Origin: Halapricum desulfuricans
GTDB taxonomy: Archaea > Halobacteriota > Halobacteria > Halobacteriales > Haloarculaceae
Assembly (NCBI RefSeq): GCF_017094525.1
Contig: NZ_CP064788.1
Span: forward strand, 2,155,030-2,219,029
Direction of reading: 5' to 3'
DNA length: 64,000 nt
Made by a program: the position numbers and the translations under genes. Shown piece after piece: positions 1-64,000 of the stretch (positions within the stretch are counted from its first letter, which is position 1; the number at the start of each line of letters is the position of its first letter). The notes under the pieces are model-generated. The model made no database searches. It had not been told where the DNA came from and worked only from the letters and a program-made list of their open reading frames with translations.

Positions 1-2890
1 CGTTCTGGCGAGCCAGTTCGCGCTCGCGCTCACGGAGTTGCTGTTCGCGCTCCGCTCGGGTCATCGCGGCCTCGACGGCCCCACCGAGTATCTGAAAGAG
101 GTCGATGTCGATGTCGTCGAAAGCGGCGACGTCCACCGATCCGGTGGCGATGACGCCGATGTCGCCGACTGGAACCGCCATACACGACCGGAGCGGCGAC
201 AGCTCGTCTTCGGCGTGTTCGGTCGCCGTGATGTCCTCGACGACCCGCATCTCCCCGTGCTCGAAGACCCACCACGGGAGGCTGTCGTCCCGGCTGATCG
301 TTGGCGGGGAATCGACGATGCGTTCGCCGGTCTCGGAGACTGCGGTCGGGACGAGTTCGTCCGCAGATTCGTCGTAGCGCCACAGCGTGGCGGCCGGCAA
401 CTCGAGGACGTCTTCGACTGCATCGACTGCGATCGCGGCTATCTCGGAGACTGTCTCCGCGACGGACAGCTCCTGACTGGCCCTGTGAAGGCCCCGGAGT
501 CGCTGTTCGAGGCGCTTGCGCTCGGTCACGTCGCGCTGGATGGCCACAAACGCCTCGATTTCGCCGCTGTCGTCCTCGATGGGCGTGATCGTCTGGTCGG
601 CGTAGTAGATCTCACCGGACTTGCGGCGGTCCTGGATTTCGGCGTGCCACGTCTCACCCGAAAGGATCGTGTTCCACATCTCCTCGTAGTACGCTTCGCC
701 CAGCACGTCCGAGCGGATCAGACGCGGCGTCTCACCGATCGCCTCGTCGGCACTGTAACCGGTTATCTCCTCAAACGTCGAGTTCACGTATTCGATCGTC
801 GCGTCGGTGTCGGTAATATAGATCCCGTGGCCGGCAGACTCGACAGCGTTTTCGAACGTGCGCAGCTCGCGCTCGGTCTCTTTCAGCCCCGTGATGTCCG
901 TCGCAACGCCCAGGACCGCCCGGTCGTCTGACTCGACCGGCTCGAACGGGATCTTGCGCGTCTCCAGGACGCGTTTCTCGCCATCTGGATACGTGAGTGT
1001 CTCCTCGGGAATCGTCTTGGACTCGCCCGATTCGATCACCTCGCGGTCGTCGGCCCGGAACTGTTCGGCCTCAGTCTCGGAGTTGGCCAGTTCGGCGTCG
1101 GTGGCCCCTTCGATCGCCTCGACTGTGGTCCCGTAGGCTTGCGCGAGGCCTTCGTTTGCGAACAGGTACTCGCCGGACTCGCCTTTGGCGAACACCAGTT
1201 GCGGGAGCAGGTCAATGAGCTGGCGGAGTCGCTTCCGGCTTCGGTCTAACTGTTGCTCCAGCCGCTTGCGCTCGGTGATGTCAGTCGCGACGACGAGGGC
1301 CCGACGCTCGTCTCCGTGTGGCGTCTCAAGGGGCTGTATCTCCGTCCGGACAGTCCGTTTCTCGCCGCCGGCGTCGACGAACGTATCTTCGGGGATCGTC
1401 TTCGCCTCGCCGGACTCGATCACTGCCAAGTCGTCAGCCCGGAAGTCCCGATGATCGCTCTCTGTGGCGTACTCTTCGTCAGTCGATCCCTCGAGCTCCG
1501 CTGGTGAGGTGCCGTAGACATCGGCAGCAGCTCCGTTCGCGAGGAGATAGCGGCCGCCGCTGTCCTTGACGAACACCTGCTGGGGCAGGGCGTCGATGAC
1601 TACCCGGAGGTATCGTTCGTTCGTCTGGGCCTTCTGACGGGCGGCCCGTCGACTTACTTCCCGGCCGATCCACTGCGCGAGCAGCCGCACGAATGTGCGA
1701 TCGTGCTCGGAGACGGACGGGGTGTCGTCGTCGAACCCGGCAAAGCTGATCGCGCCGTACACACCGTCCGACGCGTCGATCGGAACACCGACGAACGTCT
1801 CGACCGACCGGTCACGATAGACCGGATGCGCGTCAGCGATGACATCCGAGGCGGTCCTGACGGTATCGACCGCTCCGTCCGACATCTCTGCACAGATCGT
1901 GCCGGTCATATCGAATCGTTCACCGGCCCCAACGGTCAGGTCCGGCGCATCGGCCGCGCGGACGGTATATCCGTCGTCGAACTCCGCGACGATGCCGGCG
2001 TCTGCTGCCAGCCGGTCCCGACCGAGCGCAAGCAGCTCCCGCAGCTGGTCGTCGAAAGACGCCGTTTCGTCGGTCGTTATCTCGTGTAAGCGCCGGAGAT
2101 GCTCGGACCGTCGTTCAAGCGCTCGCTCGCGGTCTTTCCGGTCAGTGACCTCCCGCGAGTAAATCGAGAGGCCGTCCTCGTCGGGGAAGACACGGACCTC
2201 GATCCAGTACTCCAGCGGTTCGACGTAGGTCTGGAAAGTGACCCGCTGTTGGGTCGCCATCGCCTCGTGATACCGCTCGTAGGCTTCGGAGTCGACCATT
2301 TCGGGAAACACGTCCCAGACGACGTCACCGACGATATCCGCAGCCGACACACCGGTGCGGTCTGCCATTCGCTCGTTCCAGTAGGTGACGCGCCACTCGT
2401 CGTCGATAGCGTAAAAGGCGTCGTCGATCCGCTCGTAGACGGCGGCGAGTCGTTCGGTCGCTGCCGTGGCTCGCCGCTCGGCGCGGTATCCTTCCGCGAG
2501 GTTGACCAGTCGGGTCGCCAGGATGCGGTACTGCTCGACGCCGGGTTCGCGGACGACGTAATCGCTCACGCCCGCCGAGATGGCGTCGCTCGCAAGCGAC
2601 TCACTGCCCCGCGCCGTGAACAACACGACCGGAAGATCGGGTGCCCGCTCGCGGACCCGCTCGATCGTCTCGATCGGGTCGACCCCCCGAAGCCGTGACC
2701 CGACGACGACGCAGTCGACAGCGTCGAGACTCTCGATCGTTTCCTGTGCCGTGTCGACGGTCCGCACTTCGAGTCGACGGTCTTCGCGTTCCAGTCGGTC
2801 CCGCAGAAACCCCGCAAAGTCACCGTCACGATCAGCATAGAGAACGCGATACGTCGAAGATCCCCCGCCGCCAGAGGGTCGCTGTGGCAT
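1..2890 (-). CDS. Multidomain PAS/GAF sensor protein with N-terminal receiver-like domain (C-terminus cut by window edge)
   Basis: The start is an ATG at 2890, and 963 codons are visible before the left edge removes the C-terminus. The order I read is: receiver-like domain (about residues 15-130), PAS (about 145-265), GAF (275-430), three more PAS domains (about 440-800, each ending in a DxTERK- or DITGLK-type linker) and a second GAF (about 815-950), followed by a charged coiled-coil linker. In related haloarchaeal proteins such a linker usually leads into a histidine kinase core or a bacterio-opsin-activator HTH; neither is visible here. The receiver reads VDCVVVGSRLRG where relatives have a phospho-acceptor Asp in VVSDY, so the Asp is Gly. 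The conserved Lys appears to be Arg, in DYVVREP. The likely role is intracellular redox, light or ligand sensing; the signal is unknown. Confidence 0.85.
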   Translation of the reverse strand, partial: MPQRPSGGGGSSTYRVLYADRDGDFAGFLRDRLEREDRRLEVRTVDTAQETIESLDAVDCVVVGSRLRGVDPIETIERVRERAPDLPVVLFTARGSESLASDAISAGVSDYVVREPGVEQYRILATRLVNLAEGYRAERRATAATERLAAVYERIDDAFYAIDDEWRVTYWNERMADRTGVSAADIVGDVVWDVFPEMVDSEAYERYHEAMATQQRVTFQTYVEPLEYWIEVRVFPDEDGLSIYSREVTDRKDRERALERRSEHLRRLHEITTDETASFDDQLRELLALGRDRLAADAGIVAEFDDGYTVRAADAPDLTVGAGERFDMTGTICAEMSDGAVDTVRTASDVIADAHPVYRDRSVETFVGVPIDASDGVYGAISFAGFDDDTPSVSEHDRTFVRLLAQWIGREVSRRAARQKAQTNERYLRVVIDALPQQVFVKDSGGRYLLANGAAADVYGTSPAELEGSTDEEYATESDHRDFRADDLAVIESGEAKTIPEDTFVDAGGEKRTVRTEIQPLETPHGDERRALVVATDITERKRLEQQLDRSRKRLRQLIDLLPQLVFAKGESGEYLFANEGLAQAYGTTVEAIEGATDAELANSETEAEQFRADDREVIESGESKTIPEETLTYPDGEKRVLETRKIPFEPVESDDRAVLGVATDITGLKETERELRTFENAVESAGHGIYITDTDATIEYVNSTFEEITGYSADEAIGETPRLIRSDVLGEAYYEEMWNTILSGETWHAEIQDRRKSGEIYYADQTITPIEDDSGEIEAFVAIQRDVTERKRLEQRLRGLHRASQELSVAETVSEIAAIAVDAVEDVLELPAATLWRYDESADELVPTAVSETGERIVDSPPTISRDDSLPWWVFEHGEMRVVEDITATEHAEDELSPLRSCMAVPVGDIGVIATGSVDVAAFDDIDIDLFQILGGAVEAAMTRAEREQQLRERERELARQN

Positions 2891-2962
2891 ACCTTCGGTA
2901 GTGACTACACCCCCATGAAGACACTGCTGACAGAATCAGAACTGATATACTCCGGGCGGATC

Positions 2963-4084
2963 CTACGAGGTCTTCAGCCCGCTTCCGGTCAGCGCTGTCA
3001 CGATGTCGTCGCCGTCTTCGATCACGCCACGTTCCCGGAAGCGCTCGAGCGCGGCGGTCGCCGTCGCACAGGTCGGCTCGACGTGGAAGCCGGCCCGGGC
3101 GAGCCGGTCGTGTTCGCGCTCGGTCGCCGCCGTCGGGACTGCGACGGCGTCGCCGTCGGTCGCCTCGACCGCCTCGATGATCTGGTCGTTCCGTGCCGGC
3201 TCGGCGATCTGGATCCCGTCGGCGGCGTCGTTTCGCTCGCTCGCCGGGTCTGGATCGCCGCCGATCGCTTCGACGATCGGCGCGACGCCCGCGGCCTGTG
3301 CGCCGAGCAGCCGCGGCATCGAGTCGATCCAGCCCGCCTCCAGCAAAGCGCGAAAGCCGCGGTACGCGCCCAGAAACAGCGTCCCGTGGCCCAGCGGCGT
3401 CACGAACGCGTCGGGAGCCGACCAGCCGCGCTGGGCCGCGATCTCGAAGGCGACGGTCGCGGTGCCGGCCAGAAAGGCGGGGTCCCAGGCGTGGCTCGCG
3501 TAGTAGGCCTCGACCGGCTCGCGAGTTTTCGCCTCACTTCCTTCGTCAGCGCCCGACTCGATGGCCTCGATGCAGGCGTCGGTGACGTCCTGACGGGTGC
3601 CCTCGATCCGTCTGAGCGTCGCTCCGGTCCGTTCGATCGCCCGCAACTTCCCGGGCTTGGCCTCGGCGGGCACGAAGATCTCGGCGTCGATCCCGGCGCG
3701 GGCGGCGTAGGTCGCGACCGCCAGGCCGGCGTTGCCCGAGGAGTCTTCGACGACCCAGTCGACGCCGAGTTCGAGCGCGCGCGAAACCGTCGTCGCCGCG
3801 CCGCGGTCCTTGAAACTTCCCGTCGGGAATACCGATTCGAGTTTGAACTGCACGCCCCACTCGTCGCCCTCAACCAGCGGCGTCCAGCCCTCGCCGAGGG
3901 TGACCCGTCGCTCGACGGGGAGGAATTCAGAAAAGGCCCACAGCCCCTTGTCGCGGTCGATCGCCGCCGGGGGCTTGTCGTCAGGGACGGGCCGATCAGC
4001 GAACTCGAGCGGGTGGCCGCACTGACATCGCCAGGGGCCGTCTCCGGGGTACGTCCGGCCGCAGTCTGGACAGGCCAGATCCAT
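2963..4084 (-). CDS. thrC: Threonine synthase (PLP-dependent, with N-terminal zinc ribbon)
   Basis: This enzyme converts O-phosphohomoserine to threonine with pyridoxal phosphate, the last step of threonine synthesis. The 373-residue protein opens with a CPDC...CQCG zinc-ribbon pair at about residues 5-25. The PLP lysine lies in GSFKDRG, an asparagine loop in DSSGNAGLA, and the C-terminus has the family ending ALTGSGLK. I chose the ATG at 4084 because the longer reading from 4108 adds eight residues without conserved character and the zinc ribbon begins immediately after the chosen Met. Haloarchaea often carry several threonine-synthase-like paralogues, so a related activity such as cysteate synthase cannot be excluded. 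It stands alone, facing the sensor gene. Confidence 0.85.
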   Translation of the reverse strand: MDLACPDCGRTYPGDGPWRCQCGHPLEFADRPVPDDKPPAAIDRDKGLWAFSEFLPVERRVTLGEGWTPLVEGDEWGVQFKLESVFPTGSFKDRGAATTVSRALELGVDWVVEDSSGNAGLAVATYAARAGIDAEIFVPAEAKPGKLRAIERTGATLRRIEGTRQDVTDACIEAIESGADEGSEAKTREPVEAYYASHAWDPAFLAGTATVAFEIAAQRGWSAPDAFVTPLGHGTLFLGAYRGFRALLEAGWIDSMPRLLGAQAAGVAPIVEAIGGDPDPASERNDAADGIQIAEPARNDQIIEAVEATDGDAVAVPTAATEREHDRLARAGFHVEPTCATATAALERFRERGVIEDGDDIVTALTGSGLKTS

Positions 4085-4165
4085 GGCGGCACTACCGTGG
4101 CCGAGCACACGGATCTGTCGGTCCGCATCGCCCCGTGCCAGATCGCCGTGGAAAAACGGGTCGCT

Positions 4166-5206
4166 CTAGGGCGTGATGACCGCGCGTCCGTCGATCTCGC
4201 GGTGCTCGAGTTTCTCTGCGACCGTGTTGACGTCTCCGAGTTCGTAGCGACTGGTATGTAGATTCACGTCGCCCTGTTCAACCAGTGCGACCAGTTCCTG
4301 GAGTTCGGTGTACTGACCGACGATGTTGCCCACGTAGGAGAACTCGCCGTTGACGAGCGCCTGTGCGGGTTCATGGATGTGCCCGCCGTAGCCGATGATG
4401 TGGTGGTCACCGCCGGCGGCGGTGATGTCCGGGGCATACTCGGTGGTCACGTCCGCGCCGACGAAGTCAAGTACCTGTGCGGCACCCGTCCCGTCGGTGA
4501 CGCTGTCGACGAACTCCCGGACGTCCTCTTTCTCAGGGTTGACGAGGTGGTCGGCTCCCCCCTCCTCGGCCAGTTCCAGCGCGGAGTCTTTGATGTCGAC
4601 CGCGGTGATCTGTGCGGCGCTCATCGCGTCGACGACCTGGACGCCGATGTGGCCCAGCCCGCCGATGCCGACGATCACGGCGTGATCGCCCGGGTTCAGC
4701 TTCCGGACGGCCTTCTTGGCGGCGTGGTAGGCCGTGATCCCCGCGTCGGCGTGGGGTGCGATGTCGGTCGGGTCGACACCGTCCGGCAGCGGGATGACCG
4801 CTCGCTCGTTTGTCAGCAAGTAATCGGCGAACCCGCCGTCGGTCGTCAGCCCGTTGAACGACTGGTTCTCACAGTACATCGTCTCGCCCTGCCGGCAGGC
4901 CCGACAGGTGCCACAGGTCTGTACCGGATGGCAGATGACCGGGTCGCCCTCTTCGACGATTTCGACCTCATTGCCCGTCTCGGCGACGATCCCCGCGTTC
5001 TCGTGGCCGAGTGTCATCGGCAACGACTGCGGGACGTACTGCTCCCACATCCCCTCGATGATGTGGTTATCCGTCTGACACCATCCCGCGCCTTCTACCT
5101 CGACGATCACCTCGTCCGATCGCGTGATCTCCGGTCGGTCGATCTCCTCGACCGTCAGCCCCTCGCTCATGTCGTCGGTGTACTCGTGGAGTCGTGCTGC
5201 TCTCAT
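4166..5206 (-). CDS. Zinc-dependent NAD(P) alcohol dehydrogenase, medium-chain (MDR) family
   Basis: A 346-residue zinc alcohol dehydrogenase that interconverts alcohols and aldehydes or ketones with NAD(P). The catalytic zinc set is visible as GWCQTDNH and LGHENAG. The structural zinc knot is CGTCRACRQGETMYC, and the nucleotide-binding fold has GIGGLGHIG. The start is the ATG at 5206; a TTG three codons earlier is possible but unnecessary. On the coding strand an ATATATCATA box about 27 bases before this ATG suggests a leaderless transcript. An iron-type alcohol dehydrogenase lies just upstream on the same strand, 102 bp away. Substrate specificity cannot be read from the sequence. Confidence 0.88.
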   Translation of the reverse strand: MRAARLHEYTDDMSEGLTVEEIDRPEITRSDEVIVEVEGAGWCQTDNHIIEGMWEQYVPQSLPMTLGHENAGIVAETGNEVEIVEEGDPVICHPVQTCGTCRACRQGETMYCENQSFNGLTTDGGFADYLLTNERAVIPLPDGVDPTDIAPHADAGITAYHAAKKAVRKLNPGDHAVIVGIGGLGHIGVQVVDAMSAAQITAVDIKDSALELAEEGGADHLVNPEKEDVREFVDSVTDGTGAAQVLDFVGADVTTEYAPDITAAGGDHHIIGYGGHIHEPAQALVNGEFSYVGNIVGQYTELQELVALVEQGDVNLHTSRYELGDVNTVAEKLEHREIDGRAVITP

Positions 5207-5224
5207 GGCCCACAAACTATTATG

Positions 5225-5245
5225 ATCTAATATGATATATAGACC
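5225..5245 (-). promoter_or_regulatory. TATA-box promoter of the zinc alcohol dehydrogenase
   Basis: The coding strand carries ATATATCATA centred about 29 bases before the ATG at 5206. That spacing fits an archaeal TATA box driving a leaderless message. It is the only strongly AT-rich stretch in the 102-bp gap between the two dehydrogenase genes. Confidence 0.5.
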
Positions 5246-5308
5246 GGTGGATGCAGACAGCTCCGTGATAGGTCTGAGAGCGGACGAAAACAGCGAGGGC
5301 AGTCCCGT

Positions 5309-6403
5309 CTACCGGACGCGCCCGGCGATCTCGTCGACGGTCTTCAGCGCGTCGCGGACCATCGGCGGCGTGACCTCGAAGGGCTGGTTGTGAATCGTCT
5401 CCTCGGGGTCGCAGGCGGCTTCAGCGACGATATCGAGCTGCTCGTCGGTCGGGTCGTCCAGCCCGATGTCCGACAGCGCGGTCGGCAGGCCGATCTCCCG
5501 GGAGAACTCGACGTAGTCCTCGATGAACTCGTCGTCGCGACCCTCGAGGACGAGCTGGGTGATCGTCCCGATATTGACCTTCTCGCCGTGTGTCGCGTCG
5601 TGGGTCGCCTCGAGCTGCGTCAGACCGTTGTGGACCGAGTGAGCGGCAGCGAGCCCGCCGCTCTCGAAGCCCAGCCCGCTCAGAAGCGTGTTCGCCTCGG
5701 TGACGGCCTCGACGCTCTCGGTGACCGCGTCGCGCTCGACCGCGTCGACCGCCGAACGGCCGTGTTCGCGCAGCGTCTCGTAACAGAGCCGCGCCAGTCG
5801 GTGCCCGGCGCGCGTCGGCTTGCCGCCGACGACGTTGTCCCCGTCCGAGCGATAGGTTGCGTCGGCCTCGAACCAGGTGGCGAGCCCGTCGGCGATTCCC
5901 GACCGGAAGAACCGCGTGGGCGCGTCCGAGACGACGTCGGTGTCGACCAGCACGAGATCCGGGTGCTCGTTGTAGAACCAGTACTCCTCGAACTCGCCGT
6001 GTTCGCTGTAGATGACTGACAGCGCGCTGGTCGGCGCGTCCGTCGAGGCGACGGTCGGCATCGAGACCATCGCACCGTCCTCGAGGTTCTCTCGAACGGC
6101 CTTCGCCGTGTCGAGGGCCTTTCCCCCGCCAGCGCCGATGACGATATCGGCACCGCGATCGCGGACAATCTCGGAGATCCGGTCGACCTCGGCCTCGGAG
6201 GCCTCTCCCTGGAACTCGACGGAACTGGCCTCCAGCCCTGCGTCTTCGAGGCTGTCCAGTACCTCGTCTTCGACCAGTCCGAGCACGATCTCGTCGGCGA
6301 GCAACAGCGCGTGCTCGCCCAGCGAGGCCGCGTGTGTGCCGATCTCCTCGGCAACGCCGCGTCCCTGTACGTACGCCGCCGGCGACTTGAATACCTGTGA
6401 CAT
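5309..6403 (-). CDS. gldA: Iron/zinc-containing alcohol dehydrogenase, glycerol dehydrogenase (GldA) type
   Basis: A 364-residue member of the iron-containing alcohol dehydrogenase superfamily, closest in motifs to NAD-dependent glycerol dehydrogenase (glycerol to dihydroxyacetone). Visible are the NAD loop GAGGGKALDTAK, the substrate loop PTVASTDAPTSALSV, and the three metal ligands: Asp in GLATWFEAD, His in AAHSVHNG and His in ATHGEK. The ATG at 6403 is preferred over the GTG two codons upstream. An AT-rich stretch sits only about 14 bases before this ATG, so the transcription start may be unusual. A sister-family assignment (glycerol-1-phosphate dehydrogenase) is less likely because the THGEKVNIG region matches GldA. 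It may act with the adjacent zinc dehydrogenase. Confidence 0.82.
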   Translation of the reverse strand: MSQVFKSPAAYVQGRGVAEEIGTHAASLGEHALLLADEIVLGLVEDEVLDSLEDAGLEASSVEFQGEASEAEVDRISEIVRDRGADIVIGAGGGKALDTAKAVRENLEDGAMVSMPTVASTDAPTSALSVIYSEHGEFEEYWFYNEHPDLVLVDTDVVSDAPTRFFRSGIADGLATWFEADATYRSDGDNVVGGKPTRAGHRLARLCYETLREHGRSAVDAVERDAVTESVEAVTEANTLLSGLGFESGGLAAAHSVHNGLTQLEATHDATHGEKVNIGTITQLVLEGRDDEFIEDYVEFSREIGLPTALSDIGLDDPTDEQLDIVAEAACDPEETIHNQPFEVTPPMVRDALKTVDEIAGRVR

Positions 6404-6527
6404 AACCACGTAAAAGTATTTACTCGAATGGCAATAACCTTTTTGTCAGTGTTCCGTCCGTCGTGTCCGCCGGCAACGCCGTCGAAAATCCGTATGATTG
6501 AGGGTGTTTGCTGCTCAAGTTCAGACG

Positions 6528-7478
6528 ATGGAACTCGCATATGGGCCCGTCCCGTCGCGTCGGCTGGGACAGAGTCTCGGAGTCAACACGATCCCGCCCA
6601 AAACTTGCTCGTACGCGTGTGTGTACTGCCAACTCGGTCGGACGACTGACACAGTCGTCGAACGAGACGAGTTCTTCTCGCCCGAGGAGATCTTCGAGGC
6701 CGTCAGCGACCGCGTCGAAGCGGTCCGCGCGGCTGGCGAGTCGATCGACTACCTCTCGATCGTCCCCGACGGCGAGCCGACGCTCGACGCGAACCTCGGC
6801 GCGACGATCGATCGGCTGCAGGACCTCGAGATTGACGTCGCGGTCATCTCGAACGGGTCGCTGCTCGCCGACGCCGACGTCAGGGCAGCCCTCGCGACGG
6901 CGGACTGGGTGTCGTTGAAAGCCGACGCGGGGACTGCAGAGACGTGGCGCGCCGTCGACCGACCCAACAAGGCGCTCTCCTTCGAGTCGGTGGTCGAGGG
7001 AATGCGCGCGTTCGCCGACGCCTTCGAGGGGACGCTGACGACCGAGACGATGCTGGTCGACGGCCGCAACGACGACGAGTCGTCCCTGCAGGCGACCGTG
7101 GATCTGGTGGCCTCGCTCGACCCCGACACTGCCTACATCGCCGTGCCGACCCGCCCGCCGGCCGAAGAATGGGTCGAACCGGCCGGCGAGCAGGCGCTGG
7201 CCGCCGCCTATTCGATCTTCGAGGACCGGCTCAAACACGTCGAATATCTCATCGGAGCCGAGGGGTCGACCTTCGCGGCGACCGGTGACGTCCGGGCGGA
7301 TATCCTCGGCGTGACCGCAGTCCACCCGATGCGGGAAACCGGCCTCAGAGAACTACTCGACCGTGATGAGGCCGACTGGGCGGTCGTCGAGGAACTCCTC
7401 GAGGAAGGGGCACTGCTGAAACGGGAGTTCGGCGACGAGACCTTCTACCTGCGCCCGATCGAAACCATGGACGAGTGA
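6528..7478 (+). CDS. Radical SAM protein of unknown substrate
   Basis: A 316-residue radical S-adenosylmethionine enzyme. The [4Fe-4S]-binding cysteines are in CSYACVYC (CxxxCxxC) at about residues 28-35. They are preceded by GPVPSRRLGQSLGVN, a signature of a widespread archaeal and bacterial subfamily with no assigned reaction. VPDGEPTLD follows as the glycine-rich SAM-binding strand. The C-terminus forms a small domain of about 60 residues that looks like a winged helix (acidic, ending in a LKREFGDETFYLR strand pair). I moved the start to the ATG at 6528 because the TTG-initiated extension lacks conservation and runs into the promoter. It is divergent from gldA. Confidence 0.8.
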   Translation: MELAYGPVPSRRLGQSLGVNTIPPKTCSYACVYCQLGRTTDTVVERDEFFSPEEIFEAVSDRVEAVRAAGESIDYLSIVPDGEPTLDANLGATIDRLQDLEIDVAVISNGSLLADADVRAALATADWVSLKADAGTAETWRAVDRPNKALSFESVVEGMRAFADAFEGTLTTETMLVDGRNDDESSLQATVDLVASLDPDTAYIAVPTRPPAEEWVEPAGEQALAAAYSIFEDRLKHVEYLIGAEGSTFAATGDVRADILGVTAVHPMRETGLRELLDRDEADWAVVEELLEEGALLKREFGDETFYLRPIETMDE

Positions 7479-7575
7479 TCGCCGCTGACGAAGGTAGCAT
7501 CACGTCCGCAGTCTTGTGGCGTTTCGAAATACCATCGGAACGACTTTGCACCTGCAACGACGACGTAGTGGCGTT

Positions 7576-7914
7576 ATGGCCGAAGATGTCACAGTCGATC
7601 GTATCGAGGACGCAATCGCGGACGTCACCCACCCGGAGATCGACGCGACGCTCGTCGAACTCGGGATGATCGACGACGTTCGCGTCGACGACGACGTGAC
7701 CATCGACGTCGCAATTCCGATGACGGGCATCCCCGACCAGATCAAGCAGCTGCTCGCACACAGCCTCGCGGACGCGCTCGACTCGCTCGACGTCGAGTTG
7801 ACCGTTCAGTTCGTCCTCATGGACGAGCAGGCACGCGAGCGGTTCTTCGAGATGGAGGAAGACAACTGGAGCGGTCTCGACGACGACGGCGGTGGCGCCC
7901 AGTCCCCGTTCTGA
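7576..7914 (+). CDS. DUF59/MIP18-family protein, probable iron-sulfur cluster assembly factor
   Basis: A 112-residue protein of the MIP18 (DUF59, SufT/PaaD-like) family. The recognisable core is DVTHPEIDATLVELGMID near the N-terminus, then a two-strand region and PMTGIPDQIKQLL. Family members take part in maturation of iron-sulfur proteins. This copy has no cysteine at all, so direct cluster coordination through Cys is unlikely and a scaffold or adaptor role is more plausible. The ATG at 7576 is preferred over the 20-residue upstream extension, which is basic and unlike a halophilic protein. It follows the radical SAM gene on the same strand after 97 bp, which would suit a role in servicing such enzymes (inference). 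Confidence 0.72.
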   Translation: MAEDVTVDRIEDAIADVTHPEIDATLVELGMIDDVRVDDDVTIDVAIPMTGIPDQIKQLLAHSLADALDSLDVELTVQFVLMDEQARERFFEMEEDNWSGLDDDGGGAQSPF

Positions 7915-8109
7915 GACGCGTCAGCTCGCCGTCCGGCAATATTGTACCAGGAGATCACGGCTACGTGAGCGACCAGCGGAATTGTCCCGGGCGAACTGGG
8001 TGGGTGAGGTTGGGAGTCCAGCGTCCGTCAAAACCGGTCGATGACGGTGTAAGACGTGGTCCCCGGCGGCTTGTCTGTTCCATCTCGTCGGCCTGATATG
8101 TTAACAGCT

Positions 8110-8145
8110 GCGGAGTATCCGCACCTCACGCCGATTGCCGTGAGG
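8110..8145. other. Two tandem perfect hairpins downstream of the HEPN gene
   Basis: Two inverted repeats stand close together: GCGGA-GTA-TCCGC at 8110-8122 and CCTCACG-8 nt-CGTGAGG at 8124-8145. They lie in the 244-bp gap between the DUF59 gene (ending 7914) and the HEPN gene (ending 8159), just beyond both stop codons. They could form a bidirectional terminator or a structured 3' end. No long T-run follows on either strand. The rest of the gap shows no convincing gene. Confidence 0.35.
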
Positions 8146-8158
8146 GTGGTTCTCCCCG

Positions 8159-8644
8159 TCAGCAGATGCAGTCGTGTGCCCGACCGGCGAGTTTCGGGAC
8201 GTGGTCGTGCATACACTCGGCGTACGCCAGCATCGCCTCGGCCTGCTCAGCGGTCGCTCGTTCCTGCTGGTAGTACGTCCCGTTGCGGTAGTTCTGCCAG
8301 AGCTCGACCAGTTCATCCTTCGTCGCCTCGGAGAACACGCCGGCCTGCGCCCCGTACTCGAAGGTATCCTCGTGGTTCATCAGATCGTCCGTCTCCGCCA
8401 GCTCTCGGTCGACCACGTAGAACTGCACCGTCCGCTCCAGCGCCGCGAACGACCCCTCGACCACCAGCGTGTGATGCCGATCGATGTCTCGCAACGCCCG
8501 AATGCCGTCCAAGATGCGACACGCCTTCCGCAACTGCAGGAGCGCCTCGCCCTCCACGTCCAGTCCCGGTTCGACGGTACCGCGCTGGGTGAACGCCGCC
8601 ACGGCGGCGCTCAACTCGTCGCTGCACGGATCCTCGTCATTCAT
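8159..8644 (-). CDS. HEPN-domain protein, putative toxin of an MNT/HEPN pair
   Basis: A 161-residue mostly helical protein of the HEPN superfamily, predicted as the toxin partner (RNase type in characterised systems) of the nucleotidyltransferase encoded just upstream, whose 3' end it overlaps by 8 bp. The helix that normally carries the catalytic Rx4-6H motif reads LWQNYRNGTYYQQ: the Arg-Asn is present, but Tyr and Gln stand where the His is expected. In studied MNT/HEPN systems the antitoxin adds AMP to a Tyr in this region. Two tyrosines are present here, so that regulation remains conceivable even if RNase activity is doubtful. A non-toxic nucleic-acid-binding HEPN protein is the alternative. 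Confidence 0.68.
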   Translation of the reverse strand: MNDEDPCSDELSAAVAAFTQRGTVEPGLDVEGEALLQLRKACRILDGIRALRDIDRHHTLVVEGSFAALERTVQFYVVDRELAETDDLMNHEDTFEYGAQAGVFSEATKDELVELWQNYRNGTYYQQERATAEQAEAMLAYAECMHDHVPKLAGRAHDCIC

Positions 8645-9356
8645 CGCCGATCACCTCTGCGACGTCGGCACTACCCAGCACCACGTCTTTCACGCGACCC
8701 AGTGCATCGGAGTCCTCGATCACGACGCCCTCGGCCAGCACCTCGTCGATCCCGTCCTCGGCCTCCCCGTGGCTCACTGCCGACTCCACGGACTCGACCA
8801 GCACCTCGAACTCGTACCGGTCGCCCTCGTCGCCGAACCGCTGCTCGCCGAGATCGACGGCGATGTCGGTCGCTGTGCGCCGCGCCTGCAGGAGATTGTC
8901 ATCGTTGTCGACCAGTAGCCAGACGTCGATGTCGCTGCGTCGATCGGCCTCGCCGCGCGCGACGCTCCCGAATACGACCAGCGCCGAGAACGACGGTACT
9001 TCTTCGCAAGCCCGTCCGGCGAACGCCCGCACCGGTTCGCGGAACTCGTCCTGCGGCAGCGCGAACAGCGGCTCGTCCGGGATCGTCACCCGCTCGCGGT
9101 TCAGGCGTACGTGCTTGCTGCGCCCGCTCTCGTCGACGCGGACGAGTTCCAGCTGCCGGAGCAGATCGACCGCACGCGTCGTCGTCTTCGAGCCGTTGTC
9201 CGTGATCTCCCGGAGTTGGCGCACGGTGAACTCCCTGAACGGGTTTCGAATCAGGAGTTCGAGCACGTCCTCCATCGCCCCGTACCGGAACACCTGCTCC
9301 TCCCCGACGGGGAAGGGGAGGTGCAATCCAGGAGACTGGCCACTCTTAGTGTCCAC
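8637..9356 (-). CDS. Nucleotidyltransferase (MNT) with N-terminal winged helix, putative antitoxin
   Basis: The C-terminal half is a minimal nucleotidyltransferase of the polymerase-beta type: VVFGSVARGEADRRSDIDVW gives the GS...DxD metal-binding motif, with a further acidic strand in YEFEVLVES. The N-terminal 80 residues form a winged helix (DVLELLIRNPFREFTVRQL...), probably for DNA-binding autoregulation. I annotate the GTG at 9356 (239 residues); an in-frame ATG at 9410 and a TTG at 9326 are alternatives, and the start is not settled. The sequence upstream of 9410 in this frame is basic and overlaps the tRNA-derived repeat, so it is not coding. The gene overlaps the HEPN gene downstream, as in type VII toxin-antitoxin loci. 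Confidence 0.72.
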   Translation of the reverse strand: MDTKSGQSPGLHLPFPVGEEQVFRYGAMEDVLELLIRNPFREFTVRQLREITDNGSKTTTRAVDLLRQLELVRVDESGRSKHVRLNRERVTIPDEPLFALPQDEFREPVRAFAGRACEEVPSFSALVVFGSVARGEADRRSDIDVWLLVDNDDNLLQARRTATDIAVDLGEQRFGDEGDRYEFEVLVESVESAVSHGEAEDGIDEVLAEGVVIEDSDALGRVKDVVLGSADVAEVIGDE

Positions 9357-9559
9357 ATACAATTTAAGTGTCCAAAGCGCCGAAAACGTTTCGTTCGCTC
9401 GGTTTTCCATACCCGACCGAACTGCCAGGACCGCGGTCTTCTGTCGGGCGCATTCGTGCCAACAGCTGTCCTCGCGAGCAATACCTAGGTGAGTGGAAAT
9501 GCACCCCACGGGTGGTGGTCTCGGGCAGACATCTCTCACGTATGTCCGTTCGCGAGAAG

Positions 9560-9584
9560 ATAGTCCCGGGCGGATTCGAACCGC
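9560..9584 (-). repeat. Displaced copy of the tRNA-Gln 3' end (att-like direct repeat)
   Basis: These 25 bases are identical to 9661-9685, which form the 3' acceptor strand and T-arm of tRNA-Gln. The two copies are in the same orientation and 101 bp apart. Only the 3' part of a tRNA is present, so this is not a second tRNA gene. Such 3'-end duplications are typical footprints of integrases that target tRNA genes. Confidence 0.7.
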
Positions 9585-9661
9585 GGTCGCTCCGCGTCGC
9601 TCCGCTCCCTGCTTCGAATCTGCGGGGATATTCGCCGCTCGCGGGATTGCTCGCGGCAAAA

Positions 9662-9734
9662 TAGTCCCGGGCGGATTCGAACCGCCGTCAGAGGCTCCAA
9701 AGGCCTCTATGATTGGCCGCTACACCACGGGACT
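9662..9734 (-). tRNA. tRNA-Gln (anticodon UUG)
   Basis: This is a 73-nt cloverleaf on the minus strand. The acceptor stem AGTCCCG pairs perfectly with CGGGACT, and the discriminator is A. The anticodon stem GAGGC/GCCTC carries the loop CTTTGGA, whose central TTG reads CAA glutamine codons. The T-arm is GGCGG-TTCGAAT-CCGCC. No CCA is encoded. A TATA-like GATATAA lies about 39 bases upstream (9770-9776). The 3' end faces the MNT/HEPN genes and is duplicated at 9560-9584. Confidence 0.93.
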
Positions 9735-9805
9735 GCGACATCCGTTTGAGTGTACGTTCCGGGAGGGAATTATATCTTCTTTTCTCGCTGTCCGCTCGCA
9801 GGCGA

Positions 9806-10237
9806 TCAGTCTGACGCTTCGATCTCGGGCTCAAGACACTCACAGACGTCCGATTCGGGATCGAAACAGTCCGGACAGTTCTCGTTTCGGTCGACGATGG
9901 TGTCGAGTCGCTCGGCGACCGTCTCGTCGATCACGCTCTCCAGCGTCCGCGCCTCGGCCCGGAAATTCTCGACCTCCAGCACCTGCAAGAGAAACCGCTC
10001 GATGATACAGTACGTCTCCAGCGCGTCCCGCGCCTGTCGGATCCCCTCGTCGGTCAGGTCGACGCCCTTGTACTTCTCGTGCTCCAGCAGCCCCTGATCT
10101 TCGAGTTTGCCGACCATCTCGTTGGCGCTCGCAGGACTGACGTCCAGCCGGTCGGCGATCGAACCCGTCGAGGCCGGCCCGTCTTCGAGCTGCTGGATCA
10201 GATAGATCGCCTTCAGGTACTGGTCTCCAGTGTTCAT
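9806..10237 (-). CDS. DtxR/MntR-family metal-dependent transcriptional regulator
   Basis: A 143-residue member of the DtxR family. The N-terminal winged helix (SIADRLDVSPASANEMVGKLEDQGLL, residues about 25-50) is followed by the dimerisation helix ALETYCIIERFLLQVLEV, which contributes metal ligands in this family. The C-terminus ends with four cysteines in CPDCFDPESDVCEC. It has no SH3 domain, as is usual in short archaeal members. Its start overlaps the stop of the ferritin-like gene by 4 bp (ATGA), so the two are translationally coupled. This suggests it senses Fe(II) or Mn(II) and controls iron uptake or storage. Target genes are not visible here. Confidence 0.85.
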   Translation of the reverse strand: MNTGDQYLKAIYLIQQLEDGPASTGSIADRLDVSPASANEMVGKLEDQGLLEHEKYKGVDLTDEGIRQARDALETYCIIERFLLQVLEVENFRAEARTLESVIDETVAERLDTIVDRNENCPDCFDPESDVCECLEPEIEASD

Positions 10238-10707
10238 CGTTCCTCCATGAGCCGGGTCACTGCTTCGACGCCTTCGGCCTCCTCCTCGCGGATCGCCTCG
10301 AGTACCGAGACCAGTCGGTCGCGGCTGACGGTAAACTCGGTGTCGCTCGCTTCGATCGCCGCGATCAGGTCGTCGTAGAACTTGTAGGTCGTCTCCTCGT
10401 TACACAGCTGGTCGTAGAGCACGTCGTCGAAGTCGCTGTCCGCCTCGTAGGTCGCCTCGACCAGCCGCTTGATCTCCTCGAACGACACCGTCTCGGCGTC
10501 CAGCTCCGCGATCAGCTCTTCGAGCTGGTCACGATGGCGGAACGACTCCTCTGCCGCCGCCTGCATGTACTCCGCGACTGCCGTCTCCTCGGCCACCGTC
10601 TCGACGTGTTTCGACGCCCGCGCTTCGACGACCTCTTCGAGGACGATCCCGATCTGTAACAACCGCGCGAGCTGGTGGTCTGACTCAAGCGACTCGCTGA
10701 CGCTCAC
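10234..10707 (-). CDS. Ferritin-like/rubrerythrin-fold protein
   Basis: A 157-residue four-helix protein. Glutamates in IVLEEVVEAR and AEESFRHRDQL (an ExxxH-like pair), a third acidic helix around CNEETTYKFYDDL, and helix 4 in SVLEAIREEE are consistent with a di-iron ferritin-like site. It is probably involved in iron storage, detoxification or peroxide defence in the cytoplasm; the exact reaction is unknown. The best start is a GTG at 10707, because no in-frame ATG exists upstream and the ATGs near 10740-10752 are in another frame that terminates early. It is coupled to the DtxR-type regulator by a 4-bp overlap. Confidence 0.72.
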   Translation of the reverse strand: MSVSESLESDHQLARLLQIGIVLEEVVEARASKHVETVAEETAVAEYMQAAAEESFRHRDQLEELIAELDAETVSFEEIKRLVEATYEADSDFDDVLYDQLCNEETTYKFYDDLIAAIEASDTEFTVSRDRLVSVLEAIREEEAEGVEAVTRLMEER

Positions 10708-10976
10708 GGACTCGCCACCCCCGAGGCGTCGACGACTACGTTCATGACCATGGCTCGGGGTGGCGCGGCCTTAACTCTTACAGGCCTCTGCCGAGGAATT
10801 GGCTGAGCGCAACGCTATTTCGAGACATCGCTCGAGTGCAACATGACGAGCACCGTAACCGCCGTGACACCGATTGCGACCGCCTGACGTTCCGCACCTG
10901 TGGTGACGTGTCGTTTGAACACTATTTCGGACGGAGACCGTGAACGTTCTTAACACTCCCACACATTGGGTGAGAC

Positions 10977-11030
10977 ATGCACGCCGAGATGACGCGACTC
11001 GGGACGCACAGTCGGGGGGTCGATCGATGA
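10977..11030 (+). CDS. Seventeen-codon leader ORF coupled to ilvE
   Basis: The ORF encodes MHAEMTRLGTHSRGVDR and its TGA overlaps the ilvE ATG (ATGA at 11027-11030). A TTCTTAAC box about 28 bases before its ATG indicates that the message starts at or near this ATG, so it would be the first, leaderless cistron. A strong ribosome-binding site (GGGGGT at 11015-11020) for ilvE lies inside it. It contains only one Leu and one Val codon, so it does not look like a classical branched-chain attenuation peptide. Its function could be translational coupling. Confidence 0.45.
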   Translation: MHAEMTRLGTHSRGVDR

Positions 11031-11959
11031 GCGATCGACCGGAAATGTTCGACGGTGTCGAGGAGATCTGGCTCGACGGCGAGTTCGTGGACTTCGAGGA
11101 CGCCCAGATCCACGTCCTGACCCACGCGCTCCACTACGGGACGGGCGTGTTCGAGGGCGTTCGTTGCTACGACACCGACCGAGGGCCGGCGATCTTCCGC
11201 TGGGAGGAACACCTCGATCGCCTGTACAGCTCCGCGGAGGTCTACGATATCGACATTCCGTACACGAAAGCCGAACTCGACGAGGCCACGCGCGAGCTCA
11301 TCGACCGGGAGAACCTCGATTCAGGGTACATCCGGCCGATCGCCTTCTACGGGTACGGACCGCTGGGACTCAATCCACAGCAGTCGCCCGTCCAGGTCGC
11401 GCTTGCGGTCTGGCCGTGGGGCGCGTACCTCGGCGACGAAGCCCTCGAGGAGGGCGTCGACGTCGCGGTCTCCTCGTGGCGCAAGTACTCATCGAGCCAG
11501 ATCCCGACCAACGCCAAGACGACGGGAACCTACGTCAACAGCGTGCTGGCAAGCCTCGAGGCCAAGGGCAACGGGTACGAGGAGGCGATCGTTCTCAACA
11601 AGGAGGGCAACGTCGCCGAAGGGCCGGGCGAGAACCTCTTTCTGGTCCGAGACGGCGAGCTGTACACGACCGGGCTCGCGGAGTCCATCCTCGACGGGAT
11701 CACCCGCCGGACCGTGATCGAACTCGCCGAGGAGATGGGCTACACCGTCCACGACGACGCGACGATCTCCCGCGGCGAACTGTACACCGCCGACGAGCTG
11801 TTCTTCTCGGGGACTGCGGCGGAGATCACGCCGATCCGGACGGTCGACGACAACGAGATCGGCACGGGAACCAAGGGGCCGGTCACCGACGAGATCCAGC
11901 AGCGCTTCTTCGAGGTGGTCGAGGAAGGGCAACCCGAGGCGTGGTTCACGCCTGTCTGA
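11027..11959 (+). CDS. ilvE: Branched-chain amino acid aminotransferase
   Basis: A 310-residue fold-type IV PLP aminotransferase that interconverts leucine, isoleucine and valine with their 2-oxo acids, using glutamate/2-oxoglutarate. Key elements are HALHYGTGVFEGVRCY near the N-terminus, the PLP lysine in NAKTTGTYVNS, and the phosphate-binding stretch EGPGENLFLV followed by GITRRTVIELA. The start at 11027 is fixed by the Shine-Dalgarno GGGGGT seven bases upstream. The ORF could extend upstream to 10940, but that segment is basic and overlaps the promoter and leader ORF. Length is normal for the family. Confidence 0.93.
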   Translation: MSDRPEMFDGVEEIWLDGEFVDFEDAQIHVLTHALHYGTGVFEGVRCYDTDRGPAIFRWEEHLDRLYSSAEVYDIDIPYTKAELDEATRELIDRENLDSGYIRPIAFYGYGPLGLNPQQSPVQVALAVWPWGAYLGDEALEEGVDVAVSSWRKYSSSQIPTNAKTTGTYVNSVLASLEAKGNGYEEAIVLNKEGNVAEGPGENLFLVRDGELYTTGLAESILDGITRRTVIELAEEMGYTVHDDATISRGELYTADELFFSGTAAEITPIRTVDDNEIGTGTKGPVTDEIQQRFFEVVEEGQPEAWFTPV

Positions 11960-11972
11960 TCCGATTTCGCGG

Positions 11973-12581
11973 TCACTCGTCCGTTCGGTCGTCGGCCCTT
12001 TCGACGGGGATGTCCAGCGAGACTTCGCTGTCGTTGGCCTCGCCGAACCCGGCGCTGAGAACGCGGGTCAGCGCGTCTTCGACGTTCTCGTCGAGTTCCT
12101 CGTAGTCGTCGGGTTCGACCTCGATGACGAACCCGGTCGTGATGTTCGGCGCGGTCGGCAGAAACAGGAGTTCGCGCCCGTCAGATGCTTGCTGGCCGGT
12201 TTTGAACGCTGTCATTCGCATCCCGTTCCAGGTTTCGACCTTGACCGGGGCCTGAAGTTCGTCCGTTCCACCGACGGCCGTCTCGACGGCCATCTTCGAG
12301 GCGTTGTAGATGATGCGCAACCCCGGCAGATGGTTCATCAGGTCATCGAGTCCGGCCTCGAGGAGCGAGCCGGCGGCCGTCCGCATGAGATACCCGATCG
12401 CGAACACCAGCAATACGAACACGACGATCGTCAGCAGCACCTGCAGCGGATCCGAATCGACGACGTTCAGCGGGACCTGTCGTATCTGATTGTACAGCCA
12501 GGAGAGGACGAATATCGTCACCAGCAACGGAACCAGGACGATCAGTCCGCTGGCGAAATCTCGTTTCCACGTTGCCGACAT
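11973..12581 (-). CDS. DUF502-family membrane protein
   Basis: A 202-residue protein with two transmembrane segments near the N-terminus (about residues 12-30 and 48-65). A soluble domain follows, with the family landmarks [21 protein letters not shown] and a terminal acidic tail. DUF502 proteins are widespread in archaea and bacteria without a firm function. This gene converges with ilvE, with 13 bp between the stop codons. The ATG at 12581 is the only reasonable start. The 290-bp gap to the next gene (aif2g) contains its promoter region but no further gene I can support. Confidence 0.8.
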
Positions 12582-12871
12582 TACGTCCAGCCACGAGCGT
12601 GCGCGTAATGATACTATCGCCTGCTGCGTGCGTTCGTGAGATCGTCTGCTGTATGTGTTCGCTATCGGCTCTCGCTACTGTCGGCCCGTCTCTGGGTGAT
12701 CGCGGAGTCAACGGCCGGGACCGTCGAGTCGCGGTGGACCCGGCAGTCCTCGACGGAGTGACGGTCGTCGCCGCTCGGTCGGAAGCCGCGCCGACGGGAG
12801 GGATGGCAGGCGGCGAGAACAGTAGGTTTATCAGGCGCACGGAGCGAAGATCCAGCAAGATTACTTTCGAG

Positions 12872-14104
12872 ATGACATCGAACAATCAACCGGAGGTGAA
12901 CATCGGACTCGTCGGCCACGTCGACCACGGGAAGACGACCCTGGTCGAGGCCCTCTCAGGAGAGTGGACGGACCAGCACTCCGAGGAGATGAAGCGCGGT
13001 ATCTCCATCCGGCTGGGCTACGCCGACGCGACGTTCCGGAAGTGCCCCGAATGTGACGACCAGTCGGCCTACACGGTCGCCGAGGAATGTGACGAACACG
13101 GCGTCGAAACCGAGCATCTACGGACGGTGTCGTTCGTCGACGCGCCGGGCCACGAGACGCTGATGGCGACGATGCTGTCGGGTGCGGCGATCATGGACGG
13201 CGCGGTGCTGGTCATCTCCGCGACCGAGGACGTCCCGCAGGCCCAGACCGAAGAGCACCTGATGGCGCTTGACATCATCGGGATCGAGAACATCGTCATC
13301 GCCCAGAACAAGATCGACCTCGTCGACGCCGAGCAGGCCCGCGAAAACCACCAGCAGATCCAGGAGTTCGTCGAGGGGACCGTCGCGGAGGGCGCGCCGA
13401 TCGTCCCGATCAGCGCCCAGGCCGGCGCGAACGTCGACCTGCTGATCGAGACCGTCGAGGAGCACATTCCGACCCCGGAACGCGATCCCGACGCCGACCC
13501 CGAGATGCTGGTCGCGCGGAGTTTCGACATCAACCGGCCGGGGACCACCTGGGACTCGCTTCTGGGCGGCGTGCTCGGCGGCAGTCTCGCACAGGGACGG
13601 CTCGAACCCGACGACGAGATCGAACTCCGGCCCGGTCGCGAGGTCGAGGAAGGCGGCCAGAGCGAGTGGGAGCCGGTCACGACGACGATCCGCTCGCTAC
13701 AGGCCGGCGGCCGGAGCGTCGAGGAGGCGACGCCCGGCGGCCTGCTCGGCGTCGGCACCGGCCTCGATCCGTCGCTGACGAAGGGCGACGGACTCGCCGG
13801 ACAGATCGCCGGCCCGCCCGGGACGCTTCCGCCGGTCCACCAGCAGTTCACGATGGACGTTCAGTTGCTCGACCGGATCGTCGGCGACGAGGCCGACGAG
13901 GTCGATCCCATCTCGACGAACGAGCCGCTCATGTTGACCGTCGGGACGGCCACGACCGTCGGGACGGTCACCAGCGCCCGCGATCAGGAGGCCGAGGTCG
14001 CGCTCAAGCGCCCGGTCTGCGCCCGCGAGGGTGCCAAGATCGCGATCAACCGGCGCGTCGGCACGCGCTGGCGGCTGATCGGTATCGGAACCCTGCGGGA
14101 ATGA
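12872..14104 (+). CDS. eif2g: Translation initiation factor aIF2 subunit gamma
   Basis: The GTPase subunit of the heterotrimer that delivers Met-tRNAi to the ribosome. The 410 residues show all GTP-binding motifs: G1 GHVDHGKT, G3 DAPGHE, G4 NKID and G5 SAQA. A zinc knuckle with CPECDD and a further Cys/His set is inserted at about residues 50-80. Domain II and III beta-barrels follow. The ATG at 12872 gives the normal N-terminus [17 protein letters not shown]; the reading frame stays open 100 codons further upstream but that stretch is basic and non-conserved. It overlaps the PIN gene by 4 bp, heading a translation/transcription operon. Confidence 0.96.
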
Positions 14105-14478
14105 CGGTCGTCCTCGACACCAACGCGCTGATGATGCCCGTCGAATGCGATATCCGCGTGTTCGAGGAACTCCAGCGACTGCTCGGAACGGTCGACCCGA
14201 TCGTTCCCGAGCAGGTGCTCGCGGAACTCGACTCGCTGTCCGACGGCGCGAGCGAGGCGGCGACGGCCGCGAGCGTCGGCTTCGATCTGGCCGAGCGCTG
14301 TCGGGTCGTCGAGGCCGATCCGGACTACGCAGACGACGCCGTGCTGGCGGTCGCAAGGCGCGACGGTGTCGAGTACGCACTGACGAACGACAAACCACTT
14401 CGGGAACGTCTGCTCGCGGCGGGCGTTCCGGTAATTAGTTTACGCGGCGAGCACAAACTCGCTATCACTCACCCATAA
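14101..14478 (+). CDS. PIN-domain ribonuclease-like protein downstream of aIF2 gamma
   Basis: A 125-residue PIN-domain protein with the acidic catalytic set Asp in VVLDTNAL, Glu in VLAELDSL, Asp in [10 protein letters not shown] and Asp in [11 protein letters not shown]. Members in this genomic position resemble the Fcf1/Utp24 group linked to rRNA processing rather than VapC toxins, and no antitoxin gene is present. The ATG overlaps the aIF2 gamma stop (ATGA), and rpoE1 starts 4 bases after the stop. This translation/transcription setting is conserved among archaea. Metal-dependent RNA cleavage is the expected activity; the substrate is unknown. Confidence 0.85.
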
Positions 14479-14481
14479 TCT

Positions 14482-15054
14482 ATGTACAAACGTGTACGAC
14501 TTCGCGACACGGTCGAGGTGCCCCCGGAATACCTCGCGGACGTGTCCCCGGAACTGGTCAAGAAGCTACTGCAAGACAAACTCGAAGGCCGCATGGACGA
14601 GGATGCCGGCTCGGTCGTCTCGGTCATCGAGGTCCACGACATCGGCGAGGGATCGGTGCTGCCCAACCAGCCCGGCGTCTACTACGAGGCCGAGTTCGAC
14701 GCGCTGACGTTCGATCCCCAGATGCAGGAGATCGTCGATGGCGAGGTCGTCGAGGTCGTCAACTTCGGCGCGTTCGTCGGGATCGGCCCCGTCGACGGCC
14801 TGCTGCACGTCAGCCAGATCTCCGACGAGTACCTGGCTTACGACGAGGAGGGGCAGATGCTGGCCTCCCGAGACTCGAACCGGACGCTGGGGGTCGGCGA
14901 CGCGGTCCGTGCGCGGATCGTCACGAAATCGATCGACGAGCGCAACCCCCGGGACAGCAAGATCGGGCTGACGGCCAAACAGGTCGGACTGGGCAAGCAC
15001 GGCTGGCTCGAAGAGGAACGGAAGGCACGTGAGGCCCAGGCAGGTGAGGACTGA
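14482..15054 (+). CDS. rpoE1: DNA-directed RNA polymerase subunit Rpo7 (RpoE1, E')
   Basis: A 190-residue homologue of eukaryotic Rpb7, part of the Rpo4/7 stalk that binds emerging RNA. The N-terminal RNP-like domain starts MYKRVRLRDTVEVPP. An S1 RNA-binding domain follows, recognisable from EVVNFGAFVGIGPVDGLLH (about residues 88-107) to the SIDERNPRDSKIGLT strand. Haloarchaeal copies carry a short charged tail like the one here. It lies four bases after the PIN gene and overlaps spt4 by 3 bases (15052-15056, TGATG). Confidence 0.96.
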   Translation: MYKRVRLRDTVEVPPEYLADVSPELVKKLLQDKLEGRMDEDAGSVVSVIEVHDIGEGSVLPNQPGVYYEAEFDALTFDPQMQEIVDGEVVEVVNFGAFVGIGPVDGLLHVSQISDEYLAYDEEGQMLASRDSNRTLGVGDAVRARIVTKSIDERNPRDSKIGLTAKQVGLGKHGWLEEERKAREAQAGED

Positions 15055-15257
15055 TGGCGGATCGGCTGGTCTGTCGGGAGTGCCATCGCGTGCAGGATTC
15101 GGACATCTCCGAGGAAGACGCCTGTCAGGCGTGCGGTTCGACCTCGCTGACGGAAGACTGGGCGGGCTACGTCGTCATCGCCCATCCGGAGAAGTCCGAG
15201 ATCGCCAGCGAGATGGAAGTCACCGAGCCCGGGCGGTACGCACTGAAGGTCCGCTAA
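15054..15257 (+). CDS. spt4: Transcription elongation factor Spt4 (RpoE2, E'')
   Basis: A 67-residue zinc protein that partners Spt5 (NusG) at elongating RNA polymerase. Four cysteines (CRECH and CQACG) bind zinc. EDWAGYVVIAHPEKSEIA is the Spt4 core, and the C-terminus GRYALKVR is typical. The ATG overlaps the rpoE1 stop, so expression is coupled. Length matches the archaeal family. Confidence 0.95.
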   Translation: MADRLVCRECHRVQDSDISEEDACQACGSTSLTEDWAGYVVIAHPEKSEIASEMEVTEPGRYALKVR

Positions 15258-15258
15258 C

Positions 15259-15825
15259 GTGCCCGGGGACGTCGTGCTCGAGCTCCCGGCGGCGCTTCGG
15301 TCCGAACTGAAACCGCCGCTGGGCCCCGTCTACACCGACGCCGACCGATTGCTCGACGATGCGACCGAGCCGATCGTCGCGGTCGGCGATATCGTCACGT
15401 ATCATCTGCTGGGAGCGGGTCACACGCCGGCCGTCGCGCTCGTCGACGAGCGAACCGAACGGGCGGCCGTCGACCGGGAAGTCAAGACGGCGGTCGTCGG
15501 CGACAACGGGCCGCCGGCGTTCGACGTTCGCCGTTCGGTGTCCAATCCCGCCGGAACGCTCACCGCCGAGTTGCTGTCGACGCTCCGGCGCGCTGTCGAT
15601 GCCGGCGAGTCGACGCTCGTCGTCGTCGACGGCGAAGAGGACCTGGCGGCGCTACCGGCGATTCTGGCCGTCCCGGACGGCGCGAGCGTCGTGTACGGCC
15701 AGCCCGGCGAGGGGATGGTACTCGTCACCACCGGCCCGGAGGTCCGCGATCACGCCCGCTCGCTGCTGGAACGGATGACCGGAGAATACAGTCGCGCCCG
15801 GAGCGCGCTCGCGCTAGAATTGTAG
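15259..15825 (+). CDS. GTP-dependent dephospho-CoA kinase (DUF359)
   Basis: A 188-residue protein of the DUF359 family, shown in Thermococcus to phosphorylate dephospho-CoA with GTP, the last step of archaeal coenzyme A synthesis. Family features are VGDIVTYHLL (residues about 40-50), VDERTERAAV, SVSNPAGTLT, VVDGEEDL in the middle and YGQPGEGMVLV toward the end. It begins with GTG one base after the spt4 stop. In many archaea this gene is followed by ribosomal proteins S24e and S27ae; here the next gene is on the opposite strand, so that part of the cluster lies elsewhere. Confidence 0.87.
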   Translation: MPGDVVLELPAALRSELKPPLGPVYTDADRLLDDATEPIVAVGDIVTYHLLGAGHTPAVALVDERTERAAVDREVKTAVVGDNGPPAFDVRRSVSNPAGTLTAELLSTLRRAVDAGESTLVVVDGEEDLAALPAILAVPDGASVVYGQPGEGMVLVTTGPEVRDHARSLLERMTGEYSRARSALALEL

Positions 15826-15839
15826 GCGGCTGCTATCCA

Positions 15840-16868
15840 CTACCGAAGCATTACCACGTGTCTGACGAGCGACCGGTGAACCCGCCGCGCGAACGTCGCC
15901 TCGACCGTCCAGCCGGCGGCTTCGGCGGCCGCCGCCCACGACCGGTCACCGACGACGACCCCGCGATCGGCCACACGGCGCGCCTCTGTGAGCGCGTCGG
16001 CGACGAGCCCCTCCAGATCGCCCTCGATCCTCGACTGGCGACCGTACGGTGCGTCGAAGACCACGCCGTCGACGCTGTCGTCGGCCAGCGGGATCCGCCT
16101 CGCGTCGCCCCGGTAGAGGTGCCACGGGCCCGCGAGCAGCGCCCGCAGGTTCTCTCTGGTTCCGCGGACCATCTTCGCCTGCACGTCGCCGCCGATCGGC
16201 GTCGCCCCGACGCGTCCGGCCTCCAGCAGGAGTCCGCCGGTCCCGCACATCGGGTCGAGAACCGTCGCACCCGGCTCCCCGCCGGCGAGGTTGACGAGCG
16301 CGCGGGCGAGCGCCGGGTCCATGCTCCCGGGCTGGAAGAACGGCCGGTCGGTCGGCTGGCGGTCGGCGAAATCGCGATCGGTCTCGGCGGCGAGCCATCC
16401 CAGTGCGCAGACGCCGGCGTCCGGGTCGGCTGAGCGATCGATACCGGGATCGCCGTCCGGCCCGACGGCGCTCGCCCCGTCGCGGCCGGCGAACAGCGCC
16501 TGCAGGACGTGATCTGGGTCGTCCAGATCGACCGCGAAGCCGCGCTCGACAAGCACGTCGCCGAGCGCACGCTCGGCGGCCTGCGTGTCGATCCCCGTCG
16601 TCGAGCGAACGTCTCGCGCGCGAACCGCGACAGTCCCGCTCCGATCGACGGTTGCCGCCTCCAGCAGCGCGACCGCGCTCTCGACGCTGGCGTCAGTTCG
16701 ACCGATCGCTTCGGCCGCCCGATGGGTGAACGAAAGCGTCTCGAACCCGTCGTCGAGTCCGCGTGCCGTGGCTAGCCCCGCGGCGATCGGGGTGACGTCG
16801 CTCGCAGCCGTGGCTGCCTCGGCGGCGGCGAACCTGTCGTCCTGTCCCGCGAGTTCGAGGACGTACAC
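15840..16868 (-). CDS. tRNA (guanine10-N2)-methyltransferase, THUMP-type (Trm-G10)
   Basis: A 342-residue SAM-dependent methyltransferase. An N-terminal ferredoxin-like/THUMP region (to about 165) binds tRNA. The Rossmann domain shows motif I LDPMCGTGGLLLEAG and motif IV VFDAPYGRQ, a variant of the DPPY motif of N-methyltransferases. In archaea the family makes m2G or m22G at position 10 of tRNA. The start codon is a GTG (16868), since no ATG lies upstream in frame before the intergenic region. It converges with the dephospho-CoA kinase gene, leaving only 14 bp between stops, and diverges from tbp. Confidence 0.86.
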   Translation of the reverse strand: MYVLELAGQDDRFAAAEAATAASDVTPIAAGLATARGLDDGFETLSFTHRAAEAIGRTDASVESAVALLEAATVDRSGTVAVRARDVRSTTGIDTQAAERALGDVLVERGFAVDLDDPDHVLQALFAGRDGASAVGPDGDPGIDRSADPDAGVCALGWLAAETDRDFADRQPTDRPFFQPGSMDPALARALVNLAGGEPGATVLDPMCGTGGLLLEAGRVGATPIGGDVQAKMVRGTRENLRALLAGPWHLYRGDARRIPLADDSVDGVVFDAPYGRQSRIEGDLEGLVADALTEARRVADRGVVVGDRSWAAAAEAAGWTVEATFARRVHRSLVRHVVMLR

Positions 16869-16967
16869 ACCGGGACAACCGCCCGAGGCGGGTATAAACC
16901 GACCGATACGTCCCGGGGTCCTTTCAGCGGCGTTGTACGTTGCACGTCACCCGACCAGCCGACCCTG

Positions 16968-17012
16968 GCTTATAAATATTAAGTACTAACCTTTATAAGC
17001 CTTAAATACGAC
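16968..17012 (+). promoter_or_regulatory. Tandem TATA-like elements upstream of tbp
   Basis: Three AT-rich boxes occur in 40 bases: TTATAAATATTAAG around 16970-16982, CTTTATAAG at 16991-16999 and CTTAAATACG at 17001-17010. The last is about 22 bases and the middle one about 33 bases before the tbp start. The TBP protein itself binds such boxes, so the array suggests autoregulation or alternative starts. Confidence 0.55.
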
Positions 17013-17027
17013 TGTTAGCCCGAGACA

Positions 17028-17588
17028 ATGGTTGACCCCAAGGAAACCATCAACATCGAAAACGTCGTTGCCTCGACGGGTATCGGTCAGGAACTCGACC
17101 TCCAGAGCGTGGCCATGGACCTCGAGGGGGCGGATTACGATCCCGAGCAGTTCCCGGGACTCGTCTACCGAACGCAGGAACCCAAGTCCGCGGCGCTGAT
17201 CTTCCGGTCCGGCAAGATCGTCTGCACGGGCGCGAAGAGTACCGACGACGTCCACGAGAGTCTGCGGATCGTCTTCGACAAGCTGCGCGATCTGGAGATT
17301 CAGGTCGACGAAGACCCCGAGATCGTCGTCCAGAACATCGTCACGTCGGCCGATCTCGGTCGGAACCTCAACCTCAACGCGATCGCGATCGGGCTGGGGC
17401 TGGAGAACATCGAATACGAGCCCGAGCAGTTCCCCGGACTCGTCTACCGCCTCGAGGACCCCGACGTCGTCGCGCTGCTGTTCGGCTCCGGGAAGCTCGT
17501 CATCACCGGCGGCAAGGAGCCCAAGGACGCCGAGGAAGCCGTCGACAAGATCGTCTCCCGACTCGAAGAACTCGGTCTGCTCGAGTAA
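17028..17588 (+). CDS. tbp: TATA-box-binding protein
   Basis: A 186-residue general transcription factor that binds TATA boxes and recruits TFB and RNA polymerase. The saddle is built from two direct repeats. Each repeat contains PEQFPGLVYR, a phenylalanine pair or equivalent for DNA kinking, and a glycine turn (FRSGKIVCTGAKS in the first, FGSGKLVITGGKE in the second). The N-terminus MVDPKETINIENVVAS and acidic C-terminus are typical of haloarchaea. Haloarchaea often have several TBPs; this full-length, unmodified copy in a conserved setting looks like a housekeeping one. Tandem TATA-like elements precede it. Confidence 0.96.
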   Translation: MVDPKETINIENVVASTGIGQELDLQSVAMDLEGADYDPEQFPGLVYRTQEPKSAALIFRSGKIVCTGAKSTDDVHESLRIVFDKLRDLEIQVDEDPEIVVQNIVTSADLGRNLNLNAIAIGLGLENIEYEPEQFPGLVYRLEDPDVVALLFGSGKLVITGGKEPKDAEEAVDKIVSRLEELGLLE

Positions 17589-17606
17589 CTTCGCCGTCGC
17601 CACTGC

Positions 17607-18068
17607 ATGTGGGAACTCGTATCGGACACGGTCGCCTCGTTAGCGTTGTCGAGCGGGGTTGGCACGTCCGCGCTGGCGGATTCGTCCGTTCTCCAGGCGT
17701 CTCCCGGTCGCGGTCTCGTCGCCCTGCTCGCGGCGTTCGTGGTGGCAACGCTGTTCTACGCCGTCACGTTGCATCTCGCGGCGACGTTCTTTCTCGGGAC
17801 AGTGCCGACACAGAAAGCTGCGACCGTCGCTCCCGCGCCGGCGCTCGTCTCGGTGTTGCTCGGCCGGTACGGTCTCGAACGTGTGGGGTTCATCAGTCAG
17901 AGACTCGGCGTGCTGATCGTCGTCGTCGCGACGCTGTCGGCCGACGCGCTTGTGATCAGTCGCGTCTATGACCTCGACGTGGTGCCGACGGCGATCCTGA
18001 CGCTGCTTCACTTCGCGTTCGCCGCCGTCCTGGGGATCGCACTGGCGAACCTATTCGGGCAGGTATAA
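17607..18068 (+). CDS. Small integral membrane protein following tbp
   Basis: A 153-residue hydrophobic protein with about four predicted membrane helices (around residues 35-62, 72-90, 100-118 and 128-150). The N-terminal 30 residues are Ser/Ala-rich. I do not recognise a functional family. It starts 18 bases after tbp on the same strand, so it is probably cotranscribed, and ends 2 bases before the convergent DHH gene. Halophilic codon use and length make it a real gene. Confidence 0.65.
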   Translation: MWELVSDTVASLALSSGVGTSALADSSVLQASPGRGLVALLAAFVVATLFYAVTLHLAATFFLGTVPTQKAATVAPAPALVSVLLGRYGLERVGFISQRLGVLIVVVATLSADALVISRVYDLDVVPTAILTLLHFAFAAVLGIALANLFGQV

Positions 18069-18070
18069 TA

Positions 18071-19594
18071 TCAGTCGTCGATCGACTCGACGTCAGGCGG
18101 GAAGACGAACACGTCACGTCTGTCGTCTTCGCCTTCCACGTGGTACTGCTCGCCGGTCCCGGCCCGGATCTGCCTGTTCCAGCGTGCCTCCAGCACGTCG
18201 AGAACCCGGTCCGTGACGATTTCGTCGACGATCTCGACGAGTGGTCGTTCGTCGGCTTCGAAGCCCGTCGCCTCGAAGCTCCCGGTTTCGATCTGTGCGC
18301 CGGCCATGTCGGCGTGGCCGCCCGCGCTGCCGATCGCCCCGAACGCGTCCCGCAGCGCTTCGCCGATGTCCAGATCCGCACCGCGCGTTCGTGCCGAGAC
18401 GTGGATCATCCCGTCCGTGATCCCGTAGACGAGCGTCGTGGTCACGTCTTCGATGTTCAGGAGTCGATCGGCGGCCTGGGCCAGCGCGTCGCGGTCCTGA
18501 ATATCGTCGACACCGGTGATCACGACCGGCCCGTGACGGGTCCGATTGCGGATCGCGTGACCGATCGTCTCGACGGTCTCCGGCGACATGCTCGGGTTCT
18601 CGATGCGCTGGAGCGTCCCCAGATTCGCCGCCGGAAGCAAGGCCGCGGCCGCCTCGAAATCGGCCTGACAGACTTCGCGCCGGAACTCGTCGGTATCGAT
18701 CCTGATCCCGAACAGCAGTGCCGTCGCGACTGTCTCGTCGATCTCGATCGCGGACTGCTGGAGATACTCGACGAGGAGCGTGCTCGTCGCACCGACGTCG
18801 CTTCGCAGGTCGACGTGCGCCGCCTCGACCGGCTCCCGGGGCGGGTGGTGATCGATCACGACGTCGACTGGCGTCTCGACCGGTAACTGGTCGTTGACGC
18901 CCGGCCGGGAGTGATCGACCAGTGCGAACCCGCCGAATGGCGAGAGGTCGTCGCCGGCCTCGAGGTTGGTCAGCTCGATATCGAGCAGGTTGACGAACGC
19001 CCGGTTTTCCTGGTGGGCGATCGATCCGTAGTAACACAGCTCCGCCGAGAGCCCGGCCAGGTTCGCAAGCCGCGCGAGGGCGAGCGCGCTTGCGATCGCG
19101 TCCGGATCGGGGTTGTCGTGCATGACGATCGAAAGCGGGCTCTCGATCCCGGCGAACACGTGCCGCAAGTTTCGAAAGCGGCTCCCGGCCTCGCTCAGCC
19201 GGTCCGTGATCGCTGCTTTCGTGGCTGTCGCCGGGTCGACGACCCGGTCGGCGTCCCGCTCGATCGCTGCTCGCGCGTCCGCATCCCCCGATCCGAGATA
19301 CGCGATCCGCAACGCGTCTGGAAACGCCTCAGCGGTCGCGGGTACGATTCCGGCCGTCCTCGCGGGATCGTCCGCGAACGCGAGAACGCTCTCGATCTCG
19401 GTTTCGACCACCCCGAATGTACTGGGTTCGGTCGGATCGCCGTGATGCACGGTCGCATCCGGGACGTTCTCGGTGACCGCCTCCAGCCACTCCGCCTCGT
19501 CGCTGACGGCGACGACCGGTCGATCACCCTCACTCAGCCGTGTGAGGAGGTCGTAGGCGAGTGCGCCGGATCCAGCCACCAGCCGCGCGCGCAT
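18071..19594 (-). CDS. DHH-family phosphoesterase fused to an N-terminal RCK/TrkA-N-like domain
   Basis: A 507-residue fusion. Residues 1-115 resemble a Rossmann NAD-binding RCK domain (LVAGSGALAYDLL, then DDPARTAGIV). From about 150 a DHH phosphoesterase follows with the manganese motifs HDNPDPDAIAS, VDHSRPG and VIDHHPPREP. A DHHA1 domain ends with the substrate-binding GSAGGHADMAGA. By family, DHH/DHHA1 proteins hydrolyse cyclic or short oligonucleotides (GdpP-, NrnA- or RecJ-like). The RCK part suggests control by a nucleotide or redox ligand. The start is ATG at 19594, though the weak promoter leaves some doubt. A GdpP-like cyclic di-AMP phosphodiesterase role is an inference only. Confidence 0.83.
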   Translation of the reverse strand: MRARLVAGSGALAYDLLTRLSEGDRPVVAVSDEAEWLEAVTENVPDATVHHGDPTEPSTFGVVETEIESVLAFADDPARTAGIVPATAEAFPDALRIAYLGSGDADARAAIERDADRVVDPATATKAAITDRLSEAGSRFRNLRHVFAGIESPLSIVMHDNPDPDAIASALALARLANLAGLSAELCYYGSIAHQENRAFVNLLDIELTNLEAGDDLSPFGGFALVDHSRPGVNDQLPVETPVDVVIDHHPPREPVEAAHVDLRSDVGATSTLLVEYLQQSAIEIDETVATALLFGIRIDTDEFRREVCQADFEAAAALLPAANLGTLQRIENPSMSPETVETIGHAIRNRTRHGPVVITGVDDIQDRDALAQAADRLLNIEDVTTTLVYGITDGMIHVSARTRGADLDIGEALRDAFGAIGSAGGHADMAGAQIETGSFEATGFEADERPLVEIVDEIVTDRVLDVLEARWNRQIRAGTGEQYHVEGEDDRRDVFVFPPDVESIDD

Positions 19595-19695
19595 AACACG
19601 GAACTGCCACCTACAGCGTCAAAAGTGCGTCGTTGCCGTCCTCGCCGGAGCGTGTCGTTGCTGCTCCCCTCGGAGGGAGACGAAACCGCCGTCGT

Positions 19696-20124
19696 TCACT
19701 TGAGCCGTTCCTGCAGGAACGACGGGTGGGCGGCCGTCACGCCCTCGATACTCAGAATCGACTCCTCGATGATGTCCCCCAGTTCGTCACCGTCCCGGCC
19801 CCGGACTTCGGCCATCAACATGTGATCGCCGCTTGAGGTGTACAGCGCTTCGACCTCCGGGAGGTCTCGCAGTTTGCGCGTCGCTTCGACGTAGCGCTCG
19901 CTCTCGACGTCGATGCCGACCATCGCGATCGACTGACTCGAGAGCTTCTTCGGGTCGACGTCGGCGGAGTAGCCGACGATGACGCCTTCCTCTTCGAGTT
20001 TGTCGATGTACTTCCTGACCGTGGGTTTCGATACGTCCGCCCGTTCGGCGATCTCCGCGTACGACGCCTGGGCGTCTTCTTCGAGGACGGAGAGGATACG
20101 ATCCGCCGTGGACTCAGCGCTCAT
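19696..20124 (-). CDS. Lrp/AsnC-family transcriptional regulator
   Basis: A 142-residue regulator. The N-terminal HTH (SYAEIAERADVSKPTVRKYIDKL, residues about 20-43) is followed by an alpha-beta RAM domain (GIDVESERYVEATRKL...YTSSGDHMLMAEVRG), which normally binds amino acids and mediates octamer assembly. It lies 69 bp downstream of the beta subunit of a 2-oxoacid:ferredoxin oxidoreductase on the same strand and may belong to that operon. It is a plausible sensor linking amino-acid status to oxo-acid oxidation. Confidence 0.9.
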   Translation of the reverse strand: MSAESTADRILSVLEEDAQASYAEIAERADVSKPTVRKYIDKLEEEGVIVGYSADVDPKKLSSQSIAMVGIDVESERYVEATRKLRDLPEVEALYTSSGDHMLMAEVRGRDGDELGDIIEESILSIEGVTAAHPSFLQERLK

Positions 20125-20193
20125 GGACGTTTCTTTCCGGTGCTCGAAAAAATACCTTGCGAAGGGGGAAACGGGGTTCGGTTCGTCGAACTC

Positions 20194-21129
20194 TTACTTG
20201 TGCTTTTCGAGGAGGTCGTAGGAACGGTCCCACTCGGCGTCCTCGTCGAAGTACCGCTCGGCCAGCGGCTGTTCGGGCATCTCGCCGATCGCCTGTTTCT
20301 CCGCGGTGTAGGAGGGGCGTTCGTCGTCGACGTAGAAGCGCCCGGTGAGGATCTCGCCCTCGTGGAGTTTCGACTCGGCGTCGTACATGGCCTGTGCGGC
20401 CTCGGCGCGGTCGTTGATGTCGTGGCCGTACTCGTCGGATTCTTGGATGTCCGTGTAGGGGACGTACTGTTTGGCGTCCTTGTTCCAGGTCGGACATTGG
20501 GTCAGGAAATCGACGTGAGCGAACCCGTCGTGCTGGATGGCTTCCGCGAGGATCTCCGCGGCCTGGTTGGGGTTGACCGCAGCCGTGCGAGCGATGTAGG
20601 ACGCGCCGGCCGAAAGCGAGAGGCTGAGTGGCCGGAGCGGGTCCTTCGCGCTACCCGAAGGCTGGGTCTTGGACTTGTGGCCTTTCGGCGAGGTCGGGGA
20701 CGTCTGGCCCTTCGTCAGCCCGAAGATCTCGTTGTTGAACACGATGTAGGTCATGTCGTGGTTCTCGCGGGCCGTGTGGATGAAGTGATTGCCACCGATC
20801 CCGTAGCCGTCACCGTCGCCGCCGGCGGCGATCACTTCGACGCCGGGGTTGGCGAGCTTGGTCGCGCGTGCGACCGGCAGCGACCGGCCGTGGATCGTGT
20901 GGAAGCCGTAGCTCTCGAAGTAGCTGTTCAGTTTGCCGGAACAGCCGATTCCGGTAAACACGGCGACCTCATCGGGGTTGCGGCCGACTTCCGGCATCGC
21001 CTTTTTCAGTGCGTTGAGCACGCCGAAGTCGCCACAGCCCGGACACCACGTGGGCTGGGGCTCGATACCCGGCGTGAACGCTTCGTCGTCTGTCTCGCTG
21101 TCCGCTCCGATTGCGCTGAATGCACTCAT
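20194..21129 (-). CDS. 2-oxoacid:ferredoxin oxidoreductase beta subunit (PorB/KorB type)
   Basis: The 311-residue TPP-binding subunit of a coenzyme-A-dependent 2-oxoacid:ferredoxin oxidoreductase, which in haloarchaea replaces the pyruvate and 2-oxoglutarate dehydrogenase complexes. The [4Fe-4S]/TPP N-terminus reads WCPGCGDFGV, with GIGCSGKL next. The TPP motif is GGDGDGYGIGGNHFIH and NNEIFGLTKGQ, and a conserved TQCPTWN follows. It starts 3 bp after the alpha gene. I cannot firmly decide between pyruvate (PorB) and 2-oxoglutarate (KorB) specificity without alignment. Confidence 0.9.
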   Translation of the reverse strand: MSAFSAIGADSETDDEAFTPGIEPQPTWCPGCGDFGVLNALKKAMPEVGRNPDEVAVFTGIGCSGKLNSYFESYGFHTIHGRSLPVARATKLANPGVEVIAAGGDGDGYGIGGNHFIHTARENHDMTYIVFNNEIFGLTKGQTSPTSPKGHKSKTQPSGSAKDPLRPLSLSLSAGASYIARTAAVNPNQAAEILAEAIQHDGFAHVDFLTQCPTWNKDAKQYVPYTDIQESDEYGHDINDRAEAAQAMYDAESKLHEGEILTGRFYVDDERPSYTAEKQAIGEMPEQPLAERYFDEDAEWDRSYDLLEKHK

Positions 21130-21132
21130 TGG

Positions 21133-23040
21133 TTAGTCACCTGCCGCTGGGACGTAGGTCATTCGCTGATGGGGCAGTTCCCCGTCTCCGTTGCTCGTTT
21201 CGAACCCTTCGACGACGTCGCGCGGTTCGAAGGGATTGCCGTTGTACTTCAGAAGGCTGGAGAGCTTGTCGCCGTACTTGCCCAGCTCCTTCTGAATGTG
21301 ACCGCGGAGCTGGCCGCTGGCGTTCATCTCCACCACGACAGCGTGCTCGACCGACTCGAGGAACTCCGTCATCTCCGTTTCCGGGAACGGCATCAGGTCC
21401 GAGACGCCGACAGCCTTCACCGAGTGGCCGGCCTCGTTGAGTTCGTCGACGGCCTCGAAGACCGTGTCCTGCTGGCTGCCCCAGGTGATGATGCCGTACT
21501 CGGCGTCTTCCGGACCGTGGTAGGTCTGGTGGGATTGCTCGGTGGCGTCAAGCTCCTCGCGGATGTCATCGAGCTTGCCCATCCGGCGGTTCATCTGGAT
21601 CACCCGGTTCTCGGGGTCCTCGCTGATGTGGCCGACTTCGTTGTGCTCGTTGCCGGTCGCGAGGAAGCGTCCGCCCTCCTGGCCGGGCACCGAGCGCGGA
21701 CTGACGTTCGAGCCGTCCTCGGGTTCGTGGAGGAACCGCTTGAACTTGTCCGACGCGTGGTGGGCGGCCTCGGCGATCTCTTCCTCGGTCAGCACCGAAC
21801 CGGGGTCGGCGTTGGGCTCCTCGTCGAAGAAGCTCTCGGGGACGTTGCGGAGTTCGCCCTGGAGCTTCTGGTCGTAGGCGACGATCGCCGGGATCTGGTA
21901 CTCGTAGGCCAGCTCGAAGGCCTTGCGGGTCTGAGTGTAACACTCCTCGACGTTGGCCGGCGCGAACACGACGCGCGTCGAGTCGCCCTGGCTCGTATAG
22001 AGGATGTGTTCGAGGTCGCCCTGCTCGGGCTTGGTCGGCATCCCGGTCGAGGGACCGGCACGCATCGCCTCGACGAGCACGAGCGGCGTCTCGGTCATCT
22101 CCGCGAGTCCGAGCGGCTCGGACATCAGCGCGAAGCCGCCGCCCGACGAGCCGGACATGGCCTTCACGCCGGCGTGGGAAGCACCGATCGCCAGCGCCGC
22201 GGCGGCGATCTCGTCCTCGACCTGCTCGGAGATCCCGCCGAACTTCGGCAGGTTCTGGGACATGATCGTGAACACGTCGGTCCACGGGGTCATCGGATAA
22301 CCCGAGATGAACCGACAGCCCTCGTCGATCGCGCCGTACGAGATCGCGTCACTGCCCGACAGCAGGACCTGCTCCTCGTCGTGGCCCTCGCCTTCCGGCG
22401 CGGTCCAGCCGTGGGTGTGCTCGACTTCCTGGCCGAGTTCGTAGGCGTCTTCGAGGACCTTGAGGTTCGCCTCCTTCATCTCCCCGGACATGCCGTTGGA
22501 GATGATCTCCTCGAAGTACGCCGGATCGATGTCCATCAGTGCCGCCGTGAACCCGACACCGGCGGTGTTTCGCATCACGTCGCGACCGTGCTCGCGGGCG
22601 ATGCCCCGAAGGTCGACGGGATAGACGTGCCAGCCGTTCTCCTCGGCACGCTCCTCGAGGTTGATCGCCTCGACGTCTTCCTCGTCGAGCAGCCCCTCGT
22701 CGTAGACGATGACGCCGCCCTCGTTGAGTTCGTCGAGGTTCTCCGTCAGCGGCTTGGCCTCCTCGTTGCCGTAATAGGCGTCCTCGCTCGGGTTCCGAGC
22801 GAAGCTGTCTCCGAGCGTGAGGAGGAAGTTGTATCCGTCGCCACGCGAGTTGACCGGGCCGTTGCCGGCACGTACCTCGACGTACGTGTGGCCGCCCCGG
22901 ATCCGCGACGGATAATGTCGATGTGTGAATACGTTAAGTCCCGAACGCATCAAGGCCTTCGCGAAGTTCTGGCTCGTCGAGTCGATCCCGTCGCCGGAAC
23001 CGCCTGCGATTCGCCACATGAGGTCGTCTGGCTCTGGCAT
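21133..23040 (-). CDS. 2-oxoacid:ferredoxin oxidoreductase alpha subunit (PorA/KorA type, fused gamma-alpha)
   Basis: A 635-residue subunit in which the N-terminal gamma domain (to about 195; WRIAGGSGDGIDSTSQN and HYPSRIRGGHTYVEVR) is fused to the alpha domain (from LLSGSDAISYGAIDEGCRF; then SGSSGGGFALMSEPLGLAEM and the CoA-side AGPSTGMPTKPEQGDL). Together with the beta subunit it oxidises 2-oxoacids to acyl-CoA, reducing ferredoxin. The ATG at 23040 is chosen: the 23-residue extension to 23109 is basic and lies beyond a probable promoter (CGTATAAG near 23113-23120). That box would leave a leader of roughly 50 bases, unlike most genes here. Confidence 0.92.
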   Translation of the reverse strand: MPEPDDLMWRIAGGSGDGIDSTSQNFAKALMRSGLNVFTHRHYPSRIRGGHTYVEVRAGNGPVNSRGDGYNFLLTLGDSFARNPSEDAYYGNEEAKPLTENLDELNEGGVIVYDEGLLDEEDVEAINLEERAEENGWHVYPVDLRGIAREHGRDVMRNTAGVGFTAALMDIDPAYFEEIISNGMSGEMKEANLKVLEDAYELGQEVEHTHGWTAPEGEGHDEEQVLLSGSDAISYGAIDEGCRFISGYPMTPWTDVFTIMSQNLPKFGGISEQVEDEIAAAALAIGASHAGVKAMSGSSGGGFALMSEPLGLAEMTETPLVLVEAMRAGPSTGMPTKPEQGDLEHILYTSQGDSTRVVFAPANVEECYTQTRKAFELAYEYQIPAIVAYDQKLQGELRNVPESFFDEEPNADPGSVLTEEEIAEAAHHASDKFKRFLHEPEDGSNVSPRSVPGQEGGRFLATGNEHNEVGHISEDPENRVIQMNRRMGKLDDIREELDATEQSHQTYHGPEDAEYGIITWGSQQDTVFEAVDELNEAGHSVKAVGVSDLMPFPETEMTEFLESVEHAVVVEMNASGQLRGHIQKELGKYGDKLSSLLKYNGNPFEPRDVVEGFETSNGDGELPHQRMTYVPAAGD

Positions 23041-23257
23041 GGGTAAATCATCGGCCCCCTGCGGGCGCCGTGTACGAACCAGGTTTCGCCCGGACAAAAG
23101 CGTTGTCACTGACTTATACGATAATAATTGTTATGATTCAGATGTGTCTGGTTAGGAAATTTATCGGAATTTATTGCTGCTACCGGCCTATTATGGTTGT
23201 TAATGGCAAGTCAGACCGTGTCGAGGTGGACAGTGGTGGTAACTGTACGAGTGACTT

Positions 23258-24181
23258 CTAGTCGTCGGCGGGCGCGACGTTCTGGCCGGTCAGATCGACC
23301 GGCCGGGCGTCGACCTCGAGTTCCTCGAGCGCGACCTGTGCCGCGCGCTTGCCCGAGACCAGCATCGCGCCGAAGGTCGGACCCATCCGCGGGAGGCCGT
23401 AGGTCGTCGCGGTCGCCATCCCGGTGACGATCAGACCGTCATGGGTCAGGCCCGTGTGCTCGACGACCGCGTCCTCGCTCTCGCCGACCCACATCGAGTC
23501 GTGCCCCGGCGAGTCGTGCCCCGGCGCGCCGTAACTGTCTTCGTCTGTCTGGTCCATGCCCGCGTTACCGTCTTCGATCCCCGGTGCGTCGAGGACGCCC
23601 CGCTCGTCGAGTTTCGTGACCGCCATGGCGTCGTGGCCAGTCGCGTCGATAACGAGGTCGGCCTCGACGGCGATCGGATCGACGCAGGTGATCTCCCGGG
23701 GCAGCGAGTGGACCGGCGTCCAGTTCATCACGATCCCCCCGACCCGGTGGTCCTCGCGGACGACGACGTCCGTGAACTCGGTCATGTTCTGTATCTTCGC
23801 GCCGGCGTCACAGGTGGCCTTGATCAATCCCGAGGTCGCTTCGGGTCCGCTTGCGACGTACAGCCCCTCGCTGTCGCGAGACTGCTCGTACTCGACGTCC
23901 AGTTCCTCGAGGATCTGCTGGGCCGGGTCCCGGACGGTGACCTTGTTCATCAGGAAGCCACCGAGCCAGAACCCCCCACCGAGGTAATTGTTCTTCTCGA
24001 CGACCATCGTCTGCACACCGCGTTCCGAGAGCTCTTTCGCGGCGATCAACCCCGACGGACCCCCGCCGACGACGATCACGTCCGAATCCGAGAACTGCAT
24101 AAACTCGTCGGTCCACTCCTGACCGATCGCGCGTGTCACTTCCACTTCGCCGACGTCGCTGAACTGGTCGAACCCGCTCAT
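23258..24181 (-). CDS. thi4: Thiamine thiazole synthase Thi4, suicide-cysteine type
   Basis: A 307-residue FAD/NAD-fold enzyme making the thiazole half of thiamine. The dinucleotide motif [17 protein letters not shown] is at about residues 35-51, with LGGGFWLGG next and [15 protein letters not shown] near the end. In yeast and Haloferax Thi4 a cysteine gives up its sulfur, so each molecule works once. The matching position here is Cys166 in [10 protein letters not shown], so the suicide mechanism is expected. Methanogen sulfide-using forms have His there. The ATG at 24181 is favoured over a 70-codon upstream extension. It diverges from the CBS/ParB-like gene. Confidence 0.93.
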
Positions 24182-24323
24182 ACAACTCAGTGATATTAGT
24201 CGGTAGTTAATAGGCGTTGTGAAACCGGGCATCGAGCGAGCGGTGACGGGCCGACGGCCACCGGGGCGACCGATGCCGGTCCGTCTGACGTGGGGTTTTT
24301 CAATCACGGCGCCGTCACTCTCG

Positions 24324-25148
24324 ATGATGGACAGTTCCGATGGGTCGCTGACGGTCGAAGAGTACATGACCCGGGAGGTCTCGACAGTCACGCCGACGTC
24401 GACGGTCGGCGAGGTCGCCAGACGGATCGCAGACAGCGACGATCACAGCGGACTTCCGGTCACCGACGACAGCCACGTCGAGGGGTTCGTCAGCGCGAGC
24501 GACCTCCTGCTGGCCGACGACGACACGGAGATCAGCGAGGTCATGAGCACGGACCTGCTCGTCGCCCATCCCGAGATGGATCTGGACGACGCCGCACGGG
24601 TCATCCTGCGGTCGGGCATCCAGCGGCTGCCGGTCGTCGACGACGACGGCGATCTGGTCGGGATCATCTCCAACACCGACGTCATCCGCAGTCAGATCGA
24701 GCGCGCGACTCCGGACAAGGTCGCGGAACTCCAGGAGACGATCGAGGAGGTCCACGGTGTCGAGGCCGACCAGGAGCGCCGCCAGGTCTCGCTCGCCGCG
24801 CTCCGGCCGACTCAGACCCGCGTCTATGCCGACGAGCTCGAGGGACGGAGTTACGAACTGGAGCGCGGGCTGGCCGAACCGCTGGTCGTCGTCGACAACG
24901 ACGGCGAACTCCTGCTCGTCGACGGCCACCACCGGACGACCGCGGCCAGCGAACTCGGCATCGAGGAGATGGAGGCGTACGTCATCCGCGTCGACCGCGC
25001 CGTCGAACTCGAGATGGCCAAGACCGCCGAAGAAGAGGACCTGCAGTCGGTCGACGACATCACCATCGTCGATTACGCCCGCCACCCGCTCGTCGAGACG
25101 ACCGAGCGGATGGGCGAAAACGACGCGGACGAGGCCGACAGCTCGTGA
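24324..25148 (+). CDS. CBS-pair protein with C-terminal ParB/sulfiredoxin-like domain
   Basis: A 274-residue protein. Two CBS domains (about residues 10-60 and 70-130; [20 protein letters not shown] and [19 protein letters not shown]) form a Bateman module that usually binds adenine nucleotides or SAM. The C-terminal half has the ParB-N/Srx-like core [20 protein letters not shown] followed by [15 protein letters not shown], a motif of nucleotide-binding or kinase/nuclease-type proteins. The combination is known in archaea without an assigned reaction. Two adjacent ATGs (24324 and 24327) are possible starts. It is divergent from thi4, with 142 bp between the start codons. Confidence 0.78.
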
Positions 25149-25167
25149 TAGTGGCCGTGTGACGCTG

Positions 25168-25425
25168 TCAAACCGCAGCGTCGTCGTACCGGTCCGCGAC
25201 GAACGCGACGAGCAACAGCAACACGCCCAGGCCAACGCCGACCGTCGAGACGCCGAAGATCACCATCCCGACCGGCGTCGCCGGCAGATCGACGACGAAA
25301 AACAGCGTCGGGTCCATCCCCTCGGGGTTGATCGCCCCGAGGACGAACCCCATGAGCGCGGCGATCGAGACGATAGCGGCGTAGACGGCGTATATCACCT
25401 GCCGCCCGGACAGACGTCGTGGCAC
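25168..25425 (-). CDS. Small two-helix membrane protein
   Basis: An 85-residue protein with two hydrophobic segments (about residues 9-30 and 48-72), a basic N-terminus and an acidic loop, ending ADRYDDAAV. I propose the GTG at 25425 because the further ORF extension to 25485 would overlap the start of the divergent microprotein gene and lacks hydrophobic or conserved character. I do not recognise the family. It converges with the CBS/ParB-like gene. Confidence 0.6.
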   Translation of the reverse strand: MPRRLSGRQVIYAVYAAIVSIAALMGFVLGAINPEGMDPTLFFVVDLPATPVGMVIFGVSTVGVGLGVLLLLVAFVADRYDDAAV

Positions 25426-25484
25426 AACCCTCGATTGGTGCCGGGAGCGATTAGGCTTTTCACTTCCGGCGATAACGTCGGGCA

Positions 25485-25571
25485 ATGTCAGAGAAGGAAC
25501 TGCTATTGGTCGTGCTGGCGGCGGTCGCGATCATGATGTTCGCCGCCGGGTTCGCGCTCGTGATCGGCTAG
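25485..25571 (+). CDS. 28-residue single-pass membrane microprotein
   Basis: The ATG at 25485 opens a 28-codon frame: a charged start MSEKE followed by one continuous hydrophobic helix ending in ALVIG, then TAG. A TTTTCAC-like AT-rich patch lies about 25 bases upstream. The composition (a charge cap plus a perfect 20-22-residue helix) is hard to explain by chance in such GC-rich DNA. It overlaps the 3' end of the convergent membrane-protein gene by 4 bp. Function unknown; an accessory subunit of a membrane complex is conceivable. Confidence 0.5.
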   Translation: MSEKELLLVVLAAVAIMMFAAGFALVIG

Positions 25572-26587
25572 GTCCGTTCGGAGATATCCCCGGACCGGTC
25601 CGTCTCCCGGAGGATGAACGGCCCGATCGAGAGCGTCCGTTTCGTGACTGTCACGATGCGGAGCACGTACGCCAGCAAAATCGTGAACGGCACCAGCGAG
25701 ACCGTCGTCGTCGCGGCGACGAGAACGAGCGCGTGGGGGACGCCGGCGGTCGCGCCGTCGATCGCCGACGGATCGAGAAACAGCAACGAGGAGACGGCGA
25801 CCGCCAGTGCCGGAACAGCGGTGTACAGCAACGTTCGCGAGAGGTTCGACAGCTCCCACTGGAAGTACAGCGTCTTGAAGTGCTCTCGAGCCGAACCGAA
25901 CAGTTCCAGGAGATCGAGTAACGATTCCAGTTCCGCTACAGCAGCCTCGGGGAGGTCGATGTCGTCCGTCTCGCGGATCGACCGCCCCTCGTAGAGCTTC
26001 CAGGAGTAGTTGTAGTTCAGTGCCGCCCGGACGACGTCGAACTCGCCGAAAGTAGCGCCGTCGAGTTGCTCGATTACGCCGTCGGCGTTCTCGATCACGG
26101 CGTCAAGATACGACGTCACGCGGTTGCGTGCGTCAGGTTCGAGATCGGTGAGCGCGCCGTCGATCGCCTCGGCACGGTCACGCGTCGCCCCCACGAGCGC
26201 ACGGAGAAACGCCGACGGCTCGGCCGGACTAACCGCGGTATCGACCGCGTCGGCCACGTCCCGACGAAACGAGAGCGCGCCCCGCATCCGCTCGCGCTGG
26301 TCGCCGGCCGACCCGAGTTCCTGTGAGAGCACCAGCTGGCTCAGCGTCAGCACGAGCGTCACGCCAGTCACCGTCGACGTTATCAGCGCCTGATAGAGCG
26401 TCTCGATCGGGTCGCCGGCCCGGAACCCCGGTTCGGAAACGAGGAGCCCGACGACGACGATCGAACAGAACAGGATCGCCGAGAGGAGAGCGGTAACGAG
26501 CCAGCGGTCGGCGTTCAGTAACAGCCAGAGAACCCGCGAGCTCTCGTCGGCCCGCTCGCGCATCGTGTCCCCCGGTTCACCGGACAT
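25568..26587 (-). CDS. Membrane protein of unknown function with four transmembrane segments
   Basis: A 339-residue protein. Two helices lie near the N-terminus (about residues 31-52 and 65-88), and a long cytoplasmic helical region (about 100-240) precedes two C-terminal helices (about 246-268 and 280-308). The middle contains an acidic leucine-rich stretch around LPEAAVAELESLLDLLELFG. It resembles haloarchaeal hypothetical membrane proteins with a DUF2254-like layout but I cannot name the family. The start is ATG at 26587. It lies between the oxidase subunit I gene and the microprotein, all without obvious functional linkage. Confidence 0.62.
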   Translation of the reverse strand: MSGEPGDTMRERADESSRVLWLLLNADRWLVTALLSAILFCSIVVVGLLVSEPGFRAGDPIETLYQALITSTVTGVTLVLTLSQLVLSQELGSAGDQRERMRGALSFRRDVADAVDTAVSPAEPSAFLRALVGATRDRAEAIDGALTDLEPDARNRVTSYLDAVIENADGVIEQLDGATFGEFDVVRAALNYNYSWKLYEGRSIRETDDIDLPEAAVAELESLLDLLELFGSAREHFKTLYFQWELSNLSRTLLYTAVPALAVAVSSLLFLDPSAIDGATAGVPHALVLVAATTTVSLVPFTILLAYVLRIVTVTKRTLSIGPFILRETDRSGDISERT

Positions 26588-26638
26588 GGTCCGTGTTTAC
26601 AGTCGTCGGCCGGAAAAAACCACGTCCACAGCGGTCCG

Positions 26639-28393
26639 CTACGTTCGCTCGGAGCTGTCCTCGGATTCGCCGCCGTCCGCGAGCACGAGGTCGTCGTCCA
26701 TCCGGCGTTCGTTCCAGCGGAACTCCCGGCTGTAGAGGTCGTCGTCCTTGAGATCCCAGGGGTCGCCGTCAGTGACGCGCTGTCCGTACAGCCACGAGGA
26801 GACGACGTTCCAGACGAAGATGATCTGGCCGGCGAGCAGGATGAACGCCCCGAGCGTGGCGAGCTGGTGGAGGACCGTGAACAGGTCAATCGGGCCGACC
26901 GAGACCAGGTTGTAGGTCGCGTATCGACGGGGCATCCCCAGATACCCGAGAATCAGCATGCCGAAAAACGTCAGGTTCGTGCCGATCATCGTCAGCCAGA
27001 AGTGCCACTTCCCGAGGGCCTTCTGGTACATCTTGCCGGTGTAGATGGGGAACCAGTAGTAGATCCCGGCGAAGACCGCGAACGCGATCGCGCCCATGAT
27101 CACGTAGTGGAAGTGCCCGACGACGTAGTAGGTGTCGTGCAGCAGGTAGTCGACGGGGATCGTCGCCAGGAACACCCCGGTGACGCCGCCGATGATGAAG
27201 TTCGCGACGAAGCCGATCGAGAACAGCATCGGCGTCGTCAGCCTGACCTTGCCGTTCCACATCGTCGTGATCCAGTTGAAGGTCTTGACGGCGCTCGGTA
27301 TCGCGATCGCTAAAGAGACCGCCATGAACGAGACCTGCAGGCGCGGGTCGATCCCCGTCGAGAACATGTGATGTGCCCACACGCCAAACGAGAGGACGCC
27401 GATGGCCAGCGTCGAGTAGACGACGAACTTGAACCCGAACAGTTTCCGCCCCGAAAAGCGCGGGATGATGTAGCTGATCAGCCCCATCGGCGGCAACACG
27501 AGGATGTACACCTCGGGATGGCCGAAGAACCAGAACAGGTGCTGCCAGAGGATCGCCCCACCGCCTTCAGTCGCAAAGAAAGTCGTCCCGACGTTGCGAT
27601 CCAGCAGCAACATCACGAGCGCGCTGCCAAGAAGCGGGAACGCGAACAGGATCAGCCCGGACTGGGTGAGCATCGTCCAGGAGAAGATATCGAGGTTCGC
27701 CCAGGTGACCTCCTCGTCGCGCTCGGTGAAGATGGTCGCGATGAAGTTGATCGCACCCATCGTTGCGGAGACGCCGGTGAGATGAAGCCCGAGGATCATC
27801 AGGTCCGCGCCGATCATCGGCTGTTCCGCCGACAGCGGCGTGTACATCGTCCAGGAGGTCTGTGCGGCCTCGATCCCCGGGATGAAAAAGCCGCCCCAGA
27901 TCAGCAGCGCCCCGGGCGGCAACAGCCAGAAGGCGATGGCGTTGATCCGCGGAAACGCCATGTCGTCGGCCCCGATCAAAAGCGGGACGAAGTAGTTCCC
28001 GAACGCCGCGATAATAGGCGTCCCGAACAGGAACAACATCGTGATACCGTGACTGGTCAGAAGCGAGTTGTACATCGACGTGGACATGATGTCCTCGGCG
28101 GGCCACAGCAGCTCGGTGCGCATCAGGACGACCATGATCCCGCCGACCGCGAACGCGACGAGCGCGTACGCGCCGTAGAGGATCCCAATGTCCTTGTGAT
28201 CGACCGTCGTGAGCCAGCGGACGACCCCGCTCGGCTTCTCGCTGTGGCCGTAACTGGTCTCCTCGCCGGCGAGACTGCTCGCACCCGCCGTCGGCGCGTA
28301 CGACCGCCAGTTCTCGATGCGGGTGAGCAGCGACGCGACGACGACGAGCAGCACCCCCATCAGCACAGTGATTGCGATCTGTCCGCTTGCCAT
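26639..28393 (-). CDS. coxA: Haem-copper terminal oxidase subunit I (cytochrome c oxidase type)
   Basis: The catalytic membrane subunit that reduces O2 to water and pumps protons. The 584 residues show about 12-13 helices and the key ligands: His in LLTSHGITMLF (low-spin haem), the CuB cross-linked His-Tyr in FFGHPEVYILVLPP, the His pair in VWAHHMFSTG, and HDTYYVVGHFHYV with the haem a3 and low-spin ligands. The GHPEVY tyrosine marks an A-type oxidase. The N-terminus has one extra helix. The ATG at 28393 is chosen over a TTG three codons earlier, with a TTTCTTTAC box about 30 bases upstream. No subunit II, III or assembly gene is adjacent. Confidence 0.93.
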   Translation of the reverse strand: MASGQIAITVLMGVLLVVVASLLTRIENWRSYAPTAGASSLAGEETSYGHSEKPSGVVRWLTTVDHKDIGILYGAYALVAFAVGGIMVVLMRTELLWPAEDIMSTSMYNSLLTSHGITMLFLFGTPIIAAFGNYFVPLLIGADDMAFPRINAIAFWLLPPGALLIWGGFFIPGIEAAQTSWTMYTPLSAEQPMIGADLMILGLHLTGVSATMGAINFIATIFTERDEEVTWANLDIFSWTMLTQSGLILFAFPLLGSALVMLLLDRNVGTTFFATEGGGAILWQHLFWFFGHPEVYILVLPPMGLISYIIPRFSGRKLFGFKFVVYSTLAIGVLSFGVWAHHMFSTGIDPRLQVSFMAVSLAIAIPSAVKTFNWITTMWNGKVRLTTPMLFSIGFVANFIIGGVTGVFLATIPVDYLLHDTYYVVGHFHYVIMGAIAFAVFAGIYYWFPIYTGKMYQKALGKWHFWLTMIGTNLTFFGMLILGYLGMPRRYATYNLVSVGPIDLFTVLHQLATLGAFILLAGQIIFVWNVVSSWLYGQRVTDGDPWDLKDDDLYSREFRWNERRMDDDLVLADGGESEDSSERT

Positions 28394-28525
28394 GTGCGCC
28401 AATCGGGCCCGGGGGGTAAAGAAACGTTAGGGTCATTTGGCGATTTGATATGAATGGTAACCCACGATATATGGGGTTATTTAAGATAGTACGGGGTAGA
28501 AGGTATCCTCATCCGGAAGTGCCTC

Positions 28526-28606
28526 ATACGGTCGGTTGTAACGATTTGCCGGTACGATTGCATAACGGATGCGATCGATCTGGAACAGACTTACAACCGA
28601 CCGTAT
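28526..28606 (+). repeat. Palindromic intergenic repeat, copy A
   Basis: This 81-bp element begins and ends with a perfect 16-bp inverted repeat (ATACGGTCGGTTGTAA and its complement). Nested inside, CGATTGCAT-AACGG-ATGCGATCG forms a second hairpin with one T:G wobble on the plus strand. A 78-bp core matches copy B at 35499-35576 with two substitutions. It lies between the starts of coxA and the stop of the GHMP gene and encodes no protein. It could be a MITE-like element, a REP-type palindrome or a structured RNA. Confidence 0.75.
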
Positions 28607-28613
28607 CACACGA

Positions 28614-29579
28614 TCACGGGTCGGCGGACGCGCCGGCCGCCGCGGCCTCGACGAGGCGGACTGTCCCCTCCAGCCCGAGGTCGTCGAGCGCGTCGCGGGC
28701 CGCTCGCGTCGCGGTTTCGGCCACCGACGCGTGGGTGACGCCGTAGACGGTCGGTCCCCACGAGGACTGCCCGGCCCCCGAGACGCCGGGAATCGAGTCG
28801 AGCGCGTCGATCAGCCGGCCGGCCGGCGGTCGGTAGACGCCGCCCTGTTCGTCGGCGTACCACGCCCCGTTGAGCCGGCTCAGCCGGGCGACGGCGTGCC
28901 CGAACGTCTCGTGGTCGCCGGTCGCGACCGCCGGGAGCAACTGCCGAGTGAGAACGAGCGCGATGTCGTCGGCGATCCCGGGATCGGCCCGCTCGACGAC
29001 CGACCTGATACTCGCGTCTTCGGGGTCGCCGCTCCGGCCGCGTTCGACCTCGGGTGTCACCAGCAGGAAGCGCCAGTCGTCGGGCACGTCGTGGCGGGCG
29101 ACCACCGGCGGGACGGTCCACTCGCCCTCGTCGGGGGGCGCGCTCGTGAACAGCTCCGTCGGGTGGCCGGCGTCGACCACGAACCCGCCCGCCTCGAAGG
29201 TCGCGACGCCGACGCCGCTCCGGCCGCCCCGACCGAGGTCGGGGGCCACCTCCCGGAGGTCGACCGGGCGGCCGTGTGCACGTGCGACGGCCACCAGACT
29301 CGCCAGTGCGAGTCGGGTGCCACTGCCGAGACCGACGTGACGCGGGAGCCGCCGTTCGACCGTCACGTTCGCCCCCGGAACACCGATGACCTCGACGGCG
29401 CGCTCGACGTACGAGGTCGCGGCCGGCCAGTCGCAGGCGACGTCCTCGGCCGGTTCGGCCGAGAGCACCAGCCGCGGCTCTGACAGCCCGACACCGACGC
29501 CGCCGTACAGCCGATCGTGTGCCAGCGAGAGGTTCTGGAACCCGAAGTGGATCCGTCCCCCGACCGTGACTCGTACCAT
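28614..29579 (-). CDS. GHMP-family enzyme, beta-ribofuranosylaminobenzene 5'-phosphate synthase type
   Basis: A 321-residue GHMP-superfamily protein. The N-terminus MVRVTVGGRIHFGFQNLSL and the ATP/phosphate loop LPRHVGLGSGTRLALAS (about residues 80-96) are diagnostic, with GRGGRSGVGVATFEAGGFVVD following and GVSGAGQSSWGPTVYG near the C-terminus. The family makes beta-RFA-phosphate from PRPP and p-aminobenzoate, the first committed step of methanopterin-type pterins. In halophiles, which use folate-like cofactors, the physiological role is less clear. I take the ATG at 29579. It is followed by copy A of the palindromic repeat 8 bp beyond its stop. Confidence 0.82.
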   Translation of the reverse strand: MVRVTVGGRIHFGFQNLSLAHDRLYGGVGVGLSEPRLVLSAEPAEDVACDWPAATSYVERAVEVIGVPGANVTVERRLPRHVGLGSGTRLALASLVAVARAHGRPVDLREVAPDLGRGGRSGVGVATFEAGGFVVDAGHPTELFTSAPPDEGEWTVPPVVARHDVPDDWRFLLVTPEVERGRSGDPEDASIRSVVERADPGIADDIALVLTRQLLPAVATGDHETFGHAVARLSRLNGAWYADEQGGVYRPPAGRLIDALDSIPGVSGAGQSSWGPTVYGVTHASVAETATRAARDALDDLGLEGTVRLVEAAAAGASADP

Positions 29580-29624
29580 TACCTGCCCTGGGAGATCCGC
29601 CACCAAGAACCTGTGGTCACGCGA

Positions 29625-30479
29625 TCACGACCGCAGATCCCGATACGCGTCGCGCGTGCGGGCTCTGGCCCGCTCGATGAACGCGGTGAACCGGTCGTGA
29701 TACCGTTCGGCGAACGTGACGGCGACGACCGCCAGCGCGATCCCGGCGACGACGTCGGTCGCCCAGTGGATCGCGAGGTACATCGTCGAGAGACAGACCG
29801 AGACGGCGAGCGGAACCGCGATCAGCGTCCACAGCGGATAGCGATCGCGGGTCTTGACCGCGAGGATCGCGATCGTCGTCGAGACCGACGAGTGCAGCGA
29901 GGGGAAGACGTTCGTGTTGACGTTCACCTCCGAGGTAAGCAGCTGTGACTGTGGCCAGGTGTCATACAGCAGCTGCTCGACGCCGATCGGGTAGTTTCGT
30001 GGCCCGTACGCGATGAAGGTGACGTACAACAGAATGCCGACGACGTAATTGAACGCGTACGCCACCGTCAACGTCCGAAACGGCTGGAGATCGTCAGCGA
30101 GGAGATACGCGAGAAACGGGAAAATCAGCAGGTACACGTACCCGTAGATGTACACGCCGGAGAAATACGACGTCGCGAGCGGCGACTCGAACGACTGCAG
30201 CCAGCGGATGACTGTTCCGCCCTCGAGATCGAGGATGTAGGAACTGATTTCGACGCCGACGATCCACGAGAGATCGGCACCGATATTCCGAAACGTCCCC
30301 ATGACCCCGAGCACGATTCCCAGAAAGACGAAATACGGGAGTACGTCCGCGATGCGCTTTCTGATCCCGTATCGATAGATCGAGCGGAGGCGGCCGAGTC
30401 CGACGGTCGGTGGGAGAGACAGCGCCAGCAGTGTCGCTGTCACCGTCGTCACGCGCAACAGGACATCGAGCAATGGCAT
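29625..30479 (-). CDS. PAP2-family membrane phosphatase
   Basis: A 284-residue integral membrane protein with six or seven helices. The three phosphatase motifs are recognisable in relaxed form: YGPRNYP (motif 1 region), FPSLHSSVS (catalytic His) and TMYLAIHWATDV (second catalytic His). This order fits the DUF/PAP2_3-like inositolphosphotransferase or lipid phosphate phosphatase group. The active site should face the outside of the membrane. A likely role is dephosphorylating lipid phosphates (isoprenoid or archaetidyl phosphates), but the substrate is unknown. The start ATG at 30479 is clear, and the gene is 27 bp from the upstream solute-binding protein gene. Confidence 0.83.
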   Translation of the reverse strand: MPLLDVLLRVTTVTATLLALSLPPTVGLGRLRSIYRYGIRKRIADVLPYFVFLGIVLGVMGTFRNIGADLSWIVGVEISSYILDLEGGTVIRWLQSFESPLATSYFSGVYIYGYVYLLIFPFLAYLLADDLQPFRTLTVAYAFNYVVGILLYVTFIAYGPRNYPIGVEQLLYDTWPQSQLLTSEVNVNTNVFPSLHSSVSTTIAILAVKTRDRYPLWTLIAVPLAVSVCLSTMYLAIHWATDVVAGIALAVVAVTFAERYHDRFTAFIERARARTRDAYRDLRS

Positions 30480-30506
30480 GGTTGTCTCATGTAGCGCCCG
30501 CAGTTA

Positions 30507-32270
30507 TCAATATACCAGTTGTCCGCCGTCCGCGTAGTAGTAGCCTGCCGATCGGAAGTGTTCGCGGGCACGTTCGATATCGAGTTCGTCTTCGATACCC
30601 GCAAACGGCACTTCGGGATCGCCTCCGTCCCACCTGAGGTCGTCCGGGACCCACGACCGGTCGTGTACCGGCACCGTTCGGGGCCGGGCGTAGCCATCGA
30701 AGACCGTCTCGACGATGCGTGCCTTGTTGAGCAGGTGGGCAACGGCGCGACGGAAACCCGGTGTGTGGAGCGGCCGACGCCGCGCGTTGAAACCGACGTG
30801 GTACAGCGTCCGGGACGAACTGGTAGCCAGCGACAGCGATTCCTTCGACTCGATCCGCGAGACGAGTTCGTTGTCGAGGCGTGGTACCGTGACGTCGGCC
30901 TCTCCGCCCTCGAGGAACTCGACCATGTTCAGGTCCGACGGCGTTACCAGCATCTCGAGCTCGGAGAACGCGAGTGGCCCGAACCGATCCGCCAACTCGG
31001 AGCCGTCGTCGCGGTTGATGGGGTGGTGATCGAACCGCCGGAGTCGCAGCGTGTGCCCGCCTCGACGACTCTCGAGCGCCATCGGCCCCGATCCGACGGG
31101 GTTCGTATTGGCGTGTGTAATCGCTCGCGTCAGTCCGGCGCGCATTTCGACAACGTCTGTCCGCGATTGCCAGACGTGTTCGGGCAACAGCGGGAGCGTG
31201 AGAGCCATCGGCGTGACTGGGGGGGACGCATCGATGGACATCCGGACCCGGCGTTGCCCGAGCACCTCGACAGTATCGACGAGACTCGCCTGTCGCCTGA
31301 AACGGGGCACGGGATAGTCGGCGTCCGAGGACCCGAGTGACGTGTCCGAGATGAACTCGTAAGTGAACCGAATGTCTTCGGCTGTCAGTGGTTCGCCGTC
31401 GTGCCAGCGCAGATCCGACCGCAAGGTGAGCGTCAGTTCGGCCCCGTCGACCGACCACTCGCGGGCCAGCCAGGGCCGGATCGAGCCGTCGTACCGGCGG
31501 GCCAGCGGGTCGTACAACAGGGATGTCGTCGGGTCGAACTCGCTGATCCAGGGGACGAGCGGGTTCAACTGTTCGGTCGGCAGATCGTTTTTAGTCGTCA
31601 CCCGAAACGTCTGCCGAGGTTCGGCCCCCTCAACCGGATCGATCCCGAGCAACCAGATCGGCTCCCTGAGCGGGACCCGTTGCCAGCCGTCGAACGCGTC
31701 GGCGACGTCCGATCGAACGGCCGCGATCGCGTTGTCGGTCGCAATCGGGACGAACGGCTGTTCGTTCGCGATCGTCCGCAGGATATCGTGGATCGTCCCG
31801 GTCCGCTGGCTACCGGACTGTCTGCGCTGGTCGTCGAACCGTTCGTCGAGCGTCTTGTCCGTGAATCCGAAGGGGTTCTGCCAGCCGAGGTCGTTGGTGT
31901 GTGTCGAGTGGAGTAGCGACCGCAGGAAGTCCGGGTCCCGTCCAACGGGCATCGTCCCGACGTACATGTCGAAGTCCCGCCGGTAGAGCACCTGTTCGCG
32001 GAACTGCTTCGGCGGGAGTAACGGAAATCGCGCATCGATCCCCACTTGTTCGAGCCGGCTGACGAGCCGGCCCGCGATCGCGTTCGCCCGCCGATCCCAG
32101 TCGACCGGCGGTGCGACGACCCGGAGGGACACCTGACTGGCCGACGCGAGACCGAGAACGTTCTGAATCGGCCCCAGACAACCGCCAGAGAGACCGGCCA
32201 GGCCGACAGCCCCACCCGCGACTACCTGTCGTCGTGTGAGTGTGTTCTGACTGTCGTTCGTATCGTCCAT
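30507..32270 (-). CDS. Tat-exported lipoprotein, peptide/nickel-type ABC solute-binding protein with circularly permuted domain order
   Basis: The N-terminus has a twin-arginine signal (TRRQVVAGGAVGLAGL) and a lipobox ending at Cys31. Residues about 47-185 (SLRVVAPPVDWDRRANAI..., DPDFLRSLLHST, IANEQPFVPI) correspond to what is normally the C-terminal part of an SBP_bac_5 protein. Residues about 220-587 (LNPLVPW, LLYDPLARRY, RWHDGEPLTAEDI, NPVGSGPM, FNARRRPLHTPGFRRAV) correspond to the N-terminal and middle parts, and the protein stops at AREHFRSAGYYYADGGQLVY, exactly where the missing C-terminal piece would continue. No permease or ATPase gene is nearby. Its ligand is unknown; peptides or metal chelates are typical for the family. 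Confidence 0.82.
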   Translation of the reverse strand: MDDTNDSQNTLTRRQVVAGGAVGLAGLSGGCLGPIQNVLGLASASQVSLRVVAPPVDWDRRANAIAGRLVSRLEQVGIDARFPLLPPKQFREQVLYRRDFDMYVGTMPVGRDPDFLRSLLHSTHTNDLGWQNPFGFTDKTLDERFDDQRRQSGSQRTGTIHDILRTIANEQPFVPIATDNAIAAVRSDVADAFDGWQRVPLREPIWLLGIDPVEGAEPRQTFRVTTKNDLPTEQLNPLVPWISEFDPTTSLLYDPLARRYDGSIRPWLAREWSVDGAELTLTLRSDLRWHDGEPLTAEDIRFTYEFISDTSLGSSDADYPVPRFRRQASLVDTVEVLGQRRVRMSIDASPPVTPMALTLPLLPEHVWQSRTDVVEMRAGLTRAITHANTNPVGSGPMALESRRGGHTLRLRRFDHHPINRDDGSELADRFGPLAFSELEMLVTPSDLNMVEFLEGGEADVTVPRLDNELVSRIESKESLSLATSSSRTLYHVGFNARRRPLHTPGFRRAVAHLLNKARIVETVFDGYARPRTVPVHDRSWVPDDLRWDGGDPEVPFAGIEDELDIERAREHFRSAGYYYADGGQLVY

Positions 32271-32435
32271 CTATATCCACCACTGCTTTCCGCTAACCCG
32301 GGGACCAACCGGACAGCAGTCTACGTTTGCGTATATAAAACATCCGCTCGATAAGATATGAAAGTGTCGACTCGTTTCACGCAATCGACGCGACCGGTGT
32401 CCTCTTAGGGACCGATAGCCAAGCGGCGATTGGCG

Positions 32436-33884
32436 ATGCCAATCGATCTCGACGGTGCACACACGACTGCGACGGTGATGGTCGACGACGAATCGCTGCT
32501 CGAGGCGTCCGCACGCGAGCAGATCCAGACGCTGATCGATCACGAGGCGTTCACCGAACCGGTCGTGATCATGCCGGACACCCACTGGGGGGCCGGCGCG
32601 CCCGTCGGTTTCACGATGCCGTTGCCCGATCGGATCGTCCCGAACGTCGTCGGCGTCGACGTCGGCTGCGGGATGGCCGCGACGAACCTGGGCGACACGC
32701 TGCCGCTCTCGGACCCGGAGCGCGAACGACGAGTCCGCGAGACCGTGCCGATGGGGCGGGATGTCCACGCGTACGACGACGCCCCGCACCTCGTCGAACA
32801 GTTCCCCTTCGAGCGCGCCAACGAGGTATTCCGACGGTTCGAGGAAACCTATCGCGAGCGGTTCGGCCGGCCGATCGATCCCGTCTCGTTCGACTTCTCG
32901 GGATACGACGAACAGTACTTCACGGACCTGTGTGATCGCGTCCTCTCGCGCAAGCCCCAGGGAATCGGCCACGTCATCAAAAGCGCCGGGACGCTCGGCG
33001 GCGGCAACCACTTCGTCGAGTTCGCCCGCGCCCGCGAGTCCGGCGAGCACTGGCTGGTGATCCACAGCGGTTCGCGCTATCTGGGGCTTGCCGTCGCCGA
33101 ATACTGGCAGGAGCGCGCGACCGACCTCCGCAACGCCGACGCGATCCGCGCGGCGATCCCCGAGACTGACTATCGGTATCTCGAATTCGATCCGGAGACA
33201 GTCAGCGACGCCGACCTGTACGCCTGGGTGACCGGCGGGAAGGGTCAGTCTCACATCGACCGCGAGGCCGTCCTCGGGGACAAGGACGGCGAGGCCATCG
33301 AGCGGACGTTCGACCGGCTGAACGACGTCGAACCGGAACCGCAAGCCCGCAACACGGACCTGGATTATCTCGACGGCCGTGAGGCGCACGGCTACTACGT
33401 GGACATGCTGTTCGCCCAGCAGTACGCCCGCTGGAACCGCGAGCTGATGAGCGACGCTATCTGTGAGGCGCTCGGGGTCGATCCCGTCGACCGGTTCCAG
33501 TCGATCCACAACTACGTGGACTTCCGCGATCTGACGATCAGGAAGGGTGCGACTCCGGCCCGCGAAGGGCAGCGACTGGTCGTCCCGTTCAACATGGCCG
33601 ACGGGTCGATTCTGGCTCGCGGCAAGGGCAACGAGACCTGGAACCGGACGGCGCCCCACGGCGCGGGCCGGACGATGAGTCGCCGCGAGGCCAGCGAACG
33701 CGCCTCCGTCGAAGACCTCCGCGAGCGAATGGACGGCGTCTACTCGGAGTCGCTCGTCGACTCGGTGCTGGACGAAGCGCCGATCGCGTACAAGGACGCG
33801 GAACGGATCGCCGCGACGATCGAACCGACCGCCGAAATCGTCGACTGGCTGGACCCGGTTCACAACATCAAGGCCCTCGAATAG
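32436..33884 (+). CDS. rtcB: RtcB-family RNA ligase
   Basis: A 482-residue RtcB protein. These GTP- and Mn-dependent enzymes join 3'-phosphate (or 2',3'-cyclic phosphate) to 5'-OH RNA ends, as in tRNA splicing and repair. Visible are the metal-binding VVGVDVGCGM (Asp and Cys), GGGNHFVEF, VIHSGSRYLG, NYVDFRD, the guanylylated His in APHGAGRTMSR, and the invariant end VHNIKALE. The ATG at 32436 is preferred to a TTG two codons upstream. No archease gene lies beside it. The protein is nearer in layout to the shorter bacterial-type RtcB, so it may be an RNA-repair paralogue rather than the splicing ligase. Confidence 0.9.
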   Translation: MPIDLDGAHTTATVMVDDESLLEASAREQIQTLIDHEAFTEPVVIMPDTHWGAGAPVGFTMPLPDRIVPNVVGVDVGCGMAATNLGDTLPLSDPERERRVRETVPMGRDVHAYDDAPHLVEQFPFERANEVFRRFEETYRERFGRPIDPVSFDFSGYDEQYFTDLCDRVLSRKPQGIGHVIKSAGTLGGGNHFVEFARARESGEHWLVIHSGSRYLGLAVAEYWQERATDLRNADAIRAAIPETDYRYLEFDPETVSDADLYAWVTGGKGQSHIDREAVLGDKDGEAIERTFDRLNDVEPEPQARNTDLDYLDGREAHGYYVDMLFAQQYARWNRELMSDAICEALGVDPVDRFQSIHNYVDFRDLTIRKGATPAREGQRLVVPFNMADGSILARGKGNETWNRTAPHGAGRTMSRREASERASVEDLRERMDGVYSESLVDSVLDEAPIAYKDAERIAATIEPTAEIVDWLDPVHNIKALE

Positions 33885-33886
33885 CG

Positions 33887-34459
33887 TCAGCGATCGTCAG
33901 CAGCCGAGTCGTGATCGTGACCGGGCTGGCTGTGATCGTCGTGGCCGTCGTCGCCGGAGTGGCTGTGGCCGTCGCCGCCGGGATGGCTGTGATCGCCGTG
34001 GACCGACCCGTGCTCGTGACCGTGTTCGTGGCCGTGCCCCGGGTCGGCACCGCCGACGACCACGACCTTCACCTGTCGGACGCCGCCGAGCGCACGGATC
34101 TGGTTGGCCAGCGCGTCGATCTCGCCGGCCGTCCCGTCGACGACGAGCGTTTCCATGCACCGGTCGTGTGAGAGGTGGATGTGCTGGACGGACGTGACGA
34201 CGTCGGCGTGGTCGTGCTGGATCGCCTGCAACTGGCCCGGTAGATCGCTGTCGTGTTCGTGTTCGTGGACCACGACGATCGTACCGTGGTGGCGACCCCG
34301 ATCGCCCGCTTCCCAGTCGTAGGTCGTAAAGAAATCCCGGAGCGCGTCGCGCACGGCTTCCGACCGACTCGAATACTCCCAGTCGCGCACGATCTCGTCG
34401 AGGCGGTCGGTCATCTCCGGCGGTAGCGTCAGACTCACCCGGTCCAGCTCGTCGGCCAT
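33887..34459 (-). CDS. nikR: NikR-type nickel-responsive regulator with a C-terminal histidine-rich tail
   Basis: A 190-residue protein. The N-terminal ribbon-helix-helix (RVSLTLPPEMTDRLDEIVRDWEYSSRSEAVRDAL, about residues 5-40) binds DNA. The central ACT-like domain carries the high-affinity nickel site: His in IQHDHADVV, the HIH pair in QHIHLSHDRCMETL and the Cys there. Residues about 138-185 form an appended tail with roughly 14 histidines in HxH and GH repeats, absent from ordinary NikR, and resembling nickel-storage segments. The start is ATG 34459. It converges with rtcB with 2 bp between stop codons. Confidence 0.9.
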   Translation of the reverse strand: MADELDRVSLTLPPEMTDRLDEIVRDWEYSSRSEAVRDALRDFFTTYDWEAGDRGRHHGTIVVVHEHEHDSDLPGQLQAIQHDHADVVTSVQHIHLSHDRCMETLVVDGTAGEIDALANQIRALGGVRQVKVVVVGGADPGHGHEHGHEHGSVHGDHSHPGGDGHSHSGDDGHDDHSQPGHDHDSAADDR

Positions 34460-34511
34460 ACCTGACAGTTGCACGCTGGCCTACAAGAGCGTTGATACTG
34501 CCAGCCCGCAA

Positions 34512-34826
34512 CTACGGCGGTGGGGGACGCCGTCCGCCTGTCTGATCTGGTTTCGCCGGTTCGGTCTCGGTTTCCATCGACGGACAGTCGCCGGGCCAAT
34601 CGACCCACGACTTGAGCACGAGCGCGCCCGGAACGTCCGGGAGTTCGCTGACGTCCTCGCTCCCGCAGCGCGGACAGTAGCGATCCGGTCTCGGATGGCG
34701 ACCGTCGGGAGCGGCCTCTTCGAAGCCGTACCAGATAGCCTGACAGGAACCGCAACCGAACGCTGCCTGTCGTTCGGGTAACGGACCGACGAGTCGTCCG
34801 AGTTGCTCGAAGTACTCCTCGTTCAT
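34512..34826 (-). CDS. Small zinc-ribbon protein
   Basis: A 104-residue protein with one likely treble-clef or ribbon zinc site, CGSC at about residue 25 and CPRC at about 51. Disordered, Pro/Asp/Glu-rich C-terminal residues end in PPPP. I do not recognise the family. Its start (34826) faces the 786-bp gene-poor region, and nikR follows 52 bp downstream. The high acidic content supports a real haloarchaeal gene. Confidence 0.6.
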   Translation of the reverse strand: MNEEYFEQLGRLVGPLPERQAAFGCGSCQAIWYGFEEAAPDGRHPRPDRYCPRCGSEDVSELPDVPGALVLKSWVDWPGDCPSMETETEPAKPDQTGGRRPPPP

Positions 34827-35275
34827 CTACGGGCAGGTACGACACTGCAGGCCCAAAACCGTCCGAGGATTTCCACCTCGTGAGAACTGCGTTCGGCACC
34901 TCGGGTGCCGAAAACCGTCACGAACGTGTAGCCGACAATACAAAGGAGAACCGTCGCGATCCGGCTATCGGCTTCCCGCGCTGGTTTCTCGGGCAGTCTC
35001 CTTGTCGGTTTTCGACCAGAAGAACAGAACTTTCTCTTCGGACTCGGTACGCGACGTGGCGCTTGACCGGGACGTCGTTTTGGAACTCATCGTACATGCA
35101 GCCGCGTCCGTCTACCGTATATACTTTACCCTATCTCTGTCGGGAGGTATAAGTTCTCATAGTAAGTGTTTAAGGCCATTCCGTACACCCTCTATCCGGG
35201 TGGAAAAACATTATAGAACGGTGCATCCATGAACTAATTCTGAATTGGGAGGTTCGAATACAAGGAGTTTTTCAC
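34827..35275. other. Gene-poor, relatively AT-rich stretch
   Basis: No ORF in either strand here has halophilic composition or recognisable similarity. The section from about 35100 to 35275 is clearly richer in A and T than the surroundings and contains several TATA-like boxes (GGTATAAG near 35146, GTTTAAGG near 35168, ATTATAG near 35211). A perfect 7-bp hairpin CGGCACC-TCG-GGTGCCG sits near 34893. It could contain promoters of a small RNA or of the small downstream ORF, or remains of a lost gene. Confidence 0.4.
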
Positions 35276-35297
35276 GGTGGAAATCGTGGAGACAGAT

Positions 35298-35465
35298 ATG
35301 CCTGTGACCGATCAGTTACGTGCCCACGAAGACCGAAACGAGGTCCCTGACGGCGTGTCCCCGACAACAGTATCGACAGACAGAGAGCGCGAGGCCAGTG
35401 GGCGAGCCCCTCCGTTCGACGCGTTCGCCTTGCCGCATATGCGGGCTGTCGACAGCCCGGAGTGA
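35298..35465 (+). CDS. Possible 55-residue acidic protein
   Basis: The frame from the ATG at 35298 has haloarchaeal amino-acid composition (Asp and Glu about 22 percent) and is preceded by an AT-rich promoter-like region. It has no recognisable domain. It ends 34 bp before copy B of the palindromic repeat. An earlier in-frame start at 35277 is possible. It could equally be a chance ORF. Confidence 0.3.
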   Translation: MPVTDQLRAHEDRNEVPDGVSPTTVSTDREREASGRAPPFDAFALPHMRAVDSPE

Positions 35466-35498
35466 CGGCCGTAGGGGAATCGACGATTCCGACCGCTG

Positions 35499-35576
35499 AT
35501 ACGGTCGGTTGTAACGATTTACCGGTACGATCGCATAACGGATGCGATCGATCTGGAACAGACTTACAACCGACCG
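35499..35576 (+). repeat. Palindromic intergenic repeat, copy B
   Basis: This copy is 78 bp long and matches copy A (28526-28603) with two substitutions, in the same orientation. Its end repeats are 13 bp (CGGTCGGTTGTAA and complement) because the outermost bases have diverged. The inner hairpin CGATCGCAT-AACGG-ATGCGATCG is perfect here. It lies 36 bp upstream of acyP. Confidence 0.75.
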
Positions 35577-35612
35577 CTGAACGTTTTGTGTCTGGACGTT
35601 CGACGTGAAGAC

Positions 35613-35891
35613 ATGAGCGAACGCACTCGCGCACACGTGTTCGTCACGGGTCGCGTCCAGGGCGTGTTCTTCCGTGCGACCACCCGCGATACCGCTCGCC
35701 AGCGGGACGTCGACGGATGGGTGAAGAACCTCGACGACGGTCGCGTCGAAGCCGTCTTCGAAGGGGCCGAGGCTGACGTCGAGTCGATGATCGAGTTCTG
35801 CCACGAGGGGAGTCCGCAGGCCCGCGTCGAAGACGTCGGGGTCGAGTACGAACAGCCGCGGGGACTGGACGGCTTCGAGATCAGATACTGA
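35613..35891 (+). CDS. acyP: Acylphosphatase
   Basis: A 92-residue enzyme that hydrolyses acyl phosphates such as carbamoyl or 1,3-bisphosphoglycerate. The catalytic Arg is in GRVQGVFFR and the catalytic Asn in GWVKNLDDGRVEAVFEG, in the normal order and spacing. The ATG at 35613 gives the standard short N-terminus. It lies 36 bp after copy B of the palindromic repeat and 70 bp before the NAD(P)HX repair gene. Confidence 0.92.
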   Translation: MSERTRAHVFVTGRVQGVFFRATTRDTARQRDVDGWVKNLDDGRVEAVFEGAEADVESMIEFCHEGSPQARVEDVGVEYEQPRGLDGFEIRY

Positions 35892-35961
35892 TCGACGAGA
35901 GCGGGCAGTCGCCGACGCGGATCCCCGGAGGCTTTTGCGTCGTCCGGGCGAAGGCGAGAGT

Positions 35962-37416
35962 ATGAGTCTCGGAGAAACGATCACGGGATCACAGATGGCT
36001 GTGATCGACGCCAACAGCGCCGCACTGGGGGTCCCACCGAAGCAACTGATGGAATCGGCGGGCAACGCCGTCGCCCGTACCGTCCGTTCGATCGTCGAAC
36101 CCGGCAGTTCGGTCACGGTCGTCGCCGGACGCGGCAACAACGGCGGCGACGCGTTCGCCGCGGCCCGGTTTCTCGACGACTACGACGTTCGCGTCCGGTT
36201 GCTCGGTCACGCGGAGACGATCGGGACCGACATCGCTCGCGAGAACTGGGCGGCGCTCGAGCGCGCGGCACTCGACGTCGCGGCGTGGCGCGACTCCTCG
36301 GCGATCGCGTTCGACGATCCGGACCTGTTCGTCGACGCGATGCTCGGGACGGGCATCAGCGGTCGGCTCCGCGAACCCGTCGCCACGGCGGCAAAGCGCC
36401 TGAACGACAGCGAGACGCCGGTCCTCTCGGTCGACGTCCCCTCGGGACTCGACGGGGAAACGGGCGCGCTCGCCGACAACGCCGTCGAACCCGACCACGT
36501 CGTCACGTTCCACAAACCAAAGCCCGGACTGGACGCCCTCGAAGCACCCGTCACGGTCGCGGACATCGGGGTCCCGCAGGCGGCAGAACGGTTCGTCGAA
36601 CGCGGCGATCTGCTCCGACTCTCCCGGCCGGCCGACAGTCACAAGGGGGACTTCGGCGAGGTGCTGGTGATCGGGGGCGGCCCCTACACCGGCGCGCCGG
36701 CGCTTGCCGCACAGGCGGCGCTGCGGGCCGGTGCCGACCTCGTCCGGGTCGCCTGTCCCCGCTCGGTCGCCGACGAGATACAGAGTTACAGCGAGAACCT
36801 GATCGTCAGACCGTTCGACGGCGATCGGTTCACTCCCGACTCGGTCGAACGAGTGCTATCACTCGCGGGAGAACACGACAGCGTCGTCCTGGGGCCCGGT
36901 CTCGGCGCGGCCGAGAACACGCTCGTTGCCGTCCGGGAGTTCCTAGAGCGGTACGACGGCTTCGCGGTCGTCGACGCCGACGCGCTGGGGGTCGTCCCCG
37001 GCGTCGAGACCGACGCGACGCTCGTCTGCACGCCCCATCAGGGGGAACTCGAAGCGATGGGCGGCGAGACGGCCGACGACTGGCGCGAGCGCGCCGAACT
37101 GGTCGAGTCGTTCGCGGCCGAGCTCGGACAGACGCTGCTGGTCAAAGGCCCGTACGACGTGCTCTCGGACGGCGAACGGACCCGGGTCAACCGAACCGGC
37201 AATCCCGGGATGACCGTCGGCGGGACCGGCGACGTGCTGGCGGGCACGGTAGGCGCGCTCACGGCGACACAGGAGCCGATGGCCGCGGCCGCGATCGGCG
37301 CGTACGTCACCGGCGCAGCGGGCGATCGCGTCGTCGAACGACAGGGCTACGGTCTCGTGGCGACCGACCTGCTCGGGTCGATTCCGTCGGTGATATGGAG
37401 GGACGAAGATGGGTGA
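35962..37416 (+). CDS. nnr: Bifunctional NAD(P)HX epimerase/dehydratase
   Basis: A 484-residue fusion repairing hydrated NADH and NADPH. The N-terminal epimerase domain (to about 215; GRGNNGGDAFAAARFL and SVDVPSGLDGETG) is followed by the ADP/ATP-dependent dehydratase domain (from SHKGDFGEVLVIGGG; LGPGLG and the catalytic region NPGMTVGGTGDVLAGTVGAL). Length and order match the bacterial and archaeal fused form. The start is ATG at 35962; eight or nine upstream codons are unsupported. The last 8 bases overlap moaC, suggesting coupling. Confidence 0.93.
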   Translation: MSLGETITGSQMAVIDANSAALGVPPKQLMESAGNAVARTVRSIVEPGSSVTVVAGRGNNGGDAFAAARFLDDYDVRVRLLGHAETIGTDIARENWAALERAALDVAAWRDSSAIAFDDPDLFVDAMLGTGISGRLREPVATAAKRLNDSETPVLSVDVPSGLDGETGALADNAVEPDHVVTFHKPKPGLDALEAPVTVADIGVPQAAERFVERGDLLRLSRPADSHKGDFGEVLVIGGGPYTGAPALAAQAALRAGADLVRVACPRSVADEIQSYSENLIVRPFDGDRFTPDSVERVLSLAGEHDSVVLGPGLGAAENTLVAVREFLERYDGFAVVDADALGVVPGVETDATLVCTPHQGELEAMGGETADDWRERAELVESFAAELGQTLLVKGPYDVLSDGERTRVNRTGNPGMTVGGTGDVLAGTVGALTATQEPMAAAAIGAYVTGAAGDRVVERQGYGLVATDLLGSIPSVIWRDEDG

Positions 37417-37903
37417 CACGGACGAGCAGGGCGGGGAGTTGACACATACCGACGAGTCGGGCGAGGCACAGATGGTCGACGTCGGTGACAAGCCCGACAG
37501 CGAGCGCCGGGCGGTCGCCCGCGGGACGATCCACCTGCAGGCGTCGACGGTCGCCGCGATCCGGTCGAACGAACTCGAGAAGGGTGACGTGCTTGCGACC
37601 GCTCGGGTGGGCGCGATTCAGGCCGTCAAACACACCTGGGAGACGATCCCGATGTGCCATCAGATCCCGATCACGAACGTCGAGACGGACTTCGAACTCG
37701 ACGAGACCGAGGTGACGCTGACCGTCACCGTCGAAACGACCGGCAAGACCGGCTGCGAGATGGAAGCGCTGGAGGGCGTCACGACCGGGCTGAACGTCGT
37801 CTGGGACATGGTCAAAGCCGCCGAGAAAGACGGGGCCGGCCAGTACCCCGACACCGCGATCGACGACGTGCGCGTCATCGCGAAGGAAAAACAGACTCGG
37901 TAG
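37409..37903 (+). CDS. moaC: Cyclic pyranopterin monophosphate synthase MoaC
   Basis: A 164-residue enzyme of molybdenum cofactor synthesis, converting the MoaA product to cPMP. Diagnostic are MVDVGDKPDSERRAVARG, MCHQIPITN, TGCEMEALEGV and NVVWDMVKAAEKD, which include the catalytic Lys and Asp. An extra disordered N-terminus of about 20 residues precedes the family start and is common in haloarchaea. It is coupled to nnr by an 8-bp overlap. Confidence 0.95.
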   Translation: MGDTDEQGGELTHTDESGEAQMVDVGDKPDSERRAVARGTIHLQASTVAAIRSNELEKGDVLATARVGAIQAVKHTWETIPMCHQIPITNVETDFELDETEVTLTVTVETTGKTGCEMEALEGVTTGLNVVWDMVKAAEKDGAGQYPDTAIDDVRVIAKEKQTR

Positions 37904-37972
37904 TGTTGAGACTACTCGAAACGTCTCACCGAAGAACGTTTGCGAGGGAAGACCGCTCCGTGCGGACTTCCG

Positions 37973-38011
37973 CGCACTGTTTTGCGAGGGGCCGTAGTGG
38001 CCAACAGTGCG
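37973..38011. other. Nested inverted repeats between moaC and tRNA-Leu
   Basis: CGCACTGTT at 37973-37981 pairs with AACAGTGCG at 38003-38011, enclosing a smaller GGCC-GTAGT-GGCC hairpin. Just upstream CCGC-TCCGT-GCGG (about 37953-37965) forms another stem. This is a candidate terminator for moaC or a structured boundary beside the tRNA. An 11-bp match to the tRNA 3' end also occurs at 37941-37951. Confidence 0.4.
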
Positions 38012-38051
38012 AGCGTGCATCTCGTTCGGCGCGTGTCGCGCCTCACATCGA

Positions 38052-38135
38052 TGCGAGGGAAGGGATTTGAACCCTTGGACCCCTACGGGAGCGGATCTTG
38101 AGTCCGCCGCCGTTTCCAGGCTTGGCTACCCTCGC
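38052..38135 (-). tRNA. tRNA-Leu (anticodon CAA)
   Basis: An 84-nt class II tRNA. The acceptor GCGAGGG pairs with CCCTCGC, and the discriminator is A. The anticodon loop CTCAAGA gives CAA, reading UUG codons. A long variable arm of leucine type lies between the anticodon and T stems. The T-arm is AAGGG-TTCAAAT-CCCTT. No CCA is encoded and no intron is seen. Confidence 0.93.
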
Positions 38136-38359
38136 ACGTCGCCGGCGCGATTACCGTTCACAGCCAATAACGCGCCCGATTTCCGTTGTCTGATTCGGCA
38201 GTTCCCTGTTGGCTCTTGGCTGGTTTAAATCTTACCAGATGGAAGACACCATCTACCCGACGTATCGGCCCTGTCCGGCAAATTCCCCACGGGAAACCTC
38301 GTTCTTCCGAGTGTCTCCGGCCGGTGACGTTGCCGAGCATGGGTAGACTGGCCTGGCTG

Positions 38360-39856
38360 CTAGCAACCCGTTCGATCGATTGCCTGCGTCAGATCGATTT
38401 CCCCGGCGAGTTCGGCCGCGCGGTCGAACGGTGACACCGACCGTCCGTCGCCGCCCGGCCGTTCTCGACCGGCGTGCTCGAAAACTGCGTCGACAAACGC
38501 CTCCCTGACGGACGCGGTGTGAAACAGGCCGTGGAGATACGTGCCGAGCACCCGGTCGGTCGCGACGCTGTTCGGGCCGATCGGTGCCGGAAGCGATCGC
38601 GCGACGCGCGTCTCGCCGGCGTGGATCTCGTAGCCACGCGCGGTCCCGCTCGCACCGTCGATCGGCCCGGCCCCCGCGACTGTCCGGGAGACCTGCCGGA
38701 TGGTCTTCTCGTCGTCGAACCGCGTCACCACGGGAACCAGCCCGAACCCGTCGAGACTGTCGCGCTCGCCGGTGCTTTCGCGGCTCGCGCCGAGCAGTGT
38801 CCGGCCGAGCAGTTGGTATCCGCCGCAGATGCCGACGATCGGGCCGTCGAACGCCCGCAGGCGCTCGCCGAAGCCGGCCTCCCGGAGCGCGAGCAGGTCG
38901 TCGGCGGTGTTTTTGGTCCCCGGAAGGACGACCGCGTCGGCGTCGGAAAGCGTCGCGTCCGGGGGCCGGATCGCCACTCGAACGCCCGGAACACGGGAAA
39001 GCGGATCGAGGTCGGTCGCGTTCGAGAGCCGCGGCAGTCGCACCGCGGCGATTGTGACCGCCCGCGACTCTGCCACGCCGTCGTTCCCACCGCGCACTGT
39101 CGACGCCGTGTTGTCCGGCAACGAGAGGCTGTCCTCCTCGGGCAGTCCCGGGTCCTCGTGGGGGAGCACGCCCAGCACGGGCACGCCCGTTCGCGCTTCG
39201 AGTTCGTCGAGCCCGTCGGTCAACAGGGACCGATCGCCGCGGAACTTGTTGATGACCAGCCCGGCGACCCGGTCGCGGACGTCCTCGGGCATCAACTCGA
39301 GCGTCCCGTAGAGGCTCGCGAAGACGCCGCCGCGCTCGATGTCGCCCACGAGCAGGATCTCGGCGTCGGCGAAGCGCGCGGTCTCGACGTTCGCCAGGTC
39401 CCGGTGCCGGAGGTTGAGCTCCGCGATCGAACCAGCACCCTCCGCGACGATCAGCTCGTTGTCGGCCGCCAGTCGCTCGTAGGCCGCGACGGCCGCCTCG
39501 CGGGCGCGCCCCCAGTGGCGCTCGTAGTACTCCCCGGCCGGGACGTGCCCGACCGGGCGGCCGTCGATCAGCACCTGACTCTCGGCGTCGCCCCGGGGTT
39601 TGAGCAGGACGGGGTTGTGATCTGTCGTCGGGACGACGCCGGCCGCGCGGGCCTGGACGTACTGGGCGACGCCGATCTCACCGTAAGACGTGTCGCTGCC
39701 GACGGACACTGCAGCGTGGGCGTTGTTGCTCATCGTCTGGGCCTTGAAGGGGACGACATCGATACCGCTCTCCGCGAGCCGACGGCAGAGTCCGGCGACG
39801 ACGGTGCTCTTGCCGACGTGGCTGGCCGTCCCGGCGATCAAAAGCGTCGTCGTCAT
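38360..39856 (-). CDS. cbiP: Cobyric acid synthase (adenosylcobyric acid amidotransferase)
   Basis: A 498-residue glutamine amidotransferase that amidates four side chains of the corrin ring. The N-terminal dethiobiotin-synthase-like ATP domain starts [29 protein letters not shown]-like sequence ([19 protein letters not shown]) and [13 protein letters not shown] follow. The C-terminal GATase domain has the nucleophile Cys in [10 protein letters not shown] and His in YLHGLFH. It is the last gene of the minus-strand cobalamin operon, 21 bp after cobA. tRNA-Leu lies beyond its stop; the 224-bp gap between them shows no gene. Confidence 0.94.
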
Positions 39857-39877
39857 TCCAGGGTCATCGTCTCCCCA

Positions 39878-40594
39878 TCAGTACTCCGTCCCCTTCCGGG
39901 CGCGCTGGCCGTCCGCCTCGAAGGGGTGGCGATCGGCGCTGACGTGGCTCAGCAGATCGACGTACCCTTCCAGGTACGCGGGCCGTTCGTGCCCGCCGGT
40001 CAACACGAGTTCGAGGTCGTCTGGCCGGTCCTTGATCAGCGCCTGCAGGTCCCCGGGATCGACGAGACCACGATTGGCCGCGTACAGCACCTCGTCAAGC
40101 ACGAGCATGTGGACGCCAGCCTCGGGCTCGCCGTCCAGTTCCAGCGGACCGGACAGGTCCGCTTCGCCCGCGGCCTCGACGAGCTGGCGCGTCCGATCGA
40201 AGGCCGCCTCGGCCGTCGCGGCGTGTTCGCCGTCGCTGGAGCCGTCGAGCAGCCCGTGCCAGCCGTAGTGGCCGCTGTTCTCGTAGCTCAGGCCCGGCAT
40301 CTGCGCGATGGCATTGTACTCGCCACGAGTGGCCTCGACGCTGTCGGCCCCGCCTTTCATGAACTGCAGGACGTGGACGCGATAGCCGTGGCCGGCCGCC
40401 CTGAGGGCCATCCCGAGCGCGGCCGTGGTCTTGCCCTTGCCGTCGCCGTACCAGGCCTGCACGAGGCCGAACGCCTCCGGCGCGGCCGGTTCGATCGGCT
40501 CCGCCGTGGGCCTGACGCCGCGGCCCGGCGTCGCCGCGCGCTTTTCTGTCTGTCGTGGCTGTGCTCCCGATCGTCGATCAGTCTCGTCTGTCAT
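39878..40594 (-). CDS. cobA: Corrinoid adenosyltransferase (CobA/CobO type)
   Basis: A 238-residue P-loop enzyme that transfers the adenosyl group of ATP to Co(I) of corrinoids. Walker A is YGDGKGKTTAALG (about residues 49-61), VHVLQFMKGG follows and the Walker B-like LDEVLYA is near residue 165. A disordered 40-residue N-terminal extension rich in Pro, Arg and Glu precedes the fold and is common in haloarchaeal copies. It overlaps cbiZ by 4 bp. Confidence 0.92.
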   Translation of the reverse strand: MTDETDRRSGAQPRQTEKRAATPGRGVRPTAEPIEPAAPEAFGLVQAWYGDGKGKTTAALGMALRAAGHGYRVHVLQFMKGGADSVEATRGEYNAIAQMPGLSYENSGHYGWHGLLDGSSDGEHAATAEAAFDRTRQLVEAAGEADLSGPLELDGEPEAGVHMLVLDEVLYAANRGLVDPGDLQALIKDRPDDLELVLTGGHERPAYLEGYVDLLSHVSADRHPFEADGQRARKGTEY

Positions 40595-41307
40595 AGCTCG
40601 AAAACCTCCGCTGTCGTGGTCGTAGCGATCCCGTGCTCTGCTTCAGCGACGCTCGCCGGCGGCCGCTCGTCGGTATAGCGCGACCGGAGGCTGGCCGTGA
40701 TGGCGTCGCGAACGCAGGCGCGGACGGCGTCACCGACCGGCGTCGCACTGCCGGAGAAGGCGGCCGGCTCGCCTGCTGGATCGCAGGCCGCGACGACCGC
40801 GTCGCTGGTCGTACCGGTGAACCCGACCGAGGACAGCAGCGTCGCCGTCTTCGCCTCGGCCGCGACGGTCAGCAGGTTCGCCAGCGCCCCGGGGTCGAGA
40901 TCGCGAGTCGTCCCGGCGAAGAGATTGCACGTTCCCGGCGGGCGCTCGTGTGTGGCCGCGTCGTCTTCCCGAGTTCCGCCGACAGACTCGCCCTCGGGGT
41001 CGGGCGGCAGCGTCGCCGGGTTCGAGAGGCCGACCGTGGCGATCACGGCGACCGACCCGGTGCGAGCGACCCTGGCATGTTCCTGAGAGACGCCGGTCAA
41101 CAGCACGGGCGCCTCTGGCTCGAAACCGGCCGCCTCCAGTCGGTCCGTCACGTAGCGGTCGAGGTCCGTCCGCTCCCAGCCGCTGGGGACGGTCACGTTG
41201 TACGCCGCATCGCCGCGCGAGTGACCCCCGTCCCAGCCGGTCGAGAGCCAGCGCGTCTCGGGTCGGCCCACCCGCAAGACGCCGTCGCGGACCGTGGTCT
41301 CAAACAT
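40591..41307 (-). CDS. cbiZ: Adenosylcobinamide amidohydrolase
   Basis: A 238-residue enzyme that removes the aminopropanol side chain from salvaged (pseudo)cobinamides so that they can be rebuilt as cobyric acid. Family marks are LSTGWDGGH, YNVTVP, LTGVSQEHA, TNLFAG-type sequence (GTCNLFAGTTRDL) and GFTGTTSDAVV. In Halobacterium a homologue is required for cobinamide salvage. Its place between cobA and cobD supports corrinoid salvage rather than only de novo synthesis. It overlaps cobD by 8 bp. Confidence 0.92.
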   Translation of the reverse strand: MFETTVRDGVLRVGRPETRWLSTGWDGGHSRGDAAYNVTVPSGWERTDLDRYVTDRLEAAGFEPEAPVLLTGVSQEHARVARTGSVAVIATVGLSNPATLPPDPEGESVGGTREDDAATHERPPGTCNLFAGTTRDLDPGALANLLTVAAEAKTATLLSSVGFTGTTSDAVVAACDPAGEPAAFSGSATPVGDAVRACVRDAITASLRSRYTDERPPASVAEAEHGIATTTTAEVFEL

Positions 41308-42310
41308 CCGTTAGCACCTCCAGCAGCCGGTCGTTCGCCTCGGGTTCGCGGACCGCGACCCGGACGTGCGAGTCGAGCCCCCGGAACGTGGTGGCGTCCC
41401 TGATCGCGACGGCTCGCTCGCGAACGGCCGCGACGAACCGACCGACCGGCCGATCACCCACCTCGAGCAGCAGGAACGGCCCCTCCGACTCGTGCACGTC
41501 GAAGCGTGTCGCAAGCGCCTCGCGCATGCGCTCGCGCTCCCGGGCGACCCGCTCCCGCGTCGCCTCGACGAACGCCCCCTGGCGCATGCAGTGGCTCCCG
41601 ACGGCGAGCGCCGGCGCGCCGAGGTTCCACGGTCGCCGGGCGTTTCGCATCGCCTCGCCGAACGGGCCGGTCGCGACGGCAAACCCGGCCCGGATCCCCG
41701 GCAGCCCGAACAGTTTCGTCAGCGACCGGGCGACGACGACGCCCTCGGTGCCGGCCATCGACGGGCGGTCGGTGTAGCCGAGGAAGGCCTCGTCGATCAG
41801 TAGCGTGGTGTCGCTCTCGCGACAGCGGCGGGCGAACGTGCGGAGGTCGTCCTGCGCGATCGCCTCGCCCGTTGGGTTGTTCGGGTTGCAGACGACCGCG
41901 AGCGCGTGGTCGGCCGGGTCGGCCTCGACAATCGCCTCCGGTGAGACGAACGACGGCGTTCCGCCCTGCAGCCGTATCTCGCGAGCGTATTCCCCGAAAC
42001 TCGGTGCCGGGACGAGCGCGCTGTCGCCCGGATCGACCGCGAGTGCGATCGCCAGCCGGATCGCGGCCAGCCCGCCCGGCGTCGGCACGACCGACTCGGG
42101 CGTGACATCGACGTACTCGGCCGCAGTCTCGCGGTACTCGTTCGGTGGCTCGGGCGGGTACGACCCCGCCCGATCCAGTGCGTCCTCGTAGACGTCGGCG
42201 ACGCCGGGTGGTGTCCGCGGGTTGGTGTTCGCGCTGAAATCCAGCAGTTCGGGGTCGTCGCTGGACCCGTGGGCGACCGGTCCGACGCCGCGTGCTCGTT
42301 CGTCGTTCAT
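41300..42310 (-). CDS. cobD: Threonine-phosphate decarboxylase CobD (PLP, aminotransferase fold)
   Basis: A 336-residue fold-type I PLP enzyme. By context it decarboxylates L-threonine-O-phosphate to aminopropanol phosphate, the linker of the nucleotide loop. It shows DFSANTNPRTPP near the N-terminus, CNPNNPTGE, LLIDEAFLGY and the PLP lysine in ARSLTKLFGLPGIRAG. Motifs alone would also allow histidinol-phosphate aminotransferase; the operon position between cbiZ and cobT-like favours CobD. The correct start is ATG at 42310, overlapping the cobT-like stop by 4 bp; the frame remains open far upstream but only as a shadow. Confidence 0.88.
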   Translation of the reverse strand: MNDERARGVGPVAHGSSDDPELLDFSANTNPRTPPGVADVYEDALDRAGSYPPEPPNEYRETAAEYVDVTPESVVPTPGGLAAIRLAIALAVDPGDSALVPAPSFGEYAREIRLQGGTPSFVSPEAIVEADPADHALAVVCNPNNPTGEAIAQDDLRTFARRCRESDTTLLIDEAFLGYTDRPSMAGTEGVVVARSLTKLFGLPGIRAGFAVATGPFGEAMRNARRPWNLGAPALAVGSHCMRQGAFVEATRERVARERERMREALATRFDVHESEGPFLLLEVGDRPVGRFVAAVRERAVAIRDATTFRGLDSHVRVAVREPEANDRLLEVLTDV

Positions 42311-43305
42311 GCGTGTGTCGTTGCTCCATTCAGCCTCTCGTACAGCGTCGTGATCCGATCGCGAACGCTCGACATCGAGACGTTCTCTCGGGTCGCCGCC
42401 GCGAGCGCGCCGCCCATCCCGGCCCCTTCCTTGGCTTCGCCCGCGAGATAGCGCTCGAAGACGGGGCCGGACGCTTCCTCGAACCCGGGGTCGGTCACGA
42501 CGAGGTCGACCCCCAGCCGCTCGGCCGCCTCGCGGACGTCGGCGGACGGGTCGTCGACGACGAAGGGCGTCGTCGCGACCGAGATCGGGCGGTCGATACC
42601 GTCTGCCCGGAGCAGGCCGGCGACGGCGAGTTGCTGGGTGCCGCCGGCCAGCAGCAGGGCAGTCCCGCTCTCCAGCGCGCCGGCCGCGACGCCGGCGAGG
42701 ACGGCCAGCACGGGGTCGCCGACCGCCGCGAGCGCCTCGCGGGGCCGGCCCTCGAGCTCGCCCGGCGAGTAGCCGCTCGTCGCGAGCGCTGCAGTCACGA
42801 CCCGCCGCTTGCGATCGACCGGGTTCTCCGGCAGCGACGAGGAGACCGACAGGTCGATCCCCAGCGCGTCGCCGACCGCGAGCGCCGTCGTCGTGCCGCC
42901 GGGGACGCTCTCGGCGAGGGTGAGTTGCTCGACCGGAAGCCGTCGGCCGTAGCGCCGTCCGCGCTCCCACAGCGAGGCCGCCTCGGGGACCGCCGTGGGT
43001 TTGCGGATGTCCCTGCCCGGTTCGCTCCCGAGAGCGACCGTCGGCGCGGCCGTCTCAACGCCGAGGCCGGCGTCGATCGCGACGAGGTCGAACCCGGTCA
43101 GTTCGCGGACGGCACGGGTAATCAGCGCCGGCGTCGGGCACCCGCTCGGGCTGACCGGGACGGCCGGCGCTTCCAGCACGTCGCCGTAGGCGAGCAGTTC
43201 CGCGTCGGCGGCGGGCGTGTGCCACATCGCCTCCGGATCGGCCCCGGCGGCGCTGAGTCCCTCGATCGTCGCCGTCTCGGTCGTTCCGACGACCAGTCCC
43301 ATCAT
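42307..43305 (-). CDS. cobT: CobT-like nicotinate-nucleotide:dimethylbenzimidazole phosphoribosyltransferase family protein
   Basis: A 332-residue archaeal protein of the CobT-related UPF0284 family. It shows GLGVETAAPT, ESVPGGTTTALAVG (phosphate-binding), AVGDPVLAVLAG, LLLAGGTQQLA and GAGMGGALAAA. It is expected to activate the lower-ligand base with nicotinate mononucleotide, although archaeal members are less studied. The start choice is secured by a perfect Shine-Dalgarno GGAGGT (43312-43317 on the coding strand) six bases before the ATG at 43305. A second ATG directly follows. cobY ends 46 bp upstream. Confidence 0.83.
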   Translation of the reverse strand: MMGLVVGTTETATIEGLSAAGADPEAMWHTPAADAELLAYGDVLEAPAVPVSPSGCPTPALITRAVRELTGFDLVAIDAGLGVETAAPTVALGSEPGRDIRKPTAVPEAASLWERGRRYGRRLPVEQLTLAESVPGGTTTALAVGDALGIDLSVSSSLPENPVDRKRRVVTAALATSGYSPGELEGRPREALAAVGDPVLAVLAGVAAGALESGTALLLAGGTQQLAVAGLLRADGIDRPISVATTPFVVDDPSADVREAAERLGVDLVVTDPGFEEASGPVFERYLAGEAKEGAGMGGALAAATRENVSMSSVRDRITTLYERLNGATTHA

Positions 43306-43311
43306 CGCGAT

Positions 43312-43317
43312 ACCTCC
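43312..43317 (-). promoter_or_regulatory. Strong Shine-Dalgarno site of the cobT-like gene
   Basis: The coding strand reads GGAGGT followed by a 6-base spacer and two consecutive ATG codons. It stands in the only gap of appreciable size (46 bp) inside the cobalamin operon, so this gene can be translated independently of the coupled neighbours. Confidence 0.65.
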
Positions 43318-43351
43318 GCGTTCTGTCTCCACGTGTCGTTCGATCGTACGT

Positions 43352-43897
43352 TCACAGTCGTTCCTCCGCGATTCTCGCGTCGGCGGGTCGATTGACGTTG
43401 ACCGCCAGCCGTTCGTCCTCCAGAACGAGCCGCCGTTCGGGCCCCTCGCCGACGACGTTGAGTCCCGTCGGCGCGAGGTCCCCGTCCGCGGTCTCGACGG
43501 TCGTGTCGACGCTGACGCCGAGGTCCCGCTTCAGGCCCGCCGGGACGGACACCGACAGCGACCCGCGCTCGTGGGCGTCGAGTACGGCCGAGACGACCGA
43601 GTCGATCAAAAGCGGCAGGTCGGCGGCGACCGTCAGTACCGGCTGCTCGACGGCCGACAGCGCCGTCTCCAGATCGGCGACGTAGCCCTCACCGGCGGTT
43701 TCGATCGTCGGGACGTCCACGTAAGCGGCCGTCTCGGGCGCGTGCGGCGAGACGACGGCGTGGGTCGTCTCCGCCGGTTCGGCGAGCGCCTCGAGGACGC
43801 GATCGATCATCGGTCGGCCGCCGATCTCGTAGAGCGGCTTCTCGACGGGCGCGTCGAGGCGGGTCCCGCGACCGCCGCACATCACCAGTGCGTCCAC
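43352..43897 (-). CDS. cobY: GTP:adenosylcobinamide-phosphate guanylyltransferase
   Basis: A 181-residue nucleotidyltransferase, the archaeal, non-orthologous replacement for bacterial CobU. It activates adenosylcobinamide phosphate with GTP. The N-terminus VDALVMCGGRGTRL and EKPLYEIGGRPMIDRVL is typical, and VAADLPLL is the metal-binding strand. It begins with GTG at 43897, seven bases after a GGGGGTGA ribosome-binding site, and overlaps cobS by 16 bp. ATP-type pyrophosphorylases of similar fold are excluded by context. Confidence 0.92.
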   Translation of the reverse strand: MDALVMCGGRGTRLDAPVEKPLYEIGGRPMIDRVLEALAEPAETTHAVVSPHAPETAAYVDVPTIETAGEGYVADLETALSAVEQPVLTVAADLPLLIDSVVSAVLDAHERGSLSVSVPAGLKRDLGVSVDTTVETADGDLAPTGLNVVGEGPERRLVLEDERLAVNVNRPADARIAEERL

Positions 43898-44640
43898 GCG
43901 ATCACCCCCGAATGGAGCGCGACGAGGCGCGCGAGTTCGTTCGTCGCGCCGAAGACGTCGCCGCTGACGCCTTCGACCGTCGAGCGGGCGAGCCACAGGA
44001 CCGCCCCGCCCGTCACGAGCGCGCCAACCGTCGCGACCGGGGCCGCGGGCGTCACTACGGCGAGCGCGACGGTCGGGACGACCGCTCCGGCCACCGGGAG
44101 CAGCGACGCCGACCCGGCGTGTTCGGTGAGAGCGGAGCCGAGTCCCTCGTGGGTCGCCTCGCCCAGGCAGACCAGGACTGCGACCGCTCCCTTCGCGCCG
44201 ACCTCGCTCGCGACGACGATCGACGCGACCGCGGCCCGGTCGCTCCCGCGGCCCGCCTCGGCCAGTCCGAACGCCGCGAGCGCCAGTCCGACCGTCACGA
44301 CCGACAGCGCCAGCGCGCCGCCGACGCCGATCGTCGTGTCCCGCATGACCTCGCGCCGTCTGACGGCGTCGCCGTGGACCGCCAGCGCGTCGCCCAGGTC
44401 CGTCAGGCCGTCGGCGTGGGCGACCCCGGTGAGCAGATACACCCACCCCAGGAACGCGGCCGCGGCCGTCGCGGGCGGCGCGAGCGCGACGAGCGGTATC
44501 GCCGCGAGCGCCCCGATCACGTACCCGGCGATCGGGAACGACGCAGGCCCCCGACGGAAGGCGTCCCAGGCGTCGTCGTCCTGCCCGACGGGCAGTCGCG
44601 TGAGGAAGCCGACCGCCCCGCGAACGGCGTCTACGGCCAC
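43882..44640 (-). CDS. cobS: Adenosylcobinamide-GDP ribazoletransferase (cobalamin synthase)
   Basis: A 252-residue integral membrane enzyme that joins adenosylcobinamide-GDP to alpha-ribazole (phosphate). Signatures are AVGFLTRLPVG at the N-terminus, the conserved HADGLTDLGDAL acidic site, DTTIGVGGALAL and seven or so helices. The start is GTG at 44640, just after GGGGTGAT and overlapping the cbiB stop by 10 bp. The frame continues upstream inside cbiB but is only a shadow there. It acts in the membrane together with CbiB. Confidence 0.93.
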   Translation of the reverse strand: MAVDAVRGAVGFLTRLPVGQDDDAWDAFRRGPASFPIAGYVIGALAAIPLVALAPPATAAAAFLGWVYLLTGVAHADGLTDLGDALAVHGDAVRRREVMRDTTIGVGGALALSVVTVGLALAAFGLAEAGRGSDRAAVASIVVASEVGAKGAVAVLVCLGEATHEGLGSALTEHAGSASLLPVAGAVVPTVALAVVTPAAPVATVGALVTGGAVLWLARSTVEGVSGDVFGATNELARLVALHSGVIAWTHW

Positions 44641-45557
44641 GCCATCACCCCGCCAGCGAGCATCGACAGGACGCCCGCGCCGGCGACGGTCCGGACCGCG
44701 CGCGCTCCGGTCTCGCGGTCCGGAACCGGCGCGCCCGGATTGAGGTCGTAGACGCCGGGCTTGGTCAGCCGGACCCCGAGCGCGACCGCGAGCGTCGCCA
44801 TCGGCCACCCCGAGTTCGGCGACGGCGGCTCGCGGGCCCACGACCGCGCGTCCGGGACTGCGCCGGGCCGGCGTGCGGCGATCGCGATCGCCACGGCGGC
44901 CACGCGGGCGGGGACAGCCATCACGAGGTCATCCAGGCGCGCGCTCGCCCAGCCGACCGGCTTCGACCGGTAGCCGAGCATCGAATCCAGCGTGTTGACG
45001 CCCTTGACCCACGCGGCCGCCGCGGCCCCGAACGCGAGCGCGGGCGTCGCTCCGAACGCCGTCGCGAACCGTGTGGCGACGACGAAGGCCAGCAGCGGCG
45101 CGAGCAGCCCGTCGGCGAGGTTCTCGGCGGCGCTCTCGACCGCGCCGCTCCGGAGTTCCCCCGGTGAGAGCGTCTCGGGATCGCGACCGACGAGCGCCGG
45201 GATCCGCTCGCGTGCCCGGTCGGGATCGGCGTCCGCGACCTCGACGACCTCGCGCGCGGTCTCGACCAGCGCGCGGAGACTCGTCGTCGAGAAGAGGACG
45301 AGCCCGGCCGCGAGCGCACCCGCGAGCCAGCCGGCACGGAGCGCACCCGCGACGACCAGCCAGGCCAGCGACCCCGCGAGTACGGGGATCACGGCGGCTG
45401 CGAGCGCCCCGACGAGCCGGGGACGGGACCACGCTCGATCGACTGGGCCGACGAGCCGGCCGAGATACGCGACCGGGTGGAGTCGGTTCGGCGGTTCGCC
45501 GACGAGGACGTCGAGTCCGCCCGCGAGCGCGATCGCCAGCACGGCGGCTTCGCTCAC
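44631..45557 (-). CDS. cbiB: Adenosylcobinamide-phosphate synthase
   Basis: A 308-residue membrane enzyme that attaches aminopropanol phosphate (or aminopropanol) to cobyric acid. Characteristic are LDVLVGEPPNRLHPVAYLG, the acidic AENLADGLLAPLLAF segment, VNTLDSMLGYR and PNSGWPMATLAVALGVRLTKPG. It starts with GTG at 45557, whose GTGA overlaps the stop of the HAD gene, with GGAGG nine bases upstream. Four or five helices are visible. Confidence 0.93.
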   Translation of the reverse strand: MSEAAVLAIALAGGLDVLVGEPPNRLHPVAYLGRLVGPVDRAWSRPRLVGALAAAVIPVLAGSLAWLVVAGALRAGWLAGALAAGLVLFSTTSLRALVETAREVVEVADADPDRARERIPALVGRDPETLSPGELRSGAVESAAENLADGLLAPLLAFVVATRFATAFGATPALAFGAAAAAWVKGVNTLDSMLGYRSKPVGWASARLDDLVMAVPARVAAVAIAIAARRPGAVPDARSWAREPPSPNSGWPMATLAVALGVRLTKPGVYDLNPGAPVPDRETGARAVRTVAGAGVLSMLAGGVMAWP

Positions 45558-46177
45558 TGCTGGTCCCTCCAGCGAGCGGCCAGTTCCGGAAGCGACCGCT
45601 CCGAGAGGAGGGTCGCCTCGGGCGCGGCCCCGTCGGTTTCGGGATCGTCGCCGACGTGCAGCAGATCGGTCGGAGTCGTGTCGAGCGCGTCGGCGACGGC
45701 CTCGAACGCCCGGCGGTCGGGCTTGCGCCAGCCGCAGTCGACGCTCGTGACGACAGCGTCGAAGTGCTCGTCGTCCAGTGTGGATCGTTCCAGCGACCGT
45801 TCGACCAGTCCGGGGACGCTGCAGTTCGAGCAGACGCCGACCGGGCCGACGCTCGCGGCCGCATCGACGGCCGCGACAGCACCATCGCGTGTCCGGACCG
45901 GCGACTCGAACGCCGCCAGCACGGCCGCCCGGACGGTCGGCGTCGCCGGGTCGCGTCCGCGACTCCGGAGCGCGGCGACGACGTGTGCGACCAGCGAGCC
46001 CTCCCGACCGGGCTCGACCTGCCGGTGCGGCTCCGCGTAGACGCGCGCCCAATCGTCCGGAATGTCGACCCCTCGCCGATCGAGCGCGTCGGAGACGGCA
46101 GCGGCCGGATCGTCGGGCCGTTCGACCGACAGCAACGTTCCGAAGCAGTCGAACGAGATTGGCTGGGAGGCGTGCAC
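45554..46177 (-). CDS. HAD-superfamily hydrolase within the cobalamin operon
   Basis: A 207-residue HAD phosphatase. Motif I is FDCFGTLLS (nucleophile and general acid Asp, here D-C-F, with the second Asp replaced by Phe as in dehalogenase-type members), motif II is GVCSNCS, motif III includes WRKPDRR and motif IV HVGDDPETD. The operon lacks any other candidate for the alpha-ribazole-5'-phosphate (or adenosylcobalamin-5'-phosphate) phosphatase, so that role is plausible by context, though phosphatase activity with a DxF motif is uncertain. It starts at GTG 46177, five bases after btuF. Confidence 0.78.
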   Translation of the reverse strand: MHASQPISFDCFGTLLSVERPDDPAAAVSDALDRRGVDIPDDWARVYAEPHRQVEPGREGSLVAHVVAALRSRGRDPATPTVRAAVLAAFESPVRTRDGAVAAVDAAASVGPVGVCSNCSVPGLVERSLERSTLDDEHFDAVVTSVDCGWRKPDRRAFEAVADALDTTPTDLLHVGDDPETDGAAPEATLLSERSLPELAARWRDQQ

Positions 46178-46182
46178 GTGTC

Positions 46183-47355
46183 TCAGCGACGCCGCGCGAG
46201 CAGTCCCGAGGCGACCAGCGCGAGCAGTGCCGCGACGGGGCCGAAGCCGGGTCCGAACCCGCTTCCGGAGTCGGTTGTCGGCGCTTCCGTTGTGGGTGCG
46301 TCGGTCGCCCCGCCGTCGGATTCAGTCGTGACAGCGTCTCGTTCGGTCTCCGTGACCGTCTGTGTCTCGCTCGCACCGTCCGGGTTGAACGCCGCCGAGA
46401 GCTCCTGCAACGGCTCGGTCACCCGCGGCCCGGGCTGGCTGATGAAGTTCGCGTTCACCCTGACGATCTGGTCGTTCCGGACGGCAGTCGTGGCGTTGAT
46501 CGCGGGGCTCTTGGGGAGTTCCCGTCCCTCCGGCACGACGATCCAGTCAGGATTCTCTGCGGCGATCACCTCCTCGCTGATCTCACCGTACGTCCGGATG
46601 TCTGCCGCGGCCGCGACGTTGTCGCCGCCCGCCGTCGCGATCACGTCGCCGATGAACGTGTCCGGGCCGGCCGTCCAGCCGCCGCCCATCGCGTAGTAGA
46701 CGGTCGGGTTCTCGCCGTCGGTCGCGCTCGCACGCACTTCCTCGACTGTCGCGTTCATCGCGTCGGCGACTGTGGCGGCCCCCTCACAGGCGCCGACGAG
46801 CTGTCCAGTCAGGCGGGTCTTTTCGGTCACGTCCGAGATCGAACTCGCTCCTTCGAAGTGGACGACGGTAAACCCGTTATCGCGAAGCGTCTCTATGTCG
46901 TCCTCGTCGATGATGTTCGCCGCGAGCACCACGTCGGGCTCGAGGTCGACGATGTTCTCGACGATCGCGTTCTGATTCGCACCGAGGACGTTCGTCCGAT
47001 TCTGGGAGCCGTTCAGGTACGCCGTCGTGTACCCGGTCGGGAGTCCGACGACCGTCTCTTCGGCGTCGATCGCCCACATCGTCTGGGCGACGCTCGCGCC
47101 GAGCGCGACCACGCGGTCAGGTTCCTCCTCGATCGTGACCGGCTCCCCGGTCGCGTCTGTCACCTCGACCGGGAACGAACAGTTTTCGCTCTGTAGCGCG
47201 GCCGACTGCCCGGGACCGAGTGACGCCGTGTCGTTCTGAAGGCCCTGTCGTTCCGTCGGTGCAACTGTCTGTGCCGGTGCGCTCGCCGCGACCCCGCCGG
47301 TCGAGACGACCACCAGCAGCATTACCGCGACGACTGCAAGTCGTAATCGTGCCAT
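46183..47355 (-). CDS. btuF: Corrinoid ABC transporter substrate-binding protein with PGF-CTERM anchor
   Basis: A 390-residue exported protein. A Sec signal (residues 1-25) is followed by a BtuF/FepB-type periplasmic-binding fold (VTIEEEPDRVVALGASVAQTMWAI, LEPDVVLAANI, WTAGPDTFIGDVIATAGGDN, NPDWIVVPE). A Thr/Glu/Asp-rich linker leads to the C-terminal sorting signal GFGPGFGP, a helix and a final RRR. This matches PGF-CTERM, processed by archaeosortase A, which attaches a lipid. There is no N-terminal lipobox. The ATG at 47355 fits a leaderless message from the palindromic TATA at 47383-47390. It captures corrinoids for BtuCD. Confidence 0.92.
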   Translation of the reverse strand: MARLRLAVVAVMLLVVVSTGGVAASAPAQTVAPTERQGLQNDTASLGPGQSAALQSENCSFPVEVTDATGEPVTIEEEPDRVVALGASVAQTMWAIDAEETVVGLPTGYTTAYLNGSQNRTNVLGANQNAIVENIVDLEPDVVLAANIIDEDDIETLRDNGFTVVHFEGASSISDVTEKTRLTGQLVGACEGAATVADAMNATVEEVRASATDGENPTVYYAMGGGWTAGPDTFIGDVIATAGGDNVAAAADIRTYGEISEEVIAAENPDWIVVPEGRELPKSPAINATTAVRNDQIVRVNANFISQPGPRVTEPLQELSAAFNPDGASETQTVTETERDAVTTESDGGATDAPTTEAPTTDSGSGFGPGFGPVAALLALVASGLLARRR

Positions 47356-47416
47356 CACCTCCCCCGTTGCGGACAGTCCAATAAATATTTACCTAATGCA
47401 AATCGACTTGGGGTAG
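47356..47416. promoter_or_regulatory. Bidirectional promoter with a shared palindromic TATA box (AAATATTT) between btuF and btuC
   Basis: The 61-bp gap has one clear TATA element, the perfect palindrome AAATATTT at 47383-47390. Its centre is about 31 bases from both divergent start codons (47355 and 47417), which fits almost leaderless transcripts in both directions. No second TATA is visible for either gene. Confidence 0.6.
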
Positions 47417-48517
47417 ATGCGAGTCAGACGTCGAACCACGCTCTGGTCGAGCGGGCTGCTCGCGGCGCTGGTCGCGGTCGTACTCACGAGTGCGACGATC
47501 GGGCCGGTCGAGCTGAGCCTGCCGGTCGTCGCGAAGGCGACGCTGAACGCCGTCGGCGTCCCGGCCGGCGTCTCGCTTTCGACCGAGACGGCGTCGCTCG
47601 CCGGCCTGTCGGTACCGTGGCCGGGGATCGACGTCCGGTACGCCTACCCCTTCGCGTTCGGCGTGCCCGAGACGAGCGAACTCATCGTCCGGCAGGTGCG
47701 CCTGCCGCGGATCGTCCTCGGGGCGGTCGTGGGCTTCTCGCTCGGCACCGCCGGAGCGGTCATGCAGGGCTTCTTCCGGAACCCGATGGCCGACCCGTCG
47801 ATCATCGGCGTCTCGACCGGCGCGGCCGTCGGTGCGGTCGCGACCATCGCGCTCCCGGCGCTGCTCCCGTTCGGGCTCCAGACGGCGGCCTTTGTCGGCG
47901 CGGTCGTGACGGCCTTCGTCGTCTATCTGCTCGCGACCGAAGACGGTCGGACGCCGGTCGCGACGCTGTTGCTCGCCGGCGTGGCCGTCCAGACGTTTCT
48001 CGGCGCCGTCGTCTCGTTTCTGCTGCTCCAGAGCGGCGAGAGCCTCGAGGAGGCCGTCTACTGGCTGATGGGCAACCTCCACGGCGTCGGCTGGGACGAG
48101 GTCGCCACGACGCTGCCGGCGACTGTCGTCCTGTTCGGTGCGCTGGTTCCGTTCGCGCGCGACCTCAACGTCCTCATGCTCGGCGAGGCGGACGCGCGGA
48201 CGCTGGGTATCCCCGTCGAGTGGACCAAGCGCCTGCTGCTGGCGCTGTCAAGTCTACTGACGGCCGCCGCGGTCGCCGTCGCCGGCGTCATCGGCTTCGT
48301 CGGGCTGATCGTCCCACACATGATGCGGCTGGTCGTCGGCCCGGACCACCGCGTGCTGTTGCCGACCAGCGCGCTCGCCGGGGCGGTCTTTCTGGTCGTG
48401 ACCGACACGCTCGCCCGCGCGAACCCCCAGGAGCTGCCAGTCGGGATCGTCACCGCCGCGCTCGGCGCGCCGTTCTTCCTGTTCCTGCTTCGTCGCCGGG
48501 AGGTGCACGAGCTGTGA
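47417..48517 (+). CDS. btuC: Corrinoid ABC transporter permease
   Basis: A 366-residue FecCD-family permease with about ten helices. [44 protein letters not shown] carries the family-typical AxxGxxxQ and N-P-LADP region. [27 protein letters not shown] is the L-loop that contacts the ATPase. A periplasmic loop of about 40 residues follows helix 1. It works with BtuF and BtuD, and in Halobacterium the homologous system imports B12. The stop overlaps btuD (GTGA). Confidence 0.94.
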
Positions 48518-49770
48518 GCGATCTGCTCGAAATCTCGGACGTCTCGGTCGCGTTCGGTGACGCTCGCGTGCTCGACTCGGTCTCGCTCTCGGTCGGGCGC
48601 GGGGAGTTCGTCGGCCTCGTCGGCCCGAACGGCGCCGGCAAGACGACGCTGCTGCGGGCGATCAACGGCGTCCGCGCACCCGACGACGGAACCGTCCGCG
48701 TCGACGGTGATCGACTGACCGATCGCTCGACGAAAGCCTGGAGTCGGCGGGTCGCAACCGTCCCCCAGGACACCGGCGTCTCCTTCGCCTTCGACGTCGA
48801 AGCCGTCGTCGAGATGGGGCGCGCTCCACACCGGCGGCGCACCCAGTTCGGCACCTCCGAGCGCGACCGCCGCCGGGTCGAGGACGCCCTGGAACTGACG
48901 AACACCGCCGATCTGCGGGACCGCCCGATCGACGAACTCTCCGGCGGCGAGCGCCAGCGCGTGTTCGTCGCCCGCGCGCTGGCTCAGGACACGCCGCTGC
49001 TGGCGCTGGACGAACCGACCGCGAGCCTCGACGTCAACCATCAGGTCGAGATCCTCCGGCTCGTGAGCGACCTCGTCGGCGACGGCCGGGCGGCCCTGGC
49101 GGCGATCCACGACCTCGAACTCGCCGCGCGCTTCTGTGACCGGCTCGCGCTGCTGTCGAACGGACGGATACGGGCGGTCGGCCCGCCGGAGTCGGTGCTC
49201 CGGTCGGACGCGTTGGATCCCGCTTTCGAGACGACCACGGCGGTCGCGACGAACCCAGTCACCGGAACGCCGGCCGTGACCGCCGGGGCCGACCGGTCCG
49301 GCGACGACGGTCGACGCGTGCACGTCGTCGGCGGCGGGCGCGTCGGCTCGCGGGCGATCGCGAGCCTGCAACGGGCGGGCCACGAACCGAGCGCGGGCGT
49401 CCTCCGGAGCGGCGATCTGGCGCTCGAGACGGCGGCGTCGCTCGACGTTCCAGTGGCAACGACCCCCGCCGCAGGCCCGGTCGATCCCGACGCCGTCGCG
49501 GCCGCACACGAACTGACCGCCGACGCGTCGGTCGTCGTTCTCGCTGACGTCGAGGTCGGCCCCCGCCAGTGGGCGCTCGATCTCGCGGACGGTGCGCCGG
49601 CGGTCGTCCTGCTGGAGGAACGGCCCCTCGCGGACCGACTGCACGGGGGCGAGCGCGCGCGAGAGCGATACGAAACCCTCCGACATCGGGCGACGACCGC
49701 CGACCCGGAGGCGCTCCCCTCGGCGGTCGAGTCGGCTGTCGGAACGATCGAACGGCCGGCCGACGATTGA
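48514..49770 (+). CDS. btuD: Corrinoid ABC transporter ATPase with a C-terminal Rossmann-like extension
   Basis: A 418-residue protein. The ATPase domain (residues 1-255) has Walker [10 protein letters not shown], the signature LSGGERQR, Walker [11 protein letters not shown], and a His in AAIHDLELA. From about 265 a second domain begins [29 protein letters not shown] and runs to the end. It has a Rossmann-like pattern and no function that I can name; homologues of this layout occur in other haloarchaeal BtuD proteins. The GTG at 48514 is the start by overlap with btuC. Confidence 0.92.
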
Positions 49771-49826
49771 GGACTGTCAAGGCGATCGAACGGACGGCCA
49801 GCGATCGACCGGGACACCAGCGCTGT

Positions 49827-50264
49827 CTACGGTTCCCGTCTCGCGAACAGGATCAATCCGACCATCGAGCAAACGACCTCACCGTCGACATGGGTCTCGA
49901 CGCGGACGTCGACTTTCCCGTAGGCGTCGCTCCAGGGTTCAGTCGCGACGACTTCGGTCCGGGCCGACAGCGTGTCGCCCGGCCGGACGGGGTCGTACCA
50001 TCGGAGTTCGTCGACGCCGAGCGCGCCGCGCGTGGCGGCCCGTTCGAGGAACCCGTCGACCAGCACCCGCATCGTCATCGCGGCGGTGTGCCAGCCGCTG
50101 GCGACCAGCCCGCCGAACGGCGACTCGGCAGCGGCCTCGCCGTCGACGTGAAACGGCTGGGGGTCGTACTGGCGGGCGAACTCGACGATCTCATCCCGGG
50201 AGACCGTGTACGAACCGAACGTCTCCGTCTCGCCAACGGAGATGTCTTCGAAATAGATCGGCAT
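49827..50264 (-). CDS. MaoC-like hot-dog-fold hydratase
   Basis: A 145-residue single-domain (R)-specific enoyl-CoA hydratase-like protein. The active-site hydratase motif YDPQPFHVDGEAAAES with its Asp and His is visible at about residues 35-50. SGWHTAAMTMRVLVDG and RWYDPVRPGDTL complete the family pattern. It could act in fatty-acid or polyhydroxyalkanoate metabolism or on mesaconyl-type CoA esters. No linked CoA-metabolism genes are seen. The ATG at 50264 is chosen; the frame continues upstream only as a shadow of trxA. Confidence 0.85.
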   Translation of the reverse strand: MPIYFEDISVGETETFGSYTVSRDEIVEFARQYDPQPFHVDGEAAAESPFGGLVASGWHTAAMTMRVLVDGFLERAATRGALGVDELRWYDPVRPGDTLSARTEVVATEPWSDAYGKVDVRVETHVDGEVVCSMVGLILFARREP

Positions 50265-50344
50265 ACGGCCGCTACGGCTAGTTCGGGCAAAAAACGACCG
50301 GTGCCGGAACCAGCACCTCGAAAAGCGGACCGACGCGACCGGCC

Positions 50345-50749
50345 CTAGTTGAGGTGCTGCTCGATCTGGGAGACGTAGTGGGACTTGTCGCGGACCCCGA
50401 CCATCTGCTCGGCCGTCTCGCCGTCGACCGCGAGCACGACGGTCGGCACGCCGCGGACGCCGTACTGCGCCGCGAGCTGCTGGTGGGCGTCGACGTCGAC
50501 CTTGGCGACGGCGGCGTCGGTCTCTTCGGCGATGTCTTCGGTGATCGGCTCGAGCATCTGGCATGGACCACACCAGTCCGCGTAGAAGTCCACGAGCACG
50601 ACGTCGTAGTCCCCGAGAATCTCCTGATAGTGGTCGGAACTCTCGACGTGGATTGGCTCGTCCGGCGTCTCCGCACCGGCCGAATCGTCGGACTGCAACT
50701 CCTGCATCTTCTGTTGCTTGATTTCTTCGAGGTCGTCTGCTTCACTCAT
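50345..50749 (-). CDS. trxA: Thioredoxin
   Basis: A 134-residue thioredoxin. The redox centre is DFYADWCGPCQMLEP (residues about 54-68) and the cis-Pro loop is VRGVPTVVL. About 35 acidic, Gln-rich residues precede the fold, longer than in bacterial thioredoxins but common in haloarchaea. The ATG at 50749 is preferred; a TATTAAG box about 30 bases upstream supports it. The 400-bp gap beyond (50750-51152) holds only promoter elements and no supported gene. Confidence 0.93.
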   Translation of the reverse strand: MSEADDLEEIKQQKMQELQSDDSAGAETPDEPIHVESSDHYQEILGDYDVVLVDFYADWCGPCQMLEPITEDIAEETDAAVAKVDVDAHQQLAAQYGVRGVPTVVLAVDGETAEQMVGVRDKSHYVSQIEQHLN

Positions 50750-51096
50750 TGTATCGTCCCGTAGTCGGTCACCCTTCTTAATAGTTTTGACCTTATCATA
50801 CAATATTATCTGGGGAGAATAGGCTGGACAGACCTCGGACGCCAGCACGGATGCCTGTAGCGCGGAAACAGGCGGATAGCGGTTCGCTACGCGCACAATA
50901 TCAGTCTCGCACGATCCGGATTTCGACGCGTGTTCGCGGTTCACTCTCGACGGTCCGCCGGATCGGTCTGTCACGGCGTTTCGATCCGGGGACGTACAGA
51001 CGCGTCTCCGTTCGCGTTCGTACATCGGAACGGTCCACGGTCCTCGATTTGGATCGCTATTTCCCGCCCGAGCGGACGTATACGTCAGGTTTAGCG

Positions 51097-51110
51097 GTAG
51101 TGTACATTAC
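51097..51110. promoter_or_regulatory. Palindromic putative operator upstream of the HTH regulator gene
   Basis: GTAGTGTACATTAC is an imperfect palindrome matching its reverse complement at 12 of 14 positions, centred on TGTACA. A TTTTACG TATA-like box follows at about 51119-51125, some 30 bases before the regulator ATG. The position just upstream of the TATA box would suit autoregulation. Confidence 0.4.
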
Positions 51111-51152
51111 TCACAAGGCTTTTACGCAGGCTCTGCCAATAGTCTAGCACCA

Positions 51153-51545
51153 ATGTCACAGCCGATGACGGAGTACCTCTCGCAGGACATGCACTGTGAG
51201 GGGCTTCTCGAATGCATTCACGGGCTCAAAGAGCTCGACAAGGAGGTGTTTCGGACGCTGTCCGACGCCGACGATCCGATGACGGTCGACGAGATCGCCG
51301 AGGAAGTCGAGCGCGAGCGCTCGACGGCCTACCGATCGGTCCAGCGGCTCCTCTCGTCGGGATTCATCCAGAAAGAGCAGGTGAACTACGATCAGGGCGG
51401 GTACTACCACGTCTATCACCCGACCGATCCGGACCAGATCGCGGACGATATGCAGCGGGTACTCAACGACTGGTACGCCAAGATGGGGCAACTCATCAGC
51501 GAGTTCCGCGAACAGTACCGCGACTCAACGCCCGTCGAGCAGTGA
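51153..51545 (+). CDS. Winged-helix transcriptional regulator (TrmB-like HTH)
   Basis: A 130-residue DNA-binding protein. The winged helix spans about residues 28-75: TLSDADDPMTVDEIAEEVERERSTAYRSVQRLLSSGFIQKEQV. The following hydrophobic-acidic helix (DDMQRVLNDWYAKMGQLISEF) looks like a dimerisation coiled coil. It has no ligand-binding domain, so it resembles the short, single-domain TrmB-type regulators of haloarchaea. Two cysteines close to the N-terminus (CEGLLEC) could sense redox state or metal; this is inference. It is a separately transcribed gene with a palindrome before its TATA box. Confidence 0.82.
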   Translation: MSQPMTEYLSQDMHCEGLLECIHGLKELDKEVFRTLSDADDPMTVDEIAEEVERERSTAYRSVQRLLSSGFIQKEQVNYDQGGYYHVYHPTDPDQIADDMQRVLNDWYAKMGQLISEFREQYRDSTPVEQ

Positions 51546-51581
51546 AAACGGACGCCGGTGTCCCGGCGGGCACCCCGTCCG

Positions 51582-51779
51582 TCACGCCAGCGCTATCGGA
51601 AGCCCGAACGTCACGACGAGTCCGACCGCGAGTACGGCCGCACCGATCGCGATCTGTCGGTTTGTGAACTCGCTCTGGGGGGCGGTGCTCCGCAGCGGCG
51701 GAGCCCGTGCCGGTAGCGAGACGTTCTCGGGGTCGTACGCTTTCGCTCGTTCGTCGTCGTGGGTCGTCTCCTCGTCCAT
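51582..51779 (-). CDS. Small single-pass membrane protein
   Basis: A 65-residue protein with an acidic N-terminus (MDEETTHDDERAKAYDPENV), a short Pro-rich stretch and one C-terminal helix (about residues 43-63). This layout recurs in haloarchaeal small proteins of unknown function. The ATG at 51779 is the only plausible start. It converges with the HTH regulator gene and diverges from the next membrane-protein gene. Confidence 0.62.
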   Translation of the reverse strand: MDEETTHDDERAKAYDPENVSLPARAPPLRSTAPQSEFTNRQIAIGAAVLAVGLVVTFGLPIALA

Positions 51780-51871
51780 GTCCCGGCGTTCGACCGCGAG
51801 CGTCTTCTAGATGTCGGACGACCACGCGCACACCGATGGGCTCTTCTGGGACGGTCGTCCTCTCTATATGT

Positions 51872-52441
51872 ATGTGGAGAGACCGGCTGGCGGCCACCTC
51901 GCACCCGGGTGACTCCCTGCGTCACGGATTTCTGGCCGGGGTCGGAGCCGGCGCGCTCGCGTTCGCCCTCACGGCGCTCGTCCGGCTGTTCGAAATCGCA
52001 CGTAGCACAGCCGGGTTTCGCCTCTACCTGCGACCGGACGGCCTTGACGGCACGCTCGTAGTACTCGGCGGTACCTTCTACGGGGCGCATCCAGGGGCCT
52101 ACGATGCGCCGGTATGGCTCCGGGTGGTGCTACAGCGCTACGATACCCTCCCGGAGGTCGTGTACGTCGCGACCGTCGCGAGCGTGCTCGCGGCCACTGG
52201 CTGGTGGCTCGCGGCGAGGTTCGAGAGCGAGACGATCGACGGCGCCGTCCGTGGCGCGACCGTCACGGTCGGATACGCGCCCGCGGTCGTGCTCGGCGCG
52301 TTCGTCTTCGAGATGCTCGTCGATCTCGGACCGATGACGGTCTTTCTGGACCAACTTCTCCCGATCGCGCTTGCGAGCGCGCTCGTTCCCGCCGTCGCCG
52401 GCGCAGTCGGCGGCCTCCTCGCAGCGTGGTTGCACCGCTGA
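51872..52441 (+). CDS. Integral membrane protein of unknown function
   Basis: A 189-residue protein with four predicted helices (about residues 18-38, 80-100, 115-140 and 150-185). A conserved-looking hydrophilic loop contains LRPDGLDGTLVVLGGTFYGAHPGAYDAP between helices 1 and 2. I do not recognise the family. The ATG at 51872 (MWRDRL) is preferred, with a CTATAT box only about 10 bases before it, so the real transcription start is uncertain. hisF follows after 51 bp on the same strand. Confidence 0.6.
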   Translation: MWRDRLAATSHPGDSLRHGFLAGVGAGALAFALTALVRLFEIARSTAGFRLYLRPDGLDGTLVVLGGTFYGAHPGAYDAPVWLRVVLQRYDTLPEVVYVATVASVLAATGWWLAARFESETIDGAVRGATVTVGYAPAVVLGAFVFEMLVDLGPMTVFLDQLLPIALASALVPAVAGAVGGLLAAWLHR

Positions 52442-52492
52442 TCGGCCGGCCGAGCGAAACCGTCATACCTGTCTCTGCCGAACAGATCGCAC

Positions 52493-53305
52493 ATGCTCAC
52501 GAAACGGATCATCCCCTGCATCGACGTGGATCTCGACGAGGAGGGGAACGCGGCGGTGTACACGGGGGTCAACTTCGAGGACCTGGAGTACACGGGCGAT
52601 CCGGTCGAGATGGCCAAACGCTACAACGAGGCCGGAGCCGACGAGTTCGTCTTTCTGGACATCACGGCCTCCGCCGAGGGGCGGGCGACGATGCTCGAAA
52701 CCGTCGAGCGGGTCGCCGACGAGGTGTTCATCCCGCTGACCGTAGGTGGGGGGATCCGCACCCGGGGGGACATCAAAGAGACCCTGCGCGCCGGCGCGGA
52801 CAAGGTCTCGATCAACTCGGGTGCGATCGCGAACCCCGACCTGATCGAGGAGGGTGCGACGGCCTTCGGCAACCAGTGTATCGTCATCAGCGTCGACGCC
52901 CGACGTCGGTTCGACGAACAGGGCGAACACTACGTCGACATCGACGGCGAGTCGGCCTGGTTCGAGTGCACCGTCAAGGGCGGCCGTGAAGGCACCGGCA
53001 TGGACGTCGTCGAGTGGGTCCAGGAAGCCGAACAGCGCGGTGCGGGCGAGCTGTTCGTCAACTCGATCGACGCCGACGGCACCAAGGAGGGGTACGACAT
53101 CCCGCTGACGAAAGCCGTCACCGACGTCGTCTCGACGCCCGTGATCGCCTCCTCCGGGTGTGGCGGCCCCGAGGACATGTACGAGGTGTTCACCGAGGCC
53201 GACGCCGACGCCGGACTCGCGGCGTCGATCTTCCACTTCGGCGAGTACTCGATCCAGGAAACCAAGGAGTACCTGGACGAGCGCGGCGTGCCCGTCCGGT
53301 TATGA
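52493..53305 (+). CDS. hisF: Imidazole glycerol phosphate synthase cyclase subunit
   Basis: A 270-residue TIM barrel that makes imidazole glycerol phosphate and AICAR in histidine synthesis, using ammonia from HisH. It shows the catalytic Asp in [28 protein letters not shown], and the second catalytic Asp in [14 protein letters not shown], followed by [14 protein letters not shown]. The length is slightly above bacterial HisF because of an acidic insertion around residues 135-160, common in halophiles. Its stop overlaps the next gene by 4 bp (ATGA). HisH is not in this window. Confidence 0.96.
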
Positions 53306-54120
53306 AATGGCGCTGTCCACAGTGTGGCAAGCCACACGAGCGCAACGATCCCCCGTGTGACAACTGTGGACATCACCGCTTCGAACGCGCTGTCGTCCCG
53401 CAGGCGACCGCCGAAGACGACCGCGAACAGTTCGTCTGGGCGTGTGCGGACTGCGGTCGTCACCACCAGCGCAACAACCCGCCGTGCAGTCGCTGCGGCG
53501 GGACGACCTTCGAGAAGAAACCGCTGGCGTACGACGACTTCGAGACCGGCGACACGCCGGGGTACTTCGAACTCGCCGGTCGGGTCGAAGCGGCGGCGGC
53601 ACTGGTCGTCGTCGCGCTCGTGGCCGTCGGCGCGCTCGGCTTTCTCGGCGTCATCGATATCCCCGGGCTCACCCCACAGGGGCCGCCCAGCGTCGAGGCC
53701 GTGCCCGGCAACGAAACTGCAGTCGGGGACCTCTCGATGGCCGAGGTCGAAACGTCGGTCTTCGCCGAGTTGAACGTGGATCGCACGCCGAGACTCGAGC
53801 GGTCCGGCGACCTCGATTCGATGGCGACGTACGTCAACCAGCGACTCGTGAAAAACGCCTACACGGACGACGACCGCGAGATCACCCGCAACCAGCTCCG
53901 CCGGTTCGACGTCCGGTGCTCGGGTACGATCTCCGTCGAACAGGAGTGGACGATGACAGCCGTCGCCGACGGTACCGATGCGGAGACGACTGCGAGAAGA
54001 CTTCTGGAACAGCTCGGTCCGACGCCGGATTCGGTCGAACGCGTCGGAATCGACGCCCACGCAGGTCCCGACGACCGCGTGTTCGTCACCGTCGCGTACT
54101 GTCAGGCTGCCGATTCGTAG
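53302..54120 (+). CDS. Double zinc-ribbon membrane-anchored protein with an external domain
   Basis: A 272-residue protein. Two zinc ribbons stand at the N-terminus, CPQC...CDNC and CADC...CSRC (about residues 5-22 and 49-66). One transmembrane helix (about 92-115) follows, then a soluble domain of about 150 residues beginning [17 protein letters not shown]. The latter contains [26 protein letters not shown], reminiscent of small secreted CAP-like or peptidoglycan-type folds, but I cannot name it. It overlaps hisF by 4 bp and converges with rpo11, whose 3' end it overlaps by 19 bp. Confidence 0.72.
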
Positions 54121-54386
54121 GCCTCGGTCAGCGCGTCGGCCTTCTCGATGACGCGGTCGGTCCCCGTCTCCAGCGCGTCGAGCGCGTCGGTGCCGTCTTC
54201 GGTCTTGATCGTCAATACCGGGTCGGTCTGGCCGCCGGACTGTTCGGGATTCATGTCGTAGGTCGCGGCGGCGACGCCGTCGGTCTCCAGCAGTGCCCCC
54301 TTGAGTACGTTCATGAACGTGTGATCCTCGCCCGCGATCTCGATAGAGAGCGCGTTGTCCTCTTTCTCGATGACCCGCAGATCCAT
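54102..54386 (-). CDS. rpoL: DNA-directed RNA polymerase subunit Rpo11 (RpoL)
   Basis: A 94-residue homologue of Rpb11/AC19, which pairs with Rpo3 in the polymerase assembly platform. Recognisable are the start [33 protein letters not shown] and the acidic C-terminal helix [23 protein letters not shown]. The ATG at 54386 is chosen over a GTG two codons earlier. The last 19 bases overlap the convergent zinc-ribbon membrane gene. Confidence 0.95.
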
Positions 54387-54446
54387 ATCCACACCTACGT
54401 GCCGGGCGGAATAAGTCTCACGACCTGTGGCGCACAGCGCCGGCGG

Positions 54447-55607
54447 TCACATGTCACCCCAGGCGGCGATCGCCCGCGACGGCGACGTGATGTCAGCGAT
54501 CCACCGAGCGGCGATCGCCTTCTTCAGCAGGCGAGCGGGGAGGCCGCCGAACGTCGAGATCGGGAGGTTCATCACGTCGTGAGCGACGGCGTCCTCGCCG
54601 ATCGAGACCGCCGTCCCCTTGTCCTCGTAGGTCCAGGTTTCGAGCGGCTGACCCCGGATCGCGCGAGCGACGTTCTCGCCGGCGACTTCGGCGGCGTCCC
54701 ACGCGGCCTGGGCGTTCGGGGGGACCGGCTCGCCGGACGGCTGATCGACGAGCGCGGCGTCCCCGACGGCGAACACGCGCTCGTCATCGGTCCGGAACGT
54801 CGTCTCGGTCTTGATCCGGTTCGAGTCGCGGTCTTTCTCGACACCGACGCCCGCCATCTCCTTTCGGCCGGTGATGCCCCCGGTCCAGACGAGCACGTCG
54901 TAGCCGACTCGTTGCTCGCCGACCGTCACCGAGTCCTCGTCGGCCGCACGAATGAACTCGCCAGTCTTGATCCGGATGTCCCGTGCTTCCAGACGGCGAC
55001 GCAGTGCCTCCTGAAGCTCGCTGTCGCTGTTGGGGAGTACCGAGTCGAGCGCCTCGACGAGCACGATATCCAGCGGAGCGTCGACCTCGTCGCGGAACCG
55101 CGCCACTTCGCCAGCGGTCTGAATGCCCGAGAGTCCGGCCCCACCGACGACCACACGTGCCGGGTCGTCGCTGCTTGCCTCCCGTGCCGCGTCCCGGATC
55201 GCGTCGTGGATCCCGAGCGCGTCGTCGAGGCTCTTCAGGGTATGGGCGTGTTCTTTCAGCCCGTCCAGCCCGAAAAACGCCGTTTCGCTCCCGACCGCGA
55301 CGAGCAGGTAGTCGTACTCGATCGCCCGCTCGTCGTCCAGCTGTACCTGCCGGGCGTCGACGTCCACGTTCTCGACGTGTCCCTCCACGAAGCGCGTGCT
55401 CGGCGATTTGATCTCCTCGATCGGGATCGTGATCTTCTCCTGGACGGCCGGATCGCTGATACAGCGGTGCACCTCGTGCAAGACGAGGTGATAATCGACA
55501 TCCGAGATCCACGTGATATCCGCCGCCCCGCGTAACTCGTCTTCGAGGCGCTTGATAGCGCCAGCGCCGGCATAGCCCGAGCCCAGAACGACGACGTGCG
55601 CAGTCAT
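54447..55607 (-). CDS. Type II NADH dehydrogenase-like flavoprotein (NDH-2)
   Basis: A 386-residue membrane-peripheral flavoprotein. Two dinucleotide motifs are visible: VVVLGSGYAGAGAIKRL (residues 5-21) and VVVGGAGLSGIQTAGEV (about 154-170). FAVGDAALVDQPSGEPVPPNAQAAWDAAEVAGENVA is the FAD-binding end. The C-terminus contains the amphipathic stretch RLLKKAIAARWI, probably the membrane contact. It transfers electrons from NADH to menaquinone without pumping protons. The ATG at 55607 is the correct start; a sulfide:quinone-type enzyme is less likely because no redox cysteines are present. The family also includes ferredoxin-type oxidoreductases. Confidence 0.85.
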   Translation of the reverse strand: MTAHVVVLGSGYAGAGAIKRLEDELRGAADITWISDVDYHLVLHEVHRCISDPAVQEKITIPIEEIKSPSTRFVEGHVENVDVDARQVQLDDERAIEYDYLLVAVGSETAFFGLDGLKEHAHTLKSLDDALGIHDAIRDAAREASSDDPARVVVGGAGLSGIQTAGEVARFRDEVDAPLDIVLVEALDSVLPNSDSELQEALRRRLEARDIRIKTGEFIRAADEDSVTVGEQRVGYDVLVWTGGITGRKEMAGVGVEKDRDSNRIKTETTFRTDDERVFAVGDAALVDQPSGEPVPPNAQAAWDAAEVAGENVARAIRGQPLETWTYEDKGTAVSIGEDAVAHDVMNLPISTFGGLPARLLKKAIAARWIADITSPSRAIAAWGDM

Positions 55608-55851
55608 ACCCGTGGTTCGGACGGGGGCCGATACAAAGCTGTTGGAAACGTCCGAGAACACGCGCCGCAGGTCCGCTTGCGAACGATTTGACGCCTCAAT
55701 ATTTGCCGCAATACGCCCCCGGGCCAGCGGTCCGATACTGTCGTTCCCGTGGCCAGGTATAATCGATATCAAACGCATACGTAATATTTTACTACTGGAA
55801 CGGCCACATTTGGGGGAACAATAATTACACAGGGGCCGGAAACACAGTTTA

Positions 55852-56763
55852 ATGGCAGACGACGACCCATCTGATGAGGACCTCCCGGACAACGTTCTCT
55901 TCGAGTTGTACCGGCACTACATCGGCGAGCCCGACGATCAGATCGACGTGTATCTCGGGTTCGGACTGTTCTTCGGCGGCATCGCGTTCGCGGCCGTCGG
56001 ACTCGTGTTCTTCGTGGCGGCGTACCTGTTTACCCACGGCAGCGACCCGTTCTGGTTGCTCCGCGAGATCTCGTTCGCGATGGGGATGCTGTCGGTCCCG
56101 ACGCTGTTGCTCGGGGTACTGGTGCTGCTGCCCGTCGACGTTCGGGCGACCTATACGGGCGTGCTCGGGACCGCGATCACCGTCGTCGCCGTCGCCGGGT
56201 TCGCGTACCTCTACCCCTGGGAGTTCAACGTCGAAGGCGCGGAGTACACGATCCACGTCGTCCTCGGGTACGCCATCGGGATGGGGCTCGTGGTCGTCTC
56301 GACCGGGACGGCGCTTGTCGCCCACCAGATCGAACGGGCGAAACCGAGCCCGGCCGACATCGAGCCGATGGAAGAGCCCGAACCCGAGGAGTCCTACAGC
56401 GACGAGGAGATCCGCCAGGACATCGAAGCGGCGATGGAAGACGTCGACATCACCTGGGGCGGGGTCGAACGTCACGAGGGGCAGTCGCTCACGCTCAACC
56501 TCGAGGGTGACTACGATCTCTCGGGCATGGACGTCGAAGCCGAACGGATCACCAGTTCCTCCTCGACCGACGCCCAGGTTCAGGGCCTGAAAGCGCTGAA
56601 GGGCGGCGAAACGAAGACTGCGACCTCGGAATCGACGGTGGACGACCAGACCACGAAACTCAACGAACTCAGACAGCGACGCAAGGAGGACCAGCAGGCG
56701 AAGGCGGCCACCGCATCCAGCGAAGGACTGCTCGCGAGAATCAGAAGGTTTTTCGGCGGGTAG
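55852..56763 (+). CDS. Four-helix membrane protein with a long acidic cytoplasmic tail, upstream of salactin
   Basis: A 303-residue protein. The N-terminal 30 residues are acidic, four helices follow (about 38-62, 75-95, 102-120 and 128-165), and then a 140-residue hydrophilic tail. That tail contains SDEEIRQDIEAAMEDVDITWGGVERHEG, a compact beta-rich section (LTLNLEGDYDLSGMDVEAERI) and a basic end RIRRFFGG. An ATAATTAC box about 28 bases before the ATG suggests a leaderless message. The homologue order next to the actin gene suggests a membrane partner or anchor for that filament, which is inference. The terminal amphipathic RIRRFFGG could also touch the membrane. Confidence 0.72.
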   Translation: MADDDPSDEDLPDNVLFELYRHYIGEPDDQIDVYLGFGLFFGGIAFAAVGLVFFVAAYLFTHGSDPFWLLREISFAMGMLSVPTLLLGVLVLLPVDVRATYTGVLGTAITVVAVAGFAYLYPWEFNVEGAEYTIHVVLGYAIGMGLVVVSTGTALVAHQIERAKPSPADIEPMEEPEPEESYSDEEIRQDIEAAMEDVDITWGGVERHEGQSLTLNLEGDYDLSGMDVEAERITSSSSTDAQVQGLKALKGGETKTATSESTVDDQTTKLNELRQRRKEDQQAKAATASSEGLLARIRRFFGG

Positions 56764-56885
56764 CTTGAGAGGATCCGCCAGTAGATACCCTCAGGACTGC
56801 GATTTCAGACAGGAAAAAATTACACTCATAATCTATTTAGCCCGTTTCACATAGTTTTATTAGACCGCGCCAAGTTGTCCAGAAC

Positions 56886-57914
56886 ATGGCGAAAGGACTA
56901 GACGTCGGCACGATGAACATCATTTCGGCACAACAGGAAGGTAACGAGACGGTCTTCGTTCAGCAGCGGAACTCGTTCGTCGAGATCGAATACTCCGACA
57001 TGGCGGAGCAGATGCTCAGTCGGTCGGACGTCCTCCACATCCGCAAGGACGACAAGGTGTACGTCGTCGGGGACGACGCGCTGAACTTCGCGAACATCTT
57101 CAACAAGGAGACGCGCCGGCCGATGCAACACGGCATCCTCTCCAGCGACGAGAAGTCCGCGATCCCGATGATGAAACTCATCATCGAGCAGGTCGTCGGC
57201 TCGCCGGACCATCCGAACGAGAAAATCTATTTCTCGACACCGGCCGATCCGATCGACTCGGATCTCTCGACGCTGTATCACCAGAAGACCATCGAGAGCT
57301 TCCTCGACGAGATGGGCTACGACGCCGAGCCGATCAACGAGGGGATGGCCGTCATCTACTCCGAGTTGGCGGACAACGACTTCACCGGGCTGGGGATCAG
57401 CTTCGGTGCCGGGATGACCAACGTCACGCTGGCGTACTACGCGGTTCCGGTCATGAAGTTCTCGGTCGCCCGCGGTGGCGACTGGATCGACGAGCAGGCC
57501 GCTCAGGCGACTGGCACGCCCGTCGACAAGGTCACCTCGATCAAAGAGGAGGACTTCGAACTGGACTTCACGACCGACGTCGGCGGCGTCGAGGGCGCGC
57601 TGTCGATCTACTACGAGAACCTGCTGGACTACGTCATCGACCTCATCCAGCGTGAGGTCGATGAGGAAGACGTCGAGGAAGGGCTGGACGTGCCGGTCGT
57701 CGTCACTGGCGGGACTTCGACGCCCGACGGCTTCACGAAACTCTTCGAGCGCCACCTCGAAGAAGCCAACATCCCGTTCTCGATCAGCGGCGTCTCTCAC
57801 GTCGACGAGCCGATGTACTCGGTCGCCCGCGGTGGGCTCGTCGCAGCTCGGTCCGACGAGGAACAGCCCGCAGAAGAAGAACCCGAACAGGAACCCGAAG
57901 CCGCCGAAGACTGA
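56886..57914 (+). CDS. Salactin-type haloarchaeal actin homologue
   Basis: A 342-residue actin/MreB-superfamily protein, strongly reminiscent of salactin, the dynamically unstable actin of Halobacterium. Phosphate-1 is [17 protein letters not shown], connect-1 region [13 protein letters not shown], phosphate-2 [15 protein letters not shown] and the adenosine motif [13 protein letters not shown]. The canonical phosphate-2 Asp (DxGxG) is Ser here, which should affect ATP handling. The C-terminus is a 20-residue acidic tail. A GTTTTATTAG box about 28 bases upstream indicates its own leaderless promoter, even though a membrane-protein gene precedes it by 122 bp. It would form cytoplasmic filaments involved in cell polarity or DNA partition. 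Confidence 0.85.
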
Positions 57915-57967
57915 TCGGCCGGTCTTCGGAGCCTCACTCGCTAGTTTTCGATCGACGCCTACCGTGG

Positions 57968-58330
57968 CTACTCAGCTGCCGGCTCGTCGTCGGTTTCGGC
58001 TTCCTCGCCGTCGGTCGGTTCGTCGTCGGGTTCGGTTTTTACGTCGGCAGCCGTCTCGGCTGCTGTACTAGCCTCGACAGCCGAGTCGTCGCTGTCCGGT
58101 TCGACCTCAACCAGCGCCGCGGTTTCACCGGATCCGACGATCGCCGCTTCGGTGTCGACGTGTTTCCGGTAGAACCGCTCCAGAGCGCGCTCCCACGGCT
58201 CCGGTTCCGGTCGAGTTTTCACCTCGTGTTCGACGGTCGTATCGACGAACCCACAGTCGGCGCACACGTAGGCCTCCTGTTCGCCCAGCGAGTAGACCTC
58301 CAGATCGCCCCCGCACCGGGAACAGTCCAT
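57968..58330 (-). CDS. Small zinc-ribbon protein with a disordered acidic tail
   Basis: A 120-residue protein. The N-terminal CSRCGGDLEV...CADCGFVDT forms a zinc ribbon (residues 3-27), and a helical stretch WERALERFYRK follows. The last 60 residues are Asp/Glu/Ala/Thr-rich and surely disordered. No specific family is recognised. It is convergent with the salactin gene (53 bp between stop codons). Confidence 0.65.
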   Translation of the reverse strand: MDCSRCGGDLEVYSLGEQEAYVCADCGFVDTTVEHEVKTRPEPEPWERALERFYRKHVDTEAAIVGSGETAALVEVEPDSDDSAVEASTAAETAADVKTEPDDEPTDGEEAETDDEPAAE

Positions 58331-58524
58331 ACCGGTGGGTACAATTGTGAGGAATATAATTCTCCCGCTGTCGATTCACTCTCTTTGCGAACACGTACTT
58401 CAAATCGACGCTCCGTCGACGGCAGTGTCGGACGGATTCTTGATGTCTGTCCCGTATCAGTCACCCGGAGCAGGGCAATCGAAACAGTAAATCGGCACGA
58501 GAATTCGCATCAGAAATTATTAAT

Positions 58525-58992
58525 TTAGTCAGTCGATTCCATGCCGAGATCAGCGGTCGTTTCGGCGTCAGGATAGCGGTCAGCCCGCGCTTCCAGTTGG
58601 TCGCCGAGTTCACCGAGCAGCGTCAGCGCGAATCCGAGTCCACGCTGGACGCTGGGATCGTTCAGCTTGCGGAGCAAGGTGACGATGCCAGCGCCGTCCG
58701 GTGGATCAGTCGGATCGGACCCAGTTTCGCTCAGCGCCGCGGTCAGGACTTCGAGGTTGCGTAGCGCCGCCGGCTCGCCGGCCGCCGTATCGAACAGTTC
58801 GCCCGCTCTGACGGTCGCCCTCGTGGTCGATTTGATCATGTCGTCGTCGATCGCCTCCGACGCCAGCGAAATCGTCTGTGCGACCTGCGCGAGGTCGTCG
58901 ATCGTGCCCGTCTCTTCGAGTTCAGTCAGCGTGTCGACGATGTTTTCGATCGATTCGTCTTCCGTGTGGCTTTGTGGATTCGTTTCACTCAT
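58525..58992 (-). CDS. DUF1641 protein paired with sulfide:quinone oxidoreductase
   Basis: A 155-residue soluble protein of the DUF1641 family. The core LEVLTAALSET...GIVTLLRKLNDPSVQRGLGFALTLLGELG matches the pattern of the family. In bacteria and archaea the gene is often beside a sulfide:quinone oxidoreductase gene, as here (11 bp downstream of it). No catalytic motif is visible; it is probably an accessory or membrane-recruiting protein. The 194-bp gap before the zinc-ribbon gene shows nothing. Confidence 0.8.
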   Translation of the reverse strand: MSETNPQSHTEDESIENIVDTLTELEETGTIDDLAQVAQTISLASEAIDDDMIKSTTRATVRAGELFDTAAGEPAALRNLEVLTAALSETGSDPTDPPDGAGIVTLLRKLNDPSVQRGLGFALTLLGELGDQLEARADRYPDAETTADLGMESTD

Positions 58993-59003
58993 CGAGACAC
59001 ACC

Positions 59004-60149
59004 TCAGGCAAGCCCCCGTGCAGTCAGCCAGTACATTTCGTTGTACGCCATCTTCGCCCAGTGGATGAACTCCGTCTGGTCACGGACCACCGGATCCGTG
59101 TCGTAGTCGAATTTGATGTGCGATCCCTCCTCCATCCCGGCTTCGAGGAAACAGATCGCGTCGCCGTCGAACTCGGTCGTCGGCGCGTACCCGCGAACGT
59201 ACGCAGCGATGCGATCGACGACCGTGCCCGCCGCGTAGTGGGCGACGCTTCCGGCCTTGCTCGTCGGCAGGTTCGTGACGTCACCGACCCCAAAGACGTT
59301 CTCGGCGTGGTCGGATTCGAGGGTCCGTTTGTCGATTTCCATCCAGCTGTCGCCCAGCCCGGACTTCGCGATGAGCGACGACGGACTGAATTCGGGGATG
59401 CCGACCAACAGGTCGTACTCGAGGGTTTCCCCGTCCGCTGTTTCGATCACCTCCGCGTCGCTGTCAACCTCTGCTGGCATGAAGTCGACGTGCGTCTCGA
59501 TATTTCGTTCCTCAAACCGGGGGACCATCCAGTCGTGGACTGCATCGAGGGCGTGCAGCTGTGGCTGTGGATACGTGTAGACGATCTCGACATCGTCTCT
59601 GTGGCCGTGCTCGCGGAGTCGAGCGTCGGCCAGCATCGTGAACTCGACCGGAGCGGCCGGACAGACGTGTGGCTGTCCAATGACTGACAGAACCAGCCGT
59701 CCAGATTCGAAGTCAGTGAGTGTGTCCCGCAGTTCCGTCGCGGCCCCTCCGTCATAGAAGTGATATCCGTCTTGCTGTGGACCAAGTCCCGGTGTGGCTT
59801 CCGGCCTCGGATTCGCACCGGTTGCAACTACCAGATAGTCGTAGTCGATTGCTTCTCCGTCGGCGAGTCCGATTGACATCTCGTCGGTATCGATCGCAGT
59901 GGCGCGGTCGTAAACGAGCCTGATACGGCGATCGACCAGATCCGCCAGCGGTCGCGACGCGTCTTCCGGCTCGCTGTCCCCGAACGGTACGTAAAAGAAC
60001 GTCGGCTTGTACACGTGGTACGGGTTGTCACTGACGATCGTTATTTCGACCGCGTCTGCGGCGATCTCGCGGGAGAGTTTCTTTACAAGCCGGTTTGCTG
60101 TGACCGTTCCGCCGACGCCGCCGCCGACGATGACGACGTGTTCAGTCAT
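59004..60149 (-). CDS. Sulfide:quinone oxidoreductase-like flavoprotein
   Basis: A 381-residue FAD protein. HVVIVGGGVGGTVTANRL is the N-terminal dinucleotide motif, DYLVVATGANPRPEA and VFGVGDVTNLPTSKAGSVAHY are FAD-site signatures. Cysteines occur in GQPHVCPAAPVEF (about residue 163) and DAICFLEAG (about 335), positions resembling the two redox cysteines of SQR. It would oxidise sulfide (or persulfides) and reduce menaquinone at the inner face of the membrane. Codon use looks less GC-rich than in neighbours in several segments, which could hint at transfer. It is cotranscribed with DUF1641. Confidence 0.84.
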   Translation of the reverse strand: MTEHVVIVGGGVGGTVTANRLVKKLSREIAADAVEITIVSDNPYHVYKPTFFYVPFGDSEPEDASRPLADLVDRRIRLVYDRATAIDTDEMSIGLADGEAIDYDYLVVATGANPRPEATPGLGPQQDGYHFYDGGAATELRDTLTDFESGRLVLSVIGQPHVCPAAPVEFTMLADARLREHGHRDDVEIVYTYPQPQLHALDAVHDWMVPRFEERNIETHVDFMPAEVDSDAEVIETADGETLEYDLLVGIPEFSPSSLIAKSGLGDSWMEIDKRTLESDHAENVFGVGDVTNLPTSKAGSVAHYAAGTVVDRIAAYVRGYAPTTEFDGDAICFLEAGMEEGSHIKFDYDTDPVVRDQTEFIHWAKMAYNEMYWLTARGLA

Positions 60150-60157
60150 CTCTGTCT

Positions 60158-60170
60158 CCTCTCAAAGAGG
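60158..60170 (-). promoter_or_regulatory. Perfect hairpin over the ribosome-binding site of the SQR gene
   Basis: The coding strand reads CCTCT-TTG-AGAGG, ending eight bases before the ATG and including the GGAG Shine-Dalgarno at its edge. A TATA-like AAAATAAA lies about 70 bases upstream of the ATG, so the message would have an unusually long leader for this genome, containing this stem. It could be an operator or an RNA structure controlling translation. Confidence 0.4.
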
Positions 60171-60569
60171 ACGGTGAGTGTCCCTGAATCCTGTTCTGTC
60201 GAGTGTCGGTTGGTTTATTTTTCTTTGACATTTTTGATGGAGGTCGGCTGGCGGCGGGTCCGACGGTGGGTTTTCGCGTTTCAGATGCCCGTGACTTTGG
60301 CCGGACAGCGAGACCGCCAATTGCGCTGCTTTCTCCCTGTTCACGCTATGTCTCTGCGTACCGTCCCAGCCATACGCCGTGCGTTATGACGCCATATGCA
60401 TATCGATCTATATTCGTATATATCTTCGGTCATATATCGGCTTAGCCCCTACGGCGGCCACGGTTCAGGTCGTCGCATGATTGCGTTCGTCCGGACGTCA
60501 GCGACTGAACGACACACCCCGACCGTTTCCAACCTCGTCGTTTATTTTCATCGGCGGACAACGGAGGGT
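60171..60569. other. Long intergenic region between SQR and ubaA
   Basis: About 400 bp without a supported gene. It contains the SQR leader and promoter, an AT-rich stretch around 60393-60440 with repeated TATAT-type sequences (TATATTCG, TATATATCT, CATATATCGG), and the ubaA promoter (GTTTATTTTC at about 60540-60550, 27 bases before the ATG). The AT-rich middle could include promoters of an unseen small RNA. Confidence 0.4.
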
Positions 60570-61391
60570 ATGAGACCTGACCTCGATCAGACCCAGCTCG
60601 ATCGATACTCCCGGCACATCATTCTCGACGGCGTCGGTCCGGAGGGACAGGCCGCACTGCTCGACAGTTCGGTCCTCGTGGTCGGTGCGGGCGGGCTCGG
60701 ATCGCCGATCGTCCAGTATCTCGCTGCCGCCGGGGTCGGACGGCTCGGGATCGCCGACGACGACCGCGTCGAGCGGAGCAACCTCCAGCGCCAGGTCGTT
60801 CACGGCGACGCCGACGTCGGCAGGCCGAAAGTCGAGAGCGCCGCCGAGTTCGTCGCCGGACTGAACCCGGACGTGACCGTCGAGACCCACGACCTGCGAG
60901 TCGCTCCGGACAACGTCATGGCGTTGATCGAGAGATACGACGTCGTCGTCGACGCGACCGACAACTTCCCGACGCGATACCTGCTCAACGACGCGTGCGT
61001 GCTGACCGGGACGCCGCTGTCACACGGTGCCGTCTACCGCTTCGAGGGACAGGTCACGACCTTCGAGCGCGAGGGTGACTCGCCGTGCTATCGTTGTCTG
61101 TTCCCCGAAGCCCCACCCGAGGGCGCCGTCCCGGACTGTGCGACCGCCGGCGTCCTCGGCGTCGTCCCCGGCCTGATCGGCACCGTTCAGGCCACCGAAG
61201 TCATCAAGCTCCTGATCGGGTACGGCGAGACGCTCGACGGGCGGCTCTGGAACGTCGACGCCGGCGGCATGGACGTCGAGACGGTCCCGATCCGTCCGAA
61301 CCCCGACTGCCCGGTCTGTGGCGACGACCCCGCGATTACGTCTCTCGAAGACGTCGAATACGCCGACCGGTGCCGGATCCCCTCCGAGTGA
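60570..61391 (+). CDS. ubaA: E1-like SAMP-activating enzyme UbaA (MoeB/ThiF family)
   Basis: A 273-residue enzyme that adenylates the C-terminal glycine of ubiquitin-like SAMP and sulfur-carrier proteins, needed for protein sampylation, molybdopterin and tRNA thiolation. The ATP site is VVGAGGLGSPIVQYLAAAGVG with an Arg finger in RSNLQRQVVH, and DATDNFPTRYLLND follows. The catalytic Cys lies in VPDCATAGVLG, and the structural zinc pairs are CYRC and CPVC. The start is ATG at 60570, leaderless by the TATA spacing. A single E1 enzyme serves all these paths in haloarchaea. Confidence 0.93.
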   Translation: MRPDLDQTQLDRYSRHIILDGVGPEGQAALLDSSVLVVGAGGLGSPIVQYLAAAGVGRLGIADDDRVERSNLQRQVVHGDADVGRPKVESAAEFVAGLNPDVTVETHDLRVAPDNVMALIERYDVVVDATDNFPTRYLLNDACVLTGTPLSHGAVYRFEGQVTTFEREGDSPCYRCLFPEAPPEGAVPDCATAGVLGVVPGLIGTVQATEVIKLLIGYGETLDGRLWNVDAGGMDVETVPIRPNPDCPVCGDDPAITSLEDVEYADRCRIPSE

Positions 61392-61499
61392 CCGGTGCTG
61401 ACTCGTCTCGATCCCGTCGTTTCCATCCTTGATATCAAGATCAATAATAGAGGGGCGGAATTTATAAGCGATTTACTCGATCTTCTATGCGTATTACCG

Positions 61500-61865
61500 A
61501 TGTTAGTCCGGCGCTTATCACGACCGAAACTCAGCGTTCACGTTTCCGAGTACGTCGGACTGGTCGCTGCGCTCGTCGCCGTCTGGGGAGTCGGTGACGC
61601 GCTGTCGACGCTGTGGGCGATCGAGGCCACGGGCTCGATCGGCGGCGAGGCGAACCCGTGGATCCGGGCCGTGCTGGCGCACGACCCAGCCCTGTTGCTC
61701 GTCGTGAAAACTGCCGTCGTCGCGGTCGTCGGCGGACTCCTGCTCTCCCAGCGGGAGTTCGTTCAGAGCGTGCCGGGCTGGCGGCTCTGGTTCGGGTCGT
61801 TGCTCGCGGTCGGGTCGATCATCGTCGCCGGGAACGTCTCCGTCGGCCTCGCCGCCGTGCTGTGA
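61500..61865 (+). CDS. Small membrane protein (four hydrophobic segments)
   Basis: A 121-residue protein. After a basic N-terminus (MLVRRLSRPKLSVHVSE) come helices at about 18-40, 58-82 and 92-118; a GVGDALSTLWAIEATGSIGGEANPW stretch lies between helices 1 and 2. The pattern resembles DUF5658-type haloarchaeal proteins, an assignment that I cannot verify. The ATG at 61500 follows a TTTATAAG box by about 35 bases; upstream in-frame codons are unsupported. Confidence 0.6.
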   Translation: MLVRRLSRPKLSVHVSEYVGLVAALVAVWGVGDALSTLWAIEATGSIGGEANPWIRAVLAHDPALLLVVKTAVVAVVGGLLLSQREFVQSVPGWRLWFGSLLAVGSIIVAGNVSVGLAAVL

Positions 61866-61895
61866 TTTGCCGGACGTTCCCGCGTGCTCGTAGCG

Positions 61896-62801
61896 CTACT
61901 GTCCGAGCCGTCTCGCTACGTCTCCCGGCGGTTGCGGGAACGCGTCGGGATGGAGCAGTCCGGCCAGGTGTTCGGCCGTGTCGATCAGTCTCGGTCCCGG
62001 TCGGTTGACGAAGTCGTGCCCGTCGAGCGCGTACACTCGCCGCTCTCGGACCGCCGTCAGTTCGTCCCAGCCCGGGCGATCCGCGAGTTCGCGTCGGGCC
62101 TGCAGCGTCTGTTCGAGGTGGTAGCCACACGGCGCGGCCACCAGCACGTCCGGGTCCGTCCCGCGGATCTCGCTCCACTCGCGCGGCCGCGAGCGCTCGC
62201 CGACGGCCGCCAGCGGATACGTGCCGCCCGCCGCCTCGACGAGGTCCGGGACCCAGTGGCCCGCGACCATGACCGGTTCCATCCAGTCCAGGACGGCGAC
62301 CGACGGCGTTTCGAGCGCGCTCGTCCGCTCCCGAAGCGTCGCGATTCGATCCCGCCACGCCGAGACGAGGTCGATGGCCGTTCCCTCGCGGTCTGTCGCT
62401 CGCCCGATCCGGCGCGTCTCCTCGTACAGATCCGACAGCGAGTGGGGATCGGTCGTCAGGATCTCCGTCTCCAGCCCGAGATCGTCGACGACGGCCGCGA
62501 CGGCCACCCGATCGACCGCACAGACGTCACAGATCCCCTGCGTGATGACGAGGTCGGGGTCGAGGTCGGCCAGCAGTTCCGCGTCGATCTCGTAGAGGCC
62601 GCCGTCTTCCTCGGCGGCCGCGACCTGCTCGTTGATCGCGACGCTGTCCGCCGTCTCGTCGATGCGGGTACGTTCGACAGCCGGGATCGACCGGGCCGCC
62701 GGGGGGTAATCACACTCACTGGAGACGCCGACGGGCTCGATGCCGAGGGCGAAACAGATCTCCGTCGCGGCGGGTAGTAGTGACACAACGCGCATAGTCA
62801 T
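61896..62801 (-). CDS. Cobalamin-binding protein of the BtuF fold lacking a signal peptide
   Basis: A 301-residue protein with the bilobal BtuF/FepB-like fold: RVVSLLPAATEICFALGIEPVGVS at the N-terminus, LDPDLVITQGICDVC, VAVLDWMEPVMVAGHWVPDLVEAAGG and DPDVLVAAPCGYHL. It begins directly with the mature fold, so no Sec or Tat signal and no lipobox exist; it should be cytoplasmic. The family is often called cobalamin-binding, but the actual ligand is not certain. The ATG at 62801 overlaps the stop of the upstream gene (TGATG); a second ATG at 62795 is possible. Confidence 0.82.
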   Translation of the reverse strand: MTMRVVSLLPAATEICFALGIEPVGVSSECDYPPAARSIPAVERTRIDETADSVAINEQVAAAEEDGGLYEIDAELLADLDPDLVITQGICDVCAVDRVAVAAVVDDLGLETEILTTDPHSLSDLYEETRRIGRATDREGTAIDLVSAWRDRIATLRERTSALETPSVAVLDWMEPVMVAGHWVPDLVEAAGGTYPLAAVGERSRPREWSEIRGTDPDVLVAAPCGYHLEQTLQARRELADRPGWDELTAVRERRVYALDGHDFVNRPGPRLIDTAEHLAGLLHPDAFPQPPGDVARRLGQ

Positions 62802-63091
62802 CAGAACGGGAGCCGATCACGGAGCCAGGAGAGCGTCGAGTTCTCCTCGTGTTGATCGGGCCCGATGACGTTCTCGTCGGGAACGACGACCGTCCGCTCG
62901 TCCCCGTCGTCGGCGGAGATCAGGCCGTCGGCTTTCAGCTCGGCCAGCGCGTCCTCCAGATCGTCGATGTCGAGATCGACGTGCGACCGCAACTCGAAGA
63001 CAGTCATCCCCTCGTCTGCCCTGTCGGCGAGGGCATCGAGCACCGCGACTTCGTCGTCGTCGCGGTCGCGGTACTCCGGCTTGGCTTGCAT
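62801..63091 (-). CDS. Small winged-helix protein (DUF6432-like)
   Basis: A 96-residue protein. DEVAVLDALADRADEGMTVFELRSHVDLDIDDLEDALAELKADGLISADDGDERTVVV is a winged helix with its wing. The C-terminal ENSTLSWLRDRLPF is typical of a haloarchaeal family of unknown function. It may bind DNA as a local regulator. Its stop overlaps the ATG of the cobalamin-binding protein gene, indicating coupled expression. The frame continues upstream to 63544 only as a shadow of the opposite gene; the ATG at 63091 is the true start. Confidence 0.75.
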   Translation of the reverse strand: MQAKPEYRDRDDDEVAVLDALADRADEGMTVFELRSHVDLDIDDLEDALAELKADGLISADDGDERTVVVPDENVIGPDQHEENSTLSWLRDRLPF

Positions 63092-63188
63092 ACCCGCCCC
63101 TTCGACCGCGACTCTCTTACGCTTGTTCCCCGGGCGCGCTGCTGTCCAAGCAGTACGCTTATAGTCCGAAGGCAGCCACGTATTGACA

Positions 63189-63944
63189 ATGAGTCTCAAG
63201 TGTTCGATCTTCGGGCACGCTTTCGAGGAGTCCACCGTCGAGCGCGAGCGAGAAGAACAGGGCAGCGAGGTGGTCATCACGATCCGCGAGATCCAGACCT
63301 GCACGCGCTGTGGCGAGACGCGCGTCGTCTCCGAGAACAAGGAGGTCACGACGCTCGAAACGCCCAACGAGGTCGGGGCGGAGCCCGAGTCCGCTGACGC
63401 CGGAACCGACACGGCAGCCGACTCTGATACCGCCGACGTCGACACCGAGCAGACGGCCGACGAGTCCCCGAGCCCTTCGACCGCCGGGGGTTCGACAGAC
63501 TCGGAGTCAGGCGGCGGGTTCGCAAGCGAGGAGCCGCCGGTCACCGACGACGCGGAGATCCTCGACGACGACTCGGAGACGCCCGAACGCGATCCGGGTC
63601 AGTGGCCACAGGAGGCCGGAGACGACTCGTCAACACCCGACGCTGGACCTGATATCGAGGAGGCCGAATCCGAGGGGGTCGACCAGAGCAAGACCGACGC
63701 CGAACTCCTCGACGACGATGTGACGGAGTCGTCCCCGCAGACCAACGAATGGCCCTCGGAAGACGAGATCGACGCCGCGAGCGATCCCGACACGGCCGGT
63801 CCCGGTGCGGTCACTGTCCCCGAGGGATCGTACGTCTGTCGGGAGTGCGGGTTCTCGACGCCGGCCGAGGAGTCGTCGCTTCGAGAGGGCGACTTCTGTC
63901 CGGAGTGTCACCGTGGGACGCTCGTCCATACCCAGGGGACCTAG
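63189..63944 (+). CDS. Zinc-ribbon protein with long disordered acidic linker (DUF7093-like)
   Basis: A 251-residue protein. A first zinc site is formed by MSLKCSIFGH (Cys and His) with CTRCGETRV (residues about 5-45). An acidic low-complexity stretch of about 150 residues rich in Asp, Glu, Ser and Thr follows. The end is a second zinc ribbon CRECGFSTPAEESSLREGDFCPECHRG. The form is common in haloarchaea, of unknown role. The start is ATG 63189 (a TTG two codons upstream is an alternative). Confidence 0.75.
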   Translation: MSLKCSIFGHAFEESTVEREREEQGSEVVITIREIQTCTRCGETRVVSENKEVTTLETPNEVGAEPESADAGTDTAADSDTADVDTEQTADESPSPSTAGGSTDSESGGGFASEEPPVTDDAEILDDDSETPERDPGQWPQEAGDDSSTPDAGPDIEEAESEGVDQSKTDAELLDDDVTESSPQTNEWPSEDEIDAASDPDTAGPGAVTVPEGSYVCRECGFSTPAEESSLREGDFCPECHRGTLVHTQGT

Positions 63945-63985
63945 AACGCGAAAAGAGTATACCATCGCCCGGCTAACGACCGCGC

Positions 63986-64000
63986 ATGCGAGAGTACAAG
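63986..64000 (+). CDS. Start of a further gene, cut by the window edge
   Basis: Only five codons (MREYK) are visible. The ATG lies about 30 bases after a GAGTATACC TATA-like box following the zinc-ribbon gene, consistent with a leaderless gene. The product cannot be identified from this fragment. Confidence 0.35.

Follow-up and report, generated by a model that had tools for sequence, protein, structure and literature searches.

A probable symmetric TATA box and a probable B12 operator form a conserved element between the divergent btuF and btuC genes of Halobacteriales

Halapricum desulfuricans harbors a 61-bp gap between the divergent B12 genes btuF and btuC, and inside this gap lies TAAATATTTA, an exact 10-bp palindrome by direct reading. 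Comparison of related sequences supports the view that the palindrome acts as a single symmetric TATA box read in both directions. The palindrome forms the core of a conserved 32-bp element and occupies its left part. The right-hand part, CTA-N3-CAA-N6-TTG, is best interpreted as an operator that defines a B12 regulon. Taken as a whole, the explanation by a two-way box with an attached operator has a probability of roughly two in three.

The site was studied within a window comprising the whole 64-kb stretch of DNA that was analyzed (features in Table 1). The original prediction held that the octamer AAATATTT at 47383-47390 is exactly symmetrical. Direct reading bears this out, and with the T at 47382 and the A at 47391 the palindrome even extends to TAAATATTTA. 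The distance of about 31 bp proposed for both start codons also agrees with measurement: from the box center (47386.5) there are 31.5 bp to the btuF ATG (47355, minus strand, with an in-frame GTG at 47358) and 30.5 bp to the btuC ATG (47417, plus strand). AAATATTT occurs once in the window, whereas dinucleotide-shuffled versions contain it 0.02 times on average, and the 61-bp gap contains no A+T-rich box other than TAAATATTTA. The published haloarchaeal motifs are TTWT for the TATA box and CGAAA for the BRE (PMC4983044). A scan for TTWT finds it once in the gap, as a minus-strand TTAT that overlaps the proposed btuF core. The plus-strand core, TTTA, does not fit TTWT, so its use for btuC is presumptive. 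CGAAA occurs on neither strand of the gap, and the flanks are A-rich on both strands. Sigma-70 and terminator scans of 47200-47600, which are not apt for archaea, returned nothing. A cobalamin riboswitch was rejected, as an Rfam search of the window at gathering thresholds gave two tRNAs only. On the minus strand, GGGGGAGGTGATG (47351-47365) is a strong Shine-Dalgarno-like stretch that runs into the start codon of btuF; the sister species L003-L005 do not share it.

Table 1. Coordinates of the element, its parts and the flanking B12 genes in the window.
Feature	Position	Strand	Basis or remark
32-bp conserved element CAATAAATATTTACCTAATGCAAATCGACTTG	47379..47410	+	Element positions 1-32
Symmetric TATA box TAAATATTTA	47382..47391	none	Element positions 4-13, consensus YAARTAYTTR
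Proposed btuF TATA core TTTA	47382..47385	-	Positions 7-4, 28.5 bp from btuF ATG
Proposed btuC TATA core TTTA	47388..47391	+	Positions 10-13, 27.5 bp from btuC ATG
Probable operator CTAATGCAAATCGACTTG (CTA-N3-CAA-N6-TTG)	47393..47410	+	Half-pattern matches
btuF, corrinoid-binding protein	46183..47355	-	Heads the ten minus-strand genes; exceeds the cut-off of TIGR04281 (PGF-CTERM-anchored binding protein)
Nine salvage/late-synthesis genes	38360..46177	-	NCBIfam matches
btuC, B12 transporter permease	47417..48517	+	NF007081 BtuC above cut-off
btuD, B12 transporter ATPase	48514..49770	+	Scores best with NF007082 (corrinoid ABC transporter ATPase): 438 bits, below cut-off of 537

Both sides of the gap encode B12 functions. 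The minus-strand genes, ten when counted from btuF through cbiP and putatively transcribed together, continue after btuF with a HAD hydrolase gene, cbiB, cobS, cobY, cobT, cobD, cbiZ, cobO and cbiP. The btuF product scores below the cut-off of the BtuF model itself. CbiB, CobS, CobT and CbiP exceed their curated cut-offs; CobD (286.9, cut-off 290.55), CobY, CbiZ and CobO fall below theirs, so these four names are based on best match and context.

The element follows the pattern CAAYAARTAYTT-NN-CTA-N3-CAA-N6-TTK. At two mismatches or fewer it is present in 365 of 392 Halobacteriales genomes and in 332 of the 345 of good quality, usually as one copy per genome among the matches listed; the reversed control of this full-pattern search gave at least 3 hits. 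Second sites outside the matches listed for the full pattern were traced in 26 chosen genomes. Upstream of btuC, CAAYAARTAYTT is found within two mismatches at all 110 loci collected, namely the best 80 of 397 relatives (named genomes) and 30 loci from 59 relatives; these comprise 98 distinct contexts, 91 with an exact match. Across 133 two-sided sites, which have a B12 gene in each direction, positions 2, 3, 5, 23 and 30 are invariant, and positions 1, 6, 11, 12, 16, 17, 22 and 31 vary very little. Outside positions 1-32 the information drops away, the flanking columns reaching at most about 0.64 bits. A sequence model built from 65 sites matches 49 of 59 genomes at E ≤ 5, and the window site is its only match in its own genome (E 8.1e-8). 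An identical btuF-btuC promoter occurs near both ends of one 2.93-Mb contig (L181 and L182; G369:C1 42530 and 2922596), which looks like a duplicated contig end.

The core of the element is symmetric not only in the window but also across the two-sided class, which was reduced from 135 to 131 by dropping the split Salinibaculum copies (L008, L033). The consensus YAARTAYTTR fits 119 of the 131 sites; 65 are exact palindromes over 8 bp and 53 over 10 bp. Variation is itself symmetric: in the set of 133 two-sided sites, position 4 is T/C (98/35) and the mirror position 13 is A/G (91/41). Position 6 is A at 128 of the 131 sites and position 11 is T at 129, the exceptions (L153, L160) carrying G11. 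Spacing in other haloarchaea, whose comparison had been proposed, is fixed at 95 of the 131 sites, where the start codons lie 35-41 bases to the right and 18-26 to the left of position 1. These sites display a near-symmetric TATA box between divergent units, the arrangement of bidirectional archaeal promoters.

Where only one direction is used, the unused half is mostly lost. A protein search for a second btuF (btuF2) gave 30 rows with loci examined, and in the 12 of these genes that do not face btuC, position 11 is invariably G, a change that abolishes the btuC-facing half. G11 recurs before HAD-cbiB in another family (L142), before btuF in a third family (L151) and in L193. Of the 18 sites used in the btuF direction only, 17 have a disrupted btuC-facing half, the exception (L278) lacking G11. 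Two Salinibaculum species have a longer btuF-btuC gap that accommodates a pair of elements spaced 80 bp apart (L033 2881-2993, L051 2880-2991). Their btuF-side copy carries G11.

The reverse situation, btuC without a facing btuF, was found five times in protein searches. In four of these, position 6 is C, C, C and G, changes that destroy the btuF-facing half. The fifth (L016/L053) retains an intact AAATATTT with no btuF match within 3 kb upstream, and is counted as a plus-only site, against the two-way reading. At this locus btuF has been lost beside btuC; the sister genome G007 retains it there. In the wider plus-only set, which excludes L063 (contig end), A6 is lost in just 5 of 12. A6 is kept at cobO in L155 and at the btuC-side copy in L033. 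L219 (no btuF matched, the locus ending about 300 bases upstream) was likewise left out of the counts. Fisher values are 9.6e-16 for position 11 and 1.3e-5 for position 6; they ignore shared ancestry and overstate independence, because one-sided sites are related by descent. Symmetry largely goes with use of both directions, as would hold for a bidirectional promoter. The prediction of one box for both genes gains support from this comparison, through the fit of the consensus, the spacing of the start codons and the loss of the unused half at most one-sided sites.

A rather unlikely alternative is that two independent promoters overlap, sharing bases without being coupled, and that the palindrome is a by-product of packing them into 61 bp. 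The two proposed cores are indeed non-overlapping, each 27.5-28.5 bp from its ATG, and either half can disappear alone in one-sided sites. However, TBP on one core would cover the other, so that occupancy would be shared anyway, and the two functions, although separable as in the split Salinibaculum sites, are fused in nearly all lineages. Still less probable is a scheme in which the palindrome serves as a half-site of the regulator's operator and the TATA boxes lie elsewhere. Its attraction is that, in the consensus, CAA-N6-TTT on the left resembles CAA-N6-TTG on the right at a 20-bp offset, but the gap offers no other A+T-rich box, and one-sided B12 sites damage the symmetric core while keeping the right part. 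In the btuF2 sites the CTA, AA and TT of that part are kept in 12 of 12, and most one-sided sites retain it. The inverted repeat CAA-N6-TTG is a separate, B12-gene-linked component beside the symmetric core.

The link to B12 genes extends beyond the main locus. Further copies of the element were retrieved, and tblastn was used to check them against B12 proteins. Some lie between genes (a second btuF and cbiE or cbiA; btuF and cobT), others before cobO, btuC alone, btuF alone, or cbiE or cbiA alone, and one before a HAD-cbiB operon, on the btuF-facing side of the element (L142). Together, 162 distinct contexts comprise 135 two-sided, 13 plus-only and 7 minus-only sites and 7 without a B12 gene. 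A B12 gene therefore flanks 155 of 162, in a set mostly collected through btuC. The seven others are L146, L156, L158 (3 mismatches), L185-L187 (2 mismatches) and L194 (2 mismatches). L185, L186 and L187, from one genus, have the 2-mismatch copy (1501-1532) in a gap; the 3-kb stretch contains no B12 gene of the query set, and the protein encoded by the closest long reading frame is unrelated to B12. In L167 and L168, again from one genus, a second btuC-btuD without btuF upstream has its own element (1501-1532), in which TATTGG replaces TATTTA.

A less biased test than these btuC-collected contexts is a search with the exact half-pattern TTTRNCTANNSCAAN6TTG. It gives 34 matches in 29 of 59 genomes (2 in the reversed control), and all 34 are beside B12 or ribonucleotide reductase genes; 27 of them, assigned by eye from coordinates, are beside btuC. 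The other seven precede cobO (in two genomes from the same genus), cbiX, cobN, nrdA, nrdR-nrdB and btuF2/cbiE. With the sequence model, half-sites also appear upstream of cbiT-cbiL (L277) and of a second nrdA (L280). Thirteen of its weak matches were fetched; B12 or ribonucleotide reductase genes adjoin 8 of them but not the other 5 (L274, L282, L283, L284, L286). In single genomes the right-hand part precedes cobO, cbiT-cbiL, cbiX, cobN and ribonucleotide reductase genes of class I. The two nrdA fragments pass the cut-off for class I NrdA but stay under the one for the B12-dependent NrdJ. The ribonucleotide reductase half-sites lie about 60-135 bp from the starts in differing orientations, which counts against the favored explanation. 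One motif upstream of several B12 gene units is the pattern of a transcription-factor regulon.

The protein that would bind this motif may be a winged-helix member of DUF7839 (PF25211), a weak candidate. The corresponding version of the model keeps the same architecture, has the DUF7839 protein also control its own gene, and is doubtful. The protein is present in 58 of 59 relatives, and its gene adjoins cbiT or cbiL in 9 of 30 loci within the fetched stretch. All nine gaps contain CTA-N3-CAA-N6-TTG (7 exact, 2 with one mismatch), compared with 0.12% exact in mononucleotide shuffles, but an operator between the DUF7839 gene and cbiT may serve cbiT alone. Within 200 bp upstream of the conserved helix-turn-helix start, CAA-N6-TTG occurs in 15 of 30 loci versus 2.7% of shuffles, yet the copy in the genome of the window (L288) has none upstream. 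Outside Halobacteriales, cob/cbi queries matched within about 5 kb of DUF7839 in 0 of 20 genomes, one generic ABC ATPase being matched, and its PDB relatives amount to four weak matches over the helix-turn-helix stretch only. No regulator gene stands out beside the extra sites either: in 20 regions of 18-19 kb, inspected by eye, the recurrent families listed include cob/cbi genes and no helix-turn-helix protein. A literature search with few subscription journals in its scope found no paper naming DUF7839.

In the mechanism proposed, the symmetric box and the flanking BRE positions would allow TBP and TFB to assemble in either orientation, and btuF and btuC transcripts, presumably with short or no leaders, would both arise from this one site. 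In Haloferax volcanii, 72% of protein-coding transcripts have short or no leaders (PMC4983044). The probable operator CTA-N3-CAA-N6-TTG is joined to the box just outside it on the btuC side, where a regulator sensing corrinoid status would bind. Positioned on 47393-47410, the regulator would cover the TATA-to-start stretch of btuC and abut the BRE side of btuF, and one binding event would lower uptake and synthesis together when B12 is plentiful. In bacterial B12 regulons, available B12 leads to repression, and the presence of the motif ahead of class I ribonucleotide reductase genes suggests the same sign of control here. The original prediction also considered that one box might alternate between the two operons. 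Because one probable operator lies against both promoters, joint control is favored; alternating or mutually exclusive output is less likely and not needed.

That a single archaeal TATA box can drive transcription both ways is already known, and Warman et al. reportedly described bidirectional promoters in bacteria and archaea in 2021. At one Pyrococcus furiosus promoter, a near-symmetric BRE-TATA-BRE site gives starts on both strands 49-50 bp apart in vitro (PMC6640164). Like the site described here, it is one nearly symmetric site between two directions; the distance of 61 bp here separates start codons rather than transcription starts. The second P. furiosus transcript is considered a non-functional antisense RNA (PMC6640164), whereas here both sides are protein-coding B12 operons. 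In contrast to P. furiosus, moreover, the symmetry persists throughout an order and is tied to a probable B12 operator.

The gene set has its own parallel. Cobalamin riboswitch regulons of bacteria place btu, cob/cbi and B12-independent ribonucleotide reductase genes under joint control, a similar set. Unlike those regulons, the window has no riboswitch match, and the element, located ahead of the predicted starts, would work at the level of DNA. Divergent operons that share an operator are alike in having one site between two divergent units of one pathway; in such systems two separate promoters flank the operator, whereas here it abuts a single symmetric TATA box. A literature search that covered few subscription journals found no description of a B12 operator, a regulator or B12-gene regulation in haloarchaea. 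Tentatively, a riboswitch-free haloarchaeal B12 regulon can be envisaged, in which one repressor, perhaps DUF7839, acts through CTA-N3-CAA-N6-TTG on the genes for uptake, salvage and de novo synthesis and on those for B12-independent ribonucleotide reductase, and silences both main-locus operons beside one symmetry-selected TATA box. The element provides a ready test locus together with a list of target genes, and its one-sided relatives amount to a natural set of mutants in which promoter symmetry and operator function can be told apart. Such a set would be evidence that selection maintains a two-way archaeal TATA box, which would then be more than a by-product of A+T-rich DNA.

Follow-up and report, generated by a model that had tools for sequence, protein, structure and literature searches.

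Volactin and a tail-bearing DUF7139 membrane protein: a conserved gene pair and a candidate membrane partner for a haloarchaeal actin

The window, the whole stretch of 64,000 nucleotides from Halapricum desulfuricans that was analyzed, contains the two open reading frames on which the preliminary description was based, an actin-superfamily gene and the membrane-protein gene before it, both on the + strand and separated by 122 nt. The genes and features discussed here are the following.

55852..56763, + strand: DUF7139 membrane protein of the volactin-linked type, 303 aa (ORF; Pfam PF23600, E 1.9e-43; AlphaFold2; tree)
55939..56340, + strand: transmembrane module, helices at residues 30-57, 65-92, 97-120 and 133-163 (AlphaFold2, pLDDT mostly > 90)
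56404..56469, + strand: tail motif 1, residues 185-206, EIRQDIEAAMEDVDITWGGVER; common consensus roughly EEIxxDIEEA
56566..56607, + strand: tail motif 2, residues 239-252, TDAQVQGLKALKGG; Leu at residue 246 invariant
56623..56682, + strand: tail motif 3, residues 258-277, TSESTVDDQTTKLNELRQRR; onset of the predicted helix 263-287
56722..56760, + strand: basic, hydrophobic C-terminal peptide, LLARIRRFFGG end
56855..56862, + strand: TATA-like element TTTTATTA, its centre near -27 relative to the volactin start codon
56886..57914, + strand: volactin, actin-superfamily protein, 342 aa (ORF; PF25216, E 4.4e-137)

The actin matched the Pfam family Volactin with a score of 457.3 bits over model positions 1-321 of 321, passing the curated cut-off of 35 bits. 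Salactin (PF25229) is a separate Pfam family; its model was in the library searched, and the window actin did not match it at E 1 or better. The product had been described as a salactin-type actin. It is a haloarchaeal actin, but the subfamily was wrong, and the salactin-type label was rejected. The true salactin of the same genome lies at G000 C1:1144621-1145625, 1.1 Mb from the window volactin, and the Halapricum genome therefore encodes two actin families. Similarity between the two is weak and limited to the last third; proteins with a weak Volactin match over that third matched Salactin at E < 1e-180. Window volactin was 78-98% identical to named haloarchaeal orthologues, Haloferax included, and its closest named relatives were from Halapricum, with the actin of H. 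hydrolyticum being 97% identical. Mean column identity in the orthologue alignment was 88%. Haloferax volactin belongs to the same family over its full length, is about 79-83% identical, and has the same DUF7139 gene upstream. We infer an actin fold for the window protein from weak, sub-cut-off Pfam matches to MreB_Mbl and Actin; the AlphaFold2 model, made on a shallow alignment, had a mean pLDDT of 45.8 and was set aside as too poor. No membrane segment was predicted in volactin itself in the loci checked outside the order. Just 3' of volactin is a convergent gene (57968-58330) for a zinc-ribbon-like protein of 120 residues, a relative of which was present in 33 of the 67 full loci, which would make it a possible third member of the association.

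In 78 of 92 orthologous loci, the most AT-rich 7-mer upstream of volactin had its centre between -25 and -30, and volactin probably has its own promoter and a leaderless message. With this element near -27, the haloarchaeal genes, though adjacent, are probably transcribed from separate promoters. Both genes had been credited with TATA boxes at leaderless spacing. For volactin the element is conserved; for the DUF7139 gene, AATAATTA is present about -28 before the gene start in the window, but a conserved position could not be demonstrated because the start calls are uncertain. Outside the order, the gaps between the DUF7139 and volactin genes are often on the order of ten bases, and judging by this spacing the pair there looks like an operon.

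The gene preceding volactin had been described as encoding a four-helix membrane protein, which was borne out both by the Pfam match (148.1 bits over residues 15-163, passing the curated cut-off of 30 bits) and by the four helices of the AlphaFold2 model, which was computed from an alignment of 56 orthologues. In relatives outside the order, lysine and arginine were most abundant in the loop joining helices 2 and 3 and scarcest in the one joining helices 3 and 4, a pattern consistent with both ends of the protein being inside. The search of solved structures for a counterpart of the membrane part gave no convincing match (best E 0.16).

The tail of 140 residues is acidic, with 32 D+E against 16 K+R, while its last 13 residues are basic, with a charge of +2. 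AlphaFold2 gave mostly low confidence to the tail, with a helix at residues 263-287. Three stretches are conserved, of which the first and third could be traced outside the order: many relatives there have EEIERDIEEA as the counterpart of motif 1, and in motif 3, where pLDDT was about 86 at residues 271-280, the leucine aligned with L270 is invariant across the phylum. The C-terminal charge was +2 or more in most orthologues, whereas the remaining 13-mers of these tails averaged -1.9; in all 15 tails sampled outside the order, the C-terminal charge was +1 to +6. An acidic tail with a basic, amphipathic end had been proposed; the acidity and the basic end held, but the amphipathic moment was not above that of shuffled sequences (median p 0.17), and a C-terminal amphipathic helix was therefore rejected as a special feature. 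A match of the tail end to FtsA_C (E 0.11) was within chance and was also discarded, and comparison of the tail with solved structures yielded nothing below E 0.1.

We surveyed 195 genomes of the order for full volactin and for the tail of the DUF7139 protein (profile A2, which the window's own copy matched at E 5.5e-54). Setting aside one weak tail match in one genome (G059, E 4.6e-4), the two occurred together in 89 genomes and were both lacking in 106, with 0 discordant; the tail gene was directly upstream of volactin in 76. DUF7139 as a whole family is far wider (181 of the 195 genomes), so that only the tail-bearing paralogue follows volactin. A tree of DUF7139 proteins separated two deep groups (SH-aLRT 100), one of which held all volactin-linked copies, including that of the window, together with a long-branched paralogue (L124) from the window's own genome. 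Conservation of the tail motifs is specific to the volactin-linked copies. When the neighbours of volactin were ranked in 67 loci with full flanks, DUF7139 was found in 66 and the next commonest neighbour in 48. The sole full-flank locus with no adjoining DUF7139 (L090) was rejected as an exception to the pairing, as its genome carries the gene at another site. An apparent gene fusion (L118) was rejected as evidence of interaction, being a frameshifted DUF7139 frame that runs into the volactin frame.

The adjacency is ancient. Outside the order, 32 of 32 genomes with full-length volactin had DUF7139 directly upstream on the same strand, one genome (G338) having been left out of the phylum survey since its volactin was present only as broken pieces. 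In 15 of 15 such loci examined, a three- or four-helix DUF7139 gene was immediately upstream, and Pfam recognized all 15. The volactin genomes outside the order have a G+C content of 35-51%, which is not typical of haloarchaea, and the spread of the pair suggests a system older than the haloarchaea. Pooling the two surveys, 121 of 121 volactin genomes carry the tail-bearing DUF7139 gene, a near-absolute co-retention. The preliminary description had suggested comparing gene neighborhoods and co-occurrence, and by both the pair proved to be conserved.

Adjacent genes can be lost together by a single deletion, as at L209:6187-6624, where one deletion removed most of both genes, fused the start of DUF7139 to the end of volactin and left a relict frame of 146 residues. 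In the mixed genera of the window's family (g3, g4, g5, g6 and g7), volactin and the tail gene agreed in every case, the genes there usually being adjacent. In another genus (g12) the two genes are mostly far apart, and both were present in 35 of 52 genomes and neither in 16, with a single draft genome having the tail gene only. On a purL tree of this genus, the state of volactin changed 8 times in the best tree, about 6 changes being forced by the starred branches. When independent pairs were drawn on the same tree, 5 agreed, 0 opposed and 1 did not differ (p 0.0625). The idea that the membrane neighbor is a dedicated partner is thus upheld by co-occurrence that includes genomes in which the genes are distant. 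As a control, salactin showed no association with the tail gene (p 0.15), and no DUF7139 gene was found in the three salactin loci examined. Salactin (VNG0153C of Halobacterium salinarum) is a haloarchaeal actin-superfamily protein whose filaments grow from the cell poles, and poor synteny is reported for it in the passages concerned (PMC10746226).

Volactin of Haloferax volcanii (HVO_2015) forms dynamic filaments that contact the membrane only by their tips, and its binding factors are called unknown in the relevant passages of that report, the main text of which does not describe the DUF7139 neighbor and places suspected shape genes in the region from hvo_2013 to hvo_2020 (PMC10869688). Among volactins, such tip-attached filaments are known for HVO_2015 only. 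In H. volcanii, volactin is the driver of the transition from rods to disks and of tissue-like development. What holds its tips at the membrane is so far unnamed in the open papers searched, with preprints and supplements outside the search: no membrane partner was named in their passages on volactin, and none was found to mention DUF7139, PF23600 or HVO_2016.

A membrane-seated protein that is always co-retained with volactin, and whose conserved tail is probably cytoplasmic, is a natural candidate for a tip anchor, and its retention in 121 of 121 genomes makes the DUF7139 protein the best candidate for the membrane anchor of volactin filaments. The best explanation is that tail-bearing DUF7139 is the dedicated membrane partner of volactin and most likely its tip anchor. 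We put the probability that the two proteins act as one functional unit, with the DUF7139 protein tethering and perhaps nucleating filament tips at the membrane, at a little under 0.6. The four helices would lie in the membrane so that both termini are inside, the conserved tail motifs would bind volactin, and the basic C-terminal peptide would contact either the membrane or the filament. The DUF7139 protein would then hold, and perhaps nucleate, volactin filaments at their tips, with direct binding, localization at the tips and an effect on filament dynamics all being predicted. Such a role fits the tip attachment of volactin filaments in the published passages (PMC10869688). With one membrane protein that is co-retained throughout and carries conserved tail motifs, the matter comes down to one gene in a genetically tractable archaeon.

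Co-retention fits a regulator equally well as an anchor. The main rival, which we consider rather unlikely, is that DUF7139 is a partner but not an anchor, namely a sensor or regulator at the membrane, of tension, curvature or growth state for example, whose tail controls the polymerization or abundance of volactin. DUF7139 is a four-helix module on which tails have been exchanged, as in two loci of the window's own genome (L126 and L128) and in L142, L143 and L145; the widespread type has a DUF7140 tail (L126) or a cysteine-bearing tail, and L128 has five DUF1508 repeats. This variety of tails would suit a receptor-like platform, and mechanosensing has been proposed for volactin in passages of another report (PMC7617734). 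On the other hand, the membrane part had no convincing match among solved structures, as given above, and volactin filaments need some attachment to the membrane, for which no other constant neighbor was found. No other DUF7139 paralogue was seen beside cytoskeletal genes when the neighborhoods examined were inspected by eye.

A weaker alternative is that the two proteins only share a pathway, such as shape change, and do not touch, their adjacency being a remnant of ancestral operon order. The genes are separable, and haloarchaeal volactin has a promoter of its own, both of which suit a loose link. Yet co-occurrence in 121 of 121 genomes would not be expected when other common neighbors turn over, nor would conservation of the tail motifs in the volactin-linked copies specifically, and we regard this alternative as improbable. 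Any window can hold two neighboring genes, but conservation across the phylum and co-retention when the genes are unlinked exclude, for practical purposes, chance adjacency or general synteny with no functional meaning.

The proposed anchor can be set beside known systems. In bacteria, the actin homologue MreB is bound on the cytoplasmic side by a dedicated membrane protein, RodZ, whose single membrane helix is combined with a folded helix-turn-helix domain. The volactin pair resembles this arrangement in that an actin homologue is matched with a probable dedicated membrane protein, the contact in the volactin pair being predicted. It differs in that the DUF7139 protein has four helices, with a tail that carries motifs but is mostly unstructured, and in that volactin meets the membrane by its tips and not along its length. 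FtsA and some actins carry an amphipathic membrane-targeting helix, which the basic, hydrophobic C-terminal peptide of the DUF7139 protein recalls; here, however, the peptide is on the partner and not on the actin, and it follows a true transmembrane module.

Long paralogues of volactin were detected as second matches in 24 of the 195 genomes of the order, all among the 89 with ordinary volactin. In nine loci from nine genomes (L130-L138), the frames were about 780-1260 codons, and in each the volactin domain was followed by a long region, with a hydrophobic segment at the C-terminus; coiled-coil-like Pfam matches were obtained in 4 of the 4 scanned. No DUF7139 gene was found beside the long paralogues in the flanks examined. 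That proteins with a hydrophobic segment of their own have no DUF7139 gene beside them in those flanks is a hint toward a membrane-tether role for DUF7139. More tentatively, and with the odds somewhat against it, volactin and DUF7139 may represent a tip-anchored actin system ancestral to the phylum, with filaments held by their ends and not their sides, unlike MreB-RodZ; some lineages would then have added a one-protein version, whose chain runs from a volactin domain through a long coiled coil to a membrane segment at the C-terminus. An FtsZ gene (Tubulin and FtsZ_C) was located directly before the DUF7139-volactin pair in three genomes (L221, L224 and L227), all of one family outside the order.
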